Shown: one piece after another, positions 1 through 64,000 of the stretch
How the letters are laid out: each line of letters starts with the position of its first letter
How positions within the stretch are numbered: the stretch's first letter is position 1
Assembly: GCF_003063645.1 (NCBI RefSeq)
Contig: NZ_NESJ01000003.1
Coordinates: 62,001 to 126,000 of the forward strand
DNA length: 64,000 bases
Direction of reading: 5' to 3'
Origin: Limnohabitans sp. 2KL-51
GTDB taxonomy: Bacteria; Pseudomonadota; Gammaproteobacteria; Burkholderiales; Burkholderiaceae_C
Made by a program: the position numbers and the translations under genes
The notes under the pieces: model-generated
Seen by the model: the letters and a program-made list of their open reading frames with translations, nothing else
What the model was told of the DNA's origin: nothing
Databases searched by the model: none

Positions 1-21
1 ACGCTTGATTTAAGAGCCAAC

Positions 22-243
22 TGAATCGCCCAGATTTTGGGGAGTCGCCTCACTTTGAGAAGATGGTGCTATGCGCAAGAAATCACACGCTTTTTCACCT
101 AAGATGTGCGAGAGCGCTTTTCGCATGGTTCTAAATACCTAGGTGAGTACGCCTTACTTTTGGGCGTCCATTGAGACCATTGCCTCCAAGATCAGGTGTG
201 TGCCGCAAACCATCAATGACTGGTTTCGCCAGCATGTAGTAAA
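22..243 (+). mobile_element. Degenerate IS3-family insertion sequence left end with orfA remnant
   Basis: TGAATCGCCCAGATTTTGGGGAG resembles an IS3-group terminal repeat. From 71 it translates as MRKKSHAFSPKMCESAFRMVLNT*VSTPYFWASIETIASKIRCVPQTINDWFRQHV, an IS3 OrfA HTH-like sequence with an in-frame TAG. Confidence 0.7.
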
Positions 244-573
244 CCCAACCGTAGTTAGTCGAATGTCGGATAACAAGAAACTAGTTGCTCAGAGAGTCTT
301 CCATTAACGACCGCATCCAGCCTGAACCGGACTTCAAGGGTAAAAATACCAAGGACAGCTACACACCAGAAGCCGACCGCCAAATCTTGGGCAATGCCTC
401 GTGTAGTTGTAAAAATTAAACGCTCAAAAAACAATAAGTCAGGGTGCCGCGTTCCCAATCAACTTCTCTGCAGCTTATTTGGACAAAAAAATTGACCTTT
501 GCTGTGAGAGCCCCTCATAAAGCTATCCCCCACTCCCCCTGGGCTTGGGGGTCCTACTGGGAGTGGCTAACAG

Positions 574-704
574 CTACTATCACCATCTTCTGCCACCTTG
601 TCAGCGAAACTACTATCAAGTGTGACTACTATCCCCCAGCCCGAGATGTCTACTATCAATGCTGGCCAACCTACTATCAGGCCGAAGCTGGGCGCCTACT
701 ATCA
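574..704 (+). repeat. Cluster of short direct repeats CTACTATCA (six copies, one CTACTATCC)
   Basis: Copies start at 574, 610, 626 (ending in C), 650, 671 and 696, with irregular spacing of 16-36 nt. Confidence 0.8.
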
Positions 705-833
705 ACAATGACTCATGATTAGATCGAATCAAGAGACACAACCAAGGAGACCGCCAGCGCCGACCTGAAGTTTCATTGAGTCAAGTTTGCGAAGTGCCCG
801 GGATTGAATTCCCGTACTTTTCCCGTACAGACG

Positions 834-867
834 AAAAAAAAGCACCGAGCGTTTCCGCCAAGTGCTT
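834..867 (-). terminator. Rho-independent terminator of tRNA-Val
   Basis: Minus strand AAGCACTTGGCGGAAACGCTCGGTGCTTTTTTTT: AAGCAC/GTGCTT stem followed by a T run, just after the tRNA 3' end. Confidence 0.7.
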
Positions 868-884
868 GATTTTCCTACCGAATT

Positions 885-961
885 TGGTAGGCGCGACTAG
901 ATTCGAACTAGCGACCCCCACCATGTCAAGGTGGTGCTCTAACCAACTGAGCTACGCGCCT
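885..961 (-). tRNA. tRNA-Val (anticodon GAC)
   Basis: Minus strand AGGCGCGTAGCTCAGTTGGTTAGAGCACCACCTTGACATGGTGGGGGTCGCTAGTTCGAATCTAGTCGCGCCTACCA forms a full cloverleaf with encoded CCA and loop TTGACAT. Confidence 0.97.
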
Positions 962-1022
962 GCTAAGCCTTGAATTATAGCGAGAAAAACCCCCATTTGG
1001 GCTGCGATTCAATTACGGGTGT

Positions 1023-3323
1023 TTACCGCCTGCGGGCCGCCCTCACCCCTTTGACGCTGCGAACGCTGCCCAGAACTTTGTTCAAAGTGACCGCATCACC
1101 AATTTCCACCGTGAAGATCATCCAGGCCGTGCCCTTGACGGACTGGGTCTGCACGCCGATCACGTTCATCTTCTCTTTGGCAAAGACTTCAGAGATGTCG
1201 CGCAGCAAGCCTTGCCGATCAAAGGCTTCCACCGCCACGTCTACCGGGTAAACCGAGGCGTCGGCCCCCTTGTGTTCCCCCCAGCGAACATCGATCACGC
1301 GCTCGGCGTTGCGCGAGGCCAGTTCGCGGAAGTTGCTGCAGTCTTGGCGGTGGATGCTGACACCCTTGCCGCGTGTGACAAAGCCACCGATCGCATCGGG
1401 TGGTGCGGGTTTGCAGCAGCGCGAGAGTTGAGTGAGCAAGGAATCCACCCCCACCACCAACACGCCCGATGCCGATTTGCGGGTGCCCGCACCTTTGAAT
1501 TTTTTCTGAAAGTATTCATCGGGCTCCAGCGCGGGCGCGGGTGGGTTGAGCAAGACCTCGATGTTGCGCAGCGAATACTCGTCCTTACCCACCACCTCAA
1601 ACAAGCCGTCGGCCGATTTGAAGCCCAATTGACTGGCCAAATCGTCCAAGCGGATCGCAGTGCGGCCCATGCGCTGCAGGGATTTTTCGACCGCCTCGCG
1701 GCCTCGGGCAATGGTCTCGGCGCTGACTTGCGCATTGAACCAAGCCCGCACTTTGGCCCGTGCGCGTGGGCTGGCCAAAAAGCCTAAATCGGCATTGAGC
1801 CAGTCGCGAGACGGTCCGCCCTCCTTGATGGCGGTGATCTCCACCGTCTGGCCGTTGGCCAACGGGGTGTTCAGGGGCACCATGGCCCCATCCACTTTGG
1901 CACCCCGGCAGCGGTGCCCCAGGTTGGTGTGTACGGTGTAGGCGAAGTCGATGGGCGTGGCGCCTTGCGGCAGTTCCACCACGGCGGCCTCGGGCGTCAG
2001 CACATAAATGCGGTCGTCAAACAGGCCGTTGCCTGGCGCACTGGCTTGCGCAGCCCCTGACAGGTCGCGCTCCCAAGCCAGTAACTGACGCAGCACGGCA
2101 ATCTTGGTGTCGTATTCGCTGGTGGCCGAGACCCCTGAGTAGCCTTTGGCCCCAGCCTCCTTGTAGGCCCAATGTGCGGCCACCCCGTTTTCGGCGTGCT
2201 CGTGCATGGCCTGGGTGCGGATCTGCACCTCAATAGGGCCGCCGTCGGCGTCGCGCACCACGGTGTGCAGTGATTGGTAGCCGTTGGCTTTGGGCTTGGC
2301 GATGTAGTCGTCAAATTCTTCAGCAATGGGCGCAAAGTGTTCGTGCACCCAACTGAGCACTTGGTAACAATCGGCCACGCTGGGCACCACCACACGCAGG
2401 GCGCGGATGTCAAACACGCGGTCAAACGCCAGCAACTTGCCCCGCATCTTGCGCACGATGCTGTAGATGTGTTTGGGTCGCCCCGCCACAGTGGCAGCGA
2501 TGCCCTGGCTGGCCAAAGCTTGTTGCAGGCGCTCGCGCAGGGCCACCATGTAACGTTCGCGTTCGGTGCGCTTTTCATCCAGCAGCCGGGCAATGTCCTT
2601 GTAGGTGACAGGCTCCAAAAAGCGGAAGGACAGGTCTTCCATCTCCCATTTAATTTGCCAGATGCCCAAGCGGTTGGCCAAGGGCGCAAATACCTGCAGG
2701 GATTCGCTGGCCAACTCGGGGGGCACGGGCAATTTGGTGGCGGCAAAGTGGCGCAGGGTTTGCAAGCGCGAGGCCAGGCGCAGCATGACCACCCGAAAGT
2801 CACGGCTGAACGCCAGCAGCATCTTGCGCACGTTTTCGGTCTGCAAGCGGGGGCTGAGCGGCGTGTTGTCCGGCCCACGGGTGTGAGCCTCGGCCGCCCG
2901 GGACAAGCGCTGCACGATCACCAACTGGTGGGTCTGCATGGCCAGTTGCGCCAGCTGCGGGCCAAAGGCCTTGGCCATCACCTCCTCGGGCTTGTTCAAG
3001 TGCGGGCAGGCATAGACCAAATAACTGGCCGCCTGCATGGCCACCGAACCGCCAATGTCGGCCAAGATCGCGGCCACAGCATCGGCATGCGCCAAGATAT
3101 TTTCGCCCGTGTCCAGAGTTTCGCCCGCGATCAGCGGCTCGGCAAAGGCGCGGGCTTTGACCAAAGTTTCGCCCTGCTGGGCACTTTCGGCGGCATCGGC
3201 CGTGGCGAGCATCACTGGCGGCAATGAGGCGGGCGGCAATGCCGCGGGGGGGAAGTGCGGCATGTGCAAGCGCCCCGATGGCGACATCGGCTTGGCGGAA
3301 TAGCTGGAGGTGGGGCTGACCAT
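1023..3323 (-). CDS. relA: RelA/SpoT-family (p)ppGpp synthetase, RelA-like with degenerate HD domain; start uncertain
   Basis: Synthetase motifs VFDIRALRVVVPSVADCY and EEFDDYIAKPKANGYQSLHTVV, plus TGS and ACT domains. The HD region reads LVYACPHL with no HD pair. ORF opens at 3362; start could be 3323 or 3287. Confidence 0.92.
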   Translation of the reverse strand: MVSPTSSYSAKPMSPSGRLHMPHFPPAALPPASLPPVMLATADAAESAQQGETLVKARAFAEPLIAGETLDTGENILAHADAVAAILADIGGSVAMQAASYLVYACPHLNKPEEVMAKAFGPQLAQLAMQTHQLVIVQRLSRAAEAHTRGPDNTPLSPRLQTENVRKMLLAFSRDFRVVMLRLASRLQTLRHFAATKLPVPPELASESLQVFAPLANRLGIWQIKWEMEDLSFRFLEPVTYKDIARLLDEKRTERERYMVALRERLQQALASQGIAATVAGRPKHIYSIVRKMRGKLLAFDRVFDIRALRVVVPSVADCYQVLSWVHEHFAPIAEEFDDYIAKPKANGYQSLHTVVRDADGGPIEVQIRTQAMHEHAENGVAAHWAYKEAGAKGYSGVSATSEYDTKIAVLRQLLAWERDLSGAAQASAPGNGLFDDRIYVLTPEAAVVELPQGATPIDFAYTVHTNLGHRCRGAKVDGAMVPLNTPLANGQTVEITAIKEGGPSRDWLNADLGFLASPRARAKVRAWFNAQVSAETIARGREAVEKSLQRMGRTAIRLDDLASQLGFKSADGLFEVVGKDEYSLRNIEVLLNPPAPALEPDEYFQKKFKGAGTRKSASGVLVVGVDSLLTQLSRCCKPAPPDAIGGFVTRGKGVSIHRQDCSNFRELASRNAERVIDVRWGEHKGADASVYPVDVAVEAFDRQGLLRDISEVFAKEKMNVIGVQTQSVKGTAWMIFTVEIGDAVTLNKVLGSVRSVKGVRAARRR

Positions 3324-3327
3324 GACC

Positions 3328-4281
3328 TCAATCGCCGAGCAAGAACTTGGCCACCACCGCAATTTGGTCGTCGCCTGTCAAGGTGGGGGCATGGCCAAAA
3401 CCCGGCCAGGTGTCCAGCCGGGCGCGGGGGCCACGCTCGGTCATGGCGGAGGCGTTTTCGCGAGTGAGCAAGTCAGATTCTTGCCCGCGAATGAGCAATG
3501 TTTTGGCTTGAATCTGGTCGTACAAAGCCCACAGTGCGGCTTCGCCCGCCGAGGCTGCTTCGGGTGTCAGGGCCCGCACCGGCTCGCCAATGGCCGGGTC
3601 GTAATGCAAGGTCACGGCTCCATCGCTGCCGGGGCGCAGCATGTGCGCAGACATCTCGCGCCACACATCAGCAGACACAGGCCCAAAACCAGTTGACAAA
3701 TCCCACAGAACGGCAGCCGCCTCATCCAGATCGCGGTACTGGCCGTATTGGCCCACATAGGTTTGCATGCGCTGCACCGAGCCCCAGGCGATGGCTGGCC
3801 CCACATCGTTCAGCACCAGATGGCGAATCGGCGCAGGCAGCGGCAGACCCGGCTGCCCCGCCAGCACCATGCCGATCAGCCCCCCCATGCTGGTGCCTAC
3901 CCAATCCAGGGTTTGAATGGGCTGATCTGCGCCCATTTGGGTTTTGACCTGGGCCAGCATGGCCAGCATGTCGGCGGCGTATTGCGGAATCTGATAACCA
4001 GTTGGCTCGGCCAGCCAATCGCTGCGACCACGCCCCACCACATCGGGGCAAATGACCTGCATGGGATGCGGACTTTGGGCGACCAAGGCCTGGGCCAGTC
4101 GGTCAAAATCCCTGCCCTGACGCGTCAGGCCATGCACACAAACCACCAAGTGGGCCGCTTGCGCGTCGCCCCAGCGCCAAAAAGCCATGCGGTGCTCTCC
4201 CTGGGGGTGGGGACAGGCCACAAATTCAAGTTCAGGTTGGGAGTGAGCGGGCATCGTGGCAGTCATGACAAAGCGTAACAA
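3328..4281 (-). CDS. Alpha/beta hydrolase
   Basis: VCVHGLTRQGRDFDRLAQAL oxyanion region and DWVGTSMGGLIGM nucleophile elbow. Confidence 0.9.
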   Translation of the reverse strand: MLRFVMTATMPAHSQPELEFVACPHPQGEHRMAFWRWGDAQAAHLVVCVHGLTRQGRDFDRLAQALVAQSPHPMQVICPDVVGRGRSDWLAEPTGYQIPQYAADMLAMLAQVKTQMGADQPIQTLDWVGTSMGGLIGMVLAGQPGLPLPAPIRHLVLNDVGPAIAWGSVQRMQTYVGQYGQYRDLDEAAAVLWDLSTGFGPVSADVWREMSAHMLRPGSDGAVTLHYDPAIGEPVRALTPEAASAGEAALWALYDQIQAKTLLIRGQESDLLTRENASAMTERGPRARLDTWPGFGHAPTLTGDDQIAVVAKFLLGD

Positions 4282-4368
4282 TCAACAGCGCTGCGGCTCA
4301 AACCGAGCTTTTGCAGCGCCATAATGGGTTTTTTCAAACATCCTAATTCATCTTTCGGAGTGGACATC

Positions 4369-5139
4369 ATGTTGCAAGGTAAAACAGCGTTGGTCACCGG
4401 CTCTACCAGCGGTATTGGTCTGGGCATTGCCAAGTCTTTGGCCAAACAAGGTGCCAACATCGTGCTCAATGGCTTTGGCGATGCCGAAGGCCCCAAAGCC
4501 GAAATTGCCGCACTGGGCGTCAAAGTGGTTCACCACGGCGCCGACATGAGCAAAGCTGGCGAGATCGAAGCCATGATGAAATTCGCTGCCGACACCTTTG
4601 GCCGCGTAGACATTTTGGTCAACAACGCAGGCATCCAGCATGTCGCCAAGATCGAAGATTTTCCGGTGGAGCGCTGGGACGCCATCATCGCCATCAACTT
4701 GACAAGCGCCTTCCATGCCACCCGCCTGGCCTTGCCCGCCATGAAAGCGGCCAATTGGGGTCGGATCATCAACGTGGCCTCGACCCATGGTTTGGTCGGC
4801 TCTGCCGAAAAATCGGCTTATGTCGCCTCCAAGCACGGCGTGGTGGGTTTGACCAAAGTCACGGCTCTGGAGAATGCCACCACCGGCGTGACCTGCAACG
4901 CGATTTGCCCCGGCTGGGTGCTGACCCCTCTGGTGCAAAAACAGGTGGACGCCAAAGCCGCCGCCATGGGCCTGTCCAACGAAGAAGCCAAAAAAGTCCT
5001 GCTGCTGGAAAAAGAACCTTCCATGCAGTTCACCACCCCCGAAGAGCTGGGCGAGCTGGCGGTGTTTTTCTGTTCAGCTGCTGCCAACAACGTGCGCGGC
5101 GCAGCTTGGAACATGGACGGCGGCTGGACCGCCCAATAA
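4369..5139 (+). CDS. 3-hydroxybutyrate dehydrogenase (SDR)
   Basis: MLQGKTALVTGSTSGIGLGIAKSLAKQGANIVLNGFG, YVASKHGVVGLTK, C-terminal GGWTAQ; start set by GGAG upstream of the ATG. Confidence 0.92.
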   Translation: MLQGKTALVTGSTSGIGLGIAKSLAKQGANIVLNGFGDAEGPKAEIAALGVKVVHHGADMSKAGEIEAMMKFAADTFGRVDILVNNAGIQHVAKIEDFPVERWDAIIAINLTSAFHATRLALPAMKAANWGRIINVASTHGLVGSAEKSAYVASKHGVVGLTKVTALENATTGVTCNAICPGWVLTPLVQKQVDAKAAAMGLSNEEAKKVLLLEKEPSMQFTTPEELGELAVFFCSAAANNVRGAAWNMDGGWTAQ

Positions 5140-5143
5140 GACC

Positions 5144-5872
5144 ATGAGCAACACCCCTCGCTTAGACAAAATTGTCATCGTCGACGATGACGCCCGCATT
5201 CGAGACTTGTTGCGCCGCTTTTTATCGCAAGAAGGTTTTGACGTGTTGTTGGCCGAAGACGGTCGGGCCCTGGATCGCATCCTGCTGCGCGAGACCATCG
5301 ACCTGATGGTGCTGGACCTGATGCTGCCCGGCGAAGACGGCCTGAGCATCTGCAAACGCTTGCGGGCCAGCGGGGTCAAAACGCCCGTGATCATGCTGAC
5401 CGCCAAAGGCGAAGACGTAGACCGCATCAACGGTCTGGAGATTGGGGCCGACGACTACTTGGGCAAACCCTTCAACCCCCGTGAGTTGCTGGCCCGCATC
5501 CATGCGGTGCTGCGCCGCAGGCCGGTCAACGAGCTGCCCGGCTCACCCTCCACCGAAGACGAGGTGATCAACTTTGGCCCCTTCAAGCTCGACTTAGGGG
5601 TCCGAGCCCTCAGCAAAGACGGCGTGGACATGGCGCTGACCACCGGCGAATTTGCCATGCTCAAGGCTTTGGCAAGGCACCCCCGTCAATCGCTCACCCG
5701 CGACAAGCTGGCCCAACTGGCGCGTGGCCGAGAGTTCGAGCCCTTTGACCGCAGCCTCGACGTGCAAATTTCCCGTCTGCGAAAAATGATCGAAGTCGAC
5801 CCTGCCACGCCCAAAATCATCCAGACCGTCTGGGGCGTGGGCTACGTCTTTGTGCCCGATGGACAACCGTGA
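5144..5872 (+). CDS. ompR: OmpR-family response regulator
   Basis: Receiver KIVIVDDDARIRDLL...DLMLPGEDGL...TAKGEDVDRINGLEIGADDYLGKPF plus winged-helix C-terminus. Confidence 0.88.
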   Translation: MSNTPRLDKIVIVDDDARIRDLLRRFLSQEGFDVLLAEDGRALDRILLRETIDLMVLDLMLPGEDGLSICKRLRASGVKTPVIMLTAKGEDVDRINGLEIGADDYLGKPFNPRELLARIHAVLRRRPVNELPGSPSTEDEVINFGPFKLDLGVRALSKDGVDMALTTGEFAMLKALARHPRQSLTRDKLAQLARGREFEPFDRSLDVQISRLRKMIEVDPATPKIIQTVWGVGYVFVPDGQP

Positions 5873-7250
5873 ATCAGCGCCCATTGCCGCAGATGAGGTG
5901 ACGACCCCAACGGCAGCTGGCCCCCTGGTCAAGCTCAGTCTGTTTTGGCGCACCTTCATCTTGTTGGCCTTGCTGATTTTTTTCAGCAGCGTGGCGTGGT
6001 TGCAGATGTTCAAAACGCAGGAATACGAGCCCCGCATCCTGCGCAATGCCCACCAAATTGCCACAGTGGTCAACCTGACCAAAACCGCGCTGAAAAACAG
6101 CGATGAGATAGCGCGCTTGGCGCTCATCACCGTGCTGGCCGACGAAGAGGATGTCAGCATCCAGCTGCGCGAACCGACAGATCGCATCGTGGACTTCACC
6201 GATTCCAGCATGGACAGCCGACTGGTCGATGAGATGATCAAACGTCTGGGGCCCGGCACGGTTGTGGCCTCCAGCGTGAACGATGAAGAGGGTTTGTGGA
6301 TTGGCTTTGCCATAGAACGCGACAGCTATTGGTTACAGATGGACCCCTCTCGCCTCAAGCCTCTAGGGGGTACTGCCTGGTTGATCTGGCTGAGCATCAC
6401 CACATCGCTGTCCTTGTTAGGGGCGGCCGTCATGGCTGGCCTGATTAACAGACCGCTCAAGCGCCTGTCTTACGCCGCCAGTCGCGTGCGGGAGGGGCAT
6501 TTTCATGGCGCAGCCCTGGACGAGGGAGCTGCGACCAGCGAGATACGTGAAGTCAACATCGGCTTCAACCGAATGGCCGAACGCCTGGCCAAAATAGAAG
6601 CCGAACGCGCTTTGATGCTGGCCGGGATCTCGCACGATCTGCGCACACCCTTGGCCCGCTTGCGGCTAGAGACAGAGCTGAGCGTGAGCGACCCGCAAAC
6701 CCGCGAGCTGATGGTGGCCGACATTGAGCAACTGGACGACATCATTGACCAGTTCTTGGACTATGCCCGCCCAGAGTCCACCGAGTTGGGGCCTGTACTT
6801 TTGACCGGCGTCATCAGCCGCTGCATCACCCCTTGGCGCAACAACACACGCTTGCAAATCTCGGTCGACGTGAGCGAAGACCTGCAAATTCAAGCCGAAC
6901 CTGTGGAACTGGGACGCGTGCTGTCGAACCTGCTGGAAAACGCACGGCGCTACGGCCAGAGCCCCGCTGACGGCATCACACGCGTCGAAATCGTCGCCCG
7001 CGTTCACGAAGGCTGGGTGCTACTTCGCGTGCGCGACCAAGGCCCAGGGGTGTCAGTAGAAACACTGAAAAACCTCACCCAACCTTTCTTCAGGGGCGAT
7101 TCAGCTCGAACTTCAGCCACGGGCTCTGGCCTGGGCCTGGCCATCGTCGAGCGCGCCGTTCAGCGCATGGGCGGCACTTTTTCGGTATTCAACAACAGCG
7201 CTGGCGGCTTGATGGCCTTGATGAAATTCAGGCAAGCCGACAACGACTGA
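5859..7250 (+). CDS. EnvZ-like sensor histidine kinase
   Basis: Two TM segments, HAMP, GISHDLRTPLARLRLE H-box, NLLENARRYG, GSGLGLAIVERAVQRMGG. Confidence 0.9.
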   Translation: MDNRESAPIAADEVTTPTAAGPLVKLSLFWRTFILLALLIFFSSVAWLQMFKTQEYEPRILRNAHQIATVVNLTKTALKNSDEIARLALITVLADEEDVSIQLREPTDRIVDFTDSSMDSRLVDEMIKRLGPGTVVASSVNDEEGLWIGFAIERDSYWLQMDPSRLKPLGGTAWLIWLSITTSLSLLGAAVMAGLINRPLKRLSYAASRVREGHFHGAALDEGAATSEIREVNIGFNRMAERLAKIEAERALMLAGISHDLRTPLARLRLETELSVSDPQTRELMVADIEQLDDIIDQFLDYARPESTELGPVLLTGVISRCITPWRNNTRLQISVDVSEDLQIQAEPVELGRVLSNLLENARRYGQSPADGITRVEIVARVHEGWVLLRVRDQGPGVSVETLKNLTQPFFRGDSARTSATGSGLGLAIVERAVQRMGGTFSVFNNSAGGLMALMKFRQADND

Positions 7251-7627
7251 AAAAGCCCACTGCTGCCCGGAGCTTCACCCGGTGCGGGAAAACAGGGACG
7301 CCGCTGACCTTGCCACACCACCCAGTCTTATCCATCGGCACAAGCCAATTTAAGCCTGTCCATAGAAAATTAGGTACAATCTATGGTTTTCGGCAAGCGC
7401 GACAGCAGCACCTCCGGCCCGACCACCGCCTTCAGCGCGACGCCCCCAAGTGGGCAGGTCACCGTTCCGCAAGGACTGCATTCCAAATGTTCGCCCACCC
7501 TCTTGCCAATGCAGATTCAACGCTCATCTGATGCATTGATCTGTGACTTAACCCACGCCTGCGCCGGGATGTATTTGGCGCTGACTGTGTCTGTTTCCTT
7601 GTCCCTTTTTGTGATCTGAGGTTGACC

Positions 7628-10132
7628 ATGCCCGCTCAAAAGCCCAAGAATCCTGCCCAGGCCCCTGCCAAGTCCAAAGCCGTTGCAAAGACCCCTGTCA
7701 CTGTCAAAGCCAAAGCGCCCGTCGCCAAGGCAGCAGTGAAAGCGCCAGCCAAAACAACTGCCAAGGTGTCCGCACCAGCGGCGGCCAAAAAACCTGCCCA
7801 ACCGGTGGACAAAGTGGCCCCCAAGGCAGCCGCGCCCAAAGTCAAAACCACGCCAGCCCCAGCTGCACCTGCTAAGCCTGTCAAGAAAGACGCCTCCGTG
7901 CCCGCAAAGAAATCCGAAGCCATCGAAAAGAAACCCGCTGCCAAAGCCAAAGAGGTTGCAGCCGACGCACAACTCAAAAAACCAACCAAAGTGGCCAAAG
8001 CCGCAGTGCCAGCCGAAGACAAAAAGCCTGCAGCCAAAAAAGTAGTGGTTGGAGCCAAACGCGGACCCAAGAAAAAAGGCAGCATTGCCGAGCCGAGCAT
8101 CGACGATGAATTGGCCGAAATCGAAGCCGAACTCTACGAAGAACCGGCGGCGGAGGCCGATTCGGGCACCACTGAAAAGGTCAAGCCCCTGCGCATGAAG
8201 ATCAGCAAGGCCAAAGAAAGAGCCTTGATGAAAGAATTTGGCCTGGACGAGACCGTCCTGACCGAAGCCGAAATGAAGTCGCGCCGCGACCGTCTGAAAG
8301 CGCTGATCAAGCTGGGTAAAACCCGCGGCTACCTGACCAACGGCGAAATCAGCGACCACTTGCCCGACAAACTGGTCGATGCCGAAACCCTGGAAGTGGT
8401 GATCGCCACCCTGAACGACCTGGGTGTGGCGGTGTACGAGCAAACGCCCGACGCCGAGAGCCTGATCATCACCGACAACGCGCCTACCGGCTCAACCGAA
8501 GAAGAAGCCGAAGAGGCCGCCGAAGCCGCCCTGTCCACCGTGGACAGCGAATTCGGCCGAACCACCGACCCCGTGCGCATGTACATGCGTGAAATGGGCA
8601 CGGTGGAACTGCTGACCCGCGAAGGCGAAATCGAAATCGCCAAGCGCATCGAAGGCGGTTTGATGGACATGATGGCCGCGATCAGCGCGTCTCCTGCCAC
8701 CATCGCTGAAATTCTGCGCCTGGCCAACGAGATCCGCGAAGGAAAAATCGTCATCTCCACCGTGGTGGATGGTTTCGCCAACCTGAACGAGGCTGACGAC
8801 TACGTGGCCGAAGAAGACTTCGACGAATTCGACGAAGCCGACGACGACGACGGCAAAGGCGGCTCCAAAGCCCTGACCAAGAAGCTCGAAGAGCTAAAAA
8901 CCCAGGCCTTGGAACGCTTTGACCGCATCACCGATTATTTCGAAAAAGTGCACAAGGTCTACGACAAGGAAGGCTGGGGTACACCCGCTTACGTCAAGGT
9001 GCAATCGGTCCTGTCCGAAGAGCTGATGACCATTCGTTTCACCGCCAAAACCATCGAAAAATTGTGTGACATGGTGCGTGGTCAGGTGGACGATGTGCGC
9101 AAGAAAGAGCGCGAATTGCGCCGCATCATCGTGGACAAATGTGGCTACCCGCAAGACAACTTCATTGCCGACTTCAGCGGCCGCGATAAAAACGGCAAGC
9201 GCATTCCCTCCAACTTGCTCAACCTCAAGTGGATCGAAAAACAAGCCGCTGCGGGTAAGAGCTGGAGCGCCGTCATTGGCCGCAACATCCCGCCTGTGCA
9301 GGACCTGCAGCAAAAACTGATGGACTTGCAATCGCAAGTGGTGGTGCCGCTCGATGAACTGAAAGACATCAACAAGCGCATGAACGCCGGCGAGCGCTCG
9401 TCACGCGACGCCAAGAAAGAGATGATCGAGGCCAACTTGCGTCTAGTGATCTCGATCGCCAAGAAATACACCAACCGCGGCCTGCAATTCCTCGACTTGA
9501 TCCAGGAAGGTAACATCGGTTTGATGAAGGCGGTAGACAAGTTCGAATACCGTCGTGGCTACAAATTCTCGACTTACGCCACCTGGTGGATCCGTCAGGC
9601 CATCACCCGCTCGATTGCTGACCAGGCCCGCACGATCCGCATCCCGGTGCACATGATCGAGACCATCAACAAGATGAACCGCATTTCGCGTCAGCACTTG
9701 CAGGAATTCGGCTTTGAGCCCGATGCCTCGATCCTGGCCGAGAAGATGGAAATTCCCGAAGACAAGATCCGCAAGATCATGAAGATCGCCAAAGAGCCGA
9801 TCTCCATGGAAACGCCGATCGGTGACGACGACGACAGCCACCTGGGCGACTTCATCGAAGACAGCACGCACACCGCACCCATCGACGCGGCCCTGCAAGC
9901 CGGTCTGCGCGACGTGGTCAAGGACATCTTGGACAGCCTGACGCCCCGCGAAGCCAAAGTTCTGCGCATGCGTTTTGGCATCGAGATGTCCACCGACCAC
10001 ACGCTGGAAGAAGTGGGCAAGCAGTTCGATGTGACCCGCGAACGCATCCGCCAGATCGAAGCCAAGGCGCTGCGCAAGCTCAAGCACCCCAGCCGCAGCG
10101 ACAAACTGCGCAGCTTCATCGACACGATGTAA
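7628..10132 (+). CDS. rpoD: RNA polymerase primary sigma factor RpoD (sigma-70) with long Lys/Ala/Pro-rich N-terminus
   Basis: [105 protein letters not shown]. Confidence 0.98.
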
Positions 10133-10155
10133 ACCTGCCGGTCTGCAAAAAAATA

Positions 10156-10190
10156 AAGCCTCCCGACTGCAAAGTCGGGAGGCTTTTTTT
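10156..10190 (+). terminator. Rho-independent terminator downstream of rpoD
   Basis: AAGCCTCCCGACT-GCAA-AGTCGGGAGGCTTTTTTT: perfect stem with a T tract. Confidence 0.95.
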
Positions 10191-10220
10191 ATGGACGCAG
10201 TTGGATGGGCAAAGCGCCGA

Positions 10221-10625
10221 TCAGCGTGACTGCGCCTTGTTGCCGTAAGGGCAATGGTTGGGGCGTGGTCCCACCTGCGGGTGCAGGCGGCAGGTATTGG
10301 GCCGCTTGTCGTACACCGTGCAACGGCGCGTCTTGGCATCCAGAAACTGGCAGTCCCCGCTGGCGCGACGCGCCAAGCTGAAGATGCTGTTCTTGAAATT
10401 GAAGTGCTCGATCAGTCCGGCTTTGCTTAAGCGTTTCGCTATCTGTTTGGGGTCTTCGTGCTCGGCCTCGAATGGGTCCACCAGTTCCAACCGCACCAGA
10501 TCGGCCAGCTTGACCTCGACCGGCATGGTGCAGCAGTTGGCCGCGCAGGTGTCGCACAAACCGTTTTTGTAACGGGTCCAGGTTTCGCAACGGTCAACGT
10601 CAACAACAGCTATGGGAGATCTCAT
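10221..10625 (-). CDS. YkgJ-type cysteine cluster protein (putative Zn/Fe-chelating domain)
   Basis: CDTCAANCCTMPVEV and CRLHPQVGPRPNHCPY cysteine pattern. Confidence 0.8.
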   Translation of the reverse strand: MRSPIAVVDVDRCETWTRYKNGLCDTCAANCCTMPVEVKLADLVRLELVDPFEAEHEDPKQIAKRLSKAGLIEHFNFKNSIFSLARRASGDCQFLDAKTRRCTVYDKRPNTCRLHPQVGPRPNHCPYGNKAQSR

Positions 10626-10632
10626 GAGGCCA

Positions 10633-10926
10633 TCAGACCGCAGAAAACTGCAAAGGCACCACGCGTTTCATGTCCACGTTTTGGCGGGCAATCCAAAGAT
10701 CGTGAGCATCTTGCAGGCTCAACCAGCTTTCGGGCGTGCGCCCCAAGGCCTTTGACAAACGCAGCGCCATCTCAGGCGTGACCCGGCTGCTGCCTTTGAG
10801 AATGCGGCTCAGCGTGGAAGGCGCTACATCCAGTTTTTCAGCCAGTTCCCGACCGGAAATGCCGTGCGGATCAAGGTAAATTTCCTGAATGAACTCACCA
10901 GGATGAGGGGGGTTGTGCATGGCCAT
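10633..10926 (-). CDS. higA: HigA-family antitoxin (HTH XRE)
   Basis: MHNPPHPGEFIQEIYLDPHGISGRELAEKLDVAPSTLSRILKGSSRVTPEMALRLSKALGRTPESWLSLQ; overlaps the higB stop. Confidence 0.92.
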   Translation of the reverse strand: MAMHNPPHPGEFIQEIYLDPHGISGRELAEKLDVAPSTLSRILKGSSRVTPEMALRLSKALGRTPESWLSLQDAHDLWIARQNVDMKRVVPLQFSAV

Positions 10927-11204
10927 CAGTGATAGTCCTCGTAATCCAATATGTGGGTATTGCCGTCTTCAAACTCAAAGGTCAAGCGCCAATTGCCGTT
11001 CACGGTGATGGACCACCGCCCGCGCATCTCGCCTTTGAGTGAGTGCAAACGAAAGCCCGGAATGTCCATGTCGTCGATGACTTGCGCGGTGTCCAGCGCC
11101 GCCAATTGCATGCGCAAGCGCTTAACATGACTGGCATGGACACCCGCCGCCTTGCCTGACTCAAACAGACTGCGCAAGCCTTTGTGGCGAAACGACTTGA
11201 TCAT
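10926..11204 (-). CDS. higB: HigB-family (RelE/ParE superfamily) toxin
   Basis: MIKSFRHKGLRSLFESGKAAGV...IPGFRLHSLKGEMRGRWSITVNGNWRLTFEFEDGNTHILDYEDYH, in toxin-first order. Confidence 0.92.
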   Translation of the reverse strand: MIKSFRHKGLRSLFESGKAAGVHASHVKRLRMQLAALDTAQVIDDMDIPGFRLHSLKGEMRGRWSITVNGNWRLTFEFEDGNTHILDYEDYH

Positions 11205-11285
11205 GGGTGGACTTTAGCATGTTGCGCAGCGCGCAACATAGCAGCTTCACACACCTTTGAGCAACAAGGCCAGTGAATCCAGGCT

Positions 11286-11636
11286 TCACGAAGCCTGCGC
11301 CTGACCCCGGTAGTGAAAAGTCATGGGACGCGGCCCAGCCACGTAGGCCGATTGCATGTGGGCGGCAAAGCCTGCATCTTCTAGCAATGCTGGTATGTCT
11401 CGCCCCAACTGGCAACCGCCGGCAAGCGGACCCCACAGCGGCTGCAAGCGATCTTGCCAGCGGCGGACACCCGCATCAGGTGCTCGGCCGTGCTCGCAAA
11501 AAAGCAGTTTCCCACCCGGCACCAGCACACGGCCTTGCGCTTGGGGCACCAGTTGGCGGCGCTGCGCCTGAACCATGGGCAGGTCACAGGCGATGTCGAT
11601 CAGATAAGGCAAGACGTAGCGGTCATAAACATTCAT
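11286..11636 (-). pseudogene. Class I SAM-dependent methyltransferase with internal deletion of the SAM-binding core
   Basis: N-terminal MNVYDRYVLPYLIDIACDLPMVQAQRRQLVPQAQGRVL is joined directly to C-terminal VPGGKLLFCEHGRAPDAGVRRWQDRLQPLWG...GCQLGRDIPALLEDAGF. The G-x-G motif I region is absent. Confidence 0.65.
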
Positions 11637-11697
11637 GGCAACGGCCTCCTGCCGTGTTCATTCAACACCGTGAGCAAAGTTTTTAGGGCGTGTGCCA

Positions 11698-11770
11698 CGC
11701 CCATCGCGCACGGGGTGCGCTCCTACAAAATCGGAGCCTTGTATTTTGTAGGAGCCCACCCCGTGGGCGA
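11698..11770. repeat. REP-like palindromic repeat pair (TGTAGGAGCCCACCCCGTGGGCGA type)
   Basis: CGCCCATCGCGCACGGGGTGCGCTCCTACAAAA is inverted relative to TTTTGTAGGAGCCCACCCCGTGGGCGA; a 24-nt exact copy occurs at 16484-16507. Confidence 0.85.
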
Positions 11771-11835
11771 AAAATCTATGTGCCCCCGGGCGATCAACAA
11801 AAGCTGGGGCTCATGCAAGCGCAACCGGCATGGCT

Positions 11836-13881
11836 TCAGCCCTTCTTGGCCACCAGCGTCAAGATGTCGTAGCTGGCCACGACTTCGCCCAGCTGATTGG
11901 TGACCTCCACGTCCCACGCCACCACGCCCTGCCCCACGCCGTTCGCGTCTTTCTTGTGGCGGTCAATCTTGCGCTTTGCGGTCAAGCGGGCCTGGATGGT
12001 GTCGCCAATGCCCACGGGTTTCACAAAGCGCAGCGTGTCCAGACCGTAGTTGGCCAACACCGGACCGGGCGCGGGGGACACAAATAATCCAGCCGCTGCC
12101 GACAGCACAAAGTAACCGTGCGCGATGCGCTTGCCGAAAGGCGACTCCTTGGCCGCGATCTCGTCGAAGTGCATGTAGAAATAGTCGCCCGACAGGCCAC
12201 CAAAGGCCACGATGTCGGCCTCGCCCACGGTGCGGCGGTGGGTCAGCAGGCTCTCGCCAATTTGCAAATCTTCAAAGTAGCGGCGGAAGGGGTGGACTTC
12301 GGTCTCGATCAGCCTGGCACCACGCATGTATTCACCCGTGACGGCGGCGATCATGGTGGGTGAGCCTTGCAGCGCTGTACGTTGCATCAGGTGCTTGACG
12401 GCGCGGATACCGCCGAGTTCTTCACCACCACCTGCGCGGCCAGGGCCGCCGTGCTTGAGCTGGGGCAAGGGTGAGCCATGACCAGTCGACTCGACGGCCG
12501 ATTCACGGTCCAGGATGTGCATGCGGCCATGCAAAGCGGCTGCAACCGGGATCATGCGGGCGGCGATGTGCGGGTCTTTGGTGACCAGCGTGCCGACCAG
12601 GCTTCCCTGCCCGCGAGCGGCCAGTTGCAGGGCTTCGTCCATGCCGTCGTAAGGCATAAGGGTGCTGACGGGGCCAAAGGCCTCCACATCGTGCACGCTG
12701 TTGTTGTACAGGGGCTTTTGGCACAGCAGCAGCGTGGGCTGAAAGAAGGCACCACCCTCGACACCCTGCCCCACGGGTGCGAAATCGGCACCGCCGCCAA
12801 ACACCAGTTCGGCGCTTTGGCGAAGCAAGGCCACACGTTCGGCCACATCGGCCTGCTGCGAATGCGACGCCAAAGCGCCCATCTTGACGCCTTCAACAGA
12901 CGGATCGCCCACCACCACTTTGGCCAGGCGTGCTTTGAGCTTTTCAACGACGGCATCGAGGTGATGGCGCGGAACGATGGCGCGGCGAATCGCCGTGCAC
13001 TTCTGGCCCGCTTTGACGGTCATCTCGCGAGCAACTTCTTTCACGAACAGGTCAAACTCTTCGTCGTCGGGCGAGACATCGGGCGCGAGGATGGCGCAGT
13101 TGAGCGAGTCGGCTTCGGCGTTGAAAGGGATGCTGTGCTTGACCACATTGGGGTGCACGCGCAGCATGGCGGCCGTGTCGGCCGAGCCGGTAAAAGTCAC
13201 CACGTCTTGGCCATTCAGGCGGTCCAGCAGATCACCGGTGGAGCCGATCACCAGCTGTAAGCTACCCGCAGGCAAAATGCCCGACTGCTCGACCAGGCGC
13301 ACCATGGCCTCAGTCAGATAGCTGGTGGACGAAGCAGGTTTGCCGATGCAGGGCATACCCGCCAAAAAGCTGGGCGCAAACTTTTCGAGCAAGCCCCAGA
13401 TGGGGAAATTGAACGCGTTGATGTGTACCGCGATGCCGCCACGCGGCACCAAAATGTGCGTGCCCGCAAAGCCGCCTTTTTTACCCAAAGGGAAAGCCGG
13501 GCCTTCGTGGATCAGGTTGCCGCTGGGCAGCTCGTTGCTGCCCATGCCCGAGTATGCGAACAGCGTGCCTGCACCGCCTTCGATGTCCACCCAACTGTCG
13601 GCCCGCGTGGCACCGCTGTGGGCCGAGATGGCGTAAAGCTGCTCTTTGTGCTCACCCAGGTACTTGGCCAGGGCTTTGAGGCGCTGGGCGCGTTCCTGAA
13701 AATCCAATTTCAGCAAATTAGGCAGGCCCACGGTGCGGGCGTAGTGCACCGCATCTCCAAAGTCGATGGCTTCGGCGTGGGTTTGGTAAACCGTCTGGCC
13801 GTTGAGGGCGCTGCGCAGGGCTTGCGCGCCTTGCTGGCCGATCCATTGGCCACCGATGAAACTTTGCAGGACTTGGGACAT
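11836..13881 (-). CDS. paaZ: PaaZ: bifunctional aldehyde dehydrogenase / MaoC-type oxepin-CoA hydrolase
   Basis: MSQVLQSFIGGQWIG ALDH domain with VKAGQKCTAIRRA, then a C-terminal MaoC domain (FGGLSGDYFYMHFDEIAAKESPFGKRIAHGYFVLS). Confidence 0.93.
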   Translation of the reverse strand: MSQVLQSFIGGQWIGQQGAQALRSALNGQTVYQTHAEAIDFGDAVHYARTVGLPNLLKLDFQERAQRLKALAKYLGEHKEQLYAISAHSGATRADSWVDIEGGAGTLFAYSGMGSNELPSGNLIHEGPAFPLGKKGGFAGTHILVPRGGIAVHINAFNFPIWGLLEKFAPSFLAGMPCIGKPASSTSYLTEAMVRLVEQSGILPAGSLQLVIGSTGDLLDRLNGQDVVTFTGSADTAAMLRVHPNVVKHSIPFNAEADSLNCAILAPDVSPDDEEFDLFVKEVAREMTVKAGQKCTAIRRAIVPRHHLDAVVEKLKARLAKVVVGDPSVEGVKMGALASHSQQADVAERVALLRQSAELVFGGGADFAPVGQGVEGGAFFQPTLLLCQKPLYNNSVHDVEAFGPVSTLMPYDGMDEALQLAARGQGSLVGTLVTKDPHIAARMIPVAAALHGRMHILDRESAVESTGHGSPLPQLKHGGPGRAGGGEELGGIRAVKHLMQRTALQGSPTMIAAVTGEYMRGARLIETEVHPFRRYFEDLQIGESLLTHRRTVGEADIVAFGGLSGDYFYMHFDEIAAKESPFGKRIAHGYFVLSAAAGLFVSPAPGPVLANYGLDTLRFVKPVGIGDTIQARLTAKRKIDRHKKDANGVGQGVVAWDVEVTNQLGEVVASYDILTLVAKKG

Positions 13882-13921
13882 GGGGTGCTTTCTAAAAAGA
13901 ACAAAGCTCGGTTCATCAGGG

Positions 13922-13945
13922 TTAACCAACCGAGCGGTCGGTTAA
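13922..13945. promoter_or_regulatory. Operator-like palindrome upstream of paaZ (PaaR/TetR-type candidate)
   Basis: TTAACCAACCGAGCGGTCGGTTAA, arms match 10/11; a related AACCGACCGAACGG occurs near 14009. Confidence 0.6.
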
Positions 13946-14035
13946 TTTTAGTCGCTTTGCCTGCTGTGACCTCATCAGAGTCCCCCTAGGGTTTTCACTG
14001 AATAGCAAACCGACCGAACGGGCTTACCGAAATTA

Positions 14036-14049
14036 ATAAGCATGCTTAT
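14036..14049. promoter_or_regulatory. Perfect palindrome upstream of 3-hydroxybenzoate hydroxylase
   Basis: ATAAGCATGCTTAT, 14-bp perfect palindrome about 42 nt upstream of the ATG at 14091. Confidence 0.6.
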
Positions 14050-14090
14050 AATATCGCCAATTTCTTGCCCTTCATCATGCTGGAGCACAC

Positions 14091-15302
14091 ATGAGCACTC
14101 AAGCTTTTCAACTTCCCGTCATCGTTGCAGGCGGTGGCATCGGCGGCCTGGCCGCTGCTTTGGCGCTGGTGCGCCAGGGCTTTGCCGTCACCGTGCTGGA
14201 GCAGGCCCCCGAGATCGGCGAGATCGGCGCGGGCATCCAAATTGGACCGAACGGGTTTCATGCTTTTGACGCATTGGGCGTTGGCGACAAAGCCCGGGGC
14301 CGTGCGGTCTACACCGACTTCATGGTGATGCACGACGCGATCGACGAGTACCAAGTCGGCAAGATCCCCACCGACGAGAAATTCCGCCAGCGTTTTGGCA
14401 ATCCTTATGCCGTGATCCACCGCGCCGATGTGCATTTATCCTTGCTCGAAGCCGCGCAAGAAACCGGGCAAGTGCAATTTCACACCAGCACCCGCGTCGA
14501 GCGCATCGAACAAGACGACAACAGCGTGACCGTGTGGGACCAGAACGGCAAAGCCTTTCAGGGCTGCGCGTTGATCGGGGCCGACGGTGTGAAATCGGTG
14601 GTGCGTGAGCAATTTGTGAGCGACCCGGCCCGCGTCACGGGCCATGTGGTGTACCGCGCTGTGGTTGACAAAAAAGACTTTCCCGAAGACCTGCAATGGA
14701 ACGCGGCCGCCATCTGGGTCGGCCCCAACTGCCACCTGGTGCACTACCCGCTGCGCGGTGGTGAGCAGTACAACGTGGTCGTGACCTTCCACAGCCGTGA
14801 GCAAGAAGAATGGGGTGTCAAAGACGGCAGCAAAGAAGAAGTGCAAAGCTACTTCCAGGGCATTTGCCCAAGAGCACGCCAACTGATCGACCTGCCCAAG
14901 ACCTGGAAACGCTGGGCCACGGCCGACCGCGAGCCGATTGGCCAATGGACTTATGGCCGCGTGACCCTGCTGGGCGACGCCGCGCACCCCACCACCCAAT
15001 ACATGGCCCAAGGCGCCTGCATGGCCATGGAAGACGCGGTCACCTTGGGCGAAGCCCTGCGCACGCACCACAACGACTGGCCTAAGGCTTTGGACATGTA
15101 CCAACGCGCCCGCGTGGCCCGCACCGCCCGCATCGTGCTCTCCAGCAGAGAGATGGGCCGTATTTACCACGCCAAAGGCGTCGAACGCCTGGTTCGCAAC
15201 GACCTTTGGCGCGGCCGCAGCCCCGAGCGCTTTTATGATGCGATGGCATGGCTGTATGGTTGGAACGTGGGCAACTGCCTCGACGCCGCACAGCACAACT
15301 GA
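14091..15302 (+). CDS. FAD-dependent 3-hydroxybenzoate 6-monooxygenase
   Basis: VIVAGGGIGGLAAALALVRQGFAV, GADGVKSVVRE, GRVTLLGDAAHPTTQYMAQGACMAMEDA; located upstream of gentisate pathway genes. Confidence 0.88.
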   Translation: MSTQAFQLPVIVAGGGIGGLAAALALVRQGFAVTVLEQAPEIGEIGAGIQIGPNGFHAFDALGVGDKARGRAVYTDFMVMHDAIDEYQVGKIPTDEKFRQRFGNPYAVIHRADVHLSLLEAAQETGQVQFHTSTRVERIEQDDNSVTVWDQNGKAFQGCALIGADGVKSVVREQFVSDPARVTGHVVYRAVVDKKDFPEDLQWNAAAIWVGPNCHLVHYPLRGGEQYNVVVTFHSREQEEWGVKDGSKEEVQSYFQGICPRARQLIDLPKTWKRWATADREPIGQWTYGRVTLLGDAAHPTTQYMAQGACMAMEDAVTLGEALRTHHNDWPKALDMYQRARVARTARIVLSSREMGRIYHAKGVERLVRNDLWRGRSPERFYDAMAWLYGWNVGNCLDAAQHN

Positions 15303-15320
15303 TTGAACGGAGACACATTC

Positions 15321-16358
15321 ATGAACGATCTCGGACGCATCGAAGACCTGCCCCAAGACTATGTGCAGGATCTGCGCAACCTGAACCTGGTGCCGCTGTG
15401 GCCCAGCCTGCGCGGCGTGCTGCCACCCAAAGTGCCCACACGCCAGACTCAGCCTACCTGCTGGGCTTATAAAGACATCAAGCCCCTGCTTCTGAAGGCA
15501 GGCGAGCTGACACCGATTGAAAAAGCCGAGCGCCGCGTGCTGGTGCTGGCCAACCCCGGCCATGGCCTGGACAAAATGCAGGCCAGTGCTGCCATGTACT
15601 TGGGCATGCAACTGCTCATGCCTGGCGAATGGGCTCCCAGCCACCGCCACACGCCCAACGCGGTTCGCATGGTCGTTGAAGGCGAAGGCGCTTGGACTAC
15701 GGTGGACGGCGAAAAATGCCCCATGAGCCGTGGCGACTTGATCCTCACGCCCACAGGCCTGTGGCACGAACACGGCCACGACGGCACCGACCCCGTCATC
15801 TGGCTCGATGTGTTGGACCTGCCCTTGGTCTATTACATGGAAGCCAGCTACCACATCAACGGCGACCGCCAGGCCGTGGTGCCTGGCCGCAGCGACCAGC
15901 AATACGCCCGTGGTGGCGTGGTGCCCTCGCATGTGTTTGACCGCAGCAAAAAGGCCTACCCCATGCTGCGCTACGCATGGAAAGACGCCAAGGCCGCGCT
16001 TGAATCGCTGGCCGCTGACGATGCCGGTTTGGAGCAAGTGCAAGTGACTTACACCAACCCCGAAACCGGTGGCGACGCTGAAAACATTTTGGGCTTTTAC
16101 GCCCTGATGCTGCGCCCCGGCCAGAGCTTGCGTTTGCCTGCGCGCTCGCCCGCCCAGGTGTTTCACGTCATCGAAGGCGCGGTGCAAGCGCAAATCGTGG
16201 CGAGCAACTTTACCCTGTCCGAAGCCGACACCTGCTGCGCGCCCGGCTACGAGGCTGTGACGCTGAAAAACCTGCGCGCAGACCAACCCGCCTTCGTGTT
16301 CATCGCCGACGAATCGCCGTTGCACCGCAAGTTGGGTGTGTTCGAAAATCGGGGCTGA
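15321..16358 (+). CDS. Gentisate 1,2-dioxygenase
   Basis: Cupin protein with GEWAPSHRHTPNAVRMVVEGEGAWTTVDGEKCPMSRGDLILTPTGLWHEHGHDG. Confidence 0.93.
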   Translation: MNDLGRIEDLPQDYVQDLRNLNLVPLWPSLRGVLPPKVPTRQTQPTCWAYKDIKPLLLKAGELTPIEKAERRVLVLANPGHGLDKMQASAAMYLGMQLLMPGEWAPSHRHTPNAVRMVVEGEGAWTTVDGEKCPMSRGDLILTPTGLWHEHGHDGTDPVIWLDVLDLPLVYYMEASYHINGDRQAVVPGRSDQQYARGGVVPSHVFDRSKKAYPMLRYAWKDAKAALESLAADDAGLEQVQVTYTNPETGGDAENILGFYALMLRPGQSLRLPARSPAQVFHVIEGAVQAQIVASNFTLSEADTCCAPGYEAVTLKNLRADQPAFVFIADESPLHRKLGVFENRG

Positions 16359-16410
16359 AAAGCGAATTCACTCGCCCCCCAAGCAATGGTTTGCCATGCC
16401 TCCAACCGCC

Positions 16411-16507
16411 TTCGCCCACAGGGGTGGGCTCCCACAAAGACAGAACCGTCCCCTGCAGGAGCCCACAAAACAGCGGCTCACCCTGTAGGAGCCCACCCCG
16501 TGGGCGA
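16411..16507. repeat. REP-like repeat cluster (second copy of the 11698-11770 family)
   Basis: CGCCCACAGGGGTGGGCTCCCACA, CTGCAGGAGCCCACAAAA and TGTAGGAGCCCACCCCGTGGGCGA between gentisate dioxygenase and fumarylpyruvate hydrolase. Confidence 0.85.
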
Positions 16508-16584
16508 TGGCTTGTGAACAACCGCCCTTCCCGAAGCACAGTGACCTTCGCACACCCATTTCATTGACCCCAACTGACCAACCC

Positions 16585-17298
16585 ATGACCTCTTACCTCT
16601 TCAATCCCCCCTCCGTCCAATCCCTGCCCATCCGCGGTCAACAAGAGCGCTTCCCGATCAACCGCATCTTCTGCGTCGGCCGCAACTACCATGCGCACGC
16701 CGTCGAAATGGGCCGCCCTGTGGACAAGAGCGTCGAGCAGGCGTTTTACTTCACCAAGTCGTCACAGACCTTGGTGGAAAGCGGCGTGGACTCTGCTGCC
16801 GTGGTCGCCTACCCGCCACGCACCAACAATTACCACTTCGAGATGGAACTGGTGCTGGCCATTGGCAAAGCGGGTTTTCGCGTGAGCGAAGCCAACGCGC
16901 ATGAGCTGGTCTATGGCTACGCAGCCGGTCTGGACATGACGCGCCGCGACTTGCAACTGGTGGCGCGCGACAAGGGCCGCCCTTGGGACATGGGCAAAGA
17001 CATCGAGCAAGGCTCGGTCTGCTCCGAGATCGTGCCCATGCCCGGCGTGGTGATCGAGAACGGCGCCATTGCGTTGGAAGTCAATGGCGTCACCAAGCAA
17101 TCGTCAGACGTGGACAAGCTGATCTGGAACATCCGGGAAATCATTGCCGACTTGTCCACCTATTACCACCTGCAACCCGGCGACCTGATCTACACCGGCA
17201 CGCCCGAAGGCGTGGGGGCGGTGTTGCCGGGTGACCGCATCACCGGCCGCGTGGAAGGCGTGGCCGAACTCGCCTTGACCATCGGCGTTGCCGAGTAA
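16585..17298 (+). CDS. Fumarylpyruvate hydrolase (FAH family)
   Basis: RIFCVGRNYHAHAVEMG, YPPRTNNYHFEMELVLAIGK, GDLIYTGTPEGVGAVLPGD. Confidence 0.92.
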   Translation: MTSYLFNPPSVQSLPIRGQQERFPINRIFCVGRNYHAHAVEMGRPVDKSVEQAFYFTKSSQTLVESGVDSAAVVAYPPRTNNYHFEMELVLAIGKAGFRVSEANAHELVYGYAAGLDMTRRDLQLVARDKGRPWDMGKDIEQGSVCSEIVPMPGVVIENGAIALEVNGVTKQSSDVDKLIWNIREIIADLSTYYHLQPGDLIYTGTPEGVGAVLPGDRITGRVEGVAELALTIGVAE

Positions 17299-17328
17299 GG
17301 CGGCGGCTGTAAAGTCAGGAGTGGGTAT

Positions 17329-17369
17329 CCATCACAATGCATGGCTTGCCGCACGTCTCTCGCAATGAC
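17329..17369. repeat. Dispersed repeat fragment of the GTCATTGCGAGA...GCGGCAAGCCATGCATTGTGATGG type
   Basis: Reverse complement reads GTCATTGCGAGAGACGTGCGGCAAGCCATGCATTGTGATGGAT, resembling the widespread intergenic GTCATTGCGAG...CGGCAATCCA repeats. Confidence 0.6.
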
Positions 17370-17385
17370 AAACCTTGAAAAATCC

Positions 17386-18021
17386 ATGAAGCTCTACAAT
17401 TTTTTCAGAAGCAGCACATCGCACCGCCTGCGCATTGCGCTCAACCTCAAAGGGATCACCACCGACTACGTTGCGGTGAACTTGCGGGTCGATGAACAAC
17501 AAAACGACGATTTCAGAGTGGTCAACCCCCAGCAACTGGTGCCCGCCCTGGACACCGGCGACAAGGTCATGATTCAGTCACCCGCCATCATTGAATGGTT
17601 GGAAGAAAAATACCCCACCCCAGCCCTGCTGCCTCAAGGTGCTGACGCGCGCGCCCATGTGCGAGCGCTGGCGGCCATCGTGGGATGCGATATCCACCCC
17701 ATCAACAACCGACGCATTTTGCAAACCCTGCGCAAGCAGTTCGGGGCCAACGAAGACGCCATCAATGCCTGGTGCGACACATGGATCAGTTCCGGGTTTG
17801 ACGCCTACGAAGCGCTGATTGCAGCAGACCCGACACGGGGACGCTTCAGCTACGGCGATGCACCGGGCATGGCCGATGTGTATTTGATCCCACAAGTCGA
17901 AAGCGCACGGCGCTTCAATGTGGACATGAACCGATGGCCCCTCATCAGCGCCATCGACAAGGCCTGCGGCGAGCTGGAGGCATTTCAAAAGGCTGCGCCA
18001 ATGGTTCAACCCGACGTTTGA
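17386..18021 (+). CDS. Maleylpyruvate/maleylacetoacetate isomerase (zeta-class GST)
   Basis: MKLYNFFRSSTSHRLRIALNLKGI, NPQQLVPALDTGDKVMIQSPAIIEWLEEKYP. Confidence 0.9.
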   Translation: MKLYNFFRSSTSHRLRIALNLKGITTDYVAVNLRVDEQQNDDFRVVNPQQLVPALDTGDKVMIQSPAIIEWLEEKYPTPALLPQGADARAHVRALAAIVGCDIHPINNRRILQTLRKQFGANEDAINAWCDTWISSGFDAYEALIAADPTRGRFSYGDAPGMADVYLIPQVESARRFNVDMNRWPLISAIDKACGELEAFQKAAPMVQPDV

Positions 18022-18077
18022 GCGGTTGGGCGATGAGCAATGCCAGCGACACACGCTCAACGCTCAATGCTGAATGC

Positions 18078-19082
18078 TCAGCCAAACACCTCGGTATCCA
18101 CCTCGCTGTTGGCCTGCGCGCTGTAGCGGTTACCGGCCACCGTGTTCTGGTTGATCAGGGCATCCAGGCGCTCCAGCAAACCCGCATCCAGTTTCACATC
18201 CACCGCGGCCAGATCGTCCAGCAAGTGGGCCACCGAAGACGTGCCGGGGATGGGGATGATGTCTTCGCCTTGGTGCAGCAACCAGGCCAGCGCGAGTTGC
18301 GCGGGGCTGCAGCCGACTTCTTGCGCCAAAGCCTCGTAGGTGGGCAAGAGCTTTTGGTTGGCCGCGAAGTGGTCAGGCGTAAAACGCGGCATGCCGCGGC
18401 GAATGTCTTTGGGCTCAAACCCTGCAATGTCCAGCGGCGCACCACACAAAAAGCCCCGCGCCACCGGGCTAAAGGCCACAAAGGCCGCGCCCAGCTCTCG
18501 GCAGGCTTGCAGCACCGCGATTTCGGGGTTGCGAGTCCACAATGAATACTCGGTCTGCACAGCGGCAATCGGGTGCACCGCATGGGCTTTGCGCAAGGTG
18601 CTCGCCGACACCTCAGACAAACCGATGGCCTGAATTTTGCCCTGGCGCACCAAGTCACTCAATGCGCCCACGCTGTCTTCGATGGGCACTTTTTTGTCCC
18701 ACCGGTGCAGGTAGTACAGGTCGATCACCTCGGTCTGCAAACGGCGCAAAGAATCCTCACAGGTCTTTTTGATCGTCTCGGGGCGGCCATCGATCACCCT
18801 CACCTTGCTGCCGTCGCTTTGCTCAACGCCTTGCATGCCGCATTTGCTGGCCAGTGTGAACCGATTGCGGTGCGGCTTCATCACCTGGCCCAACAAAGCT
18901 TCATTCGATCCGAAGCCATACAACGCGGCCGTATCAAAAAAAGTCACACCCTGGTCGAAGGCGGTGAGCAACACGCGCTCGCCCTGCTGGGCCGAGACGG
19001 GTGCGCCATAAGCGTGGCTGAGGTTCATGCAGCCCAGACCGATGGCGCTGACGGAAAAGGAGGCTATTTGGCGGTTTTTCAT
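18078..19082 (-). CDS. Aldo/keto reductase
   Basis: IGLGCMNLSHAYGAPV, DQGVTFFDTAALYGFGSNEALLG, IPIPGTSSVAHLLDDLAA. Confidence 0.93.
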   Translation of the reverse strand: MKNRQIASFSVSAIGLGCMNLSHAYGAPVSAQQGERVLLTAFDQGVTFFDTAALYGFGSNEALLGQVMKPHRNRFTLASKCGMQGVEQSDGSKVRVIDGRPETIKKTCEDSLRRLQTEVIDLYYLHRWDKKVPIEDSVGALSDLVRQGKIQAIGLSEVSASTLRKAHAVHPIAAVQTEYSLWTRNPEIAVLQACRELGAAFVAFSPVARGFLCGAPLDIAGFEPKDIRRGMPRFTPDHFAANQKLLPTYEALAQEVGCSPAQLALAWLLHQGEDIIPIPGTSSVAHLLDDLAAVDVKLDAGLLERLDALINQNTVAGNRYSAQANSEVDTEVFG

Positions 19083-19255
19083 GGCGGTATCTTAGCGAAC
19101 CCGCATCACATGCGCCGCTCGGCACACGAGTGCAAGAGGTCTTTTTCGAACTCGATCAAAATAATCAGGGCGCCAGCCAGTGGCCCAATCACGGATAAGA
19201 CCCCGTTAACATCACGCCCTTAAGCTACAAGCCCCAACTCCATACCCCCCCACAC

Positions 19256-19642
19256 ATGAACGACAACACCTCCGTAGAGCCCAAACGCCAGGGCCTATCG
19301 CGCGTCTGGCACGCGTTTTTTTATTCGGTCGAAGGTTTGCGGGCCGGATGGCATGAGCCCGCGTTTCGGCAAGAGGCGATTTTGGCCCTGCTGATATTGC
19401 CGGGCGCCTGGTGGCTGGGCCAAAGTTGGGTCGAGGTGGTCTTGTTGATCGGCGTGGTGGTGGCGGTGCTGGTGGTGGAGTTGCTCAACACCGCGGTCGA
19501 GTCGGCCATTGACCGCGTGGGGCCGGAGTGGCATGCCTTGTCCAAACGGTCAAAGGACATCGGTAGCGCCGCCGTGTTGCTGAGTCTGCTGCTGTGTGGC
19601 GGCGTCTGGCTGACAGCGCTGTGGCGGTGGTGGGCGGCCTGA
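19256..19642 (+). CDS. dgkA: Diacylglycerol kinase
   Basis: EPAFRQEAILALLILPGAWWLGQ...VELLNTAVESAIDRVGPEWHALSKRSKDIGSAAVLLSL. Confidence 0.95.
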   Translation: MNDNTSVEPKRQGLSRVWHAFFYSVEGLRAGWHEPAFRQEAILALLILPGAWWLGQSWVEVVLLIGVVVAVLVVELLNTAVESAIDRVGPEWHALSKRSKDIGSAAVLLSLLLCGGVWLTALWRWWAA

Positions 19643-19652
19643 GGTTTTTGGT

Positions 19653-21344
19653 TTAGGGGGAACGTGCACCGCAACCCGCAAAAATATCCAGCTCAGGCTG
19701 CTGCAAACGGGTCTTTACCTCTGCCAGCGTCAAGACCGAATGGAACAGGTGGTCGTGCGACATCGGTGCGGACGCCTGTTTTTTCCAACAATGGGCATCC
19801 CATTTCAGCTGCGACTGCAGCGGCTTGGACAACCACATCACCATGGGCACATGAGTTTGCTCTTTCGGCGCCATCATGTACGGCATGCCGTGCAGGTACA
19901 GGCCTTTTTCGCCCAGCGATTCGCCGTGGTCAGAGACATACAACATGGCCGTAGGGCGCGGCTGGCTTTTGAGCCAGCGCACGGTTTGTGCCAGCAAGTG
20001 GTCGGTGTAACGCACCGCGTTGTCGTAAGCGTTGACGATCTCCTGCGCCGGGCAATCTTGCAGCACAGTGCTGTGGCACTCAGGCTGATAGGCCTTCATG
20101 TCGGCCGGTGTGCGTTTGTAATAAGCCGGGCCGTGGTTGCCCATTTGGTGCAGCACCACGACGGTGCCTGCCGCCTTGCCACTGGCGCTTGACTTTTCCA
20201 GCTGGGCCAGGCGCTCAGGCAAAACGCGCAGCATGATTTCGTCGAAGCATTCGCCATCCGGGCACAGCGCTGGGTCTTTCAACGCCAAGGTGTTGGTGTT
20301 GGGCACGCGATCGCACAACCCTTTGCAGCCGGACTGGTTGTCCAACCACAGCACCTGCATGCCAGCGCGTTGCAACACGTCCAGCAAATTTTCGTAAGGG
20401 ATGTCATTTTTGCCATAAGCTTCGCGCCCCAAATGAGAAAACATGCAGGGCACAGAGACTTGGGTGTTGGTGCCGCAAGAACTGACGTTGGCAAAGTAGG
20501 CCAGCTCGCCGCTGCCCTGCAGTTGGCGCAGTTGCGGTGTGGTGTCACGCGCGTAACCGGCCAGACCGAAGTTGGCCGCACGCGCGGTTTCGCCCACCAC
20601 CAGCACGATCAACGGGGGCTTGTGGCCAGCCAAGGTTGCGGGTGCGAAAACAGCGTCTTGTCCAATGGGCTGCAAAGGCTGGCGAGCCTGAGCGGTCTGC
20701 CCAATCACCAAGCGTGCGCTGGCATAAAGGGTGTTGAAGGGGTTGAGCATGTAGCGCATGGATTTTTGGTTGCGCATGGTGGAGGCCAAATCCTGAAACG
20801 AAGCCCAGACCACCACCAGCAAGACCAGCGCAGCCAAAGCGGCGAGGCCCAGTTGACGCCCCACCAAGCGCTGGGCGGTCAGCTTTTGCACGGGCTGACG
20901 CCACCACCACCAGCCAGGCAGCACCACGCCCAGTGCCAGCACCACCAGCATGGACCACGACAACAAATCTCGCACCTCGCGCACATCGGTCTGCACGGTG
21001 TTGGCCATCATGGTGGGGTCGATGACGACGCCGTAGGCGATCATGAAATAACTGTTGGCCGCGGCCACCAAGAGGAGCAGCACGCCTGCCGGTTTCCGCC
21101 AGCGGGGCCAAACCAGCAGGCTGAGCAGCACGGTAGTGGACGACAACACGATGAGCGCAAAACCCACCAAGCCCATCCAGGTGCGCAGGCTGTGGGCATC
21201 GGTCAAGGCCCACATCGCACGCCAAAGGGGCAAGTTGCCCAAGGTGCTCAGCCACAAGGCCAGAACCAGCAGAAGACTCAAGGGGTGCCAGGGGCGGAGC
21301 ACCAGCACATCAGCAGGAGCAAGATCGGGAGAAGTGGGGGTCAT
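19653..21344 (-). CDS. eptA: Phosphoethanolamine--lipid A transferase (EptA family)
   Basis: N-terminal TM bundle; VLVVGETARAANFGLAGYARDTTPQL, MGNHGPAYYKRTP, YVSDHGESLGEKGLYLHGMPYMMAP. Confidence 0.93.
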   Translation of the reverse strand: MTPTSPDLAPADVLVLRPWHPLSLLLVLALWLSTLGNLPLWRAMWALTDAHSLRTWMGLVGFALIVLSSTTVLLSLLVWPRWRKPAGVLLLLVAAANSYFMIAYGVVIDPTMMANTVQTDVREVRDLLSWSMLVVLALGVVLPGWWWWRQPVQKLTAQRLVGRQLGLAALAALVLLVVVWASFQDLASTMRNQKSMRYMLNPFNTLYASARLVIGQTAQARQPLQPIGQDAVFAPATLAGHKPPLIVLVVGETARAANFGLAGYARDTTPQLRQLQGSGELAYFANVSSCGTNTQVSVPCMFSHLGREAYGKNDIPYENLLDVLQRAGMQVLWLDNQSGCKGLCDRVPNTNTLALKDPALCPDGECFDEIMLRVLPERLAQLEKSSASGKAAGTVVVLHQMGNHGPAYYKRTPADMKAYQPECHSTVLQDCPAQEIVNAYDNAVRYTDHLLAQTVRWLKSQPRPTAMLYVSDHGESLGEKGLYLHGMPYMMAPKEQTHVPMVMWLSKPLQSQLKWDAHCWKKQASAPMSHDHLFHSVLTLAEVKTRLQQPELDIFAGCGARSP

Positions 21345-21401
21345 GGGCTACAGATGGCAAAGCAAGAGCCGCCATTCTCGAAACCCAGTCTTATCGCAAC
21401 A

Positions 21402-22847
21402 TTAAGCTTTACCCGACAGGTGGCCTGCGGCGGGCCAAACCAGCGCAAAACGCTTGCCAAAAGGGGCTGCACCCGCATCGCTCACCAGCTGCGCCCCCTG
21501 GCTTTGGGCGATGCGCTCGACCAAAGTGAGGCCTATGCCCAGGCCCGTGTCGGAGCCCGATGTGCAGGCGGCGCTGAAGTCACCGCCATCGTCGCTGACC
21601 GACAGCGTCACCTGACCTGCCCCATCGCAGGCCACACGCACCTCAACATAAGTGCCTGCCGGGTTGTGGCGCAAGGCGTTGTCCACCAGGTTGCGCAAGG
21701 CAAGCTCCAGCAAGGTGGCCTGCCCGGGCAGCGCCAATGATTCGGGTGCTTCGAGCGCGATGTCCTGGCCCAACTCGTGGGCCAGCGCCGCATGCTCAGA
21801 CACCACGCGCAGCGCCAAAGCGCACAGGTCCACGGGTTCGGACTGGTCACCCGTCATGCTTTGGGCCCGCGCCAGGTCCAACAGTTGCGACAGGATGCGC
21901 CCCGCACGCAAAGCGCCCTGCTCCACAGACTGCAAGGCCTGGGCTTGTTCAGCGGCTGGGCCATGTCGGGCCAGCCGGGCCTGCAGCACCAGCGCGGTCA
22001 ATGGGGTGCGCAGCTCATGGGCCACATCGGCTGCAAAGCGCCGCTCACGCCCGATCTGGGCCTGCAGGCGAAGCACCAACGCGTTGATGGACTGGACCGT
22101 CACGCCCAGCTCCCGATAAGGCTGCTGCGGCACCAGGGTTTGGCCTGAATCAACATCAAGCGCCGCGATCTTGCCCGACAAACGCTGCAAAGGCAGCAGG
22201 CCGCGCCGAATGGCCGAGGCCAGCATCAAGGCCACCAATGGCAAGAACACCAGCGCAGGCAGCAAGATGTGCTCAGAAATGTCGGCGGCCAGCGCTTCTC
22301 GCCGTGCCGGGTCCATGAACACGGCCACGCGGCGCACAGAGCCACCTTCTGTCGACTCACCCACGTACACGCGCCAATCCTGCGAGACGCCTTGCATCGT
22401 CAAGCCCTGCGTCTGGTGGCCCAGAGCCAGGCGCGTTGGCCATTGGGCGTGCACACCGTGCGAATCCCAGACCAGGCGTTCGTCCTGCCAGACGAGCACA
22501 TGGAATTCAGGCGCGTAGGCGTTGGGCGGATGCTGTGCCAAGGCTTTGGGCAGCGCCGCCTGTGGGGCCGCAAAGGGTTTGGACGCATCAGAGACCGTCA
22601 AGGGCATTTTGAGCGCCTCACTCAAGGGTGCGTCCAGGGGCAGGCTGAGCAGCAGTTGCGCGGCCGACACCAGCAGGCCATCGCTGATTTCTTCGGCCTC
22701 GTGGTAGCCGGTGGAATAGGCCAGTCCGGCCAGCAAGAGCCACAGTGCCACCACCCCTCCCAGCGCCCAGGCCCACAGGTAGCGCCACAACGAGCGGGGT
22801 TGGAGCTTGCCAGGATCGACCTGCGGTTTGCTCGCTAGTTTCATCAA
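21402..22847 (-). CDS. Sensor histidine kinase (PmrB/QseC-like)
   Basis: AADVAHELRTPLTALVLQ H-box, NLVDNALRHNPAG, DTGLGIGLTLVERIAQSQGAQ. Confidence 0.92.
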   Translation of the reverse strand: MMKLASKPQVDPGKLQPRSLWRYLWAWALGGVVALWLLLAGLAYSTGYHEAEEISDGLLVSAAQLLLSLPLDAPLSEALKMPLTVSDASKPFAAPQAALPKALAQHPPNAYAPEFHVLVWQDERLVWDSHGVHAQWPTRLALGHQTQGLTMQGVSQDWRVYVGESTEGGSVRRVAVFMDPARREALAADISEHILLPALVFLPLVALMLASAIRRGLLPLQRLSGKIAALDVDSGQTLVPQQPYRELGVTVQSINALVLRLQAQIGRERRFAADVAHELRTPLTALVLQARLARHGPAAEQAQALQSVEQGALRAGRILSQLLDLARAQSMTGDQSEPVDLCALALRVVSEHAALAHELGQDIALEAPESLALPGQATLLELALRNLVDNALRHNPAGTYVEVRVACDGAGQVTLSVSDDGGDFSAACTSGSDTGLGIGLTLVERIAQSQGAQLVSDAGAAPFGKRFALVWPAAGHLSGKA

Positions 22848-23596
22848 GCCCCACCTTGGGATTCTGGCACCGGCACAAAATAGCCCACGCCGCGCACCGT
22901 CTTAACCAGGCCTTCACCCAGTTTGCGGCGCAGGTGGTGCATGTGCACTTCCAGGGCATTACTGTCCAGCACTTCGTCAAAACCATAGAGCGCCTGCTCC
23001 AGCCGCTGGCGCGAGAGCACCTGCCCGCTGCCGCGCAGCAGTGCCAGCAGCAAGGCAAATTCCTTGGCCCGCAGCGCCACGGTCTCACCGTTGCGCACCA
23101 CCGTGTGGCCAGCGGGGTCAACCACCAGATCGCCATGGCGCAGCAGCGGCGAGGCGCGGCCTTCGCTGCGGCGCAAGGCCACGCGCATGCGGGCCAGCAG
23201 TTCCTCGGGCTCGAAGGGCTTGACCACGTAGTCGTCGGCCCCCTCGTCCAGCCCCGCCACCCGGTCGGGCAAAGCGTCTCGGGCGGTCATGATCAGAACC
23301 GGCATGACGCGGCCCGAGCGACGCACCTGGCGCAGCCAGTCCAGACCGTCGCCGTCAGGCAGGCCAAGGTCCAGCAGCACCAGGTCAAAGGGTTCCACGC
23401 GCAATGCTGCCGAAGCCAATGCCAGCGTGGACGTCACGTCCACCGCATAGCCGCTGGCCCGCAGGGTCGCGGCCAGGCCGGTGGCAATACCCGCGTCGTC
23501 TTCCACAATCAATACCCGCATCGTCCCAGCTCCATTGGCTTGAGTGGTCATTTGTTGAGGCTCGATTGTCTCAGTTGTGGTGTTCATGTTGCACAC
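22844..23596 (-). CDS. OmpR-family response regulator (PmrA/QseB-like); start may be internal
   Basis: MRVLIVEDDAGIATGLAATLRASGYAVD...DLVLLDLGLPDGDGLDWLRQVR and winged helix; overlaps the kinase start. Confidence 0.92.
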   Translation of the reverse strand: MCNMNTTTETIEPQQMTTQANGAGTMRVLIVEDDAGIATGLAATLRASGYAVDVTSTLALASAALRVEPFDLVLLDLGLPDGDGLDWLRQVRRSGRVMPVLIMTARDALPDRVAGLDEGADDYVVKPFEPEELLARMRVALRRSEGRASPLLRHGDLVVDPAGHTVVRNGETVALRAKEFALLLALLRGSGQVLSRQRLEQALYGFDEVLDSNALEVHMHHLRRKLGEGLVKTVRGVGYFVPVPESQGGA

Positions 23597-23697
23597 CTTG
23601 TCACAGCGACTTTAAGCCTGGCTTAACCCGGGCAGCATTTAATTGAACGATGCAGAAATCAGACATGCGAATCCCCACCCAACCCCACCTGAGCTAG

Positions 23698-24411
23698 ATG
23701 CACAGTACCCACCGACATCCTCATACGATCGCCAGCCTATGGCTTTGGGGCACGCTGCTGGTGCTCACCCTGGTTTGGGACGCATCGGAATACGATCTCA
23801 GCGCCATGACCTGGTTGGGCGGCCCAAAGGGCTTTGCTTGGCGCGACCACTGGTGGTTGAGCAGCGTGATGCACACCGGTGCCAAACAACTGGCCGTGCT
23901 GATTTACCTGGGGGTGTTGGCGATGACCGTGTGGCCGCAGGGTGTTTGGCGGCGTCTGGAACGCCATCAACGTTGGGAGATCGCTGCTGGAATCACCCTC
24001 AGCTTGTTGGCGGTTACTGCCATCAAACGCATCAGTCTGACCAGTTGCCCTTGGGAATTACAAGCCTTTGGGGGAGTGGCCAGCTATGTGTCGCACTGGT
24101 CGTGGGGGGTGAGGGATGGCGGCTCCGGTTCATGTTTTCCGGGTGGGCACGCCTCGAGTGCTTTTGCCTTCATCGCCCTGAGCTTGCCGTGGTTGACCTC
24201 GACGGACACCAACCAGCAACGCCTGGGACGGGCCATGACCGGGGTGATTGTGCTGAGCGGGTTGGTCTTGGGGCTGTCGCAGACCCTCAGAGGGGCCCAC
24301 TACCCCAGCCACACAGCGTGGACCGCCTTGGTCTGCGCGGCCACGGCCTGGGCCAACCATGGTTTGTTTGCGTGGTGGCGCATCAAGCGTGAACTTTCAA
24401 TCAACCGCTAA
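23698..24411 (+). CDS. PAP2-family phosphatase (LpxE/PgpB-like)
   Basis: IKRISLTSCPWELQ...GSCFPGGHASSAFAFIAL...RGAHYPSHTAWTALV phosphatase motifs with TM helices. Confidence 0.88.
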   Translation: MHSTHRHPHTIASLWLWGTLLVLTLVWDASEYDLSAMTWLGGPKGFAWRDHWWLSSVMHTGAKQLAVLIYLGVLAMTVWPQGVWRRLERHQRWEIAAGITLSLLAVTAIKRISLTSCPWELQAFGGVASYVSHWSWGVRDGGSGSCFPGGHASSAFAFIALSLPWLTSTDTNQQRLGRAMTGVIVLSGLVLGLSQTLRGAHYPSHTAWTALVCAATAWANHGLFAWWRIKRELSINR

Positions 24412-24422
24412 AGGTCCGCAAG

Positions 24423-25304
24423 TCAAGCCCTGCGCCGTGTCCATTCAGGCAGCGGCGCGGCTTTGTGCAGCACATCCTGGTGCAACCAAGTCGCGCTTTT
24501 GCGGGCCCGCTCGGCCACGGTGTCCAGCGGCAGTTGCTGGTAATCGTCGTTGAAGACCTCAAAGCTGTAGTCGCCCCGGTAGCCGATGCGGTCCAGGCGC
24601 AGCACCAAATCGGCCAACTGTTCGCTGTGTACACCCTCACCCGGAAACACGCGGAAAGTGCGCGCCGTGGTCATGCGCTCTTCAAAAGTCGGGGTTTCTT
24701 GCCACATGAAGTCTGACAGTTGCACCAAAAAGATTTTGGACGGATCCAGTTCTTCGATGGCGTCCAAGGAGGTCTTGGCCGCAAAGATGTGGAAGGAGTC
24801 GATGCCAATGCCGAGGTTGGGGCAGTCGGCGCGGCAGACCACGTCCCAACTGGTGGTGAATTCGTTGACGGTACGGCCCCAAGACAGCGCTTCGTAGGTG
24901 ATCTGGATGCCCAGCGGCACCGCCAGCATAGCGAGTTTTTTCAGGTCGGCGGCGATGGCGTCGAGGTCTTGTGTGGCATGGCGAGAAGTGGACGAGCATG
25001 CGAGCAAGACCTTGCTGCCAGTAGCCGCGCACATCTGGAGCATCGATTTGGCGATGTCGAGTTTGTAGCTGTGCAGGTGTCCCGACAAGCCTTCAAAATC
25101 GCGCAGCACCTGAAAACCCGTGGGCCGCATGCCGCTGGCCTGCACTGCTGCCACAGCAGCTTGCACACCCCCGGGGTGCGTGACCAAATCGCGCGCCATC
25201 AACATCACCTGAGAAAAGCCTGCGCCCTTCATGGCGGCCAGCTTGGCCTCCAGGGTGCCCGCCATGGTGATGGTGTCCATGCCGTAACCGTCGAGCATGC
25301 TCAT
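24423..25304 (-). CDS. Sugar phosphate isomerase/epimerase-fold protein, similar to the N-terminal domain of QuiC-type 3-dehydroshikimate dehydratases
   Basis: MSMLDGYGMDTITMAGTLEAKLAAMKGAGFSQVML...QITYEALSWGRTVNEFTTSWDVVCRADCPNLGIGIDSFH...SFEVFNDDYQQLP. ORF extends to 25553 but the upstream part overlaps the next gene and a repeat. Confidence 0.8.
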   Translation of the reverse strand: MSMLDGYGMDTITMAGTLEAKLAAMKGAGFSQVMLMARDLVTHPGGVQAAVAAVQASGMRPTGFQVLRDFEGLSGHLHSYKLDIAKSMLQMCAATGSKVLLACSSTSRHATQDLDAIAADLKKLAMLAVPLGIQITYEALSWGRTVNEFTTSWDVVCRADCPNLGIGIDSFHIFAAKTSLDAIEELDPSKIFLVQLSDFMWQETPTFEERMTTARTFRVFPGEGVHSEQLADLVLRLDRIGYRGDYSFEVFNDDYQQLPLDTVAERARKSATWLHQDVLHKAAPLPEWTRRRA

Positions 25305-25317
25305 GGCAGGTCTCCCG

Positions 25318-25390
25318 CAGGGCCGCCCCAAGGGAGACCGACGCCCCCTTGGGGGGCAGTGAATACACGAAGTGATGAACGTGGGGGCTT
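25318..25390. repeat. Dispersed palindromic intergenic repeat (CCCCAAGGGAGACCGACGCCCCCTTGGGGGGCAGTGAATACACGAAGTG)
   Basis: CCCCAAGGG...CCCTTGGGG inverted repeat followed by GCAGTGAATACACGAAGTG; resembles intergenic repeats remembered from Comamonadaceae. Confidence 0.55.
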
Positions 25391-25398
25391 CATTTTTT

Positions 25399-26295
25399 TC
25401 ACTGGTGAACCAGTTCAAAAGCGACCGAGCCCAGCGTAGCGCGGGTGAGCGCACCCCGGTCCTCGGGGTGCAGCTGGGTCGATTCGACAAACTCCACGCC
25501 TCGCGCCTTGAGCGTGGCCACCGCCAGCCCCACATCGGGCACGCCAAAGCCAATGCGCTGCAAGCACTCGGGGCTGTCGTCGGCGTCCATCCAGGGCTCG
25601 GGCTCCACCAGTTGCCATAAGAAGCTGCCGCAAGGGCTTTTCATCAGCTTGCCCTTGGGCAAGATCCCAAAGCGCTCTTCATCGGGAATGCTGCTGAAGT
25701 CGAACATGTGTTCGTAATAGGTCTGCCAGTCGGCGCTGCGCGCCGCACCGATGTACTGCACCACGCCAAAGTAGCTCATGCCAGCCAGCGCAGGAGGGTT
25801 CGGGTCCACGGTGGGGATCGGCTTGAAGTCGATGTCGTAGATGGAGAATTCTTGCCAGCGGTCCACAAAGTAAAAACGGCTACCGCCTGGGCCGTGGATG
25901 GCAGGGATGTGCAGCTCCATCGCTTGGGCGTGGCTGTCCACGTTCCATGCACCCAAATCCAGGCAGCGGGTGTGCGCCTTCAGGGCGTCTTGCACCCGAA
26001 AAGCCACGGCCGAGATCGCGGGCTGGCCATCGACCGTGCCGCTCACGCGGGCATCATCCGGGCTGGCGTTCACCACCAGGTTCATGCTCCCCTGGCGGTA
26101 CAGCGTCACCTCGCGCGAGCGGTGACGGGCCACCGGGCGAAAGCCCATGTTTTCGAGCACCTGACCCAGAGCCTGCGGGCGGCTAGTGGCGTATTCGATG
26201 AATTCAATGCCCGCGATGCCCAATCGATTGGGCATGTCGGGAACGGCTTCGCGGTTGGCAGGTTTCAGGGTCATCTCAAGGCTCCAGTCGGGCAA
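25399..26295 (-). CDS. 4-hydroxyphenylpyruvate dioxygenase-like (VOC) protein, similar to the C-terminal domain of QuiC-type enzymes
   Basis: LGIAGIEFIEYATSRPQALGQVLENMGFRPVARHRSREVTLYRQGSMNLVVNA...GVEFVESTQLHPEDRGALTRATLGSVAFELVHQ. Confidence 0.82.
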   Translation of the reverse strand: MPDWSLEMTLKPANREAVPDMPNRLGIAGIEFIEYATSRPQALGQVLENMGFRPVARHRSREVTLYRQGSMNLVVNASPDDARVSGTVDGQPAISAVAFRVQDALKAHTRCLDLGAWNVDSHAQAMELHIPAIHGPGGSRFYFVDRWQEFSIYDIDFKPIPTVDPNPPALAGMSYFGVVQYIGAARSADWQTYYEHMFDFSSIPDEERFGILPKGKLMKSPCGSFLWQLVEPEPWMDADDSPECLQRIGFGVPDVGLAVATLKARGVEFVESTQLHPEDRGALTRATLGSVAFELVHQ

Positions 26296-27129
26296 TCAAT
26301 AACTCAGCTTTGCCACACGACGCAGGACTTCAGCCGTGGTGGTGGGCAGGCCAAAAAATTCCAGATAAGCAGGGATTTGCTCGTAAAGCATGTCGGTGCC
26401 CACCTGAGTTGGGCAGCCACGTGCTTGGGCCGCCGCCAAAAATGCCGTGGTCTCGGCACGCATCACCACCTCGCCCACAAAAGTGTCGGGCGACAAGCGC
26501 GACACATCCAGGGGCAGCGGATCGCCTTCGTTCATGCCCAAGGGTGTGGCGTTGACAACCAGGTCATGCCCCGCCGCATCATTAGAGCTGGTACGCACAT
26601 CGATTTGCGGGTAGTTATCCCTGAGCCGCTGGGCCAGCGCTTCGCAGCAAGCGGTGTTCACATCGAACAGGCTGATGGCCGCAATGCCTGCGCCCGCGAG
26701 TGATGCTGCAATCGCGCAACCCACGCCCCCTGTGCCGACGACGAGCACGCGTTTACCCATCAGGCCAAAACCCTTGCGCTGCACACCGCGCACAAAACCG
26801 GCACCGTCAAACATGTCTCCCACCAGGCGACCATCGGCCAAACGCTTGACCGCATTGCAGGCTCCGGCCACGCGCACGGTGGCGGTCACTTCATCGAGCA
26901 AACCCACCGTGCTGACCTTGTGCGGCATGGTGATCAATGCGCCCCGGATGTTTTCCAGCGTGAACACAGACTTGAGGAAAGCCGGGTAGTGCTCGGCTGT
27001 GCAGCCCATTGGCACCACCACCGCGTTGATCCCCGCCTCGTTGAAGTACGGGTTGTAAATCATCGGTGACTTGAAGGTGTGCGTGGGGTAACCGATGTGG
27101 GCGATGAGTTCGGTATGGCCGTTGATCAT
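26296..27129 (-). CDS. Shikimate/quinate dehydrogenase family protein (AroE-like)
   Basis: GYPTHTFKSPMIYNPYFNEAGINAVVVPMGC...ITMPHKVSTVGLLDEVT...VLVVGTGGVGCAIAASLAGAG...VNATPLGMNEGDPLPLD. Confidence 0.9.
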   Translation of the reverse strand: MINGHTELIAHIGYPTHTFKSPMIYNPYFNEAGINAVVVPMGCTAEHYPAFLKSVFTLENIRGALITMPHKVSTVGLLDEVTATVRVAGACNAVKRLADGRLVGDMFDGAGFVRGVQRKGFGLMGKRVLVVGTGGVGCAIAASLAGAGIAAISLFDVNTACCEALAQRLRDNYPQIDVRTSSNDAAGHDLVVNATPLGMNEGDPLPLDVSRLSPDTFVGEVVMRAETTAFLAAAQARGCPTQVGTDMLYEQIPAYLEFFGLPTTTAEVLRRVAKLSY

Positions 27130-27210
27130 GGGCTAAAGGGAAAAAGACCCGCATCGTCAATGCCTGCGGGCTGAAGAAACCAGAAAATACCTCCCTGCAT
27201 GCGGAGGCCG

Positions 27211-27275
27211 GGTCCGCTGCAGCACCAGGCTGCAGCGGGTCTGTCTCAAGCCTGAGCCACGGCGCATGCCGTGGC
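27211..27275. other. Two consecutive intergenic hairpins downstream of the TRAP solute-binding gene
   Basis: GGTCCGCTGCAGC-ACCAG-GCTGCAGCGGGTC, then CCACGGC-GCAT-GCCGTGG; no clear T tract. Confidence 0.6.
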
Positions 27276-27283
27276 CTTGGGGC

Positions 27284-28279
27284 TTACTTGCGCAGCTTGG
27301 TCAGCTCGGCTTGCAACTCGGCCACGGTGGCGGCAATCGCCTCGCCGTGCTTGGCAATCACAGGCTTCATCTTGTCGCGCAAGATGGCCACTTCAGCGGC
27401 GGGCAAGGTGGTCACTTGCATGCCGTTTTTCTTCAGGTTCTCCAGCAAACTGGCTTCCTGGGCGCGCGCTTGGGTGCGCTGGAACTTGGAGGACTCGGCA
27501 GCCGCGTCGCTCAAGATTTTCTTTTCAGCGGCGGACAAGGTGTCCCAGAACTTCTTGCTGATCACCACCGACTGGGGGTTGTACTGGTGCCCAGTCAGGA
27601 CCATGTGCTTTTGCACTTCGAAGAGCTTGGCGCCGTTGATGGTGGCCACCGGGTTTTCTTGGCCGTCCACAGCTTTTTGCTCCAGTGCAGCGTACAGCTC
27701 AGGGAATGGCAGCGGTGTGGGGTTGGCACCCAGCGCCTTGACCCAGTCCACGTTGATCGGGTTGGGGATCACGCGCAGCTTCAGGCCATCGATGTCCGAC
27801 ACTTTGTTGATGGCGCGGCGGCCGTTGGTCACATGGCGAAAGCCCAGCTCATAAAAGCCCAGACCCACCAGACCTTTTTCTTCCAGTTTGGCGTGCATTT
27901 TCTTGCCAAAAGCACCGTCCACCACGGCATCTGCTTCTTGGCCGCTGGCGAACATGAAGGGGAAATCAAAGACTGAAAAATCGCGCACTTGTGAGGCAAA
28001 GATGCCCGAGTTCATCGAGGCCATCTCCAAAGTGCCGCCTTGAATGGCCGACACGTTGGCCTGGTCGCTGCCCAAAGCGCCAGCGGGGAACACGTTGACC
28101 TTGAGCTTGCCGCCGGAGTTTTTCTCGACGATTTCCTTGAACTTTTCCATGCCCTGAATGATGGGGTGACCCGCAGCATTCTGGTTGGCGAACTTGATGG
28201 TTTTGTCTTGCGCCGATGCCACACCCAAAGCCGCCAAAGCGACGGTCGCGATCAAGGACTTGATGAATACACGTTTCAT
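27284..28279 (-). CDS. TRAP transporter solute-binding protein (DctP family)
   Basis: Signal peptide MKRVFIKSLIATVALAALGVASA; GGTLEMASMNSG, GRRAINKVSDIDGLKLRVIPNPINVDWVKALGANPTPLPFPELYAALEQKAVDGQENP. Confidence 0.93.
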   Translation of the reverse strand: MKRVFIKSLIATVALAALGVASAQDKTIKFANQNAAGHPIIQGMEKFKEIVEKNSGGKLKVNVFPAGALGSDQANVSAIQGGTLEMASMNSGIFASQVRDFSVFDFPFMFASGQEADAVVDGAFGKKMHAKLEEKGLVGLGFYELGFRHVTNGRRAINKVSDIDGLKLRVIPNPINVDWVKALGANPTPLPFPELYAALEQKAVDGQENPVATINGAKLFEVQKHMVLTGHQYNPQSVVISKKFWDTLSAAEKKILSDAAAESSKFQRTQARAQEASLLENLKKNGMQVTTLPAAEVAILRDKMKPVIAKHGEAIAATVAELQAELTKLRK

Positions 28280-28370
28280 GAGCTGTCTCCAAAATAAAGT
28301 GAATCGGACGTACGCTTGAAATCGAGTGGCTTGTCGTCTGGCGTACCCGGTCAGACGTCAAACCGGGAAT

Positions 28371-29648
28371 TCAATAGAACCAGCGGGCTGGCACCATGAC
28401 CAAAGCCGGGAAGGCCACCATCGCGAACATGATGGTGAACTGAGCGATCATGAAAGGCATCACGCCCCGGGTCACCTCGTCCATGCTGATTTTTCCGACA
28501 CCGGCCACCGCGTTGAGCACCGTGCCCACAGGCGGCGTGATCAGGCCAATGGCACAGTTGATGATGAACAGCACGCCGAAGTAAATGGGGTCGATGCCTG
28601 CTGCCTTGACCACCGGCATGAGCACCGGGGTCAAAAGCAAAATGGTAGGTGTCATGTCGAGCGCGGTGCCGATCACAATGATGATCACCATGATGGTGAA
28701 CATGAGCAAACGGGGGCTGTCCAGCAAGGGCTGCAGAAACTCGATCAACTGTGCGGGCAAATTGGCCACTGTGATGAGCCAGGCCGACACCATGGCTGCG
28801 GCCACCAAAAACATCACCACTGCGCTGGTTTTGGCCGAGCTCACAAACAAGGGATACAGGTCTTTCAGACCCAGTTCGCGGTAAACGCAGGTGGAGATGA
28901 ACAAGGCATAGACCGCTGCCACCACCGCTGCTTCGGTGGGTGTGAATACGCCAAACTTCAGGCCAAACACCACGATGAGCGGCATCACCAGGGCCCAAGT
29001 GGCTTCGCGCATGGCCACGCCAATTTCTCGCAGGGTTTTGCGCGGCGGCACCTGCACCAACTCGCGCCGCGCCAACCACCACCAAGTGACCCACAAGGAG
29101 GCACCCAACATGATGCCCGGCACGATACCGGCCATGAACAGTTTGGAGATGGACACATTGCCTGCCACACCAAAGATCACAAAGCCAATGCTGGGCGGAA
29201 TCACCGGGGCGATGATGCTCGCCGAGGCAATCAAACCCGCCGAGCGGGCCCGGTCATGACCGGCTGCCACCATCATGGGCAAAAGCAAGGCCGACAGCGC
29301 CGCCGCATCGGCCACAGCCGAGCCCGACAACGCCGCCATGATCACGGCCGCCATGATGGTCACATAACCCAGGCCGCCCTTGATGTGGCCCACGCAGGCC
29401 ATTGCAAAGTTCACGATGCGGCGCGACAAGCCGCCTGCATTCATGATCTCGCCGGCCAGCATGAAAAACGGCACGGCCAGCAAAGGGAAACTGTTGGCGC
29501 CTTCGAGCAGGTTTTGCGCGAGGATCTGCGCATCGAACATGTTCAGGTGCCACATCAGCGCCACGCCGCAGATCAAGAGCGAAAACGCAATCGGGATGCC
29601 AATGGCCATGGCCCCGAGCAGAGAAAAAACAAAAATAGCGATCGTCAT
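28371..29648 (-). CDS. TRAP transporter large permease (DctM)
   Basis: FSLLGAMAIGIPIAFSLLICG, GSAVADAAALSALLLPMM, NCAIGLITPPVGTVLNAVAGVGK. Confidence 0.95.
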   Translation of the reverse strand: MTIAIFVFSLLGAMAIGIPIAFSLLICGVALMWHLNMFDAQILAQNLLEGANSFPLLAVPFFMLAGEIMNAGGLSRRIVNFAMACVGHIKGGLGYVTIMAAVIMAALSGSAVADAAALSALLLPMMVAAGHDRARSAGLIASASIIAPVIPPSIGFVIFGVAGNVSISKLFMAGIVPGIMLGASLWVTWWWLARRELVQVPPRKTLREIGVAMREATWALVMPLIVVFGLKFGVFTPTEAAVVAAVYALFISTCVYRELGLKDLYPLFVSSAKTSAVVMFLVAAAMVSAWLITVANLPAQLIEFLQPLLDSPRLLMFTIMVIIIVIGTALDMTPTILLLTPVLMPVVKAAGIDPIYFGVLFIINCAIGLITPPVGTVLNAVAGVGKISMDEVTRGVMPFMIAQFTIMFAMVAFPALVMVPARWFY

Positions 29649-29665
29649 GTCAGTCCCTTGTGCGC

Positions 29666-30202
29666 TCAGGCTTTGCCGCCGCCATGGGGCGACTCTTCGG
29701 ATTCCTGAACCATGACCAGGTCTTCATCGCGCACTTGGCCGGTGAGCAAACGAAACAGATCGGTCAGCAAGATCAGGCCGCCCAACACCGCAAACACCAC
29801 CCCGGGGGCATACACCCATGCCATGGTCACTTCCATCACAGCACTGGTGCTGCCCAGGTTGATCACGGTCTGCTGGTAAGCCCCTTTGAACAGCAGCCAG
29901 CAGATGAACAACATGGCCAGGTAGGACAAACCAAGGCAAAACTTCTTGCCTGCAGGGCCAAGCCGGCCCAGCAACATGTCGGTGCCCAAGTGACCGTGCT
30001 CCTTCAAGGCAACGACCGCGCCCATGAAGGTCATCCAGACGAACAACCAGCGTGACAACTCCTCTGACAAGGTGATGCCTGAGTTGAAACCGTAGCGCAT
30101 GACCACATTGCCAAAGACCAGCAACACCATCACGGCCAAACACAGGGCCATGACGACGTTCAGGACTTTGCAAAAACCATTGATGAATTTTTGAACCAAC
30201 AC
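29666..30202 (-). CDS. TRAP transporter small permease (DctQ)
   Basis: VMRYGFNSGITLSEELSRWLFVWMTFMGAVVALKEHGHLGTDML. Confidence 0.93.
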   Translation of the reverse strand: MLVQKFINGFCKVLNVVMALCLAVMVLLVFGNVVMRYGFNSGITLSEELSRWLFVWMTFMGAVVALKEHGHLGTDMLLGRLGPAGKKFCLGLSYLAMLFICWLLFKGAYQQTVINLGSTSAVMEVTMAWVYAPGVVFAVLGGLILLTDLFRLLTGQVRDEDLVMVQESEESPHGGGKA

Positions 30203-30298
30203 ACGACTCCGAAAATGGGTTATCGATAATGTACGAACTGGTTAGTTTTCATGGATCCGTGATTACCCTGATGTTTTAGTGACATTCAAACTTAACTG

Positions 30299-31060
30299 TT
30301 ATGCCGAAATGGTATGACTGACAAAACGCAGGATCAACTCGACCACATGCACCCTTTTGAGGGTGTTGGCTTTGTCCTGGCTGGCCCGGTCCTGAAAAAT
30401 CAGGCCAAAGGTGTGGCGGTTGGAGACGTTGAAAAACGTGAACGCCGAAATCGCCGAGTGAATGTCCACCGGGTCCAGCCCTGCCCTGAACACGCCCTGC
30501 GCCACGCCGCGGTCGTACACGGCCTGGACGGACTGAATGGCATTGGAGTTGAGCGCCTGAATGCTCTGGCTTTGCCGCAAATAGTCACCGCGCTGGATGT
30601 TCTCGTTCATCACCAGACGGATGAAGTCTTCGTTGTCGCGGTGGTGGTCGTAAGTGAACTCCACCAGCTTTTGCAGTGCCTGCTCAGGCGGCAGGTCGTC
30701 CAGGTGCAGGTCAGACTCGATGGCGCGCATGCGGCGATAAGCCTCTTCGAGCACCGCCAGGTACAAGCCGTCCTTGCTGCCGAAGTAGTAATAGATCATC
30801 CGCTTGCTGGTTCGCGTGGCCGCTGCGATCGCGTCGATGCGCGCGCCCGAGAGGCCCTTGTCGGCGAACTCGTGCGTGGCCACAGCCAGGATCTCGGCCA
30901 TGGTGCGGGCGGGGTCGTTGGTGCGACTGGTTTCTTTGGTCGAATCGGCTTCATTGCCTTGGCCAACAGATTCCGAGAGGCCCGGCCCCTTGGCTTGGAC
31001 AAGCGTTGCTGAGGCGCGCTGACTCGTCGGATGCAGTTCTGAATGAGCTTGAGCTTTCAT
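30299..31060 (-). CDS. TetR-family transcriptional regulator
   Basis: ILAVATHEFADKGLSGARIDAIAAATRTSKRMIYYYFGSKDGLYLAVLEEAYRRMRAIE. Confidence 0.92.
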   Translation of the reverse strand: MKAQAHSELHPTSQRASATLVQAKGPGLSESVGQGNEADSTKETSRTNDPARTMAEILAVATHEFADKGLSGARIDAIAAATRTSKRMIYYYFGSKDGLYLAVLEEAYRRMRAIESDLHLDDLPPEQALQKLVEFTYDHHRDNEDFIRLVMNENIQRGDYLRQSQSIQALNSNAIQSVQAVYDRGVAQGVFRAGLDPVDIHSAISAFTFFNVSNRHTFGLIFQDRASQDKANTLKRVHVVELILRFVSHTISA

Positions 31061-31141
31061 ATTCGCAAATGTACCAGCGGGTCCATTAATGAAGCAAAAG
31101 TGGGGCCTGATGCTCCCTCATGCCAACACCCCACCCTGACC

Positions 31142-31651
31142 TCAATCGTCCATGGCCGCATCCTCAGGCACGGCGTTGTCAATTTTTTCCATGTTGTCCA
31201 GCAACTTCAAAAAGTAATGCAGGGTGTGGGCCATGTCGCCCATAGAAAAATCCTGTAGCGCCTGCTCGTAATAAGCCTTGATCTTGGGCTTCGCCAGGTC
31301 CAGCCAAACATGCCGACCTGAGTCGGTCATGACCACCAAGCGCGAGCGTCTGTCACGTCCGTCGGTGCTGATGGCGATGTGGCCGTCACGCGTCATGCGG
31401 GTGATCAGACCGGAAAGATTTTGGCGGCTGACCATCAGATAGCGCGCCAGTTCGCCCACCCCCATGCCTTGTGCCGCCTCGGGTCGCGACAAGGCCCCCA
31501 GCACCGCCCACTGCTGCGTGGTCAGTCCCTCGTCCTGCACCGCTCTGCTGCCTGTTTTGTGCAACATATTGGCGCATTGATACAACTTGAAAAAAATACG
31601 GTTGGCCAGTTCCATTCGGGCATCACTTAATTTATTCATAGGGAAAACCAT
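31142..31651 (-). CDS. MarR-family regulator, candidate BadR homologue
   Basis: GLTTQQWAVLGALSRPEAAQGMGVGELARYLMVSRQNLSGLITRMTRDGHIAISTDGRDRRSRLVVMTDSG; divergent from badH. Confidence 0.88.
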   Translation of the reverse strand: MVFPMNKLSDARMELANRIFFKLYQCANMLHKTGSRAVQDEGLTTQQWAVLGALSRPEAAQGMGVGELARYLMVSRQNLSGLITRMTRDGHIAISTDGRDRRSRLVVMTDSGRHVWLDLAKPKIKAYYEQALQDFSMGDMAHTLHYFLKLLDNMEKIDNAVPEDAAMDD

Positions 31652-31702
31652 AGGATATTAAACATGGAAAAGCATTGAGTGGGGATATCGGAAACCCCAT
31701 AA

Positions 31703-31725
31703 TGAGACAACATATTGACATATAA
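31703..31725. promoter_or_regulatory. Operator-like motif TGAGACAACATATTGACATATAA upstream of badH
   Basis: Shares a long near-exact match with 39238-39261 and an exact 16-nt match (inverted) with 39099-39114. Confidence 0.65.
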
Positions 31726-31770
31726 AACCAAATCCATTTATTCACTCTATTCTATTTTCAGGAGAACCTC

Positions 31771-32538
31771 ATGAAAGACCTCAAAGGCAAAACAGCAATT
31801 GTGACCGGTGGCGGCGGTGGCATAGGCGGGGCCGTCAGCCGCCGTTTTGCACAGGAGGGTGCCCAAGTCGCCGTTTTCGACATGAACATGCAATCAGCTC
31901 AAAAAGTCGCTGAAGGAATCATGGCTGCCGGTGGCGTTGCCATGGCTTTTCAGTGCGATATCACCGACCGCGAGCAGGTCGACGCTGCGATTGCTGCCGC
32001 TGAAAGCCTGCTCGGCCCCATCGACATTCTGGTCAACAACGCCGGTTGGGACATCTTCAAACCCTTCACCAAGACCGTGCCTGCTGAGTGGGACAAGCTG
32101 ATCGCCATCAACCTCACAGGCGCATTGCACATGCACCATGCCGTACTGCCTGGCATGGTGGCGCGAGGCGGTGGCCGCGTTGTCAACATCGCCTCTGACG
32201 CAGCCCGTGGCGGTTCGTCTGGCGAAGCGGTTTACGCCGCTTGCAAGGGCGGTCTGGTCGCCCTGTCCAAAACCTTGGCACGCGAGCACGCCCGCCACAG
32301 CATCACCGTCAACGTGGTCTGCCCTGGCCCAACTGACACCTCTTTGCTGGCGGGCTTTGCCGAAGGCGCAGCCAACCCAGAAAAGCTGATGGACGCCTTC
32401 AAAAAAGCCATTCCACTGGGCCGAATTGGCCAGCCCGACGATTTGGCCGGTGCCATCGTCTTCCTGAGTAGCGGCGACGCCTCCTTCATCACAGGCCAGG
32501 TCATCAGCGTGTCTGGTGGCTTGACCATGCACGGCTGA
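31771..32538 (+). CDS. badH: 2-hydroxycyclohexanecarboxyl-CoA dehydrogenase (SDR, BadH-like)
   Basis: MKDLKGKTAIVTGGGGGIGGAVSRRFAQEGAQVAVFDMN, NNAGWDIFKPFTKT, FITGQVISVSGGLTMHG; operon position with BadI. Confidence 0.87.
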   Translation: MKDLKGKTAIVTGGGGGIGGAVSRRFAQEGAQVAVFDMNMQSAQKVAEGIMAAGGVAMAFQCDITDREQVDAAIAAAESLLGPIDILVNNAGWDIFKPFTKTVPAEWDKLIAINLTGALHMHHAVLPGMVARGGGRVVNIASDAARGGSSGEAVYAACKGGLVALSKTLAREHARHSITVNVVCPGPTDTSLLAGFAEGAANPEKLMDAFKKAIPLGRIGQPDDLAGAIVFLSSGDASFITGQVISVSGGLTMHG

Positions 32539-32572
32539 TCGGCCACCCCGCACTATTTTTTTGGAGAACTCC

Positions 32573-33355
32573 ATGCAATTCGAAGACATCCTGTACGAAA
32601 ACCGCAACGGCGTGGCCTGGATCACGATCAACCGCCCCGAGAAGATGAATGCTTTTCGCGGCACCACCTGCGACGAACTCATCAAAGCCTTGAACAAGGC
32701 GGGATACGACCGCGACATCGGCTGCATCGTTTTGGCCGGTGCCGGTGACCGTGCTTTCTGCACAGGCGGCGACCAGTCGGCTCACGATGGCAACTACGAC
32801 GGCCGTGGCACCATTGGTTTGCCCATGGAGGAACTCCACACCGCCATCCGTGATGTGCCCAAACCCGTGATCGCCCGCGTGCAAGGTTTTGCGATTGGTG
32901 GCGGCAACGTGCTGTGCACCATCTGCGACCTGACCATTTGTTCTGACAAAGCCATCTTCGGCCAGGTCGGCCCCAAGATGGGATCGGTCGATCCGGGCTA
33001 CGGCACCGCCTTTTTGGCGCGCGTGGTCGGTGAAAAGAAAGCCCGTGAAATCTGGTACCTCAACAAGCGCTACTCAGGTCAAGAGGCCGTGGACATGGGT
33101 CTGGCCAACATCTGTGTGCCGCACGAGCAGCTCGACGCCACCGTACAGGAATGGGCTGAGACCATCTGTGAGCGCAGCCCCACGGCGATTGCCATTGCCA
33201 AGCGCAGTTTCAACATGGACACCGCGCACCAGGCGGGCATCGCTGGCATGGGCATGTACGCGCTCAAGCTGTACTACGACACCGAAGAGTCGCGCGAAGG
33301 CGTGAAGGCCTTGCAGGAAAAGCGCAAGCCCGACTTCCGCAAGTACGCCAAATAA
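32573..33355 (+). CDS. badI: 2-ketocyclohexanecarboxyl-CoA hydrolase (BadI-like, crotonase family)
   Basis: MQFEDILYENRNGVAWITINRPEKMNAFRGTTCDELIKAL...GDRAFCTGGDQSAHDGNYDGRGTIGLPMEELH...PDFRKYAK. Confidence 0.9.
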   Translation: MQFEDILYENRNGVAWITINRPEKMNAFRGTTCDELIKALNKAGYDRDIGCIVLAGAGDRAFCTGGDQSAHDGNYDGRGTIGLPMEELHTAIRDVPKPVIARVQGFAIGGGNVLCTICDLTICSDKAIFGQVGPKMGSVDPGYGTAFLARVVGEKKAREIWYLNKRYSGQEAVDMGLANICVPHEQLDATVQEWAETICERSPTAIAIAKRSFNMDTAHQAGIAGMGMYALKLYYDTEESREGVKALQEKRKPDFRKYAK

Positions 33356-33580
33356 GCGCCGAACTGGGGACAGCAAGTCAAGGTGATCGTTGCGTTCACT
33401 AAGGGCCCTAAAGCCCCGATCTGTATCAGGGTCGACTTGCTACCCAAAACCGATTTATAGCCACCGTGCTGGTGTTGACGAAACGGATTGAAACAGAACT
33501 ATGAAGAGTTTCACAAAAAAGAGGCCTTTTCAGGCGGCTCTCGCCGACTTCAGAAATAACCTCTTACAAGGAGACAAGAC

Positions 33581-34432
33581 ATGCTGACCATTAACTTGTT
33601 CAACGGCCTGGTGTACGGGTCCTTGCTCATCATCATGAGCTCGGGCCTGGCGTTGATCTATGGTCTACGACGCGTGGTGAACTTTGCCCACGGTGCTTTG
33701 TACATGCTCGGGGCTTACATCGGCTTTACCGTTGCCATGCAAAGCAATTTCTGGGTGGCGTTGGTGGTTGCTCCGACGGCCATGGCCATCTTCGGTGCAC
33801 TGCTGGACCGTTATGGTTTTCGTTTGTTGCAAGACCGTGAACCTCTGAGTGTGATGCTCGTGACTTTCGGCCTGTTGCTGATTCTGCAAGACTTGGTGGT
33901 GTTCATCTGGGGCAAGGCCAACCACTCCCTTTTTACCCCTGAGTTGTTGAACTTCACGGTGGATCTGATGGGCAATCAGGTGCCAGCCTACCGTATTGGT
34001 GTGATCGTTGTCGGTCTGACGGTCGCTCTAGGCCTCACGCTGTGGCTTCGCTTTTCACGCGTCGGTTTGTTTGTTCGTGCGGCCAGCACCGACCCAGTGA
34101 CCACCTCAATGCAGGGTGTCAATACTGACGCGATCAGCGCTGGCGTGGTTGGCCTGGGCAGCGCGCTGGCCGGTCTAGCAGGTGTCGTCGCTGGCCCGTT
34201 TTTGTCGCTGACACCGCACATGAGTTCGGATGTGTTGATCGACTCGTTTGTGGTGGTGGTGATTGGCGGCCTCGGCTCGCTCGCAGGAGCCTTCATCGCT
34301 GCGTTACTGCTGGGGATGATGCAGGCCATTGGCGCGGTGTACATGCCGCAGGTGTCGGTGCTATTGCCCTTCATCTTCATGATCGCCATCTTGATCTGGA
34401 AGCCGTCCGGTCTGGCCGGTAGCCGCACTTAA
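33581..34432 (+). CDS. Branched-chain amino acid-type ABC transporter permease (LivH)
   Basis: MLTINLFNGLVYGSLLIIMSSGLALIYGLRRVVNFAHGALYMLGAY. Confidence 0.94.
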   Translation: MLTINLFNGLVYGSLLIIMSSGLALIYGLRRVVNFAHGALYMLGAYIGFTVAMQSNFWVALVVAPTAMAIFGALLDRYGFRLLQDREPLSVMLVTFGLLLILQDLVVFIWGKANHSLFTPELLNFTVDLMGNQVPAYRIGVIVVGLTVALGLTLWLRFSRVGLFVRAASTDPVTTSMQGVNTDAISAGVVGLGSALAGLAGVVAGPFLSLTPHMSSDVLIDSFVVVVIGGLGSLAGAFIAALLLGMMQAIGAVYMPQVSVLLPFIFMIAILIWKPSGLAGSRT

Positions 34433-34448
34433 ATCCGGAGCAAGCATC

Positions 34449-35429
34449 ATGCGATTTTCCCGAATTTTGATGTTGGCGCTGCTGGCTTTAGTGGCGGGCG
34501 TGGCAATTGCCTTTCTCACACCCTCCAGCAGTTTGCTGGGCTTGTTTGCACAGGCGGTGATCTATGCCATCTTCGCACTCGGTGTGGGGGTGTTGTTGCG
34601 CCAAAACGGCTTGACCAGTTTTGGCCATGCACTATTTTTTGGCGCTGCCGGTTACGCCATGGGCGTGATCCTGACACTGGACTGGTTTAGTGCCGAAATC
34701 GCCATTTTCGTGGTCTTGCTGGGCATTGGCGTTCTGGCGTTTCTGATCGGCCTCGTCATTGTGCGTGTGCCAGGTATCGCCTTTGGCATGCTGACGCTGG
34801 CCATAGGGCAAATGGCCTATTTGCTGGCCACCCGCTCTCGCGGCCTCACGGGCGGTGCGGACGGCATGAGCATCCCCTGGCCCAGCACCTTGTTTGGGGT
34901 GAAGCAGTCGGTACTTCTAAAGCCTGACGTGTTGTTCCTGATCGTCTGGACCGTGTTGATTGTGGTGACGCTGGCCGTGGTGTGGCTCTTGCGCACGCGC
35001 TTTGGCTCCATCACTGAGGCTGTTCGTGACAACGAAGAGCGCGCCCGCTTCATCGGCATCACCACCACCGTGCCTCGCGCTTTGGTGTATGCGATGTCGG
35101 CGGTGGTCACAGGTGTGGCGGGCGTGATGTCTTCACTCAACACAGGATTCATCTCGCCAGAAAGTCTGCACTGGAGCGTCTCGGGCATAGCCCTGGTGAT
35201 GGTGGTGGTGGGCGGTTTCAAGTCGGTCATCGGTCCCATTTTGGGCGCCATCGTGTACTTCCTGTTCAAGGAATTGTTGGGCGATTTCGCCACCTACTGG
35301 ATGGCGATTTTCGGGGCCGCCCTGATCGCCGTGATTGTGTTCTCGCCAGATGGCATCGCAGGGGCTTTGGAGCGCCTGATGAAGCCGCGTCACACGAGAG
35401 CTAACGCCACCAGCAAGTCAGGTCATTGA
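34449..35429 (+). CDS. Branched-chain amino acid-type ABC transporter permease (LivM)
   Basis: AVIYAIFALGVGVLLRQNGLTSFGHALFFGAAGYAMG...VRDNEERARFIGITTTVPRALVYAMSA. Confidence 0.94.
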   Translation: MRFSRILMLALLALVAGVAIAFLTPSSSLLGLFAQAVIYAIFALGVGVLLRQNGLTSFGHALFFGAAGYAMGVILTLDWFSAEIAIFVVLLGIGVLAFLIGLVIVRVPGIAFGMLTLAIGQMAYLLATRSRGLTGGADGMSIPWPSTLFGVKQSVLLKPDVLFLIVWTVLIVVTLAVVWLLRTRFGSITEAVRDNEERARFIGITTTVPRALVYAMSAVVTGVAGVMSSLNTGFISPESLHWSVSGIALVMVVVGGFKSVIGPILGAIVYFLFKELLGDFATYWMAIFGAALIAVIVFSPDGIAGALERLMKPRHTRANATSKSGH

Positions 35430-35447
35430 ACCTTCATGGAGAAACGC

Positions 35448-36167
35448 ATGACTTCTTATGTGCTTGAAACACGGGACGTAGCCATTCATTACGGCGGGGT
35501 CAAGGCCCTCGATGGCGTTTCACTGACGCTCGGGAAAGGGCAAATTCTCGGCCTGATTGGCCCTAACGGTGCGGGCAAATCGACGGTGATTGACGCCATC
35601 ACCGGACGCCGCCCGCTGACACGCGGTCAGGTGATTCTGGACGGCCAGGATGTGAGTCAGCTTGGTGCGGTGGAACGACGCCGCCTGGGGCTGTCGCGCA
35701 GCTTTCAGCGCACCAGTATTTTTGGTGGCATGCCGGTGCGAAAACAGGTGGAATTGGCCTCTTACAAGATGGGCATGAGCGACTCGGCAGCCGATGCCGA
35801 AGCCGTTTTGGAAGAACTGGACCTGGCCCGCTTGGGCAATGTGATGGCCGAAGACCTGGGCTATGGCGAACAACGCCGCTTGGACCTGGCGCTGGCCTTG
35901 GTGGGTCGACCCAAGATGCTGATGTTGGACGAACCCATGGCGGGCTTGTCGGTCAAGGAGTCGCACGACTTGGCCCAGCACTTGAAAGCGCTGACCTCAC
36001 GCTGGGAGGTATCGGTATTGCTGGTCGAGCACGACATGGATGTGGTGTTTGGCATCTCCGACGTCGTCACTGTTTTTGAATTAGGCCGCGTCATCGCCAA
36101 TGGCGCACCCGCCCAAGTGCGCGCCGATCCTCGGGTGCGCGAAGCTTATTTGGGAAGCTCAGCATGA
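35448..36167 (+). CDS. ABC transporter ATP-binding protein (LivG)
   Basis: Walker A GPNGAGKST, LSRSFQRTSIFGGMPVRKQVELA, LGYGEQRRLDLALALVGRPKMLMLDEPMAGLS. Confidence 0.95.
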   Translation: MTSYVLETRDVAIHYGGVKALDGVSLTLGKGQILGLIGPNGAGKSTVIDAITGRRPLTRGQVILDGQDVSQLGAVERRRLGLSRSFQRTSIFGGMPVRKQVELASYKMGMSDSAADAEAVLEELDLARLGNVMAEDLGYGEQRRLDLALALVGRPKMLMLDEPMAGLSVKESHDLAQHLKALTSRWEVSVLLVEHDMDVVFGISDVVTVFELGRVIANGAPAQVRADPRVREAYLGSSA

Positions 36168-36868
36168 CCAACCTCCTCGAACTTGACAACGTCAATGCCT
36201 TTTATGGCTCGGCCCACATCCTGCACGACCTGAGTCTGAATGTCCGTGCGGGTGAGCAAGTGGCCCTGATCGGGCGCAACGGGGTGGGCAAGACCACGGT
36301 GGTCAACACCATCTTAGGCCTGGCCCAAATGAAGGGCGGTCACATTCGCATGGGTGGCAAAGAGATCACTCAACCTCGCCCCTATGTCGCAGCCCAACAT
36401 GGCATGGCGGTGGTGCCGCAGGGACGTCGCATCGTGGCCAACCTGACGGTAGAAGAAAACTTGCTGCTGGGTGCGGCCACCGGCCGCAAAGGTCCCTGGA
36501 ATGTGTCAGAAATCTACAAGCTGTTTCCTATTTTGCAAGAGCGCGCCCACACACCCGGAACGGCCTTATCGGGTGGGCAGCAGCAGATGCTGGCGGTCGG
36601 CCGAGCGCTCATGGCCAACCCCGATTTGATCTTGCTGGACGAACCCACCGAAGGTCTGGCCCCAGTGATCGTGGATCAACTGGCCGGCACCTTCCAGCGG
36701 GTGGCTGACCAAGGCACCTCTGTGCTGCTGATTGAGCAGAACCTTAGCCTTGTGGTGCGCGTTGCGCACCGCTACCTGGCGATGGCCAAGGGCAACGTGG
36801 TCGCGCAAGGCCCGGTGTTGAATAGTCCAGAGGGCTTGAAAGACATCGAGCAACACATTTTGGTGTGA
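36164..36868 (+). CDS. ABC transporter ATP-binding protein (LivF)
   Basis: Walker A GRNGVGKTT, ALSGGQQQMLAVGRALMANPDLILLDEPTEGLAPVIV. Confidence 0.95.
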   Translation: MTNLLELDNVNAFYGSAHILHDLSLNVRAGEQVALIGRNGVGKTTVVNTILGLAQMKGGHIRMGGKEITQPRPYVAAQHGMAVVPQGRRIVANLTVEENLLLGAATGRKGPWNVSEIYKLFPILQERAHTPGTALSGGQQQMLAVGRALMANPDLILLDEPTEGLAPVIVDQLAGTFQRVADQGTSVLLIEQNLSLVVRVAHRYLAMAKGNVVAQGPVLNSPEGLKDIEQHILV

Positions 36869-36943
36869 GGCAGGCGCAAGCCCACCTCATTTTTTGTAAG
36901 CAGAGTGCCATTGATTGGCCATTTTTCAAATCAAGGAGACTGT

Positions 36944-38131
36944 ATGTTTCAACGTACAAAAATTCATCAACTCATCGCACTGACCACCTTAGCCGCCACC
37001 ATGCCGCTGGCCGCACTGGCCCAAGCCAAAGACCCGGTGCGCCTGGCGCTCATCACATCCAAGTCCGGGGGCTTTGCCACCATGGGCGCTGACGTGGCCA
37101 ACGGCATTCGTTTCGCGGTGGAAGAAGCCAACGCCCGTGGCGGCGTGGATGGGCGGCGCGTTATCGTGGCCGAAGGCGACGACGAGAGCACACCCGACGC
37201 AGGCCGTCGCGCTGCAGAAAAACTCTCGCGCGAAGGCCACAACCTGATCATCGGACCAATCAGCTCGGGCATATCTTTGACCATCAGCCAGAACCTGAGC
37301 CGCTGGGACGCCGCCCTGATTGGTACCATCAGCAAGGCGGACCGCTTGACAGGCGACTCCTGCAACACACGCTTCATCCGCACCAACCACTCGGATGCGA
37401 TGGACATGGCCATGGTCAATGACTGGCTCAAAGGCGTTCCTGGCAACAACTTTGCCATCATGGCCGCCGACTACCTTTGGGGCCAGGATTCGGCCAAAGC
37501 CTTCGAATCGGCCGTAACGGCACAGGGCAAGAAAGTGGCGCTCAAGCTGATGGTGCCCATGGGAACCAAAGACTACGCGCCCTACATCCAGCAGCTCAAG
37601 GCCGCCAAGGTTGACGCCATCTGGACCGCCGAAGTGGCCGGTGCCATCGCATTCACCAAGCAAGCGTCTGACTTCGGCCTGATCCCGCAAACCCCGCTGA
37701 TCGGCCACGCCCTGTTGTCTAACTTCGTGATCAACGCCACCGGCAACGCCTTGACCAATGTGCCAGGCAACGTGGGCTTCACTCCCGACATCGATACCCC
37801 GCAAACCAAAGCCTTTGTGAGTGCCTTCAAGGCCAAGCACAACCGCTTGCCATCTGATACCGAAGGCCAGGCTTACAACGGTGCCATGGTGCTTTTCCAA
37901 GGTGTGACTTTGGCCAAGAGCGTCAAGCCCGAAGACGTGACCAAGGCGCTGCGTGGTGCCACGGTGGACACCCTGTACGGCAAAGCGCCGGTGCGTGCGG
38001 CCGACAACCAGATGGTGATCCCCAACTATGTGGCCCGCGTCAAGACAGCCGACGGTATGTTGCGCCCTGTCATTGAGCGTTCTTTCCCAGCCTCGATCAC
38101 ACCTGCAGCCTCGCCTGCTTGCAAGATGTAA
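36944..38131 (+). CDS. ABC transporter substrate-binding protein (Leu/Ile/Val-binding type)
   Basis: Signal peptide; DPVRLALITSKSGGFATMGADVANGIRFAVEEANARGGVDGRRVIVAEGDDESTPDAGRRAAEKL. Confidence 0.92.
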   Translation: MFQRTKIHQLIALTTLAATMPLAALAQAKDPVRLALITSKSGGFATMGADVANGIRFAVEEANARGGVDGRRVIVAEGDDESTPDAGRRAAEKLSREGHNLIIGPISSGISLTISQNLSRWDAALIGTISKADRLTGDSCNTRFIRTNHSDAMDMAMVNDWLKGVPGNNFAIMAADYLWGQDSAKAFESAVTAQGKKVALKLMVPMGTKDYAPYIQQLKAAKVDAIWTAEVAGAIAFTKQASDFGLIPQTPLIGHALLSNFVINATGNALTNVPGNVGFTPDIDTPQTKAFVSAFKAKHNRLPSDTEGQAYNGAMVLFQGVTLAKSVKPEDVTKALRGATVDTLYGKAPVRAADNQMVIPNYVARVKTADGMLRPVIERSFPASITPAASPACKM

Positions 38132-38182
38132 TGAACTGGGCTGTCTTTGTGCCGCCTTTGAGCGGCATTTAAGCGGTTCTGT

Positions 38183-38218
38183 CCACCTGCATCACAACTG
38201 TCTGTTGTGGTGCAGGTC
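38183..38218. other. Intergenic hairpin between the ABC binding-protein gene and a thioesterase gene
   Basis: CACCTGCATCACAAC-tgtctg-TTGTGGTGCAGGT; no strong T tract. Confidence 0.6.
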
Positions 38219-38239
38219 ATTGTGTGAGAGGGTGTTGAA

Positions 38240-38743
38240 ATGAGTGCTCCTGCAGATTCGCTGCAAGACCGTGCAGCCCCACTTATGGTTTGCTACTGCT
38301 GCGGCCCGGCGCACCCCACGGGGCTGCGCATCAAGAGCCATTGGGACGCATCTGGCCAATTTGTCGTGCTGCGCCACACGCCCCGTCCTGAGTTCACCGG
38401 CTTTCCGGGTCTGGTCTACGGTGGCTTACTGGCCATGCTGGTGGATTGCCACAGCGGATGGACAGCCATGGCCTGGCATTACCGCCAAGAGCAACGCCCC
38501 CCAGAAAGCAGCCCCGCCATCCAATGTGTCACCGGCAATCTGAACATCGACTACCTTAAGCCCACCCCCATGGGCGTGGAACTGCTCCTCAAGGCCTGGG
38601 TCGATGGGCCACTGGCCCGCAAATCCAAAGTCATGTGTGAAATTTGGGCCGGCGAGGTCCTCACTGTGCGCGCAGACACGGTGTTTGTGCGGGCCGACAC
38701 AGAGCGCCTGCGCGCCCTGGCGCACCGACCTTCTGGCTTTTGA
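38240..38743 (+). CDS. PaaI-family hotdog thioesterase
   Basis: CYCCGPAHPTGLRIKSHWDASGQFVVLRHTPRPEFTGFPGLVYGGLLAMLVDCHSGWTAMA. Confidence 0.88.
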   Translation: MSAPADSLQDRAAPLMVCYCCGPAHPTGLRIKSHWDASGQFVVLRHTPRPEFTGFPGLVYGGLLAMLVDCHSGWTAMAWHYRQEQRPPESSPAIQCVTGNLNIDYLKPTPMGVELLLKAWVDGPLARKSKVMCEIWAGEVLTVRADTVFVRADTERLRALAHRPSGF

Positions 38744-38761
38744 GATGAGCCCACACACCCG

Positions 38762-39016
38762 ATGAAGGACGCCCGGAACCAAGGCAGTTGGCTTAGTCCG
38801 TTTGAGGGCCATGCTGCTCGCCCCCGTTTGCAGGCTTTCGATCAGGCTATAGGCCAAACCGACCCTCTGAACTACGGTGTCCAAGCTGCGCAGGCCATGG
38901 GGCATCCGGATCTGCTCATTTCCCCCAATTGGTTTTTGGGTCTCGAATGGGGGCCCCACAACCAACCGCAGGAGCTCAAAGTAACAGGCTGCGCCTTTGT
39001 TGCCCCTGCCTCCTGA
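38762..39016 (+). pseudogene. Possible MaoC-like dehydratase N-terminal remnant
   Basis: FEGHAARPRLQAFDQAIGQTDPLNYGVQAAQAMGHPDLLISPNWFLGLEWGPHNQP resembles the start of MaoC N-terminal domains, then stops. Confidence 0.4.
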
Positions 39017-39098
39017 GCCGCTGAATGGCCTAGCCTGCGAATGACAATGTGTGTCAGAGCGCGACCAATACTCAACTTCGTGGCTTTGCTTAATTGAA

Positions 39099-39114
39099 TC
39101 AATATGTTGTCTCA
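39099..39114. promoter_or_regulatory. Copy of the badH-upstream motif (inverted): TCAATATGTTGTCTCA
   Basis: Reverse complement TGAGACAACATATTGA is identical to 31703-31718. Confidence 0.6.
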
Positions 39115-39237
39115 ATTTTGAATAAATTTACTGACCGAAACGATCGAAAAAAAGTTCCAACCCTTTTTTATTGGGGTTAACGATAAGTTTTGTGATTTCA
39201 AAATGTCTTGAAGACTTTCATTAAAGAACTCTAGAAT

Positions 39238-39261
39238 AGGACAACATATTTACATATAAAT
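39238..39261. promoter_or_regulatory. Operator-like motif AGGACAACATATTTACATATAAAT upstream of aliB
   Basis: Shares GACAACATATT-ACATATAAA (one internal difference) with 31706-31726; ends 22 nt before the aliB ATG. Confidence 0.65.
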
Positions 39262-39282
39262 CAGATACCGGATCGAGAAACC

Positions 39283-40440
39283 ATGAACCCCAATCCCTAC
39301 ATCAACGAAGACCTGCAGGCACTGGCCGAGACCGTTCGTCGATTTGCCGATGAAAAGATCAAGCCCGGCTTTCTGGAGCGTGACAAGACGCGCGAGTTTG
39401 ACTGCACCTTGCTGCGCGAGATGGGCGAGTTGGGCTTCATCTGCCCCGAGGTCCCAGAAGAATTCGGTGGCCTGGGTATGGGTTGCGTGGCTGCAGGCGT
39501 GATCCACGAGGAAATCGCCCGAGCCGACCTGAGCTTTTCGTATCTGAACCTGTTGGCCTCTCTGAACAGCCAGATCCTCTACAAATACGGCAATCCAGAA
39601 GTGGTGCGCCCCTGGCTCGACAAGATCCGCGAAGGCCGCGCGATTTGCGCGATTGCCCTGACCGAGCCGCGTGGCGGTTCGGACGCGGCCAATCTGCGTT
39701 TGCGGGTCGAACGCGACGGTGACTTTTACGTCATCAACGGCGAGAAAACCTCGATCTCTGCCGCCGATCAAGCCGACATCACCGTGGTATTTGGCCGCAC
39801 CGGCACACCCGAGTCGGGCGCGCACGGCGTCACCGCCTTGCTGGTGCCCATGGACACACCAGGCCTGAGCACCAGCCGCTTTGACTGCCATGGCCAGCGC
39901 TCGATCGGCCGCGGTTCCATCTTTTTCGAAAACGTGCGTGTGCCTGCAAGCCACCGCTTGGGCGACGAGAACAAGGGCTTTGTGCAGGTCATGCACGGGT
40001 TTGACTACTCGCGATCGCTGATCGGCCTGCAGTGCTTGGCCGTGGCACGCGCGGCCCTCGATGAAACCTGGGAGTACATCACCCAGCGCCAGGCCTTTGG
40101 CCAGCCGCTGTCGGCCTTCCAAGGCGTCACCCACCCACTGGCCCAGTACGACACCGAAGTCGAAGGTGCGAGACTGGTCTGCCTGCAGGGCTTGTGGCTC
40201 AAGGACCAAGGCTTGCCTCACTCCGCCGAGGCTGGCATGGCCAAGTGGTGGGGCCCCAAGCTGGCTTATGACGTGATCCACCAGTGCCTGCTGTGCTTTG
40301 GCCACGGCGGCTACGACCGCGGCCTGATGGAGCAACGCCTGCGCGATGTGCTGGGCTTTCAGATCGGGGACGGCACGGCCCAGATCATGAAAACAATCAT
40401 TGCGCGCACCCGTGCCGGTCGCAAGAACGTGCCCGCCTGA
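39283..40440 (+). CDS. aliB: Cyclohexanecarboxyl-CoA dehydrogenase (AliB-like acyl-CoA dehydrogenase)
   Basis: Acyl-CoA dehydrogenase motifs ICAIALTEPRGGSDAANLRLRVERDGDFYVINGEKTSIS; context with AliA/BadHI. Confidence 0.85.
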   Translation: MNPNPYINEDLQALAETVRRFADEKIKPGFLERDKTREFDCTLLREMGELGFICPEVPEEFGGLGMGCVAAGVIHEEIARADLSFSYLNLLASLNSQILYKYGNPEVVRPWLDKIREGRAICAIALTEPRGGSDAANLRLRVERDGDFYVINGEKTSISAADQADITVVFGRTGTPESGAHGVTALLVPMDTPGLSTSRFDCHGQRSIGRGSIFFENVRVPASHRLGDENKGFVQVMHGFDYSRSLIGLQCLAVARAALDETWEYITQRQAFGQPLSAFQGVTHPLAQYDTEVEGARLVCLQGLWLKDQGLPHSAEAGMAKWWGPKLAYDVIHQCLLCFGHGGYDRGLMEQRLRDVLGFQIGDGTAQIMKTIIARTRAGRKNVPA

Positions 40441-40476
40441 CATTCAAAAAAACATTTCGCCCCCAAGGAGACCCAC

Positions 40477-42132
40477 ATGGAATTCGATGCCGTTTTATTG
40501 CCCGCCCGCCGTGCCCCGATGATCGCCCAAGGCCTTTGGCACGACCGCACCATCAACGGCGAACTCGACGCCTGCTTGGCCGCCTGCCCGGACAAGCTGG
40601 CCCTGACCGCCTACCGCGTCGAAGCCGGCGATGTGAAGCACTTCACCTACCGCGAACTGTCGAAAATGGCCGACCGCATCGCTGTGGGCCTGACGCGCCT
40701 GGGTGTACAAAAGAACGACATCGTGGCCTGCCAGTTGCCCAACTGGTGGCAATTCACCGTGACTTATCTGGCCTGCTCGCGCATCGGTGCGGTCATCAAC
40801 CCGCTGATGCACATCTTCCGGGAGCGCGAGCTGAACTTCATGCTCAAGCACGGTGAAGCCAAGGTCATCATCGGGCCCAAGACCTTCCGGGGTTTTGACT
40901 TCGAGCAGATGATCACGGCCATTCAGCCAGGCCTGCCTGACCTGAAACACATTGTGGTGATCGACGGCCAGGGCGCCAACAGCTTCGAGGCCCTGCTCAG
41001 CGGCCCTGAATGGGAAAAGGAAGCCGATGCGGCTGCCATCCTGAGCGCTCACCGTCCCGCCCCGGACGACATCACCCAGCTGATCTACACCTCTGGCACC
41101 ACCGGCGAGCCCAAGGGTGTGATGCACTCGGCCAACACCGTGATGGCCAACATCATTCCTTATGCACAGCGCTTACAACTCGATGCCGAAGACGTGGTGC
41201 TAATGGCCTCGCCTATGGCGCACCAAACCGGCTTCATGTACGGCCTGATGATGCCTATCATGCTCAAGGCCAGTGCCGTGTTGCAAGACATCTGGGAGCC
41301 CAAGAAGGCGGTGGAGATCATCAACACCGAAAAGGCCAGCTTCACCATGGCCTCAACACCCTTCCTCTCCGACTTGACCCGCGCGGTTGTCGAGGGCAAG
41401 ACTCCCGTGCCCACGCTCAAGACCTTCTTGTGCGCCGGTGCCCCCATCCCCGGCCCGCTGGTGGAGCAGGCCCGCGCGGCGCTCGGCACCAAGATCGTAT
41501 CCGCCTGGGGCATGAGCGAAAACGGCGCTGTGACACTCATCCAGCTGAACGACTCTGACGAACGCGCTTTCACTACCGATGGCCTCGCATTGCCCGGCGT
41601 GGAACTCAAAGTGGTGGAGATCGATGCTTCTGGACCCGCACTTCCTGCGGGCACGCCCGGCAAGTTGTATGTGCGTTCGTGCTCCAACTTTGGCGGCTAC
41701 CTCAAGCGCCCACACCTGAACGGCACCGACGCGCAAGGCTGGTTTGACACCGGTGACCTGGCCCGCATGGACGAGCAAGGCTACATCCGCATCACCGGCC
41801 GCAGCAAGGATGTGATCATCCGTGGCGGTGAGAACATACCGGTGGTCGAGATCGAATCGCTGCTGTACCGCCACCCCGCAGTGGCCATGGCGGCCATCGT
41901 GGCCTACCCTGACGAGCGACTGGGCGAGCGCGCCTGCGCCGTGGTGGTGACCAAGCCCGGTCAAAGCATGGACTTGCCCGAAATCGTGCGTTACCTGAAA
42001 GAAAACAAGGTGGCTATTCAGTACATTCCCGAGCGCCTGCAGGTGATGGATTCCATGCCCGCGACGCCCTCGGGCAAGATCCAGAAGTTCAAGTTGCGCG
42101 AACAACTTCAAGCCATGCTGACCCCAGGCTGA
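40477..42132 (+). CDS. aliA: Cyclohexanecarboxylate-CoA ligase (AliA-like AMP-dependent synthetase)
   Basis: LIYTSGTTGEPKGVMHSANTV, GWFDTGDLARMDEQGYIRITGRSKDVIIRGGENIPVVEIE. Confidence 0.85.
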   Translation: MEFDAVLLPARRAPMIAQGLWHDRTINGELDACLAACPDKLALTAYRVEAGDVKHFTYRELSKMADRIAVGLTRLGVQKNDIVACQLPNWWQFTVTYLACSRIGAVINPLMHIFRERELNFMLKHGEAKVIIGPKTFRGFDFEQMITAIQPGLPDLKHIVVIDGQGANSFEALLSGPEWEKEADAAAILSAHRPAPDDITQLIYTSGTTGEPKGVMHSANTVMANIIPYAQRLQLDAEDVVLMASPMAHQTGFMYGLMMPIMLKASAVLQDIWEPKKAVEIINTEKASFTMASTPFLSDLTRAVVEGKTPVPTLKTFLCAGAPIPGPLVEQARAALGTKIVSAWGMSENGAVTLIQLNDSDERAFTTDGLALPGVELKVVEIDASGPALPAGTPGKLYVRSCSNFGGYLKRPHLNGTDAQGWFDTGDLARMDEQGYIRITGRSKDVIIRGGENIPVVEIESLLYRHPAVAMAAIVAYPDERLGERACAVVVTKPGQSMDLPEIVRYLKENKVAIQYIPERLQVMDSMPATPSGKIQKFKLREQLQAMLTPG

Positions 42133-42146
42133 TGGTCACCCGCACC

Positions 42147-42923
42147 ATGACCGAGCCCACCATCCTCACCGAAACCCATGGCCGCGTGGGCCTGATCCGC
42201 CTGAACCGTCCTGCGCAACTGAACGCCCTCAACGACGAGTTGATGGACGCGCTAGGCGCGGCCCTGCTGGCTTTTGATGGCAACGCCGACATCGGAGCCA
42301 TCTTGATCACCGGCAGTGACAAAGCCTTTGCCGCCGGTGCCGACATCGCCGTGATGGCGGACTGGTCCTATATGGATGTTTACCAAAGGGGCTTCATCAC
42401 CCGCAATTGGGAAACCATCCGCCAAGTGCGCAAGCCGGTGATCGCAGCGGTGGCCGGTTTTGCCATGGGTGGAGGCTGCGAACTGGCCCTGGCCTGCGAC
42501 ATCATCGTCGCGGCCGAATCGGCTAAATTCGCCCTGCCCGAAATCAAGCTGGCCATGCTGCCTGGCGCTGGGGGCACGCAACGACTTCCTCGCGCCGTGG
42601 GTAAGGCGAAGGCCATGGACATGTGCCTGTCGGCCCGCATGCTGTCGGCTCAAGAAGCGGACCGCTATGGCCTGGTCTCGCGTGTGGTGCCTGACGCGGA
42701 ACTGCAAAACACCGCTTTGAAACTGACCACACAGATTGCGGGCTACTCCTTGCCCGCGCTCATGGCCATCAAGGAATCCGTCAACCGCGCCCACGAGAGC
42801 AGCCTGAGCGAAGGCATCCTTTTTGAACGGCGCGAGCTGCATGCCCGCTTTGCCAGCAGCGATGCGCACGAAGGCATGCACGCCTTCCTTGGCAAACGCC
42901 AACCTGTTTTCCAGCACCGTTGA
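42147..42923 (+). CDS. Enoyl-CoA hydratase, candidate cyclohex-1-enecarboxyl-CoA hydratase (BadK-like)
   Basis: GRVGLIRLNRPAQLNALNDELMDALGAALLAFD, AGFAMGGGCELALACDIIVAAESAKFALPEIKLAMLPGAGGTQRLPRAVG. Confidence 0.85.
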   Translation: MTEPTILTETHGRVGLIRLNRPAQLNALNDELMDALGAALLAFDGNADIGAILITGSDKAFAAGADIAVMADWSYMDVYQRGFITRNWETIRQVRKPVIAAVAGFAMGGGCELALACDIIVAAESAKFALPEIKLAMLPGAGGTQRLPRAVGKAKAMDMCLSARMLSAQEADRYGLVSRVVPDAELQNTALKLTTQIAGYSLPALMAIKESVNRAHESSLSEGILFERRELHARFASSDAHEGMHAFLGKRQPVFQHR

Positions 42924-43113
42924 TTGAATGTCTGAAATAGCCACTTTTGCTAGGGCTGAATCTTTGAACCACGTCATTCAATTGAAGTACGACAAGCGCC
43001 AAGTGCAGCGAATAGGGGTGCGTCTCCAAAAACCTGCATGTGTGCCAGACGGTCAAATCAGTACGCCGCATGTGCAGCAACTGCAAACTCCCGGCCACCT
43101 TTGGCGAAGGTGC

Positions 43114-44040
43114 TCAGAAATGTGTCTGAACATCAATGCCCATCTGCGCCAAAGACTTGGCACGGTAAGCCTTGGGGGTCATGCCGATGTGCTTGCGAAA
43201 GAAACGGCTGAAGTAAGCGTCGTCCTCAAAACCGAGTTCGGAGGCCAGTTGTTTGATGGGCAAAGCGGTGTAAACCAGTTCGCGTTGCGCTTCCTGAATC
43301 AAGCGGTCATTCATGACCTGCAGGCTCGATTTGCCCAAGACCTCACGACACAGGCGCGAGAGTTGCCCCACCGTCACGCCGACCTGGTTGGCATAGGTTT
43401 GCAAGGAATGCTCGGAGCGGAAACTTTTGTCGATCAAGCTGCGGAATTTTTCGATTTGCCGCGCCTTGCGCGAGATGCTGTAGTGGGTTTGGGTGTCCGT
43501 CAGATCGGACAATTTGCAAATGCGGTGCACTTGCACCATCAGGGCCAACAACAAAGACGTACCTGCGGCCACCTGACCTTCAGCCGGTGTGTGCGACTCT
43601 TGCTCCAGCGCCAAAAACAAGGGCATGAGTTGGTCGATGTAGCGCATCTCCGACTGCAAGGAGAGCAAACGCGGGGTGCGTATGGTGTCCAACAAGGGCG
43701 GCATCATCAACGCCGCCGCCGATTCCAGTGCCTTTTGCATGGCCGTGACCACCGGGCCATTGGTGTCTTGAGAAAACCGGAACCCGTGCACATGACCTGC
43801 CGGGATCAACATCACGCAGGGCGCATGCAGTGTTTGCTGAACATGCTCAATCTGTACATCCACATGCCCCTCTGTGAGGTAAAGCACCTGGATGAACGAA
43901 TCGTGTCGATGGGGATGGATCAGCCAGTTGTACAAGGTCGAACGCTGCGGAATCCATTCGAAATTGAAAGCAGCCGAATCTTCATGCCGGCTCGAATCGC
44001 CATACAAATCGTAATTCGGGATTACCCTAGAAACCACCAT
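43114..44040 (-). CDS. AraC-family transcriptional regulator (cupin plus HTH)
   Basis: HPHRHDSFIQVLYLTEGHVDVQIEH; C-terminal YANQVGVTVGQLSRLCREVLGKSSLQVMNDRLIQEAQRELVYTALPIKQLASELGFEDDAYFSRFFRKHIGMTPKAYR. Confidence 0.92.
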   Translation of the reverse strand: MVVSRVIPNYDLYGDSSRHEDSAAFNFEWIPQRSTLYNWLIHPHRHDSFIQVLYLTEGHVDVQIEHVQQTLHAPCVMLIPAGHVHGFRFSQDTNGPVVTAMQKALESAAALMMPPLLDTIRTPRLLSLQSEMRYIDQLMPLFLALEQESHTPAEGQVAAGTSLLLALMVQVHRICKLSDLTDTQTHYSISRKARQIEKFRSLIDKSFRSEHSLQTYANQVGVTVGQLSRLCREVLGKSSLQVMNDRLIQEAQRELVYTALPIKQLASELGFEDDAYFSRFFRKHIGMTPKAYRAKSLAQMGIDVQTHF

Positions 44041-44073
44041 TTTTACGCTCCAGTTCGCACGAATTGTCCTGTT

Positions 44074-44085
44074 ATTCGATCGAAT
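44074..44085. promoter_or_regulatory. Perfect palindrome ATTCGATCGAAT in the divergent araC/SDR promoter region
   Basis: 12-bp perfect palindrome between the likely AraC start (44040) and the SDR start (44152). Confidence 0.5.
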
Positions 44086-44151
44086 CGTCAAAAATTTTCT
44101 CGACCCTCATTCCAACAATGTTTGACATAGATCAGGAATAAGGACATGAAC

Positions 44152-44964
44152 ATGAGTGGAGACAAAAGCTGGCTTGAGTTGGACGACCGCGTGTGTGTGG
44201 TCACCGGCGCCGCCAGCGGCATCGGCGCATCGGTCGCCGAGCGTTTGACGCAAGTGGGGGCGCGCGTGGTGCTGCTTGATCGCGATGCACAGGGCTTGAG
44301 GCGCATGCAAGATCAACTGCAAGCGAAAGGCGCGAAGACCTTGGCCGTGACCTGTGACATCAGCGATGCGGCCAGCGTGCAGGCCGCCGCAGAAAAAGTC
44401 CTGTCCACATGGGGCACCGCCTATGCGCTGATCAACAACGCGGGACTGCTGCGTTCTGGCGGTTTGGCCGACGTAAGCTTGGACGAGTGGAACGAAGTGC
44501 TGGCGGTCAACCTGACTGGCTACCTGCTGTGCGCCCGCGCCTTCGGTGCGGCCATGCGTGCTGCCGGTGAAGGCTGCATCGTCAACGTGGCGTCCATCTC
44601 GGGCCTGTTCCCGCAAAGCCACAGCGGTGCCTACAGCGCCAGCAAGGCCGGCGTGCTGCTGATGTCACGTCAGATGGCCGTCGAATGGGGCCCGCAAGGC
44701 GTGCGCAGCAACGCGATTTGCCCCGGCATGATCCGCACCGCTTTGTCGGCCAAATTTTATGAAGAGCCTGGCTTTGAGGCCAAGCGTTCAGCCGTCACAG
44801 CCAGCCGCCGCATCGGCGAGCCGCAAGACATCGCCGATGTGGCGGTGTTTCTAGCCAGTCCACGCTCGGGCTACATCAACGGCGCCGAGCTCGTTGTCGA
44901 TGGCGGCATGTCCTGCATGTTGATGGACATGGTGCCGCGTCCTGGCTACAACCAAACCGCTTGA
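44152..44964 (+). CDS. SDR family oxidoreductase
   Basis: DDRVCVVTGAASGIGASVAERLTQVGARVVLLDRD, YSASKAGVLLMSRQMAVEWGPQGVRSNAICPGMIRT. Confidence 0.92.
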   Translation: MSGDKSWLELDDRVCVVTGAASGIGASVAERLTQVGARVVLLDRDAQGLRRMQDQLQAKGAKTLAVTCDISDAASVQAAAEKVLSTWGTAYALINNAGLLRSGGLADVSLDEWNEVLAVNLTGYLLCARAFGAAMRAAGEGCIVNVASISGLFPQSHSGAYSASKAGVLLMSRQMAVEWGPQGVRSNAICPGMIRTALSAKFYEEPGFEAKRSAVTASRRIGEPQDIADVAVFLASPRSGYINGAELVVDGGMSCMLMDMVPRPGYNQTA

Positions 44965-44974
44965 GGAGACAAAG

Positions 44975-46675
44975 ATGACAAGCCATTTCGATTGTGATTT
45001 GCTGGTGGTGGGCTCTGGAGCAGCAGGTTTGTCTTGCGCGATCACGGCCAAAAAACGTGGCCTGGATGTGCTGGTCATCGAGAAAGAACCCGTGTTCGGC
45101 GGCACCACCGCCCTGTCGGGTGGCGTGCTCTGGATCCCCCTGAACGCGCATGGCCGCAAGCAAAACCCACAAGACACGCTGGATGCCGTGCGCACTTACA
45201 TGATGCAAGAGACCGGCACTTACTACGACGAAGCGGCGGTCGCCGCTTTCATGGATCAAGGTCCGAAGATGGTGGACTTTTTCGAGCGCGAGACCGAGAT
45301 GAAATTTATTCCTACGCTCTATCCGGACTACCACCCCGACGTGCCAGGTGGCGCTGCCATTGGTCGCTCGATCCTGGCGCAGGCCTATGACATCCGAGGT
45401 CTGGGCAAAGACATGCCGCGCTTGAAGCCCCCGCTCAAGACCATCACCTTCATCGGCATGATGTTCAATTCCTCCAATGCGGATCTCAAGCATTTTTTCC
45501 AATTCACGAAGTCACTGACGTCCTTTTTGTATGTGGCCAAACGCCTGGTCAATCACATCAAGGAACTGGCGCTGTACCAACGCGCCATCAACGTGACCAG
45601 CGGCAATGCGCTGGCAGCGCGTCTGGCCAAATCGACGCTGGACTTGGGCATTCCCATCCTGACCTCAACACCAGCCAAGCGAGTTTTGACCGAGAACGGC
45701 CAGGTGGTCGGCATGCTGGTCGGCGGCGAAGGTGGTGACCGCGAGATCCGTGCACGCCGTGGCGTGGTACTCGCTTGCGGTGGCTTTCCGCAAGACGTGC
45801 AACGCATCGCCAAGGCTTATCCGCACCTGCAAAGTGGCGGGGAACATCTCTCCCCTACCCCCGAAACCAACACAGGCGATGGCGTGCGCATGGCCGAGAC
45901 CGCCGGTGCCGATGTGGACTTGCGCTTGAAAGATGCAGCCGCCTGGATGCCGGTGTCCAAAGTGCCATTTGGAAACGGCGAATTTGGTGTCTTTCCCCAC
46001 TTGCTGGACCGCTACAAACCCGGCGTGATTGGCGTGCTGCGAAACGGCAAGCGCTTCACGAACGAATCGAACTCGTACCACGATGTGGGCGTGGCCATGA
46101 TCGAGGCCTGCAAGGGTCAAAAGGAAACCGTGATGTGGCTGGTCTGTGACAAGACCACCTTGGGCAAGTACGGGTTGGGCTTCGTCAAACCTGCGCCCAT
46201 GCCTTTTGGCAAATACATCCGCAATGGTTACCTCTTTGAGGGCAAGACATTGGCCGATCTGGCGCAGGTCACCGGCATTGATGCGGCCGGCCTGGAAGCC
46301 ACCGTGCACGAATACAACACCGGTGCCGTCAACGGTGTGGACGAACAACACGCCCGCGGCACCACCGCCTTCAACCGCTATCTGGCCGACCCCAACCACC
46401 AACCCAACCCCTGTGTGGCACCGGTTGAAAGAGGTCCGTTCTATGCGGTCAAACTGTTGATGGGCGACCTCGGCAGCTTCGATGGCATCCAGACCAGCGT
46501 GGTGGGTGAAGTCAAGAAAAGCGATGGCTCGGTGATCCCGGGTCTATACGCCGTCGGCAATGACCGTGCCAGCATCATGGGCGGCAACTACCCGGCCGCC
46601 GGCATCACACACGGCCCCAATATGGTGTTTGCCTATGTGACGGCCAACCACATCGCGGACAAGGTGGGTGCCTGA
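44975..46675 (+). CDS. FAD-binding dehydrogenase (3-ketosteroid dehydrogenase / fumarate reductase flavoprotein-like)
   Basis: FDCDLLVVGSGAAGLSCAITAKKRGLDVLVIEKEPVFGGTTALSGGVLWIPLN...GNDRASIMGGNYPAAGITHGPNMVFAYV. Confidence 0.9.
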   Translation: MTSHFDCDLLVVGSGAAGLSCAITAKKRGLDVLVIEKEPVFGGTTALSGGVLWIPLNAHGRKQNPQDTLDAVRTYMMQETGTYYDEAAVAAFMDQGPKMVDFFERETEMKFIPTLYPDYHPDVPGGAAIGRSILAQAYDIRGLGKDMPRLKPPLKTITFIGMMFNSSNADLKHFFQFTKSLTSFLYVAKRLVNHIKELALYQRAINVTSGNALAARLAKSTLDLGIPILTSTPAKRVLTENGQVVGMLVGGEGGDREIRARRGVVLACGGFPQDVQRIAKAYPHLQSGGEHLSPTPETNTGDGVRMAETAGADVDLRLKDAAAWMPVSKVPFGNGEFGVFPHLLDRYKPGVIGVLRNGKRFTNESNSYHDVGVAMIEACKGQKETVMWLVCDKTTLGKYGLGFVKPAPMPFGKYIRNGYLFEGKTLADLAQVTGIDAAGLEATVHEYNTGAVNGVDEQHARGTTAFNRYLADPNHQPNPCVAPVERGPFYAVKLLMGDLGSFDGIQTSVVGEVKKSDGSVIPGLYAVGNDRASIMGGNYPAAGITHGPNMVFAYVTANHIADKVGA

Positions 46676-46711
46676 AATGAACACACTCATCAAGCCGGTA
46701 TGGAGCGCAGC

Positions 46712-47512
46712 ATGAGCGGCGCACCTGTGGCCATCGTCACCGGCGCGGCCGATGGCATTGGCTGGGCCACGGCACAGCAGTTGGCCCATGCGGGATGGAC
46801 CGTGGCCTTGTTCGATTTGAACGGTGCGCTCGCGCTTGAACGTGCGCAGGCCCTGGGTGCCCAGCACTCGGGCTGGTCCTGCGATGTGACCAATGCGGAC
46901 ACGGTGCAAACGCGTGTCAGCGATGTGGTGGCACGCCATGGCCGCATCGATGGACTGGTCAACAACGCCGGGATCGCCGATCAGACCGCCCCGACTTTGC
47001 AGCAAGACATCGTCGCTTTTGACAAGGTGTTGTCGGTGCATTTGCGGGGTGTGTTTCTCATGTCCCAACAGGTGATCGCGCAGATGACCCAGCAGCCGCG
47101 TGATGCACGCGGCATCCGAGGCGCCATCGTGAACATCGGCTCCATCGCCAGCTTTGGCGGCATTCCCGGTCGCAATGCTTACTGCGCGGCCAAGGCCGGC
47201 GTGCTCGGCATGACCCGGGCTCTGGCCAGCGAATGGGCGCGCCGTGGCATACGCGTGAATGCCGTGGCACCCGGTTATGTGAAGACCGCCTTAGTGGCCA
47301 ACCTGGTCGAGCGCGGTGCCATCGATGCCCAGGCAATTGCCCGCCGAACCCCCATGGGGCGCATGGCCGCCCCCGAAGAAATTGCCCAAGTGATCGCCTT
47401 TTTGGCCTCACCCCTTGCCAGTTACATCACCGGTGCGGTGTTGCCGGTGGACGGTGGCTGGACCGCCTTGGGTGCGCCCGAGGCGGCACTTGGCCCCCTT
47501 GAAGAAGATTAA
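46712..47512 (+). CDS. SDR family oxidoreductase
   Basis: APVAIVTGAADGIGWATAQQLAHAGWTVALFDLNG, YCAAKAGVLGMTRALASEWARRGIRVNAVAPGYVKT. Confidence 0.92.
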   Translation: MSGAPVAIVTGAADGIGWATAQQLAHAGWTVALFDLNGALALERAQALGAQHSGWSCDVTNADTVQTRVSDVVARHGRIDGLVNNAGIADQTAPTLQQDIVAFDKVLSVHLRGVFLMSQQVIAQMTQQPRDARGIRGAIVNIGSIASFGGIPGRNAYCAAKAGVLGMTRALASEWARRGIRVNAVAPGYVKTALVANLVERGAIDAQAIARRTPMGRMAAPEEIAQVIAFLASPLASYITGAVLPVDGGWTALGAPEAALGPLEED

Positions 47513-47528
47513 AAAGGAGACAAACCAG

Positions 47529-47600
47529 ATGTTGACGATCAATTTATTCAACGGCCTGGTCTACGGCGCATTGCTCTTCGTGATGAGCTAAGGCCTAGAC
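47529..47600 (+). pseudogene. Remnant of livH-type ABC permease 5' end
   Basis: MLTINLFNGLVYGALLFVMS*GL; matches the start of the permease at 33581 (MLTINLFNGLVYGSLLIIMSSGL) with TAA in place of a Ser codon. Confidence 0.85.
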
Positions 47601-47623
47601 GGCTTTTTTACCCGAGACAAAAA

Positions 47624-48415
47624 ATGCATGTTTTAGTAACTGGCGCGACTGGGGGAATTGGCCGAGGCATCTGCGAGGTGCTGGCCTCGCAGACCACACA
47701 AGAACTGAAGCTGACTGTGGCCAGCACACAAAACGGCGAACGCCTGTCGGCCTTGCTTCAGGCCCTGCGTGACATGGGCTTACAGGCTCAGGGTGTAGTG
47801 GGCGATGTGACACGCCCCGAGGATGCAATGCGAATGGTGCAAGAGGCCCTGATGGTCCATGGCGATCTGGACGCCTTGGTCTGCGTGGCGGGCGCATCAG
47901 GGCCTGGCAAATTGGCCGAATTGTCGGTCGAGCAATGGGACTTGACCTTCAACCTCAACACCCGCTCGGTGTTCCTGATGGCACAAGCGGCATACCCGTC
48001 GCTCAAGCGCACAAGAGGCAGCATCACCGCCATTGCTTCCATGTCAGGCTTGCATCCGCATCCGGGCTATGGCGCTTACTCGCCGGCCAAAGCAGCACTC
48101 ATCATGCTTTGTCGTCAATTGGCACAAGAGTGGGGGCCAGAAGGTATTCGAACCAATACGGTATGCCCGGGCATGGTCCGAACCCCGCTGACCGAGGCGG
48201 TCTACCAAGACGCCGACACCAAAGCGCGGCGCGAAGCCCTGGTTCCCATGGGGCGCATCGGCCGGCCCGATGACATTGGGCAAGCCGTACATTACCTGAT
48301 CAGTGCGGGCGCAAGCTACGTCAATGGTCAAAACCTCGTGGTCGACGGTGGCGTAGCCGACCACATGCTGACCATGATCCCGGGACGCCCCGGCAAACCA
48401 CCCACGAAAGATTGA
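47624..48415 (+). CDS. SDR family oxidoreductase
   Basis: MHVLVTGATGGIGRGICEVLASQ, YSPAKAALIMLCRQLAQEWGPEGIRTNTVCPGMVRTPL. Confidence 0.92.
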   Translation: MHVLVTGATGGIGRGICEVLASQTTQELKLTVASTQNGERLSALLQALRDMGLQAQGVVGDVTRPEDAMRMVQEALMVHGDLDALVCVAGASGPGKLAELSVEQWDLTFNLNTRSVFLMAQAAYPSLKRTRGSITAIASMSGLHPHPGYGAYSPAKAALIMLCRQLAQEWGPEGIRTNTVCPGMVRTPLTEAVYQDADTKARREALVPMGRIGRPDDIGQAVHYLISAGASYVNGQNLVVDGGVADHMLTMIPGRPGKPPTKD

Positions 48416-48416
48416 C

Positions 48417-49196
48417 ATGAATTCAACTTATCTCTCGCAATCGTTTGGCCTGCAAGGTCGCACCGCTTTGATCACCGGCTCGGCCAGAGGCATTGGCTTG
48501 GCCATCGCCACGGCACTGGGACACGCCGGAGCACGCGTGCTGATCAACGACCTTCAAACGCAAGCCGCAGACGATGCTGTGTACAGCCTGCAGGTACTGG
48601 GCATTGAGGCGCGTGCGGCCTGCTTTGATGTCGCTGATATGGCAGCTGTTCAGACTGCAGCGCAAGCACTGGACACCGCAGGCTTGACGGTCGACATCCT
48701 GGTGAACAATGCAGGCAACCAAAATCGCAAAGCCCTCGTGGAGATGAGCCGGGAAGAATGGCAAAAAATCCAAGACGTGCATGTGGGCGGTGCGTTCAAC
48801 TGTTCTCGCGTGTTTTTGCCCGGCATGTGCACACGGGGTTTTGGCCGAGTCGTCATGACCTCGTCGGTTTCGGGCCAGTCCACCATGCCGCTCATTGGCG
48901 CTTACTCCACAGCGAAGGCTGCTTTGGGGGCCATGGCCCGCGCCATCGCTGTGGAGTACGGCGCCAGCGGCATCACGGCCAATGCGATTGCCCCCGGCTT
49001 TGTCCGTACCGAATTCACAGCGGGTCTGCAGCAGCGCGAAGGTTTTGAGGATTTCTTGCGCCAAGAAGTGCCACAAGCTCGTTGGGCCACGCCAGAAGAC
49101 GTCGCCCCTGTCGTCTTGTTTCTGGTGTCCCCTGCAGCGGGGTATGTGAATGGCCAGACGCTGGCGATCGATGGCGGCTTGCTGGCCCAGATGTGA
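48417..49196 (+). CDS. SDR family oxidoreductase
   Basis: GLQGRTALITGSARGIGLAIATALGHAGARVLINDLQ, YSTAKAALGAMARAIAVEYGASGITANAIAPGFVRTEF. Confidence 0.92.
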   Translation: MNSTYLSQSFGLQGRTALITGSARGIGLAIATALGHAGARVLINDLQTQAADDAVYSLQVLGIEARAACFDVADMAAVQTAAQALDTAGLTVDILVNNAGNQNRKALVEMSREEWQKIQDVHVGGAFNCSRVFLPGMCTRGFGRVVMTSSVSGQSTMPLIGAYSTAKAALGAMARAIAVEYGASGITANAIAPGFVRTEFTAGLQQREGFEDFLRQEVPQARWATPEDVAPVVLFLVSPAAGYVNGQTLAIDGGLLAQM

Positions 49197-49287
49197 AACT
49201 CTCAAAAGCGAAACACGCGAAGCTTCAGATGTGACAGGACTGGCGCTTGGTACATTCCATACTTGCAAGCAATCACTTGGAGCAAGC

Positions 49288-50169
49288 ATGAAAAAAATCG
49301 GCATGATCGGCATTGGCATGATGGGCCATGGCATCGCGAGCAACTTGCTCAAGCACGGGCAAAGCCTGTCGGTGCTCGAACACCCAGGCAACCAGCCGCT
49401 GGACGCACTGCTGGCCGCTGGCGCACGCACCTGCACCACGCCCCAGGCACTCGCCGCACAGTCGGATGTGATCATCCTGTGCGTGACGGGCACGCCACAA
49501 GTTGAGGCGGTGTTGCTGGGCGAAGACGGTGTCTTGAAGGGCATGCGCCCGGGCACCATCGTCATCGACTGCTCGACTGCCGTGCCCTCCTCCACCGAAA
49601 AAGTGGCGGCCACGGTGATCGCCCAGGGCGGGCAGTTTCTCGACTCGCCCATGACGCGCACCCCCAAAGAAGCCGCCGAGGGCCGCCTGAACTTGTTGGT
49701 GGGTGGCGATGCGGCCTTGTTTGAAAGCTGCAAACCCATCCTGGCCTGCTTTGCAGAAAACATCGTGCACACCGGCCCGATTGGTTCGGGCCACCGCATG
49801 AAGCTGTTGCACAACTACGTGTCGCTTGGCACCGTGACGCTGCTGGCCGAAGCCGCAGCCTGCGCACAACGTGCGGGCGTGGACGCCCACACTTTTGTGG
49901 AAGTGCTGTCCAAAGGCGGCGGCTGGGGCGCTGCGCTCGACCGCCTCAAACCCACTCTGACGTCTGGTGACACCTCGGGCCTGCGGTTCAGCATGCGCAA
50001 CGCGCTCAAAGACTTGAGTTATTACAACCAGATGGCCATCGACACCCACGCCGACCACACCGTGGCTCAAGCGGTCAAAAATACGCTGGAGACCGCTTGT
50101 AAGGAAGGCGATCCGAATGCGCTGGTGCCTGAGCTGGTAGCGCTGCTGGTCAAGCGTCCAAAGGCCTGA
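49288..50169 (+). CDS. NAD(P)-dependent beta-hydroxyacid dehydrogenase (3-hydroxyisobutyrate dehydrogenase-like)
   Basis: MKKIGMIGIGMMGHGIASNLLKHGQSLSVLEH, FLDSPMTRTPKEAAEGRLNLLVGGD, GSGHRMKLLHNYVSLG. Confidence 0.9.
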   Translation: MKKIGMIGIGMMGHGIASNLLKHGQSLSVLEHPGNQPLDALLAAGARTCTTPQALAAQSDVIILCVTGTPQVEAVLLGEDGVLKGMRPGTIVIDCSTAVPSSTEKVAATVIAQGGQFLDSPMTRTPKEAAEGRLNLLVGGDAALFESCKPILACFAENIVHTGPIGSGHRMKLLHNYVSLGTVTLLAEAAACAQRAGVDAHTFVEVLSKGGGWGAALDRLKPTLTSGDTSGLRFSMRNALKDLSYYNQMAIDTHADHTVAQAVKNTLETACKEGDPNALVPELVALLVKRPKA

Positions 50170-50196
50170 CCCTGGATAACCATCGCGTCAGAACCA

Positions 50197-50340
50197 TTGG
50201 ATTCGCGTGATTGGATTGCGGGTCTGAAAAAAGGTCTCCACATCACTGAGACTTTCGACGCTGCACACCCGTGCCTGAGTGCCACCGAAAAGGGCGAACG
50301 CTTCGGTATGACGGTCTTCAAGTCATTGGCTGGTCCTTGC
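50197..50340 (+). pseudogene. IclR-family regulator remnant (N-terminal HTH region)
   Basis: MDSRDWIAGLKKGLHITETFDAAHPCLSATEKGERFGMT resembles PobR/PcaR-type IclR N-termini; similarity is then lost. Confidence 0.6.
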
Positions 50341-50360
50341 AAGACAAGCCTGCAGACCGA

Positions 50361-51854
50361 TCAGTTCAGTCCGCGAAGACGCCTCCACCATTGCGTTTGG
50401 CTGACCAAGGTGAACACGACTGCCGCCAGGATAATTGCTGAAAGGGGCGTAGTGAAAAACTCGGTGACAAACAACCACCCATCGTTGTTGGTGGCCATCA
50501 TGGCCTGGCGGTAACTGCGGTCCATCATCGGGCCCAAAATCATGCCAAGAACCACGGGACCCACTTGGAAGCCGTACATCTTCAGAAAGTACCCCAACAC
50601 ACCGAAGCCCAACATCCAGTACACATCGACCGGGTTGTTGTTGATGGCATAGGCCCCCACCGCCGACAAGACCAAAATCAAGGGCAACAAAACGGGCTTA
50701 GGGGTCTCCACAATCTTGGCAAAAATCTTGATTCCAGTGAGACCAAAGATCAGCAAGAAAATATTCGCCAATGTGAGCGATCCAACCACAAACCAGAACA
50801 AGTGAGGGGTCTCGATCATCAGCATCGGACCGGGTTTGAGGCCATGAATGTAGAGCGCGCCAATGATCACAGCAGTCACGGCATCTCCTGGGATACCCAG
50901 TGTCATCATCGGAATATAAGCACCACCGACAGCCGCGTTATTGGCCGACTCAGGTGCCACCAGGCCTTCATATGCACCTTCACCAAAGGGTCTTGAAGGA
51001 TTTTTGACCGTGCGCTTGGCATGGTCGTAGGCCATCAAAGCGGCAATATCACCGCCCGCACCAGGCAAAGCACCCACCACAACGCCAATCCCAGATGTTC
51101 GTGTGGCCAGTGGAAGATATTTTTTCAGCAAGCCCCATGAAGGGATGATTTTGCTCACGTTTTGCTTGACCGCTTTGATTTTCAACTCATGGATTTGCGC
51201 AATCACTTCGGCCACACCAAAGAAACCAATCATGGCGGCCACATAAGAAATGCCCGCCGACATTTGAAGGCTACCAAAAGTCAGGCGATTTTCACCGGTC
51301 ATCGGGTCCAGGCCCACACAAGCAATGAGCGCGCCCAAGGCGCCTGCAAAAATACCCTTTGACAGCGATTGTCCAGACAAACTGCCCACCAGCAAAATGC
51401 CCCACAAGGCCAACAAAAGATACTCGCGTGGGCCAAACATCAAGGCCAAATCAGCCACGGCAGGCGCTGCGATAGCCAGGGCCAAAATACCAATGAACCC
51501 TCCATAGACCGACACCACCGTGGTCAAACCAATGGCCTGCCCTGCTTCACCAAGTTTGGCCAAGGGATAGCCATCCAAACCTGTGGCAATGGCAGCAGGC
51601 GCACCAGGAATGTTCAACAAAATTGCACTTCGAGAGCCTCCATACACACCCCCCAAATAAATACCCGAGATCAGCGCCAGCGCTTCGTTGATGTCCCACT
51701 TGAAAGTGAATGAAATCAAAATGGACACTGCCATGGTGACCGACAACCCCGGAATGGCACCGATGTAAATACCTGCAAAAGTTCCTGCTGCCGTCAGCAA
51801 CAACATTTTCACGTCCAGCCAGGACATGAAGAAATAACCCAACGATTCCATCAT
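50361..51854 (-). CDS. Tripartite tricarboxylate transporter large permease (TctA)
   Basis: MMESLGYFFMSWLDVKMLLLTAAGTFAGIYIGAIPGLSVTMAVSILISFTFKWD, GALPGAGGDIAALMAYDHAKR; ATG overlaps the TctB stop. Confidence 0.93.
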   Translation of the reverse strand: MMESLGYFFMSWLDVKMLLLTAAGTFAGIYIGAIPGLSVTMAVSILISFTFKWDINEALALISGIYLGGVYGGSRSAILLNIPGAPAAIATGLDGYPLAKLGEAGQAIGLTTVVSVYGGFIGILALAIAAPAVADLALMFGPREYLLLALWGILLVGSLSGQSLSKGIFAGALGALIACVGLDPMTGENRLTFGSLQMSAGISYVAAMIGFFGVAEVIAQIHELKIKAVKQNVSKIIPSWGLLKKYLPLATRTSGIGVVVGALPGAGGDIAALMAYDHAKRTVKNPSRPFGEGAYEGLVAPESANNAAVGGAYIPMMTLGIPGDAVTAVIIGALYIHGLKPGPMLMIETPHLFWFVVGSLTLANIFLLIFGLTGIKIFAKIVETPKPVLLPLILVLSAVGAYAINNNPVDVYWMLGFGVLGYFLKMYGFQVGPVVLGMILGPMMDRSYRQAMMATNNDGWLFVTEFFTTPLSAIILAAVVFTLVSQTQWWRRLRGLN

Positions 51855-52360
51855 TTCAACCACTCCGGTGTGTAGGGTCCCAACAAAGAGCCTGCAGGTA
51901 ACACCACAGAAAACGCCGTTTGAAAAACAATGAAAATACAAAAAAGGACCAAGGCACTGACCCAAAGATTGACAACAATCTTTTTGCTGCCCAGAACCTG
52001 CATTGACATCAGGAGAAACGCGTAGGAAGAAACCAAAAATCCCGTCACTTCCAGCGCCAACATGTAACCCACAATCAGTGCTACAAACAAAATTAGCTTC
52101 AAGGGCGCCAACTGAATCACAAACTGTTGAAACACCGTTTGATCAGTATCGGCACTTGGTGAAGCCTTCCATGCCTGGCGCAAACTCATCAGGCCAGTGA
52201 CCAGCATCAAGCCAGCGCAGAACATTGGGAAGACGCCAGGTGAAGAAATAGAATCAAATTTGGAAATGCGGAAGGATGACCAGAGCATGAATGCACTGAA
52301 CGCTACAACCAGTGCCATGAAACTCAATTCGCCCGGCAGTCGCGGAGGGTTGGTGCTCAT
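51851..52360 (-). CDS. Tripartite tricarboxylate transporter small permease (TctB)
   Basis: About 170 aa, four TM segments, adjacent to TctA/TctC. Confidence 0.88.
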   Translation of the reverse strand: MSTNPPRLPGELSFMALVVAFSAFMLWSSFRISKFDSISSPGVFPMFCAGLMLVTGLMSLRQAWKASPSADTDQTVFQQFVIQLAPLKLILFVALIVGYMLALEVTGFLVSSYAFLLMSMQVLGSKKIVVNLWVSALVLFCIFIVFQTAFSVVLPAGSLLGPYTPEWLK

Positions 52361-52454
52361 GATAAATAATCCTAAAACAAAAATGCCCTTAACGGACTCA
52401 GTGAAGCAGGCACATCAGGCCACCACAAAGGGGTGCCTGATGTGCCTATCTGCA

Positions 52455-53468
52455 TCAAGGTTTGGGGATGCCTAAGGTGGCTGGGTCTACTTTGGCGGCA
52501 CCCGCACCTTGGTACAACCAAGCGGTGGTGGACTGGAACTTCTTGATGAACTTTTCGGCCTCAGCACCACTGATGTTGAGCATGGTGGTGCCGCGTCCTG
52601 TCATCATGTCGCGGTATTGGGGGTTCTCACCGGCCTTCTTGAAAGCGGCAACCAACTTGGCCTTGACATCTTCAGGTGTCTCTTTGCGCACAAAGACGCC
52701 GTACCACGAGCCCCAAGGCAAGAACTTGGTGATGTTCTTAAGTGAAGGCGCATCTGTCACGGGTGCAATACCCTGAAAAGACTTGCTGTCCACCACACCC
52801 AGCGCTTTCAGACGACCAGCCTTGATGTGCTCAATGGCAGGGCCTGAAGCGATGAATCCAATGTCAACGTGCCCCCCTGAAAGGGCGGCAATCGCAGGAC
52901 CTTCTCCGTCAAAGGGCACTTTGATGGTTTCAAATTTGGTCAACGTGGTGACCATGGCGTTCATGGTGAAAGGCACCGTCCCTTGTCCAGCAAGGTACTG
53001 CTTAACCTTGTTGGGGTTGGCCTGCACATGGCTGATCAAATCCTGAGTGGTGTTCCAAGGCGCATTGGGACGTGCCACCAACAAAATGGTGTTGGCCACT
53101 GCAGCGATGTTGATCGGGGTGAATTTATCGTAATCAAAATCGGCCACACCCATCACACGGAACAGCGCTTGTGGCTCGGCACCCATCAAAATGGTGTAAC
53201 CATCTGCAGGCTGTTGCAACACAAAGTTTGCGCCAATCACACCAGCGGCACCGGGTTTGTTTTGCAGCACGATTTTTCGGCCCAGTGCTTCTTCTGCATA
53301 GGGCGCATAGCCGCGCATGGCCACGTCGGTACCGCCACCTGCGCCCCACTGGATTACTGCAGTCACATCACGAGCGGGATAGGCCTGAGCCATGGCTTGC
53401 CCACCCACGGTGACCGCAGTGACGGCCAGCAAGGCAGCGCTCAGAAATTGTCGTTTCTTCAAGGTCAT
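52455..53468 (-). CDS. Tripartite tricarboxylate transporter substrate-binding protein (Bug/TctC family)
   Basis: AYPARDVTAVIQWGAGGGTDVAMRGYAPYAEEALGRKIVLQNKPGAAGVIGANFVLQQPADGYTILMG. Confidence 0.93.
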   Translation of the reverse strand: MTLKKRQFLSAALLAVTAVTVGGQAMAQAYPARDVTAVIQWGAGGGTDVAMRGYAPYAEEALGRKIVLQNKPGAAGVIGANFVLQQPADGYTILMGAEPQALFRVMGVADFDYDKFTPINIAAVANTILLVARPNAPWNTTQDLISHVQANPNKVKQYLAGQGTVPFTMNAMVTTLTKFETIKVPFDGEGPAIAALSGGHVDIGFIASGPAIEHIKAGRLKALGVVDSKSFQGIAPVTDAPSLKNITKFLPWGSWYGVFVRKETPEDVKAKLVAAFKKAGENPQYRDMMTGRGTTMLNISGAEAEKFIKKFQSTTAWLYQGAGAAKVDPATLGIPKP

Positions 53469-53773
53469 TTTGTCTCCATCAAGTTTCATAAAAAAGACTC
53501 AAGTCCAATCACCCGGACTCATGGGTTTCACGCTTGTGCAGAACTCTCAGGTCAATGCACTTTAAAAGGATCCATCCATATTTCGATCCATACAGACCCT
53601 AAAAAGTACGGTTCACCTATTAGAAACCGTTCGACAAACGAACGCATCAAGGGTAAACGCTGATCTATTCAGAGGCCTCAATCCAGAGGACTTGTAACTT
53701 CCAAATTTTGACAACGCCCATACCACTGGGACACCACGAGTCACGCCTTGAACAGGGCATTTCGTGCTCTTGC

Positions 53774-55495
53774 TCATGAGGCGTCTGCCAGTGCATTTTT
53801 CACAGCCAGGCTGGCAAAGACCAATGCCGGGCCAATCGTGATACCGGGCGCTGGGTAGACACCGCCCATGATGGAATTCATGTCATTGCCCACCGCATAC
53901 AAACCGGCGATACATTGACCCTGTGCGTTGAGCACCTGGGCATGTTCGTTGGTCTGCAAGCCTTGCGCTGCGCCAATGTCACCAGGGTAGAGCTTGACGG
54001 CGTAGTAAGGGCCTTCGCTGATCTGGCCCAAATTGGGATTGAGGCCACCGGCGGCGGCATCGCCAATGTTCTGCTGGTAGGCCGTCACGCCGCGCTTGAA
54101 CTGGGTGTCCACCCCCGCTCGCGCAAAGGCATTGTTGTTGGCAACCGATTGGGCCAAACCGTCTGCCGAAATACACAACTTGTCCGCCAACTCTTGCAAG
54201 CTGTTGGCTTCGGTCAGGTAACCATCATCCAAGAAAGGTGACAAGCCTTTGCCACCCGGTCGCACCATGCCCATGCCGTATTGGCGCAGGGCTTTGGCAT
54301 CGGCTATTAAATAGGCGGGCACGGCTTGTTGGGCCGCTTGCATACCCAGCGCAAACAAATGGTAAGAAGTGCTTTCATTCACAAAGCGCTCACCCGCCTG
54401 GTTGACGGTGATCATGCCGGGCTTGGCGCGGTCCATCACAAAGTGGGGGAATACCGCAGTGCTGCCATCGGTACGCTTGCGCAAAGACACCGGCGCCCAG
54501 AAAGCGGGGCTTTGTGCGCCCTGACCTTCCACAGCACCCAAGCCGCGTGCCAAGGCCAATGCCTCGCCAGTGTGGCCAGGTGCGGCAGGACACCACTCAG
54601 CAGAAATACCGGGCAATTTGTCTGCACGCAAAACCGGGTCGCGGTTGAAACCGCCACTGGCCAACACCACACCTTTTTTGGCCAGCACGCGGGCGTTGCC
54701 GGTGGCGCTGCTCAGTCGCACCGCCACCACACGGCCCTTATCGTCACGCTCAATTGAAGTCACCGAGGTCTTGAGTGCCAGCGTGGCCGTGCCTTGTTGC
54801 GACAAGGCATGCATCAAGTGCCCCACCAAGGCATTGCCCATCACCAGGCGGGTGCCGCGTGCGTGAGAGAGGCGATCCAGCAGATGCCGCCACACGATGC
54901 TGAGTGAGTGCTTGAGAGAGACCCAAGACTTGGTCATGGCCAGCAAATGGTTGATATCGGTGCGATCCACCATCATGCCGCTCAGCACTGTGAACTCGGG
55001 GATAGGTGGGCGCAACAGCGGGAACAGTTTGCCCAGCAAGCGACCATCGAAAGGCTCAGGCTCTAGCGCACGGCCATTCAAGGTCGAGCCGGGCAAATCG
55101 CTGATGTAGTCCGGGTGCTTGGCATAAGGACGGAACCTCACTGTCGTGAGTGCTTCAATTTTGGCCACGGCCTCAGGACCGTTCTTGAGGAAGGCGTCAC
55201 GCAAGGCTGCTGGCGCTTGCGTGCCCACAGCATGGTTCAAGTAAGTCGTCACATCGGCCAGGGTATCGCTGGCGTTGACCTTGGCCGCGTGGTGCGTACC
55301 TGGCACCCAGGTGGTGCCGGCTGACCAGGCGGTAGTGCCGCCAACCAACTCGGTGCGCTCGACCACCAACACTTTGGCCCCATCGATGGCGGCAAAGACC
55401 GCCGCCGACAAGCCCGCACCGCCCGCGCCGATGACCACCAGGTCAAACTCGGTGCCGTCTTGCAAGCCCTCCAGACCGCTCTTCAGAACTTGCAT
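53774..55495 (-). CDS. FAD-binding dehydrogenase (KSTD/fumarate reductase flavoprotein-like)
   Basis: FDLVVIGAGGAGLSAAVFAAIDGAKVLVVERTELVGGTTAWSAGTTWVPG...GNDMNSIMGGVYPAPGITIGPALVFA. Confidence 0.9.
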   Translation of the reverse strand: MQVLKSGLEGLQDGTEFDLVVIGAGGAGLSAAVFAAIDGAKVLVVERTELVGGTTAWSAGTTWVPGTHHAAKVNASDTLADVTTYLNHAVGTQAPAALRDAFLKNGPEAVAKIEALTTVRFRPYAKHPDYISDLPGSTLNGRALEPEPFDGRLLGKLFPLLRPPIPEFTVLSGMMVDRTDINHLLAMTKSWVSLKHSLSIVWRHLLDRLSHARGTRLVMGNALVGHLMHALSQQGTATLALKTSVTSIERDDKGRVVAVRLSSATGNARVLAKKGVVLASGGFNRDPVLRADKLPGISAEWCPAAPGHTGEALALARGLGAVEGQGAQSPAFWAPVSLRKRTDGSTAVFPHFVMDRAKPGMITVNQAGERFVNESTSYHLFALGMQAAQQAVPAYLIADAKALRQYGMGMVRPGGKGLSPFLDDGYLTEANSLQELADKLCISADGLAQSVANNNAFARAGVDTQFKRGVTAYQQNIGDAAAGGLNPNLGQISEGPYYAVKLYPGDIGAAQGLQTNEHAQVLNAQGQCIAGLYAVGNDMNSIMGGVYPAPGITIGPALVFASLAVKNALADAS

Positions 55496-55496
55496 C

Positions 55497-56303
55497 TCAT
55501 TTCCTCATCAAAAATTCGACCATCAGGTCTTTGACTTGGGCAAACATCTCTGTACCCGTCAGGGTGTTGCAACCCAGCGCACGGGCTGTGGTAATCATCG
55601 GTGGCACAGTGGGCGCGGTGATCACGCAACCGACAAACATGTCCGGTTTGAACTTCGAAGCATCAATCGGGTAAGGATCGCCCTCTTTCATGCCGATCGG
55701 CGTGGCGTTGATGGCGATGTCAAAGCCTGTCGGGTCGCTGCTGCCGGCGACCACTTTGCACTGGCCCAGCGAGGCCAGGCGCTGCACCAAGGTATCCCGG
55801 CGCACCGTGTCTTGGTCATGGATGGCCAGTTCGCGCAAACCGCCTGTGGCCAAGGCATACGCGATGGCCGAACCGGCACCGCCTGCGCCCACCAGCAAGG
55901 CTTTGTGGCCCGCCAGCTTGACGCCTTTCAACGTCAAGGCCTGCACATAGGCTTGGCCATCAAACATGTCGCCATGCCAAGAGCCATCGGCATTGCGGCG
56001 CAAGGTGTTGATGGATTTCAAAAACGCACCCCTCTCCGAGGTGGTAGCGCACAGATCAAAGTAAGCGAACTTGTGCGGCACCGTGACGATGATGCCGTCC
56101 ACGTTTTTGCACAAGGACACACCAGCCGTCCAAGCGGCCAGATCGGCCGGGAGCACATGGGCCGGGATGCACAAGGCGTTCAGCCCCGCATCTTGAAAAG
56201 ACTGGCTCACGCCGGCAGGCGATTTGACCTGGGCAATCGGATCGCCCACGATGAAATGGATGCGCGAAGCACCGTCCAGAGTCAAAGGTTTGTTCGTATT
56301 CAT
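55497..56303 (-). CDS. Shikimate/quinate dehydrogenase family protein (AroE-like), second copy
   Basis: IHFIVGDPIAQVKSPAGVSQSFQDAGLNALCIPAHV...IVTVPHKFAYFDLC...ALLVGAGGAGSAIAYALATGG...INATPIGMKEGDPYPID. Confidence 0.9.
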   Translation of the reverse strand: MNTNKPLTLDGASRIHFIVGDPIAQVKSPAGVSQSFQDAGLNALCIPAHVLPADLAAWTAGVSLCKNVDGIIVTVPHKFAYFDLCATTSERGAFLKSINTLRRNADGSWHGDMFDGQAYVQALTLKGVKLAGHKALLVGAGGAGSAIAYALATGGLRELAIHDQDTVRRDTLVQRLASLGQCKVVAGSSDPTGFDIAINATPIGMKEGDPYPIDASKFKPDMFVGCVITAPTVPPMITTARALGCNTLTGTEMFAQVKDLMVEFLMRK

Positions 56304-56324
56304 AGACGCGATGATACATAAAAA

Positions 56325-56377
56325 CGGAATTAAATTCCATTTTTGAATTAATTTCCGAAAAACAATATACTTGCGTC
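56325..56377. promoter_or_regulatory. Palindromic operator-like region in the divergent promoter
   Basis: CGGAATTAAATTCC with perfect palindrome GGAATTAAATTCC (56326-56338), followed by GAATTAATTTCCG in inverted relation. Confidence 0.6.
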
Positions 56378-56408
56378 ATTGAAACCCCTTGCTACCCTGC
56401 AAAGCCCC

Positions 56409-57470
56409 ATGCAAAAGTTCCCTCTGGCCGTGATTGGCGCTGGCGTAATTGGCCGGACGCACATCGAACGCATTCTGAAAACACCCGAGTTCACTCTGGT
56501 GGGCGTGGCCGAGCCGGGCGAGGCAGGTCGCCACTGGTGCGCCGAACGGAGCATCCCTGTTTTTGAAAACCACCAAAGTTTGCTGGAAGCCACCCGCCCC
56601 CAGGGCCTGGTGATCGCCACTCCCAACGCCACACATGTGGAGGTGGCGGCCGACTGCATGGCGCGCGGCATCGCAGTGCTGATCGAAAAGCCGGTGACCG
56701 ACACGCTGGCCGCTGCCGAGCGCCTGATCCAGATCGAACAAGACACCGGCGTGCCAGTGCTGGTGGGTCACCACCGCCGACACAACCCGATCTTGCAAAG
56801 GGCTCGCCAAATCGTGGCGGACGGACGCTTGGGCCAGGTGCTCAGCGCCAACGTGATGGCCAACTTTTATAAACCCTCTGCATACTTTGATGTGGCCTGG
56901 CGTCGCCAAGCCGGCGGGGGACCGGTGCTGATCAACCTGATCCACGACATCGACATGCTGGTGTTTTTGCTCGGCGACGTGCGCGCGGTGCATGGCTGCC
57001 TGTCTAGCGCGGTGCGGGGTTTTGAAGTAGAAGACACCGGTTCGGCCCTGTTCGAATTTGCATCTGGCACGCAAGCCGTGATGACGGTGTCAGACACAGC
57101 AGTGTCTCCCTGGTGCTGGGATTTTTGTGCGGGCGAGCAAAGCCAATACCCGCGTCAAAACGTGCAGTCGCACTTTTTGTCGGGTACGCAAGGCTCGCTG
57201 TCACTGCCCGATCTGGCGCTGTGGCGCTATGAGGGCGAGCGCCACTGGCACCACGAAATGATGCGCGAGCAAAGCCGGGTACACGAGGTCGACGTGTACG
57301 TGCAACAGCTGCAGCATTTCCGCGCTGTGGCAGAGCGGCGCGAACAGCCAATCTGCTCGGCCCTGGACGGCTGGCGCACCCTGCAAGCCACTTTGGCCTT
57401 GCTGCAGGCGGCCCGCAACGGTCAACGTCAAACCTGCCCGACCTTCACGGCATCTAGGAAACACACATGA
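56409..57470 (+). CDS. Gfo/Idh/MocA-family oxidoreductase
   Basis: FPLAVIGAGVIGRTHIERILKTPEFTLVGVAEPG...VLIEKPVTDTLAAAERLIQIEQDTGVPVLVGHHRRHNP. Confidence 0.92.
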   Translation: MQKFPLAVIGAGVIGRTHIERILKTPEFTLVGVAEPGEAGRHWCAERSIPVFENHQSLLEATRPQGLVIATPNATHVEVAADCMARGIAVLIEKPVTDTLAAAERLIQIEQDTGVPVLVGHHRRHNPILQRARQIVADGRLGQVLSANVMANFYKPSAYFDVAWRRQAGGGPVLINLIHDIDMLVFLLGDVRAVHGCLSSAVRGFEVEDTGSALFEFASGTQAVMTVSDTAVSPWCWDFCAGEQSQYPRQNVQSHFLSGTQGSLSLPDLALWRYEGERHWHHEMMREQSRVHEVDVYVQQLQHFRAVAERREQPICSALDGWRTLQATLALLQAARNGQRQTCPTFTASRKHT

Positions 57471-58300
57471 GCGGCGTCCTCGAAAGAACTCTGGCCATTC
57501 TCGAGTTGCTCTCGCAATACGGTGAAGGGCTGGAGCTGGCCGCCATTGCCGATCGGCTCGACATTCCCCGCAGCGGCACGCACCGCCTGCTGACCGACTT
57601 GGTACGCCTGGGCTATGTGCGCCAGACACGCGGCCACGGCGACTACCTGCTGACCACCAAGCTGGTGTCCATGGGGCTGAGCTACCTCAGCAATAGCGGC
57701 ATCGTCGATATTGCACAACCGCTGCTCAACCGCTTGGCCGAGGTTTCGGGCGAGCTGGTTCGCCTGTCGGTGGTGGACGGCGAACGCCTGACTTGGGTAG
57801 CCCGTGCCCAAGGTGCTCGCCAAGGTCTGCGCTACGACCCCGACATGGGCAGCGATGCCCGCTTGTCCTGCTCGTCGTCAGGTTGGGCCTTGCTCTCCAC
57901 ACTCAGTGATGACGCGGCCCTGGCGCTGGTGGCAAAACAAGGCTTGGGCTCAGCTGAACAATTCGGCCCCGCTGCCCCGACCAGCTTGCAAGCCGTGATG
58001 GACGCCGTGACCCAAACCCGCGCGCGAGGCTACAGCATGACAACCGACACCTACAGCATTGGTTTGTCGGCCATGTCAGCGCCTGTGCGCTTTGCCGGTC
58101 AGCCCGCATTTGGCGTGCTGACGATTGCAGGCCCCACGGTGCGCTTCACGCTCGAAAAAATGCAAGCCCTCGCGCCCGAGCTGATCAGCATCGCACAACA
58201 GTTGGCAGCGTCCAGCGGTGCATCACCCTTTTTCAGCCTGACCGCAGAGGTCGGCAACGCAGCACCCACCGATGGGCGCAAGCCGATTTACGCGCTCTAA
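57467..58300 (+). CDS. IclR-family transcriptional regulator
   Basis: VLERTLAILELLSQYGEGLELAAIADRLDIPRSGTHRLLTDLVRLGYVRQ plus C-terminal effector domain. Confidence 0.92.
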   Translation: MSGVLERTLAILELLSQYGEGLELAAIADRLDIPRSGTHRLLTDLVRLGYVRQTRGHGDYLLTTKLVSMGLSYLSNSGIVDIAQPLLNRLAEVSGELVRLSVVDGERLTWVARAQGARQGLRYDPDMGSDARLSCSSSGWALLSTLSDDAALALVAKQGLGSAEQFGPAAPTSLQAVMDAVTQTRARGYSMTTDTYSIGLSAMSAPVRFAGQPAFGVLTIAGPTVRFTLEKMQALAPELISIAQQLAASSGASPFFSLTAEVGNAAPTDGRKPIYAL

Positions 58301-58316
58301 TCACAGCAGATTGACC

Positions 58317-60725
58317 ATGCCTTCGAGCTTTACATCTGAGAACAACTGCGACTTGCTGGTCATCGGTTCTGGGGCCGGCGCCCTGTCTGCGGCCGTGACC
58401 GCGGCCCACCTGGGCCTCAAAGTCATCGTGGTCGAAAAAGACCCGCAATACGGCGGCACCACCGCCTGGTCGGGCGGCTGGATGTGGCTGCCGCGCAACC
58501 CGCTGGCCGTTGAAGCAGGTCTGCTGGAGCGCATCGAAAAACCGCTGTCGTACCTGCGCCGCGAGCTGGGCCAGAAGTTCGACGAGTCACGGGCGCTGGC
58601 CTTCCTGACGAACGGCCCGCGCATGGTCGAGTTTTTCCGCCGTCACACTGCGCTGCAGTTCATCGACGGCAATGCGATTCCCGACTTTCATGGCCACACA
58701 CCCGATGCCGCCACCGGTGGCCGTTCGATCTGCGCAGCGCCGTTTGACGCCCGCCAGTTGGGCGCGCGCCTGCACGATCTCAAGCCCCCGCTGCACGAGA
58801 CCACGCTGTGGGGCATGGGCATCGCCTCGGGCGCGGAGCTTCGCCACTTTTTGAATGCCCTGCGCCAACCCGCTTCATTCTGGTATGTCACCAAACTGCT
58901 GCTGCGCCACGGTCGTGACCTGTTGGTTCACCGCCGTGGCACGCGACTGGTCAATGGCAATGCCTTGATTGGCGGACTGGCCAAGTCAGCGCTGGACCTT
59001 GGAGTGGACATCCGCGTGAACAGCCCAGCCGTGCGTTTGCTGCAAGACGGAGCGCGTGTCTCGGGCGCCGTGGTTCAAATGCCTCAGGGGGAAGTCAGGA
59101 TCCAAGCCCGCTGCGGCGTGGTGCTGGCCACAGGCGGCTTTCCGCACGACCCGGCCCGCAAGCAGCAACTGCTGCCCCACGCGCCCACAGGCCATGAGCA
59201 CTGGTCTGCGGGCAACCGGGGCAACACGGGCGACGGCCTGCGCCTTGGCGAATCCGCAGGCGGTGTGGTGGCGGGGGATCTGGTGCAAGCCGCAGCGCTG
59301 GCCCCCGTGTCGTTGGTGCCTCGCGAGGATGGCAGCGTGGCGCACTTTCCGCACCTGATCGAGCGCGCCAAGCCCGGGCTGATTGCCGTCACGGCGCAGG
59401 GCCAGCGCTTTGCCAACGAGGCCAACTCTTACCACGACTTCATGCAGGACCTGCTGGCCGCGACACCCACCGGTCAGCCACCCGTGGCCTGGTTGGTCTG
59501 CGACAACGACTTCATCCGCTACTACGGCCTGGGCGCAGTCAAACCGGCCCCCATGCCACTCGGCCCCTGGCTGAAGAATGGTTACCTGAAACGCGGACAC
59601 TCTCTGGCTGAACTGGCACAGGCCTGCGGCATAGACGCCAAGGCTTTGCAGGCAACGGTACAGCGCTACAACGCCTTGGTACTGGACGGCAAAGACCGTG
59701 ACTTTGGCAAAGGCGAAACGCCCTACAACCGCATCCAGGGTGATGCGATCAACGCCACACGACACGGCCTGCGCAACCCCTGCATGGGCCCCATCGAGCG
59801 TGGCCCTTTTTATGCCGTCAAAGTCGTCATGGGCAGCTTGGGCACTTTTGCCGGTTTGCGCGTGAACGACCACGCGCAAGTCACCGACGCCCAAGGCCAG
59901 GCTATTGCAGGTCTGTATGCCGGGGGCAATGACCTGAGCAGCATGATGGGAGGCCACTACCCAGCCGGCGGCATCACACTCGGCCCGGCCATGACTTTTG
60001 GCTACATCGCCGCGCACCACGCGGCTGGCCGCGACCCAGCCGCCACCTGCGAATACCCGATCACAACAACTTCAACCGACACCTCGAAAGAAAACACCAT
60101 GTACTACGAACTCGCCACCATGACCCTGCCCTTTGGTACCGCTGGCCAAGCCGCCACGAATGTGCAGGCCTTTGCCATAGCCCCCGAAGCGCAAGGCGAA
60201 TTGCTGGGCTGCTGGTTCACCGACATTGGGGTGCTCAACCAGATGATCGTGTTGCGCGGCTTTACCACGCTCGACGCCTTGCAGGCCGAGCGCGATCGCA
60301 CCCAGCAAAGCGCCAACCCCTTTGGATGTGGCGAGATTTATCAAACGCTGGAGCAGCACAGCTACAAAGGCTTCCCCTGGATGAAACCCGTGCGACCCAG
60401 CGCCGAATCCGGCATCACAGGCCCGGTCTATGAAATCCGCACTTACGGCATCAAGACAGGCGGCGTGCAACCCACCATCGACCTGTGGGAACAATACGTG
60501 CCCGCACGCGACAAGCTCTCGCCTTGCGTAGTGGCCATGGTGGCAATCGATGGCCCGCTGCGCTTCACCAATATTTGGGCCTACGACAGCTTGAACGCCC
60601 GCAGCCAGATCCGTGGCGAATCGGTGGCCCAGGGCATCTGGCCGCCCAAAGGCGGTCCTGCGCAGCTGACCACGAACATGGTCTCGACCATCGCCATGCC
60701 CACCGCTGTCTCACCTTTGAAATAA
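58317..60725 (+). CDS. FAD-binding dehydrogenase (KSTD-like) fused in frame to a NIPSNAP-type C-terminal domain
   Basis: N-terminus CDLLVIGSGAGALSAAVTAAHLGLKVIVVEKDPQYGGTTAWSGG; SMMGGHYPAGGITLGPAMTFGYIAA ends the flavoprotein; from internal ATG 60099 MYYELATMTLPFGTAGQ...GPVYEIRTYGIKTGGVQPTIDLWEQYVPARDKLSP is NIPSNAP-like. Confidence 0.85.
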   Translation: MPSSFTSENNCDLLVIGSGAGALSAAVTAAHLGLKVIVVEKDPQYGGTTAWSGGWMWLPRNPLAVEAGLLERIEKPLSYLRRELGQKFDESRALAFLTNGPRMVEFFRRHTALQFIDGNAIPDFHGHTPDAATGGRSICAAPFDARQLGARLHDLKPPLHETTLWGMGIASGAELRHFLNALRQPASFWYVTKLLLRHGRDLLVHRRGTRLVNGNALIGGLAKSALDLGVDIRVNSPAVRLLQDGARVSGAVVQMPQGEVRIQARCGVVLATGGFPHDPARKQQLLPHAPTGHEHWSAGNRGNTGDGLRLGESAGGVVAGDLVQAAALAPVSLVPREDGSVAHFPHLIERAKPGLIAVTAQGQRFANEANSYHDFMQDLLAATPTGQPPVAWLVCDNDFIRYYGLGAVKPAPMPLGPWLKNGYLKRGHSLAELAQACGIDAKALQATVQRYNALVLDGKDRDFGKGETPYNRIQGDAINATRHGLRNPCMGPIERGPFYAVKVVMGSLGTFAGLRVNDHAQVTDAQGQAIAGLYAGGNDLSSMMGGHYPAGGITLGPAMTFGYIAAHHAAGRDPAATCEYPITTTSTDTSKENTMYYELATMTLPFGTAGQAATNVQAFAIAPEAQGELLGCWFTDIGVLNQMIVLRGFTTLDALQAERDRTQQSANPFGCGEIYQTLEQHSYKGFPWMKPVRPSAESGITGPVYEIRTYGIKTGGVQPTIDLWEQYVPARDKLSPCVVAMVAIDGPLRFTNIWAYDSLNARSQIRGESVAQGIWPPKGGPAQLTTNMVSTIAMPTAVSPLK

Positions 60726-60731
60726 ACCACC

Positions 60732-61538
60732 ATGTCACGCATCTACTCCCTCGCCTATCTCGGCTCGCACCGCTGCTCGCCCGCCGAGGCCATCCGCGTC
60801 GCGGCGCAGACCGGCTACCACTTTGTGGGCCTGCGCCTGTGGCCCAACGCACCCGGCGCACAACAGCAACACCTGCTGAACCAGCCAGAGGCCCTGCGCG
60901 AAACCTTGGCCGCACAACGCGACACCGGCGTGGGCGTGTTCGATCTGGAAATCATCCGCATCGGCGACAACTTTGACCCGCACAGTTGGGATGCGCTGTA
61001 CAACGTGGGCGCGGCCCTGAAAGCCAAAGCCATTTTGGTGGCCGGTGACGATGACAACGAAGCCCGCCTGACGGAGAACTACGCCCGACTGTGCGAGGTG
61101 ATGAAGCCTTTTGGCATGACGGCCGATTTGGAGTTCATGCCTTGGACAGCGGTGAAAGACGCCAAGTCGGCGCTGCGCATCATGCGAAACGCAGGCATGC
61201 CCACCAACGCGGGCATCCTGGTCGATGCGCTGCACTTTGGCCGGTCCACCACCACGCTCGACGACATCCGTGCCATCCCGCGAGAACTGCTGCACTACGC
61301 TCAAATATGCGATGCCCAAGCAGGACTTCAGTTCACGACCGAACAAATGATCCACACCGCCCGTTGCGAACGCCTCTTGCCTGGCGACGGCACGATTGAC
61401 TTGCAAGGCCTGTTTGCCGCCCTGCCCTCGGACTTGCCGATCAGCGTCGAAGTGGTGAACCTGGGCCGTGAAGCCGTCACCTCGGTGCAAGACTGGGCCG
61501 CCGAATGCCTGGCCAAGAGCCGCCCCTTCACCGAATAA
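60732..61538 (+). CDS. Sugar phosphate isomerase/epimerase family (TIM barrel) protein
   Basis: SLAYLGSHRCSPAEAIRVAAQTGYHFVGLRLWPN...TADLEFMPWTAVKDAKSALRIMRNAGMPTNAGILVDALHFGRS. Confidence 0.87.
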   Translation: MSRIYSLAYLGSHRCSPAEAIRVAAQTGYHFVGLRLWPNAPGAQQQHLLNQPEALRETLAAQRDTGVGVFDLEIIRIGDNFDPHSWDALYNVGAALKAKAILVAGDDDNEARLTENYARLCEVMKPFGMTADLEFMPWTAVKDAKSALRIMRNAGMPTNAGILVDALHFGRSTTTLDDIRAIPRELLHYAQICDAQAGLQFTTEQMIHTARCERLLPGDGTIDLQGLFAALPSDLPISVEVVNLGREAVTSVQDWAAECLAKSRPFTE

Positions 61539-61559
61539 ATCTCAAACACAGGACATCCC

Positions 61560-62720
61560 ATGGATTTTTCCCTTAACGACGGACAAAAAATGATGATCGA
61601 AACGGTGCGCCGCTTCATCGCCGAAGAACTTCAGCCCCTAGAAAACGAGGTCGAGGAAACAGGTTTTCTGGACAAGAGCAAAGCCCAGGCCATCCACGAC
61701 AAAGCCAAAGCACTCAGCCTTTACGGCATGAACATGCCCGCTGAGATAGGCGGTGGCGGACTGTCCAACATGGACCGTATCCTGTGCGAAGAGCAGTTCG
61801 GCCACACCACCGACATCCTGATTCGCCGCGCTTTTGGCAATGTCTACGAGCCCCTCCTGCACTGCAAGGGCGAACAAATCGAGCGCTGGCTTAAACCCGC
61901 CGTGGCCGGCAAGCGCACCTGCGCCATCACCATCACCGAATCGGGCGCAGGCTCGGACGCGGCAGGCATCAAAACCAACGCGAAGAAAAATGACAAAGGC
62001 TGGGTGCTCAACGGCACAAAGCACTTCATCAGCGATGGCGAGTGGAGCGACTTCTTTTTGGTCTCAGCCAAAACCGGTGAAAAAGAAATTTCGATGTTCA
62101 TGGTGGACAAGGGCTTGGCCGGTTTCACCTTGGGCAAAGACCAAAAGATGATGGGCCTGCGCGGCACGCCGCATCTGGAACTGTTTTTTGACAATGTGCA
62201 ACTCGAAGACGCTGCCTTGCTGGGCGAAGCGGGCCAAGGCTTCAAGCTGGCCATGGGCGCGCTCAATGTGGTGCGTCTGGCGCAAGTGGGCGCCCGCGCC
62301 GTGGGCAAGGCCACGCATGTGTGCGAGTTGATGCTGAACTGGGCAAACGAACGCAAGCAGTTCGGCAGCAAGATCGGTGATTTTCAGATGGTGCAGCAGA
62401 TGATCGCCGACAGCGTGATCGAGATCAATGCCGCCCGTTGGATGGTTTACCACGCCGCCTGGATGTTGGACCAAGGCATGGACGCACGCGAGCAAATCGC
62501 CATGGTCAAAGTGCACGCGGCTGAGACCCTGGGTCGCGTGGTGGACCGTGCGGTGCAGGTGTTTGGCGGCATGGGCTTTTGCAAGGAGCTGTCCATCGAG
62601 CGCTATTACCGCGATGCCCGTATTTACCGCATCTACGACGGCACCAGCGAGATCCATCGCGGCGTGATTGCCAAAAGTACGATGAAAAAAGGCGCCGTGC
62701 TGTTTGATGTGCACCGCTGA
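61560..62720 (+). CDS. Acyl-CoA dehydrogenase
   Basis: CAITITESGAGSDAAGIKTNAKKNDKGWVLNGTKHFIS...RAVQVFGGMGFCKELSIERYYRDARIYRIYDGTSEIHRGVIAK. Confidence 0.93.
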   Translation: MDFSLNDGQKMMIETVRRFIAEELQPLENEVEETGFLDKSKAQAIHDKAKALSLYGMNMPAEIGGGGLSNMDRILCEEQFGHTTDILIRRAFGNVYEPLLHCKGEQIERWLKPAVAGKRTCAITITESGAGSDAAGIKTNAKKNDKGWVLNGTKHFISDGEWSDFFLVSAKTGEKEISMFMVDKGLAGFTLGKDQKMMGLRGTPHLELFFDNVQLEDAALLGEAGQGFKLAMGALNVVRLAQVGARAVGKATHVCELMLNWANERKQFGSKIGDFQMVQQMIADSVIEINAARWMVYHAAWMLDQGMDAREQIAMVKVHAAETLGRVVDRAVQVFGGMGFCKELSIERYYRDARIYRIYDGTSEIHRGVIAKSTMKKGAVLFDVHR

Positions 62721-62754
62721 GCTTTTGTTTGCTTGTGTTGTGCTCCTTTCGTGG

Positions 62755-62830
62755 GCCGGATGAAGGGGATGGGCGGCCTCCTCATACTGGGGTACCAGAA
62801 ATCGTCGTCCGCCCATCCCCTTCATCCGGC
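62755..62830. repeat. Large hairpin element A: 22-bp perfect inverted repeat with a 32-nt loop containing the 25-nt conserved core
   Basis: GCCGGATGAAGGGGATGGGCGG (62755-62776) / CCGCCCATCCCCTTCATCCGGC (62809-62830); core CCTCATACTGGGGTACCAGAAATCG at 62780-62804. Confidence 0.95.
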
Positions 62831-62840
62831 TGTGGGTGCA

Positions 62841-62870
62841 TCCGTAGGTCGGAACTTCAGCTCCGACATG
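62841..62870. repeat. REP-like short hairpin GTAGGTCGGAACTTCAGCTCCGACATG
   Basis: GTCGGA...TCCGAC stem between the two large hairpins. Confidence 0.55.
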
Positions 62871-62957
62871 GAATATTGAACGAACCACAACTCAGCAGTT
62901 TTGCATGAACATGAGCCCTAACGCCAACGGATTTGATCTCTGTGCAAACCACCAGCC

Positions 62958-63035
62958 CATCGGGGGTGGCGTGGGGGCCGTGGCCGATTTCTGGTACCCC
63001 AGTATGAGGCCGCGGCCCCCACGCCACACCCGATG
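62958..63035. repeat. Large hairpin element B: 27-bp imperfect inverted repeat (25/27) enclosing the same 25-nt core, inverted
   Basis: CATCGGGGGTGGCGTGGGGGCCGTGGC (62958-62984) / GCCGCGGCCCCCACGCCACACCCGATG (63009-63035); core CGATTTCTGGTACCCCAGTATGAGG at 62985-63009 is the exact reverse complement of element A's core. Confidence 0.95.
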
Positions 63036-63083
63036 CAGCGCACCAACAATCTGCAAGCCAACAAGCCAAAAGAGACTCAAAAA

Positions 63084-64000
63084 ATGCAAACCAAATTCAT
63101 GACCGCAGCACAAGCGGCACAACTCATCCAAGACGGTGACACCGTGGGCCTCATGGGCGGTGGTGGTGGCCTGATGGAAGCCACCCATTTGTTTGAAGCG
63201 GTGCAAGAGCGCTTCCTGAGAACTCAAGCTCCGAAGAACCTCACCCTCATCCACGCACTGGGTATTGGCGACAAGAAAACCAAAGGCATGAGCTGCTTCG
63301 CGCACGAAGGCCTGGTCAAGCGCGTCATCGGCGGCCACTGGGTCTGGTCACCGGCCATGCAGCAACTGGCCCTGGCCAACAAGATTGAGGCCTACATCCT
63401 GCCCGCCGGCGTCTCAAGTCAGCTCATGCGCGAAATCGGCGCAGGCCGTCCCGGCCTCATCAGCCATGTGGGGCTGGGCACGGTGTGCGACCCGCGCCAT
63501 GGTGGGGGCCGCATGAACGATGCCGCCCAAGACGACTTGGCAGAAGTCATCACCATCGATGACCACGAATACCTGCGCTACAAGCCCTTCCCCATTCATG
63601 TGGCCATCGTGCGCGCCAGCAGCGCCGACGAAGACGGCAACATCAGCTTCGAACATGAAGCGGCCAACCTGGACGCCCAATCGCTGGCCTTGGCAGCGCG
63701 CAACAGCGGCGGCAAAGTCATCGTGCAGGTCAAGGAGCGCATGCCCAAGGGCACCCTCAAAGCCCGCGAAGTGCGCATCCCCTCGGCCTGGGTGGACGCC
63801 ATCGTGGTCGATCCGCAGCAGTCCACCAGCTACGACATCCCGTTTGATCCGGCTTTCAGTGGCGAGCTGACTGGCGCCGAACGCGCGGCCAGCGAGGCGC
63901 AAGACCACGCCCGTGAAGTGGCCGCCTCTCAAGAGGCCTTCAGCGAGCGCCAGGCCGTGGCGCGCCGTGCGTACCAGGAACTCTTCAACACCGACAAAAC
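63084..64000 (+). CDS. CoA-transferase (acyl-CoA:acetate/3-ketoacid CoA-transferase-like), truncated by window end
   Basis: MQTKFMTAAQAAQLIQDGDTVGLMGGGGGLMEATHLFEAVQERFLRTQAPKNLTLIHALGIGDKKTKGMSCFAHEGLVKRVIGGHW...; open to 64000, so absent from the ORF list. Confidence 0.9.
   Translation, partial: MQTKFMTAAQAAQLIQDGDTVGLMGGGGGLMEATHLFEAVQERFLRTQAPKNLTLIHALGIGDKKTKGMSCFAHEGLVKRVIGGHWVWSPAMQQLALANKIEAYILPAGVSSQLMREIGAGRPGLISHVGLGTVCDPRHGGGRMNDAAQDDLAEVITIDDHEYLRYKPFPIHVAIVRASSADEDGNISFEHEAANLDAQSLALAARNSGGKVIVQVKERMPKGTLKAREVRIPSAWVDAIVVDPQQSTSYDIPFDPAFSGELTGAERAASEAQDHAREVAASQEAFSERQAVARRAYQELFNTDK

Follow-up and report, generated by a model that had tools for sequence, protein, structure and literature searches.

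Near the end of the 64,000-nucleotide stretch of Limnohabitans sp. 2KL-51 DNA analysed here (the window; contig NZ_NESJ01000003.1), a preliminary description had reported two long hairpins, A and B, with unrelated stems around an identical 25-nt core in opposite orientation, and we were interested in what kind of element keeps such an interior between such different arms. As set out below, the pair represents one copy of a Comamonadaceae repeat family that appears not to have been described.

The hairpin pair in the window

Hairpin A was recovered where it had been reported, with a perfect stem of 22 bp (62755-62776 paired with 62809-62830), and hairpin B likewise at 62958-63035, with a few mismatches in its stem. 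An exact search placed the 25-mer at 62780-62804 on the plus strand and at 62985-63009 on the minus strand, with no further occurrence in the window and none in 100 shuffles, in agreement with the described identity and opposite orientation. The two stems were also said to share no obvious sequence, which is true overall, except for the G/C-rich last few pairs beside the core. Folding z-scores of both hairpins ranged from -7.2 to -8.9 compared to dinucleotide shuffles, none of 200 shuffles being equally stable, and the reported lack of a T tract next to either hairpin was confirmed in the window sequence. The pair is located between an acyl-CoA dehydrogenase gene, the stop of which lies 35 bp upstream of hairpin A, and a coenzyme A transferase gene of the same direction (Table 1). 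The same locus is also occupied in G168, G052 and G246, and two Limnohabitans records have single copies there. In the spacer between the hairpins, a short REP-like palindrome, TAGGTCGG-N-CCGAC, was detected at 62845-62867 (chance expectation 0.01 per window); a palindrome resembling it adjoins a hairpin in L005, near 1573-1596.

Table 1. Features at the hairpin pair of the window. F, functional strand; R1, covariance model built from the collected core-bearing copies. The internal loop of the inner modules is invariant across the family.
Feature	Position	Strand	Description	R1 score
Acyl-CoA dehydrogenase gene, upstream neighbour	61560..62720	+	PF00441, PF02770, PF02771; context, outside the element	
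Hairpin A	62755..62830	F strand = -	22-25 bp stem around inner module	86.1 bits on -, 37.5 on +
Inner module of A on F	62782..62803	-	GATTT 62799-62803, CTGG 62795-62798, loop 62791-62794, CCAG 62787-62790, TATGA 62782-62786	
Spacer between A and B	62831..62957		127 bp	
Hairpin B	62958..63035	F strand = +	stem of about 27 bp, G.T-type mismatch on F	85.6 bits on +, 38.9 on -
Inner module of B on F	62986..63007	+	GATTT 62986-62990, CTGG 62991-62994, TACC 62995-62998, CCAG 62999-63002, TATGA 63003-63007	
Coenzyme A transferase gene, downstream neighbour	63084..63998, runs past window end	+	PF01144; context, outside the element	

A fixed internal loop in stems of free sequence

When copies were gathered by the core alone, 248 of 252 unique copies folded as a hairpin, showing that the flanks of other copies form stems as well. 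On the F strand the module reads 5'-(stem of about 26 bp, any sequence)-C-GATTT-(apical stem and loop, variable)-YATGA-G-(stem)-3', and the hairpins measure 76-86 nt with sequence-free stems, the arms being uniform in length (about 26 bp) and the pairing stopping sharply about 26-27 pairs out. The core had been suggested as the invariant that a protein recognises; it is one version of the inner module, and the real invariant is the internal loop GATTT/YATGA. Diverged copies retain C-GATTT...YATGA-G nearly without exception, while the apical stem varies with its pairing kept (CTGG/CCAG, GTGG/CCAC, GCG/CGC, CTG/CAG, GTG/CAC and others) and the apical loop ranges from 3 to over 10 nt. A copy from another Burkholderiales family (L421) has a much larger apical part, a stem of the full 27 pairs and the same internal loop. 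An independent motif scan of the collected loci led to 268 hairpins and to no match in the reversed-sequence control. The loop geometry would comprise tandem G.A pairs together with U.U, U-A and U.Y.

Compensatory change, proposed for the stems in the preliminary description, was confirmed by covariance analysis of 57 diverse copies picked among well-paired ones, a choice that inflates the paired percentage and leaves unaffected that arms differ between copies yet match. Changes on both sides were found in 29 of 31 base pairs, with 577 double-changed cells versus 146 in shuffles and a covariation score of 0.896 versus 0.13-0.16 when the partner was slid by one column; all covariation measures lay above those of 500 out of 500 shuffles. 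What selection keeps in this repeat family is structure, not sequence.

One strand carries the signal

Mismatches in the stems are strongly asymmetric. Over 248 hairpins, 358 G.T and 41 A.C mismatches were counted on F (8.7x), and among copies with a diverged core 81 and 15; with one vote per stem cluster, 37 votes were for G.T and none for A.C, with 13 ties. F is the strand opposite to the core as first written: on the strand given there, the mismatches are mainly A.C, equal to G.T (or G.U) on F. In those ADH|DUF779 hairpins for which F is antisense to the mRNA, the asymmetry persists at 16:1. Because F keeps the G.T excess also in copies where it lies antisense to the gene, a single strand, and specifically F, is what folds and is under selection. 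For the same reason a role confined to sense mRNA fails to explain hairpin A, and action in sense mRNA only was ruled out. The proposed choice between a structured RNA and a DNA element is narrowed to this extent only. G.U is preferred over A.C in RNA too, so the asymmetry is no proof of DNA. Hairpins A and B agree in their asymmetry, indicating that F is the bottom strand in A and the top strand in B, both pointing outward.

Head-to-head units

This outward arrangement is common to the family, as 71 of 77 close neighbours in the motif scan of the collected loci, and 81 of 90 by strict core, stand head-to-head with F outward, at core-to-core distances of 105-294 bp in close pairs. About a third of the copies in the loci examined (96/268) are solitary. 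Genome G065 contains about 30 units with a spacing of about 154 bp; the similarity common to all of them ends near the hairpin feet (about 242 bp), and a subset shares more flank. The spacers of these G065 units (e.g. L042, L054) form an inverted repeat of their own, GGTAGCGCGCTACC...GGTAGCGCGCTACC, which contains GTAG/CTAC and may be a further REP doublet nested within the unit.

Distribution

A search of the host genome with the 25-mer, as had been suggested, gave six strict matches, each with a different long stem and mostly in opposite-orientation pairs, so the core is not unique to this locus. Within the family, the strict core was detected in 20 of 251 genomes with 1 to 61 copies per carrier, named records including Rhodoferax, Limnohabitans, Polaromonas and other Comamonadaceae, and R1 found matches in 51 of 251 Comamonadaceae genomes. 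For Limnohabitans sp. 2KL-51 itself R1 gave 17 matches in the family search and 12 in the order-wide one, where the number of candidates scored per genome was lower. Together with this genome, G065, G081, G185, G052, G168 and G246 are carriers with high copy numbers. Among approximately 387 Burkholderiales genomes of other families, R1 matched one (L421) and the strict core none; the strict core was also absent from 81 presumed Alcaligenaceae genomes, and R1 gave no match in about 12 sampled ones. None of 2.9 million viral contigs contained the strict core, and a viral origin was therefore dismissed. A Limnohabitans-like copy in L140, a record titled Singulisphaera, lies on a MAG contig labelled Planctomycetes and is probably due to a binning error.

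Genomic sites and mobility

The element occurs after genes, between operon genes, between tandem or convergent genes and in frame within the linker of uvrA. For isolated hairpins between tandem genes, F was antisense in 31 cases versus 14 by crude gene calls. The comparison of syntenic loci that had been advised did reveal relatives without the element at ADH|DUF779, boxB|boxA and the uvrA linker, with other spacers at the first two. Among related non-carriers, about half show a hairpin and T-run terminator at this place in ADH|DUF779, against none of 12 carriers (spacers read by eye); here a terminator may have given way to the element, or the element may have inserted beside one that was lost. 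In the boxB|boxA spacer of G064 (L298), the carriers' stem CGTCAATGGCCGGGGCG / CGCCCCGGCCTTTGACG is present with a short loop and without the core, and R1 scores no match; this stem is possibly a core-less ancestor or a case of core loss.

In the UvrA interdomain linker (gene named from sequence), in-frame hairpin pairs are found in the host genome and several other genera, as in L375, L385 and L355 (G052, G246 and the host genome). The linker has 115-167 aa in genomes with a detected motif versus 40-73 aa in most element-free genomes; linkers of 90 and 100 residues in two genomes without a detected motif (L415, L412) may hold decayed copies. The L375 locus, flanked by two pairs, was considered as an autonomous element and proved to be uvrA with two in-frame insertions.

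The ADH|DUF779, box, uvrA and window loci are occupied across genera, and the element both persists vertically at some sites and spreads to others. An automatic empty-site search over the collected loci led for the most part back to the loci described here, and neither target-site duplications, clean insertion junctions nor recent identical copies were resolved. Multi-copy units and presence or absence at orthologous sites point to mobility, and the unit behaves like a mobile element with divergent arms, in partial agreement with the earlier idea of a mobile cassette. In Limnohabitans, some single copies lie within the arms, at the centre, of a larger RAYT-type REPIN palindrome with GATCAACATTAATTT ends (L074, L077, L095, L139, L159 and others), the same end type that flanks the RAYT gene of G065. 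In L113 (5519-7405), two hairpins flank an apparent two-gene restriction-modification system between two DNA topoisomerase-like genes (ORFs by eye).

Candidate partner enzymes

RAYT genes (PF01797) were equally common in carriers and non-carriers, no core-like site was detected in the RAYT loci fetched, and the ends that flank the G065 RAYT gene are GGGGTCAGATCA, not the core. RAYT/TnpA-REP was therefore discarded as cognate transposase, and with it the REP/TnpA-like link of the preliminary description. No family of transposases or nucleases is repeatedly found next to the element, and a recurrent neighbour gene as partner was rejected too, the neighbours being mixed housekeeping genes.

Possible origin and function

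The multi-copy state, the head-to-head unit and the strand-specific, covarying structure, together with the orthologous sites that are occupied or empty, including those in frame in uvrA, were established by the analysis. We find it somewhat probable that the element is a non-autonomous mobile palindrome of REPIN-like type, recognised via its internal loop as a folded single strand of DNA. The F strand of each half, as single-stranded DNA, would form a long hairpin, and a putative hairpin-recognising enzyme of the host would read the loop C-GATTT/YATGA-G at a fixed height of about 26 bp above the foot, with any inner tip allowed, and would spread the pair. As the arm sequence would be irrelevant to recognition, the arms could drift through compensatory changes, and as the halves are mirror images, the folded signal would be identical at the two outer ends and F would point outward at each, much as a small transposon has matching ends. 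What we infer here is that the folded strand is DNA and not RNA, that there is such an enzyme and that transposition takes place, and several observations weigh against this reading: the lack of a recurring transposase or nuclease family and of a resolved junction or target-site duplication, RAYT genes that neither co-occur specifically with the element nor carry it, cross-genus occupied sites that could be old function-bearing copies, the third of copies that stand alone, and the preference for G.U in RNA as well.

The main rival, which we consider rather unlikely, is a bidirectional RNA element: a transcript from either side would carry an antisense-type hairpin first and the functional F hairpin second, the F loop (tandem G.A and U.U) would be bound by a protein or processed by an RNase, and the pair would end, stabilise or insulate transcripts both ways. 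The G.U-type wobble on F, the RNA-like tandem G.A of the loop, the sites after genes and between tandem or convergent genes, and the terminators at ADH|DUF779 in non-carriers (absent from all 12 carriers) are consistent with it. However, A hairpins in operon spacers keep the F signature at 16:1 with F antisense to the mRNA, the isolated hairpins between tandem genes are biased to antisense, there is no U tract, and the presence is patchy (51/251 genomes). It is very improbable that hairpins which already existed, terminators for example, received the inner module at their tip, in which case the arms would be unrelated because they belonged to the target. The core-less stem of G064, missed by R1, would suit such a process, yet it is the one candidate empty tip and core loss explains it equally well, while the arms are sharply uniform at about 26 bp and stems are common to orthologous copies and covary. 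We would likewise give little credence to a DNA site with a host function (e.g. cruciform binding for chromosome organisation) that is vertically maintained and not a selfish repeat: the occupation of the ADH|DUF779, uvrA and window loci in several genera speaks for it, and against it stand copy numbers of 1 to 61 strict-core copies in carriers with none in most sampled relatives, the in-frame insertion within uvrA and the nesting in RAYT-type REPINs in Limnohabitans.

Whatever the mechanism, this is a repeat family kept by structure with a measurable strand-resolved signature, and the definition C-GATTT...YATGA-G in a stem of about 26 bp lets others find and test the element. Mobilisation as single-stranded DNA would point to a so far unrecognised enzyme that reads hairpins in a common family of freshwater bacteria; should the element act as RNA, it is an abundant uncharacterised motif inside operons and uvrA.

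Comparison with known elements

Rfam 15 gave no match above the gathering score, only sub-threshold, spurious miRNA-type hairpin matches, and a literature text search for the element's sequence returned no paper. With intrinsic transcription terminators the element shares a G/C-rich hairpin after genes, but it has a large conserved inner module and no T tract, the 3' flank of F being A/C-rich and T-poor family-wide, and this class was set aside. MITEs (PMC10969869) are similar as short, non-autonomous inverted units without coding capacity; the element, however, lacks fixed-sequence terminal inverted repeats, and a parental IS was not found. Rickettsia palindromic elements, as they are cited in PMC3733652, are also palindromic repeats in frame in coding genes; judged by that description, they differ in their lineage and from the element's paired hairpins, unrelated arms and fixed internal loop.

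The one published repeat that could overlap with the element is the Beta-proteobacterial repeat element (BRE), which, according to PMC3110155, is 75-91 bp long, G+C-rich and mobile-looking and occurs in Bordetella, Polaromonas, Rhodoferax and Delftia, thus resembling the element in size, composition, apparent mobility and host range. By the same account BRE is sequence-conserved and often in tandem arrays, which sets it apart by description, not by sequence; as the paper text gives no BRE sequence, only the absence of the core from presumed Alcaligenaceae argues against identity. Ten genomes in which the Bordetella BRE was looked for near lexA yielded no usable result.

Closest in organisation are REPs and REPINs (PMC3116915, PMC3733652, PMC8266576), likewise small palindromes in inverted doublets, mostly extragenic after genes and some in repair genes such as uvrA. 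The genomic context of the element agrees with that of REPs, which lie mostly after genes, between tandem or convergent genes and in repair genes, and in-frame REPs in uvrA are known from other bacteria (PMC3733652). The inverted doublet is the unit here as in REPINs, and base pairs are kept via two-sided change (29/31 pairs, reached by 0/500 shuffles). In contrast to the conserved palindrome of 20-40 bp in REPs, the element has a stem of about 26 bp with free sequence, in a hairpin of 76-86 nt, and an invariant internal loop. It has no unpaired GTAG/CGTC foot tag, as only 8 of 262 hairpins have GTAG, and 18 of 262 CGTC, within 14 nt of their 5' foot, and no dedicated RAYT gene flanks or accompanies it. 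As both the tag and the RAYT tests failed, we do not file the element as a GTAG/CGTC REP. Tentatively, it may represent an undescribed class of strand-specific hairpins arranged head-to-head, in which a fixed 5x5 loop (GATTT/YATGA) at fixed height on a sequence-free stem of about 26 bp would be the sole recognition signal for a putative non-RAYT enzyme processing DNA (or RNA). REP transposase acts on single-stranded REP and on one strand only, and the E. coli enzyme requires a conserved mismatch bulge in the stem (PMC8266576). By analogy, this logic would be the best fit for the element as well, with its fixed irregularity at a fixed height, its strand specificity, arms free to drift and doublets of opposite orientation.
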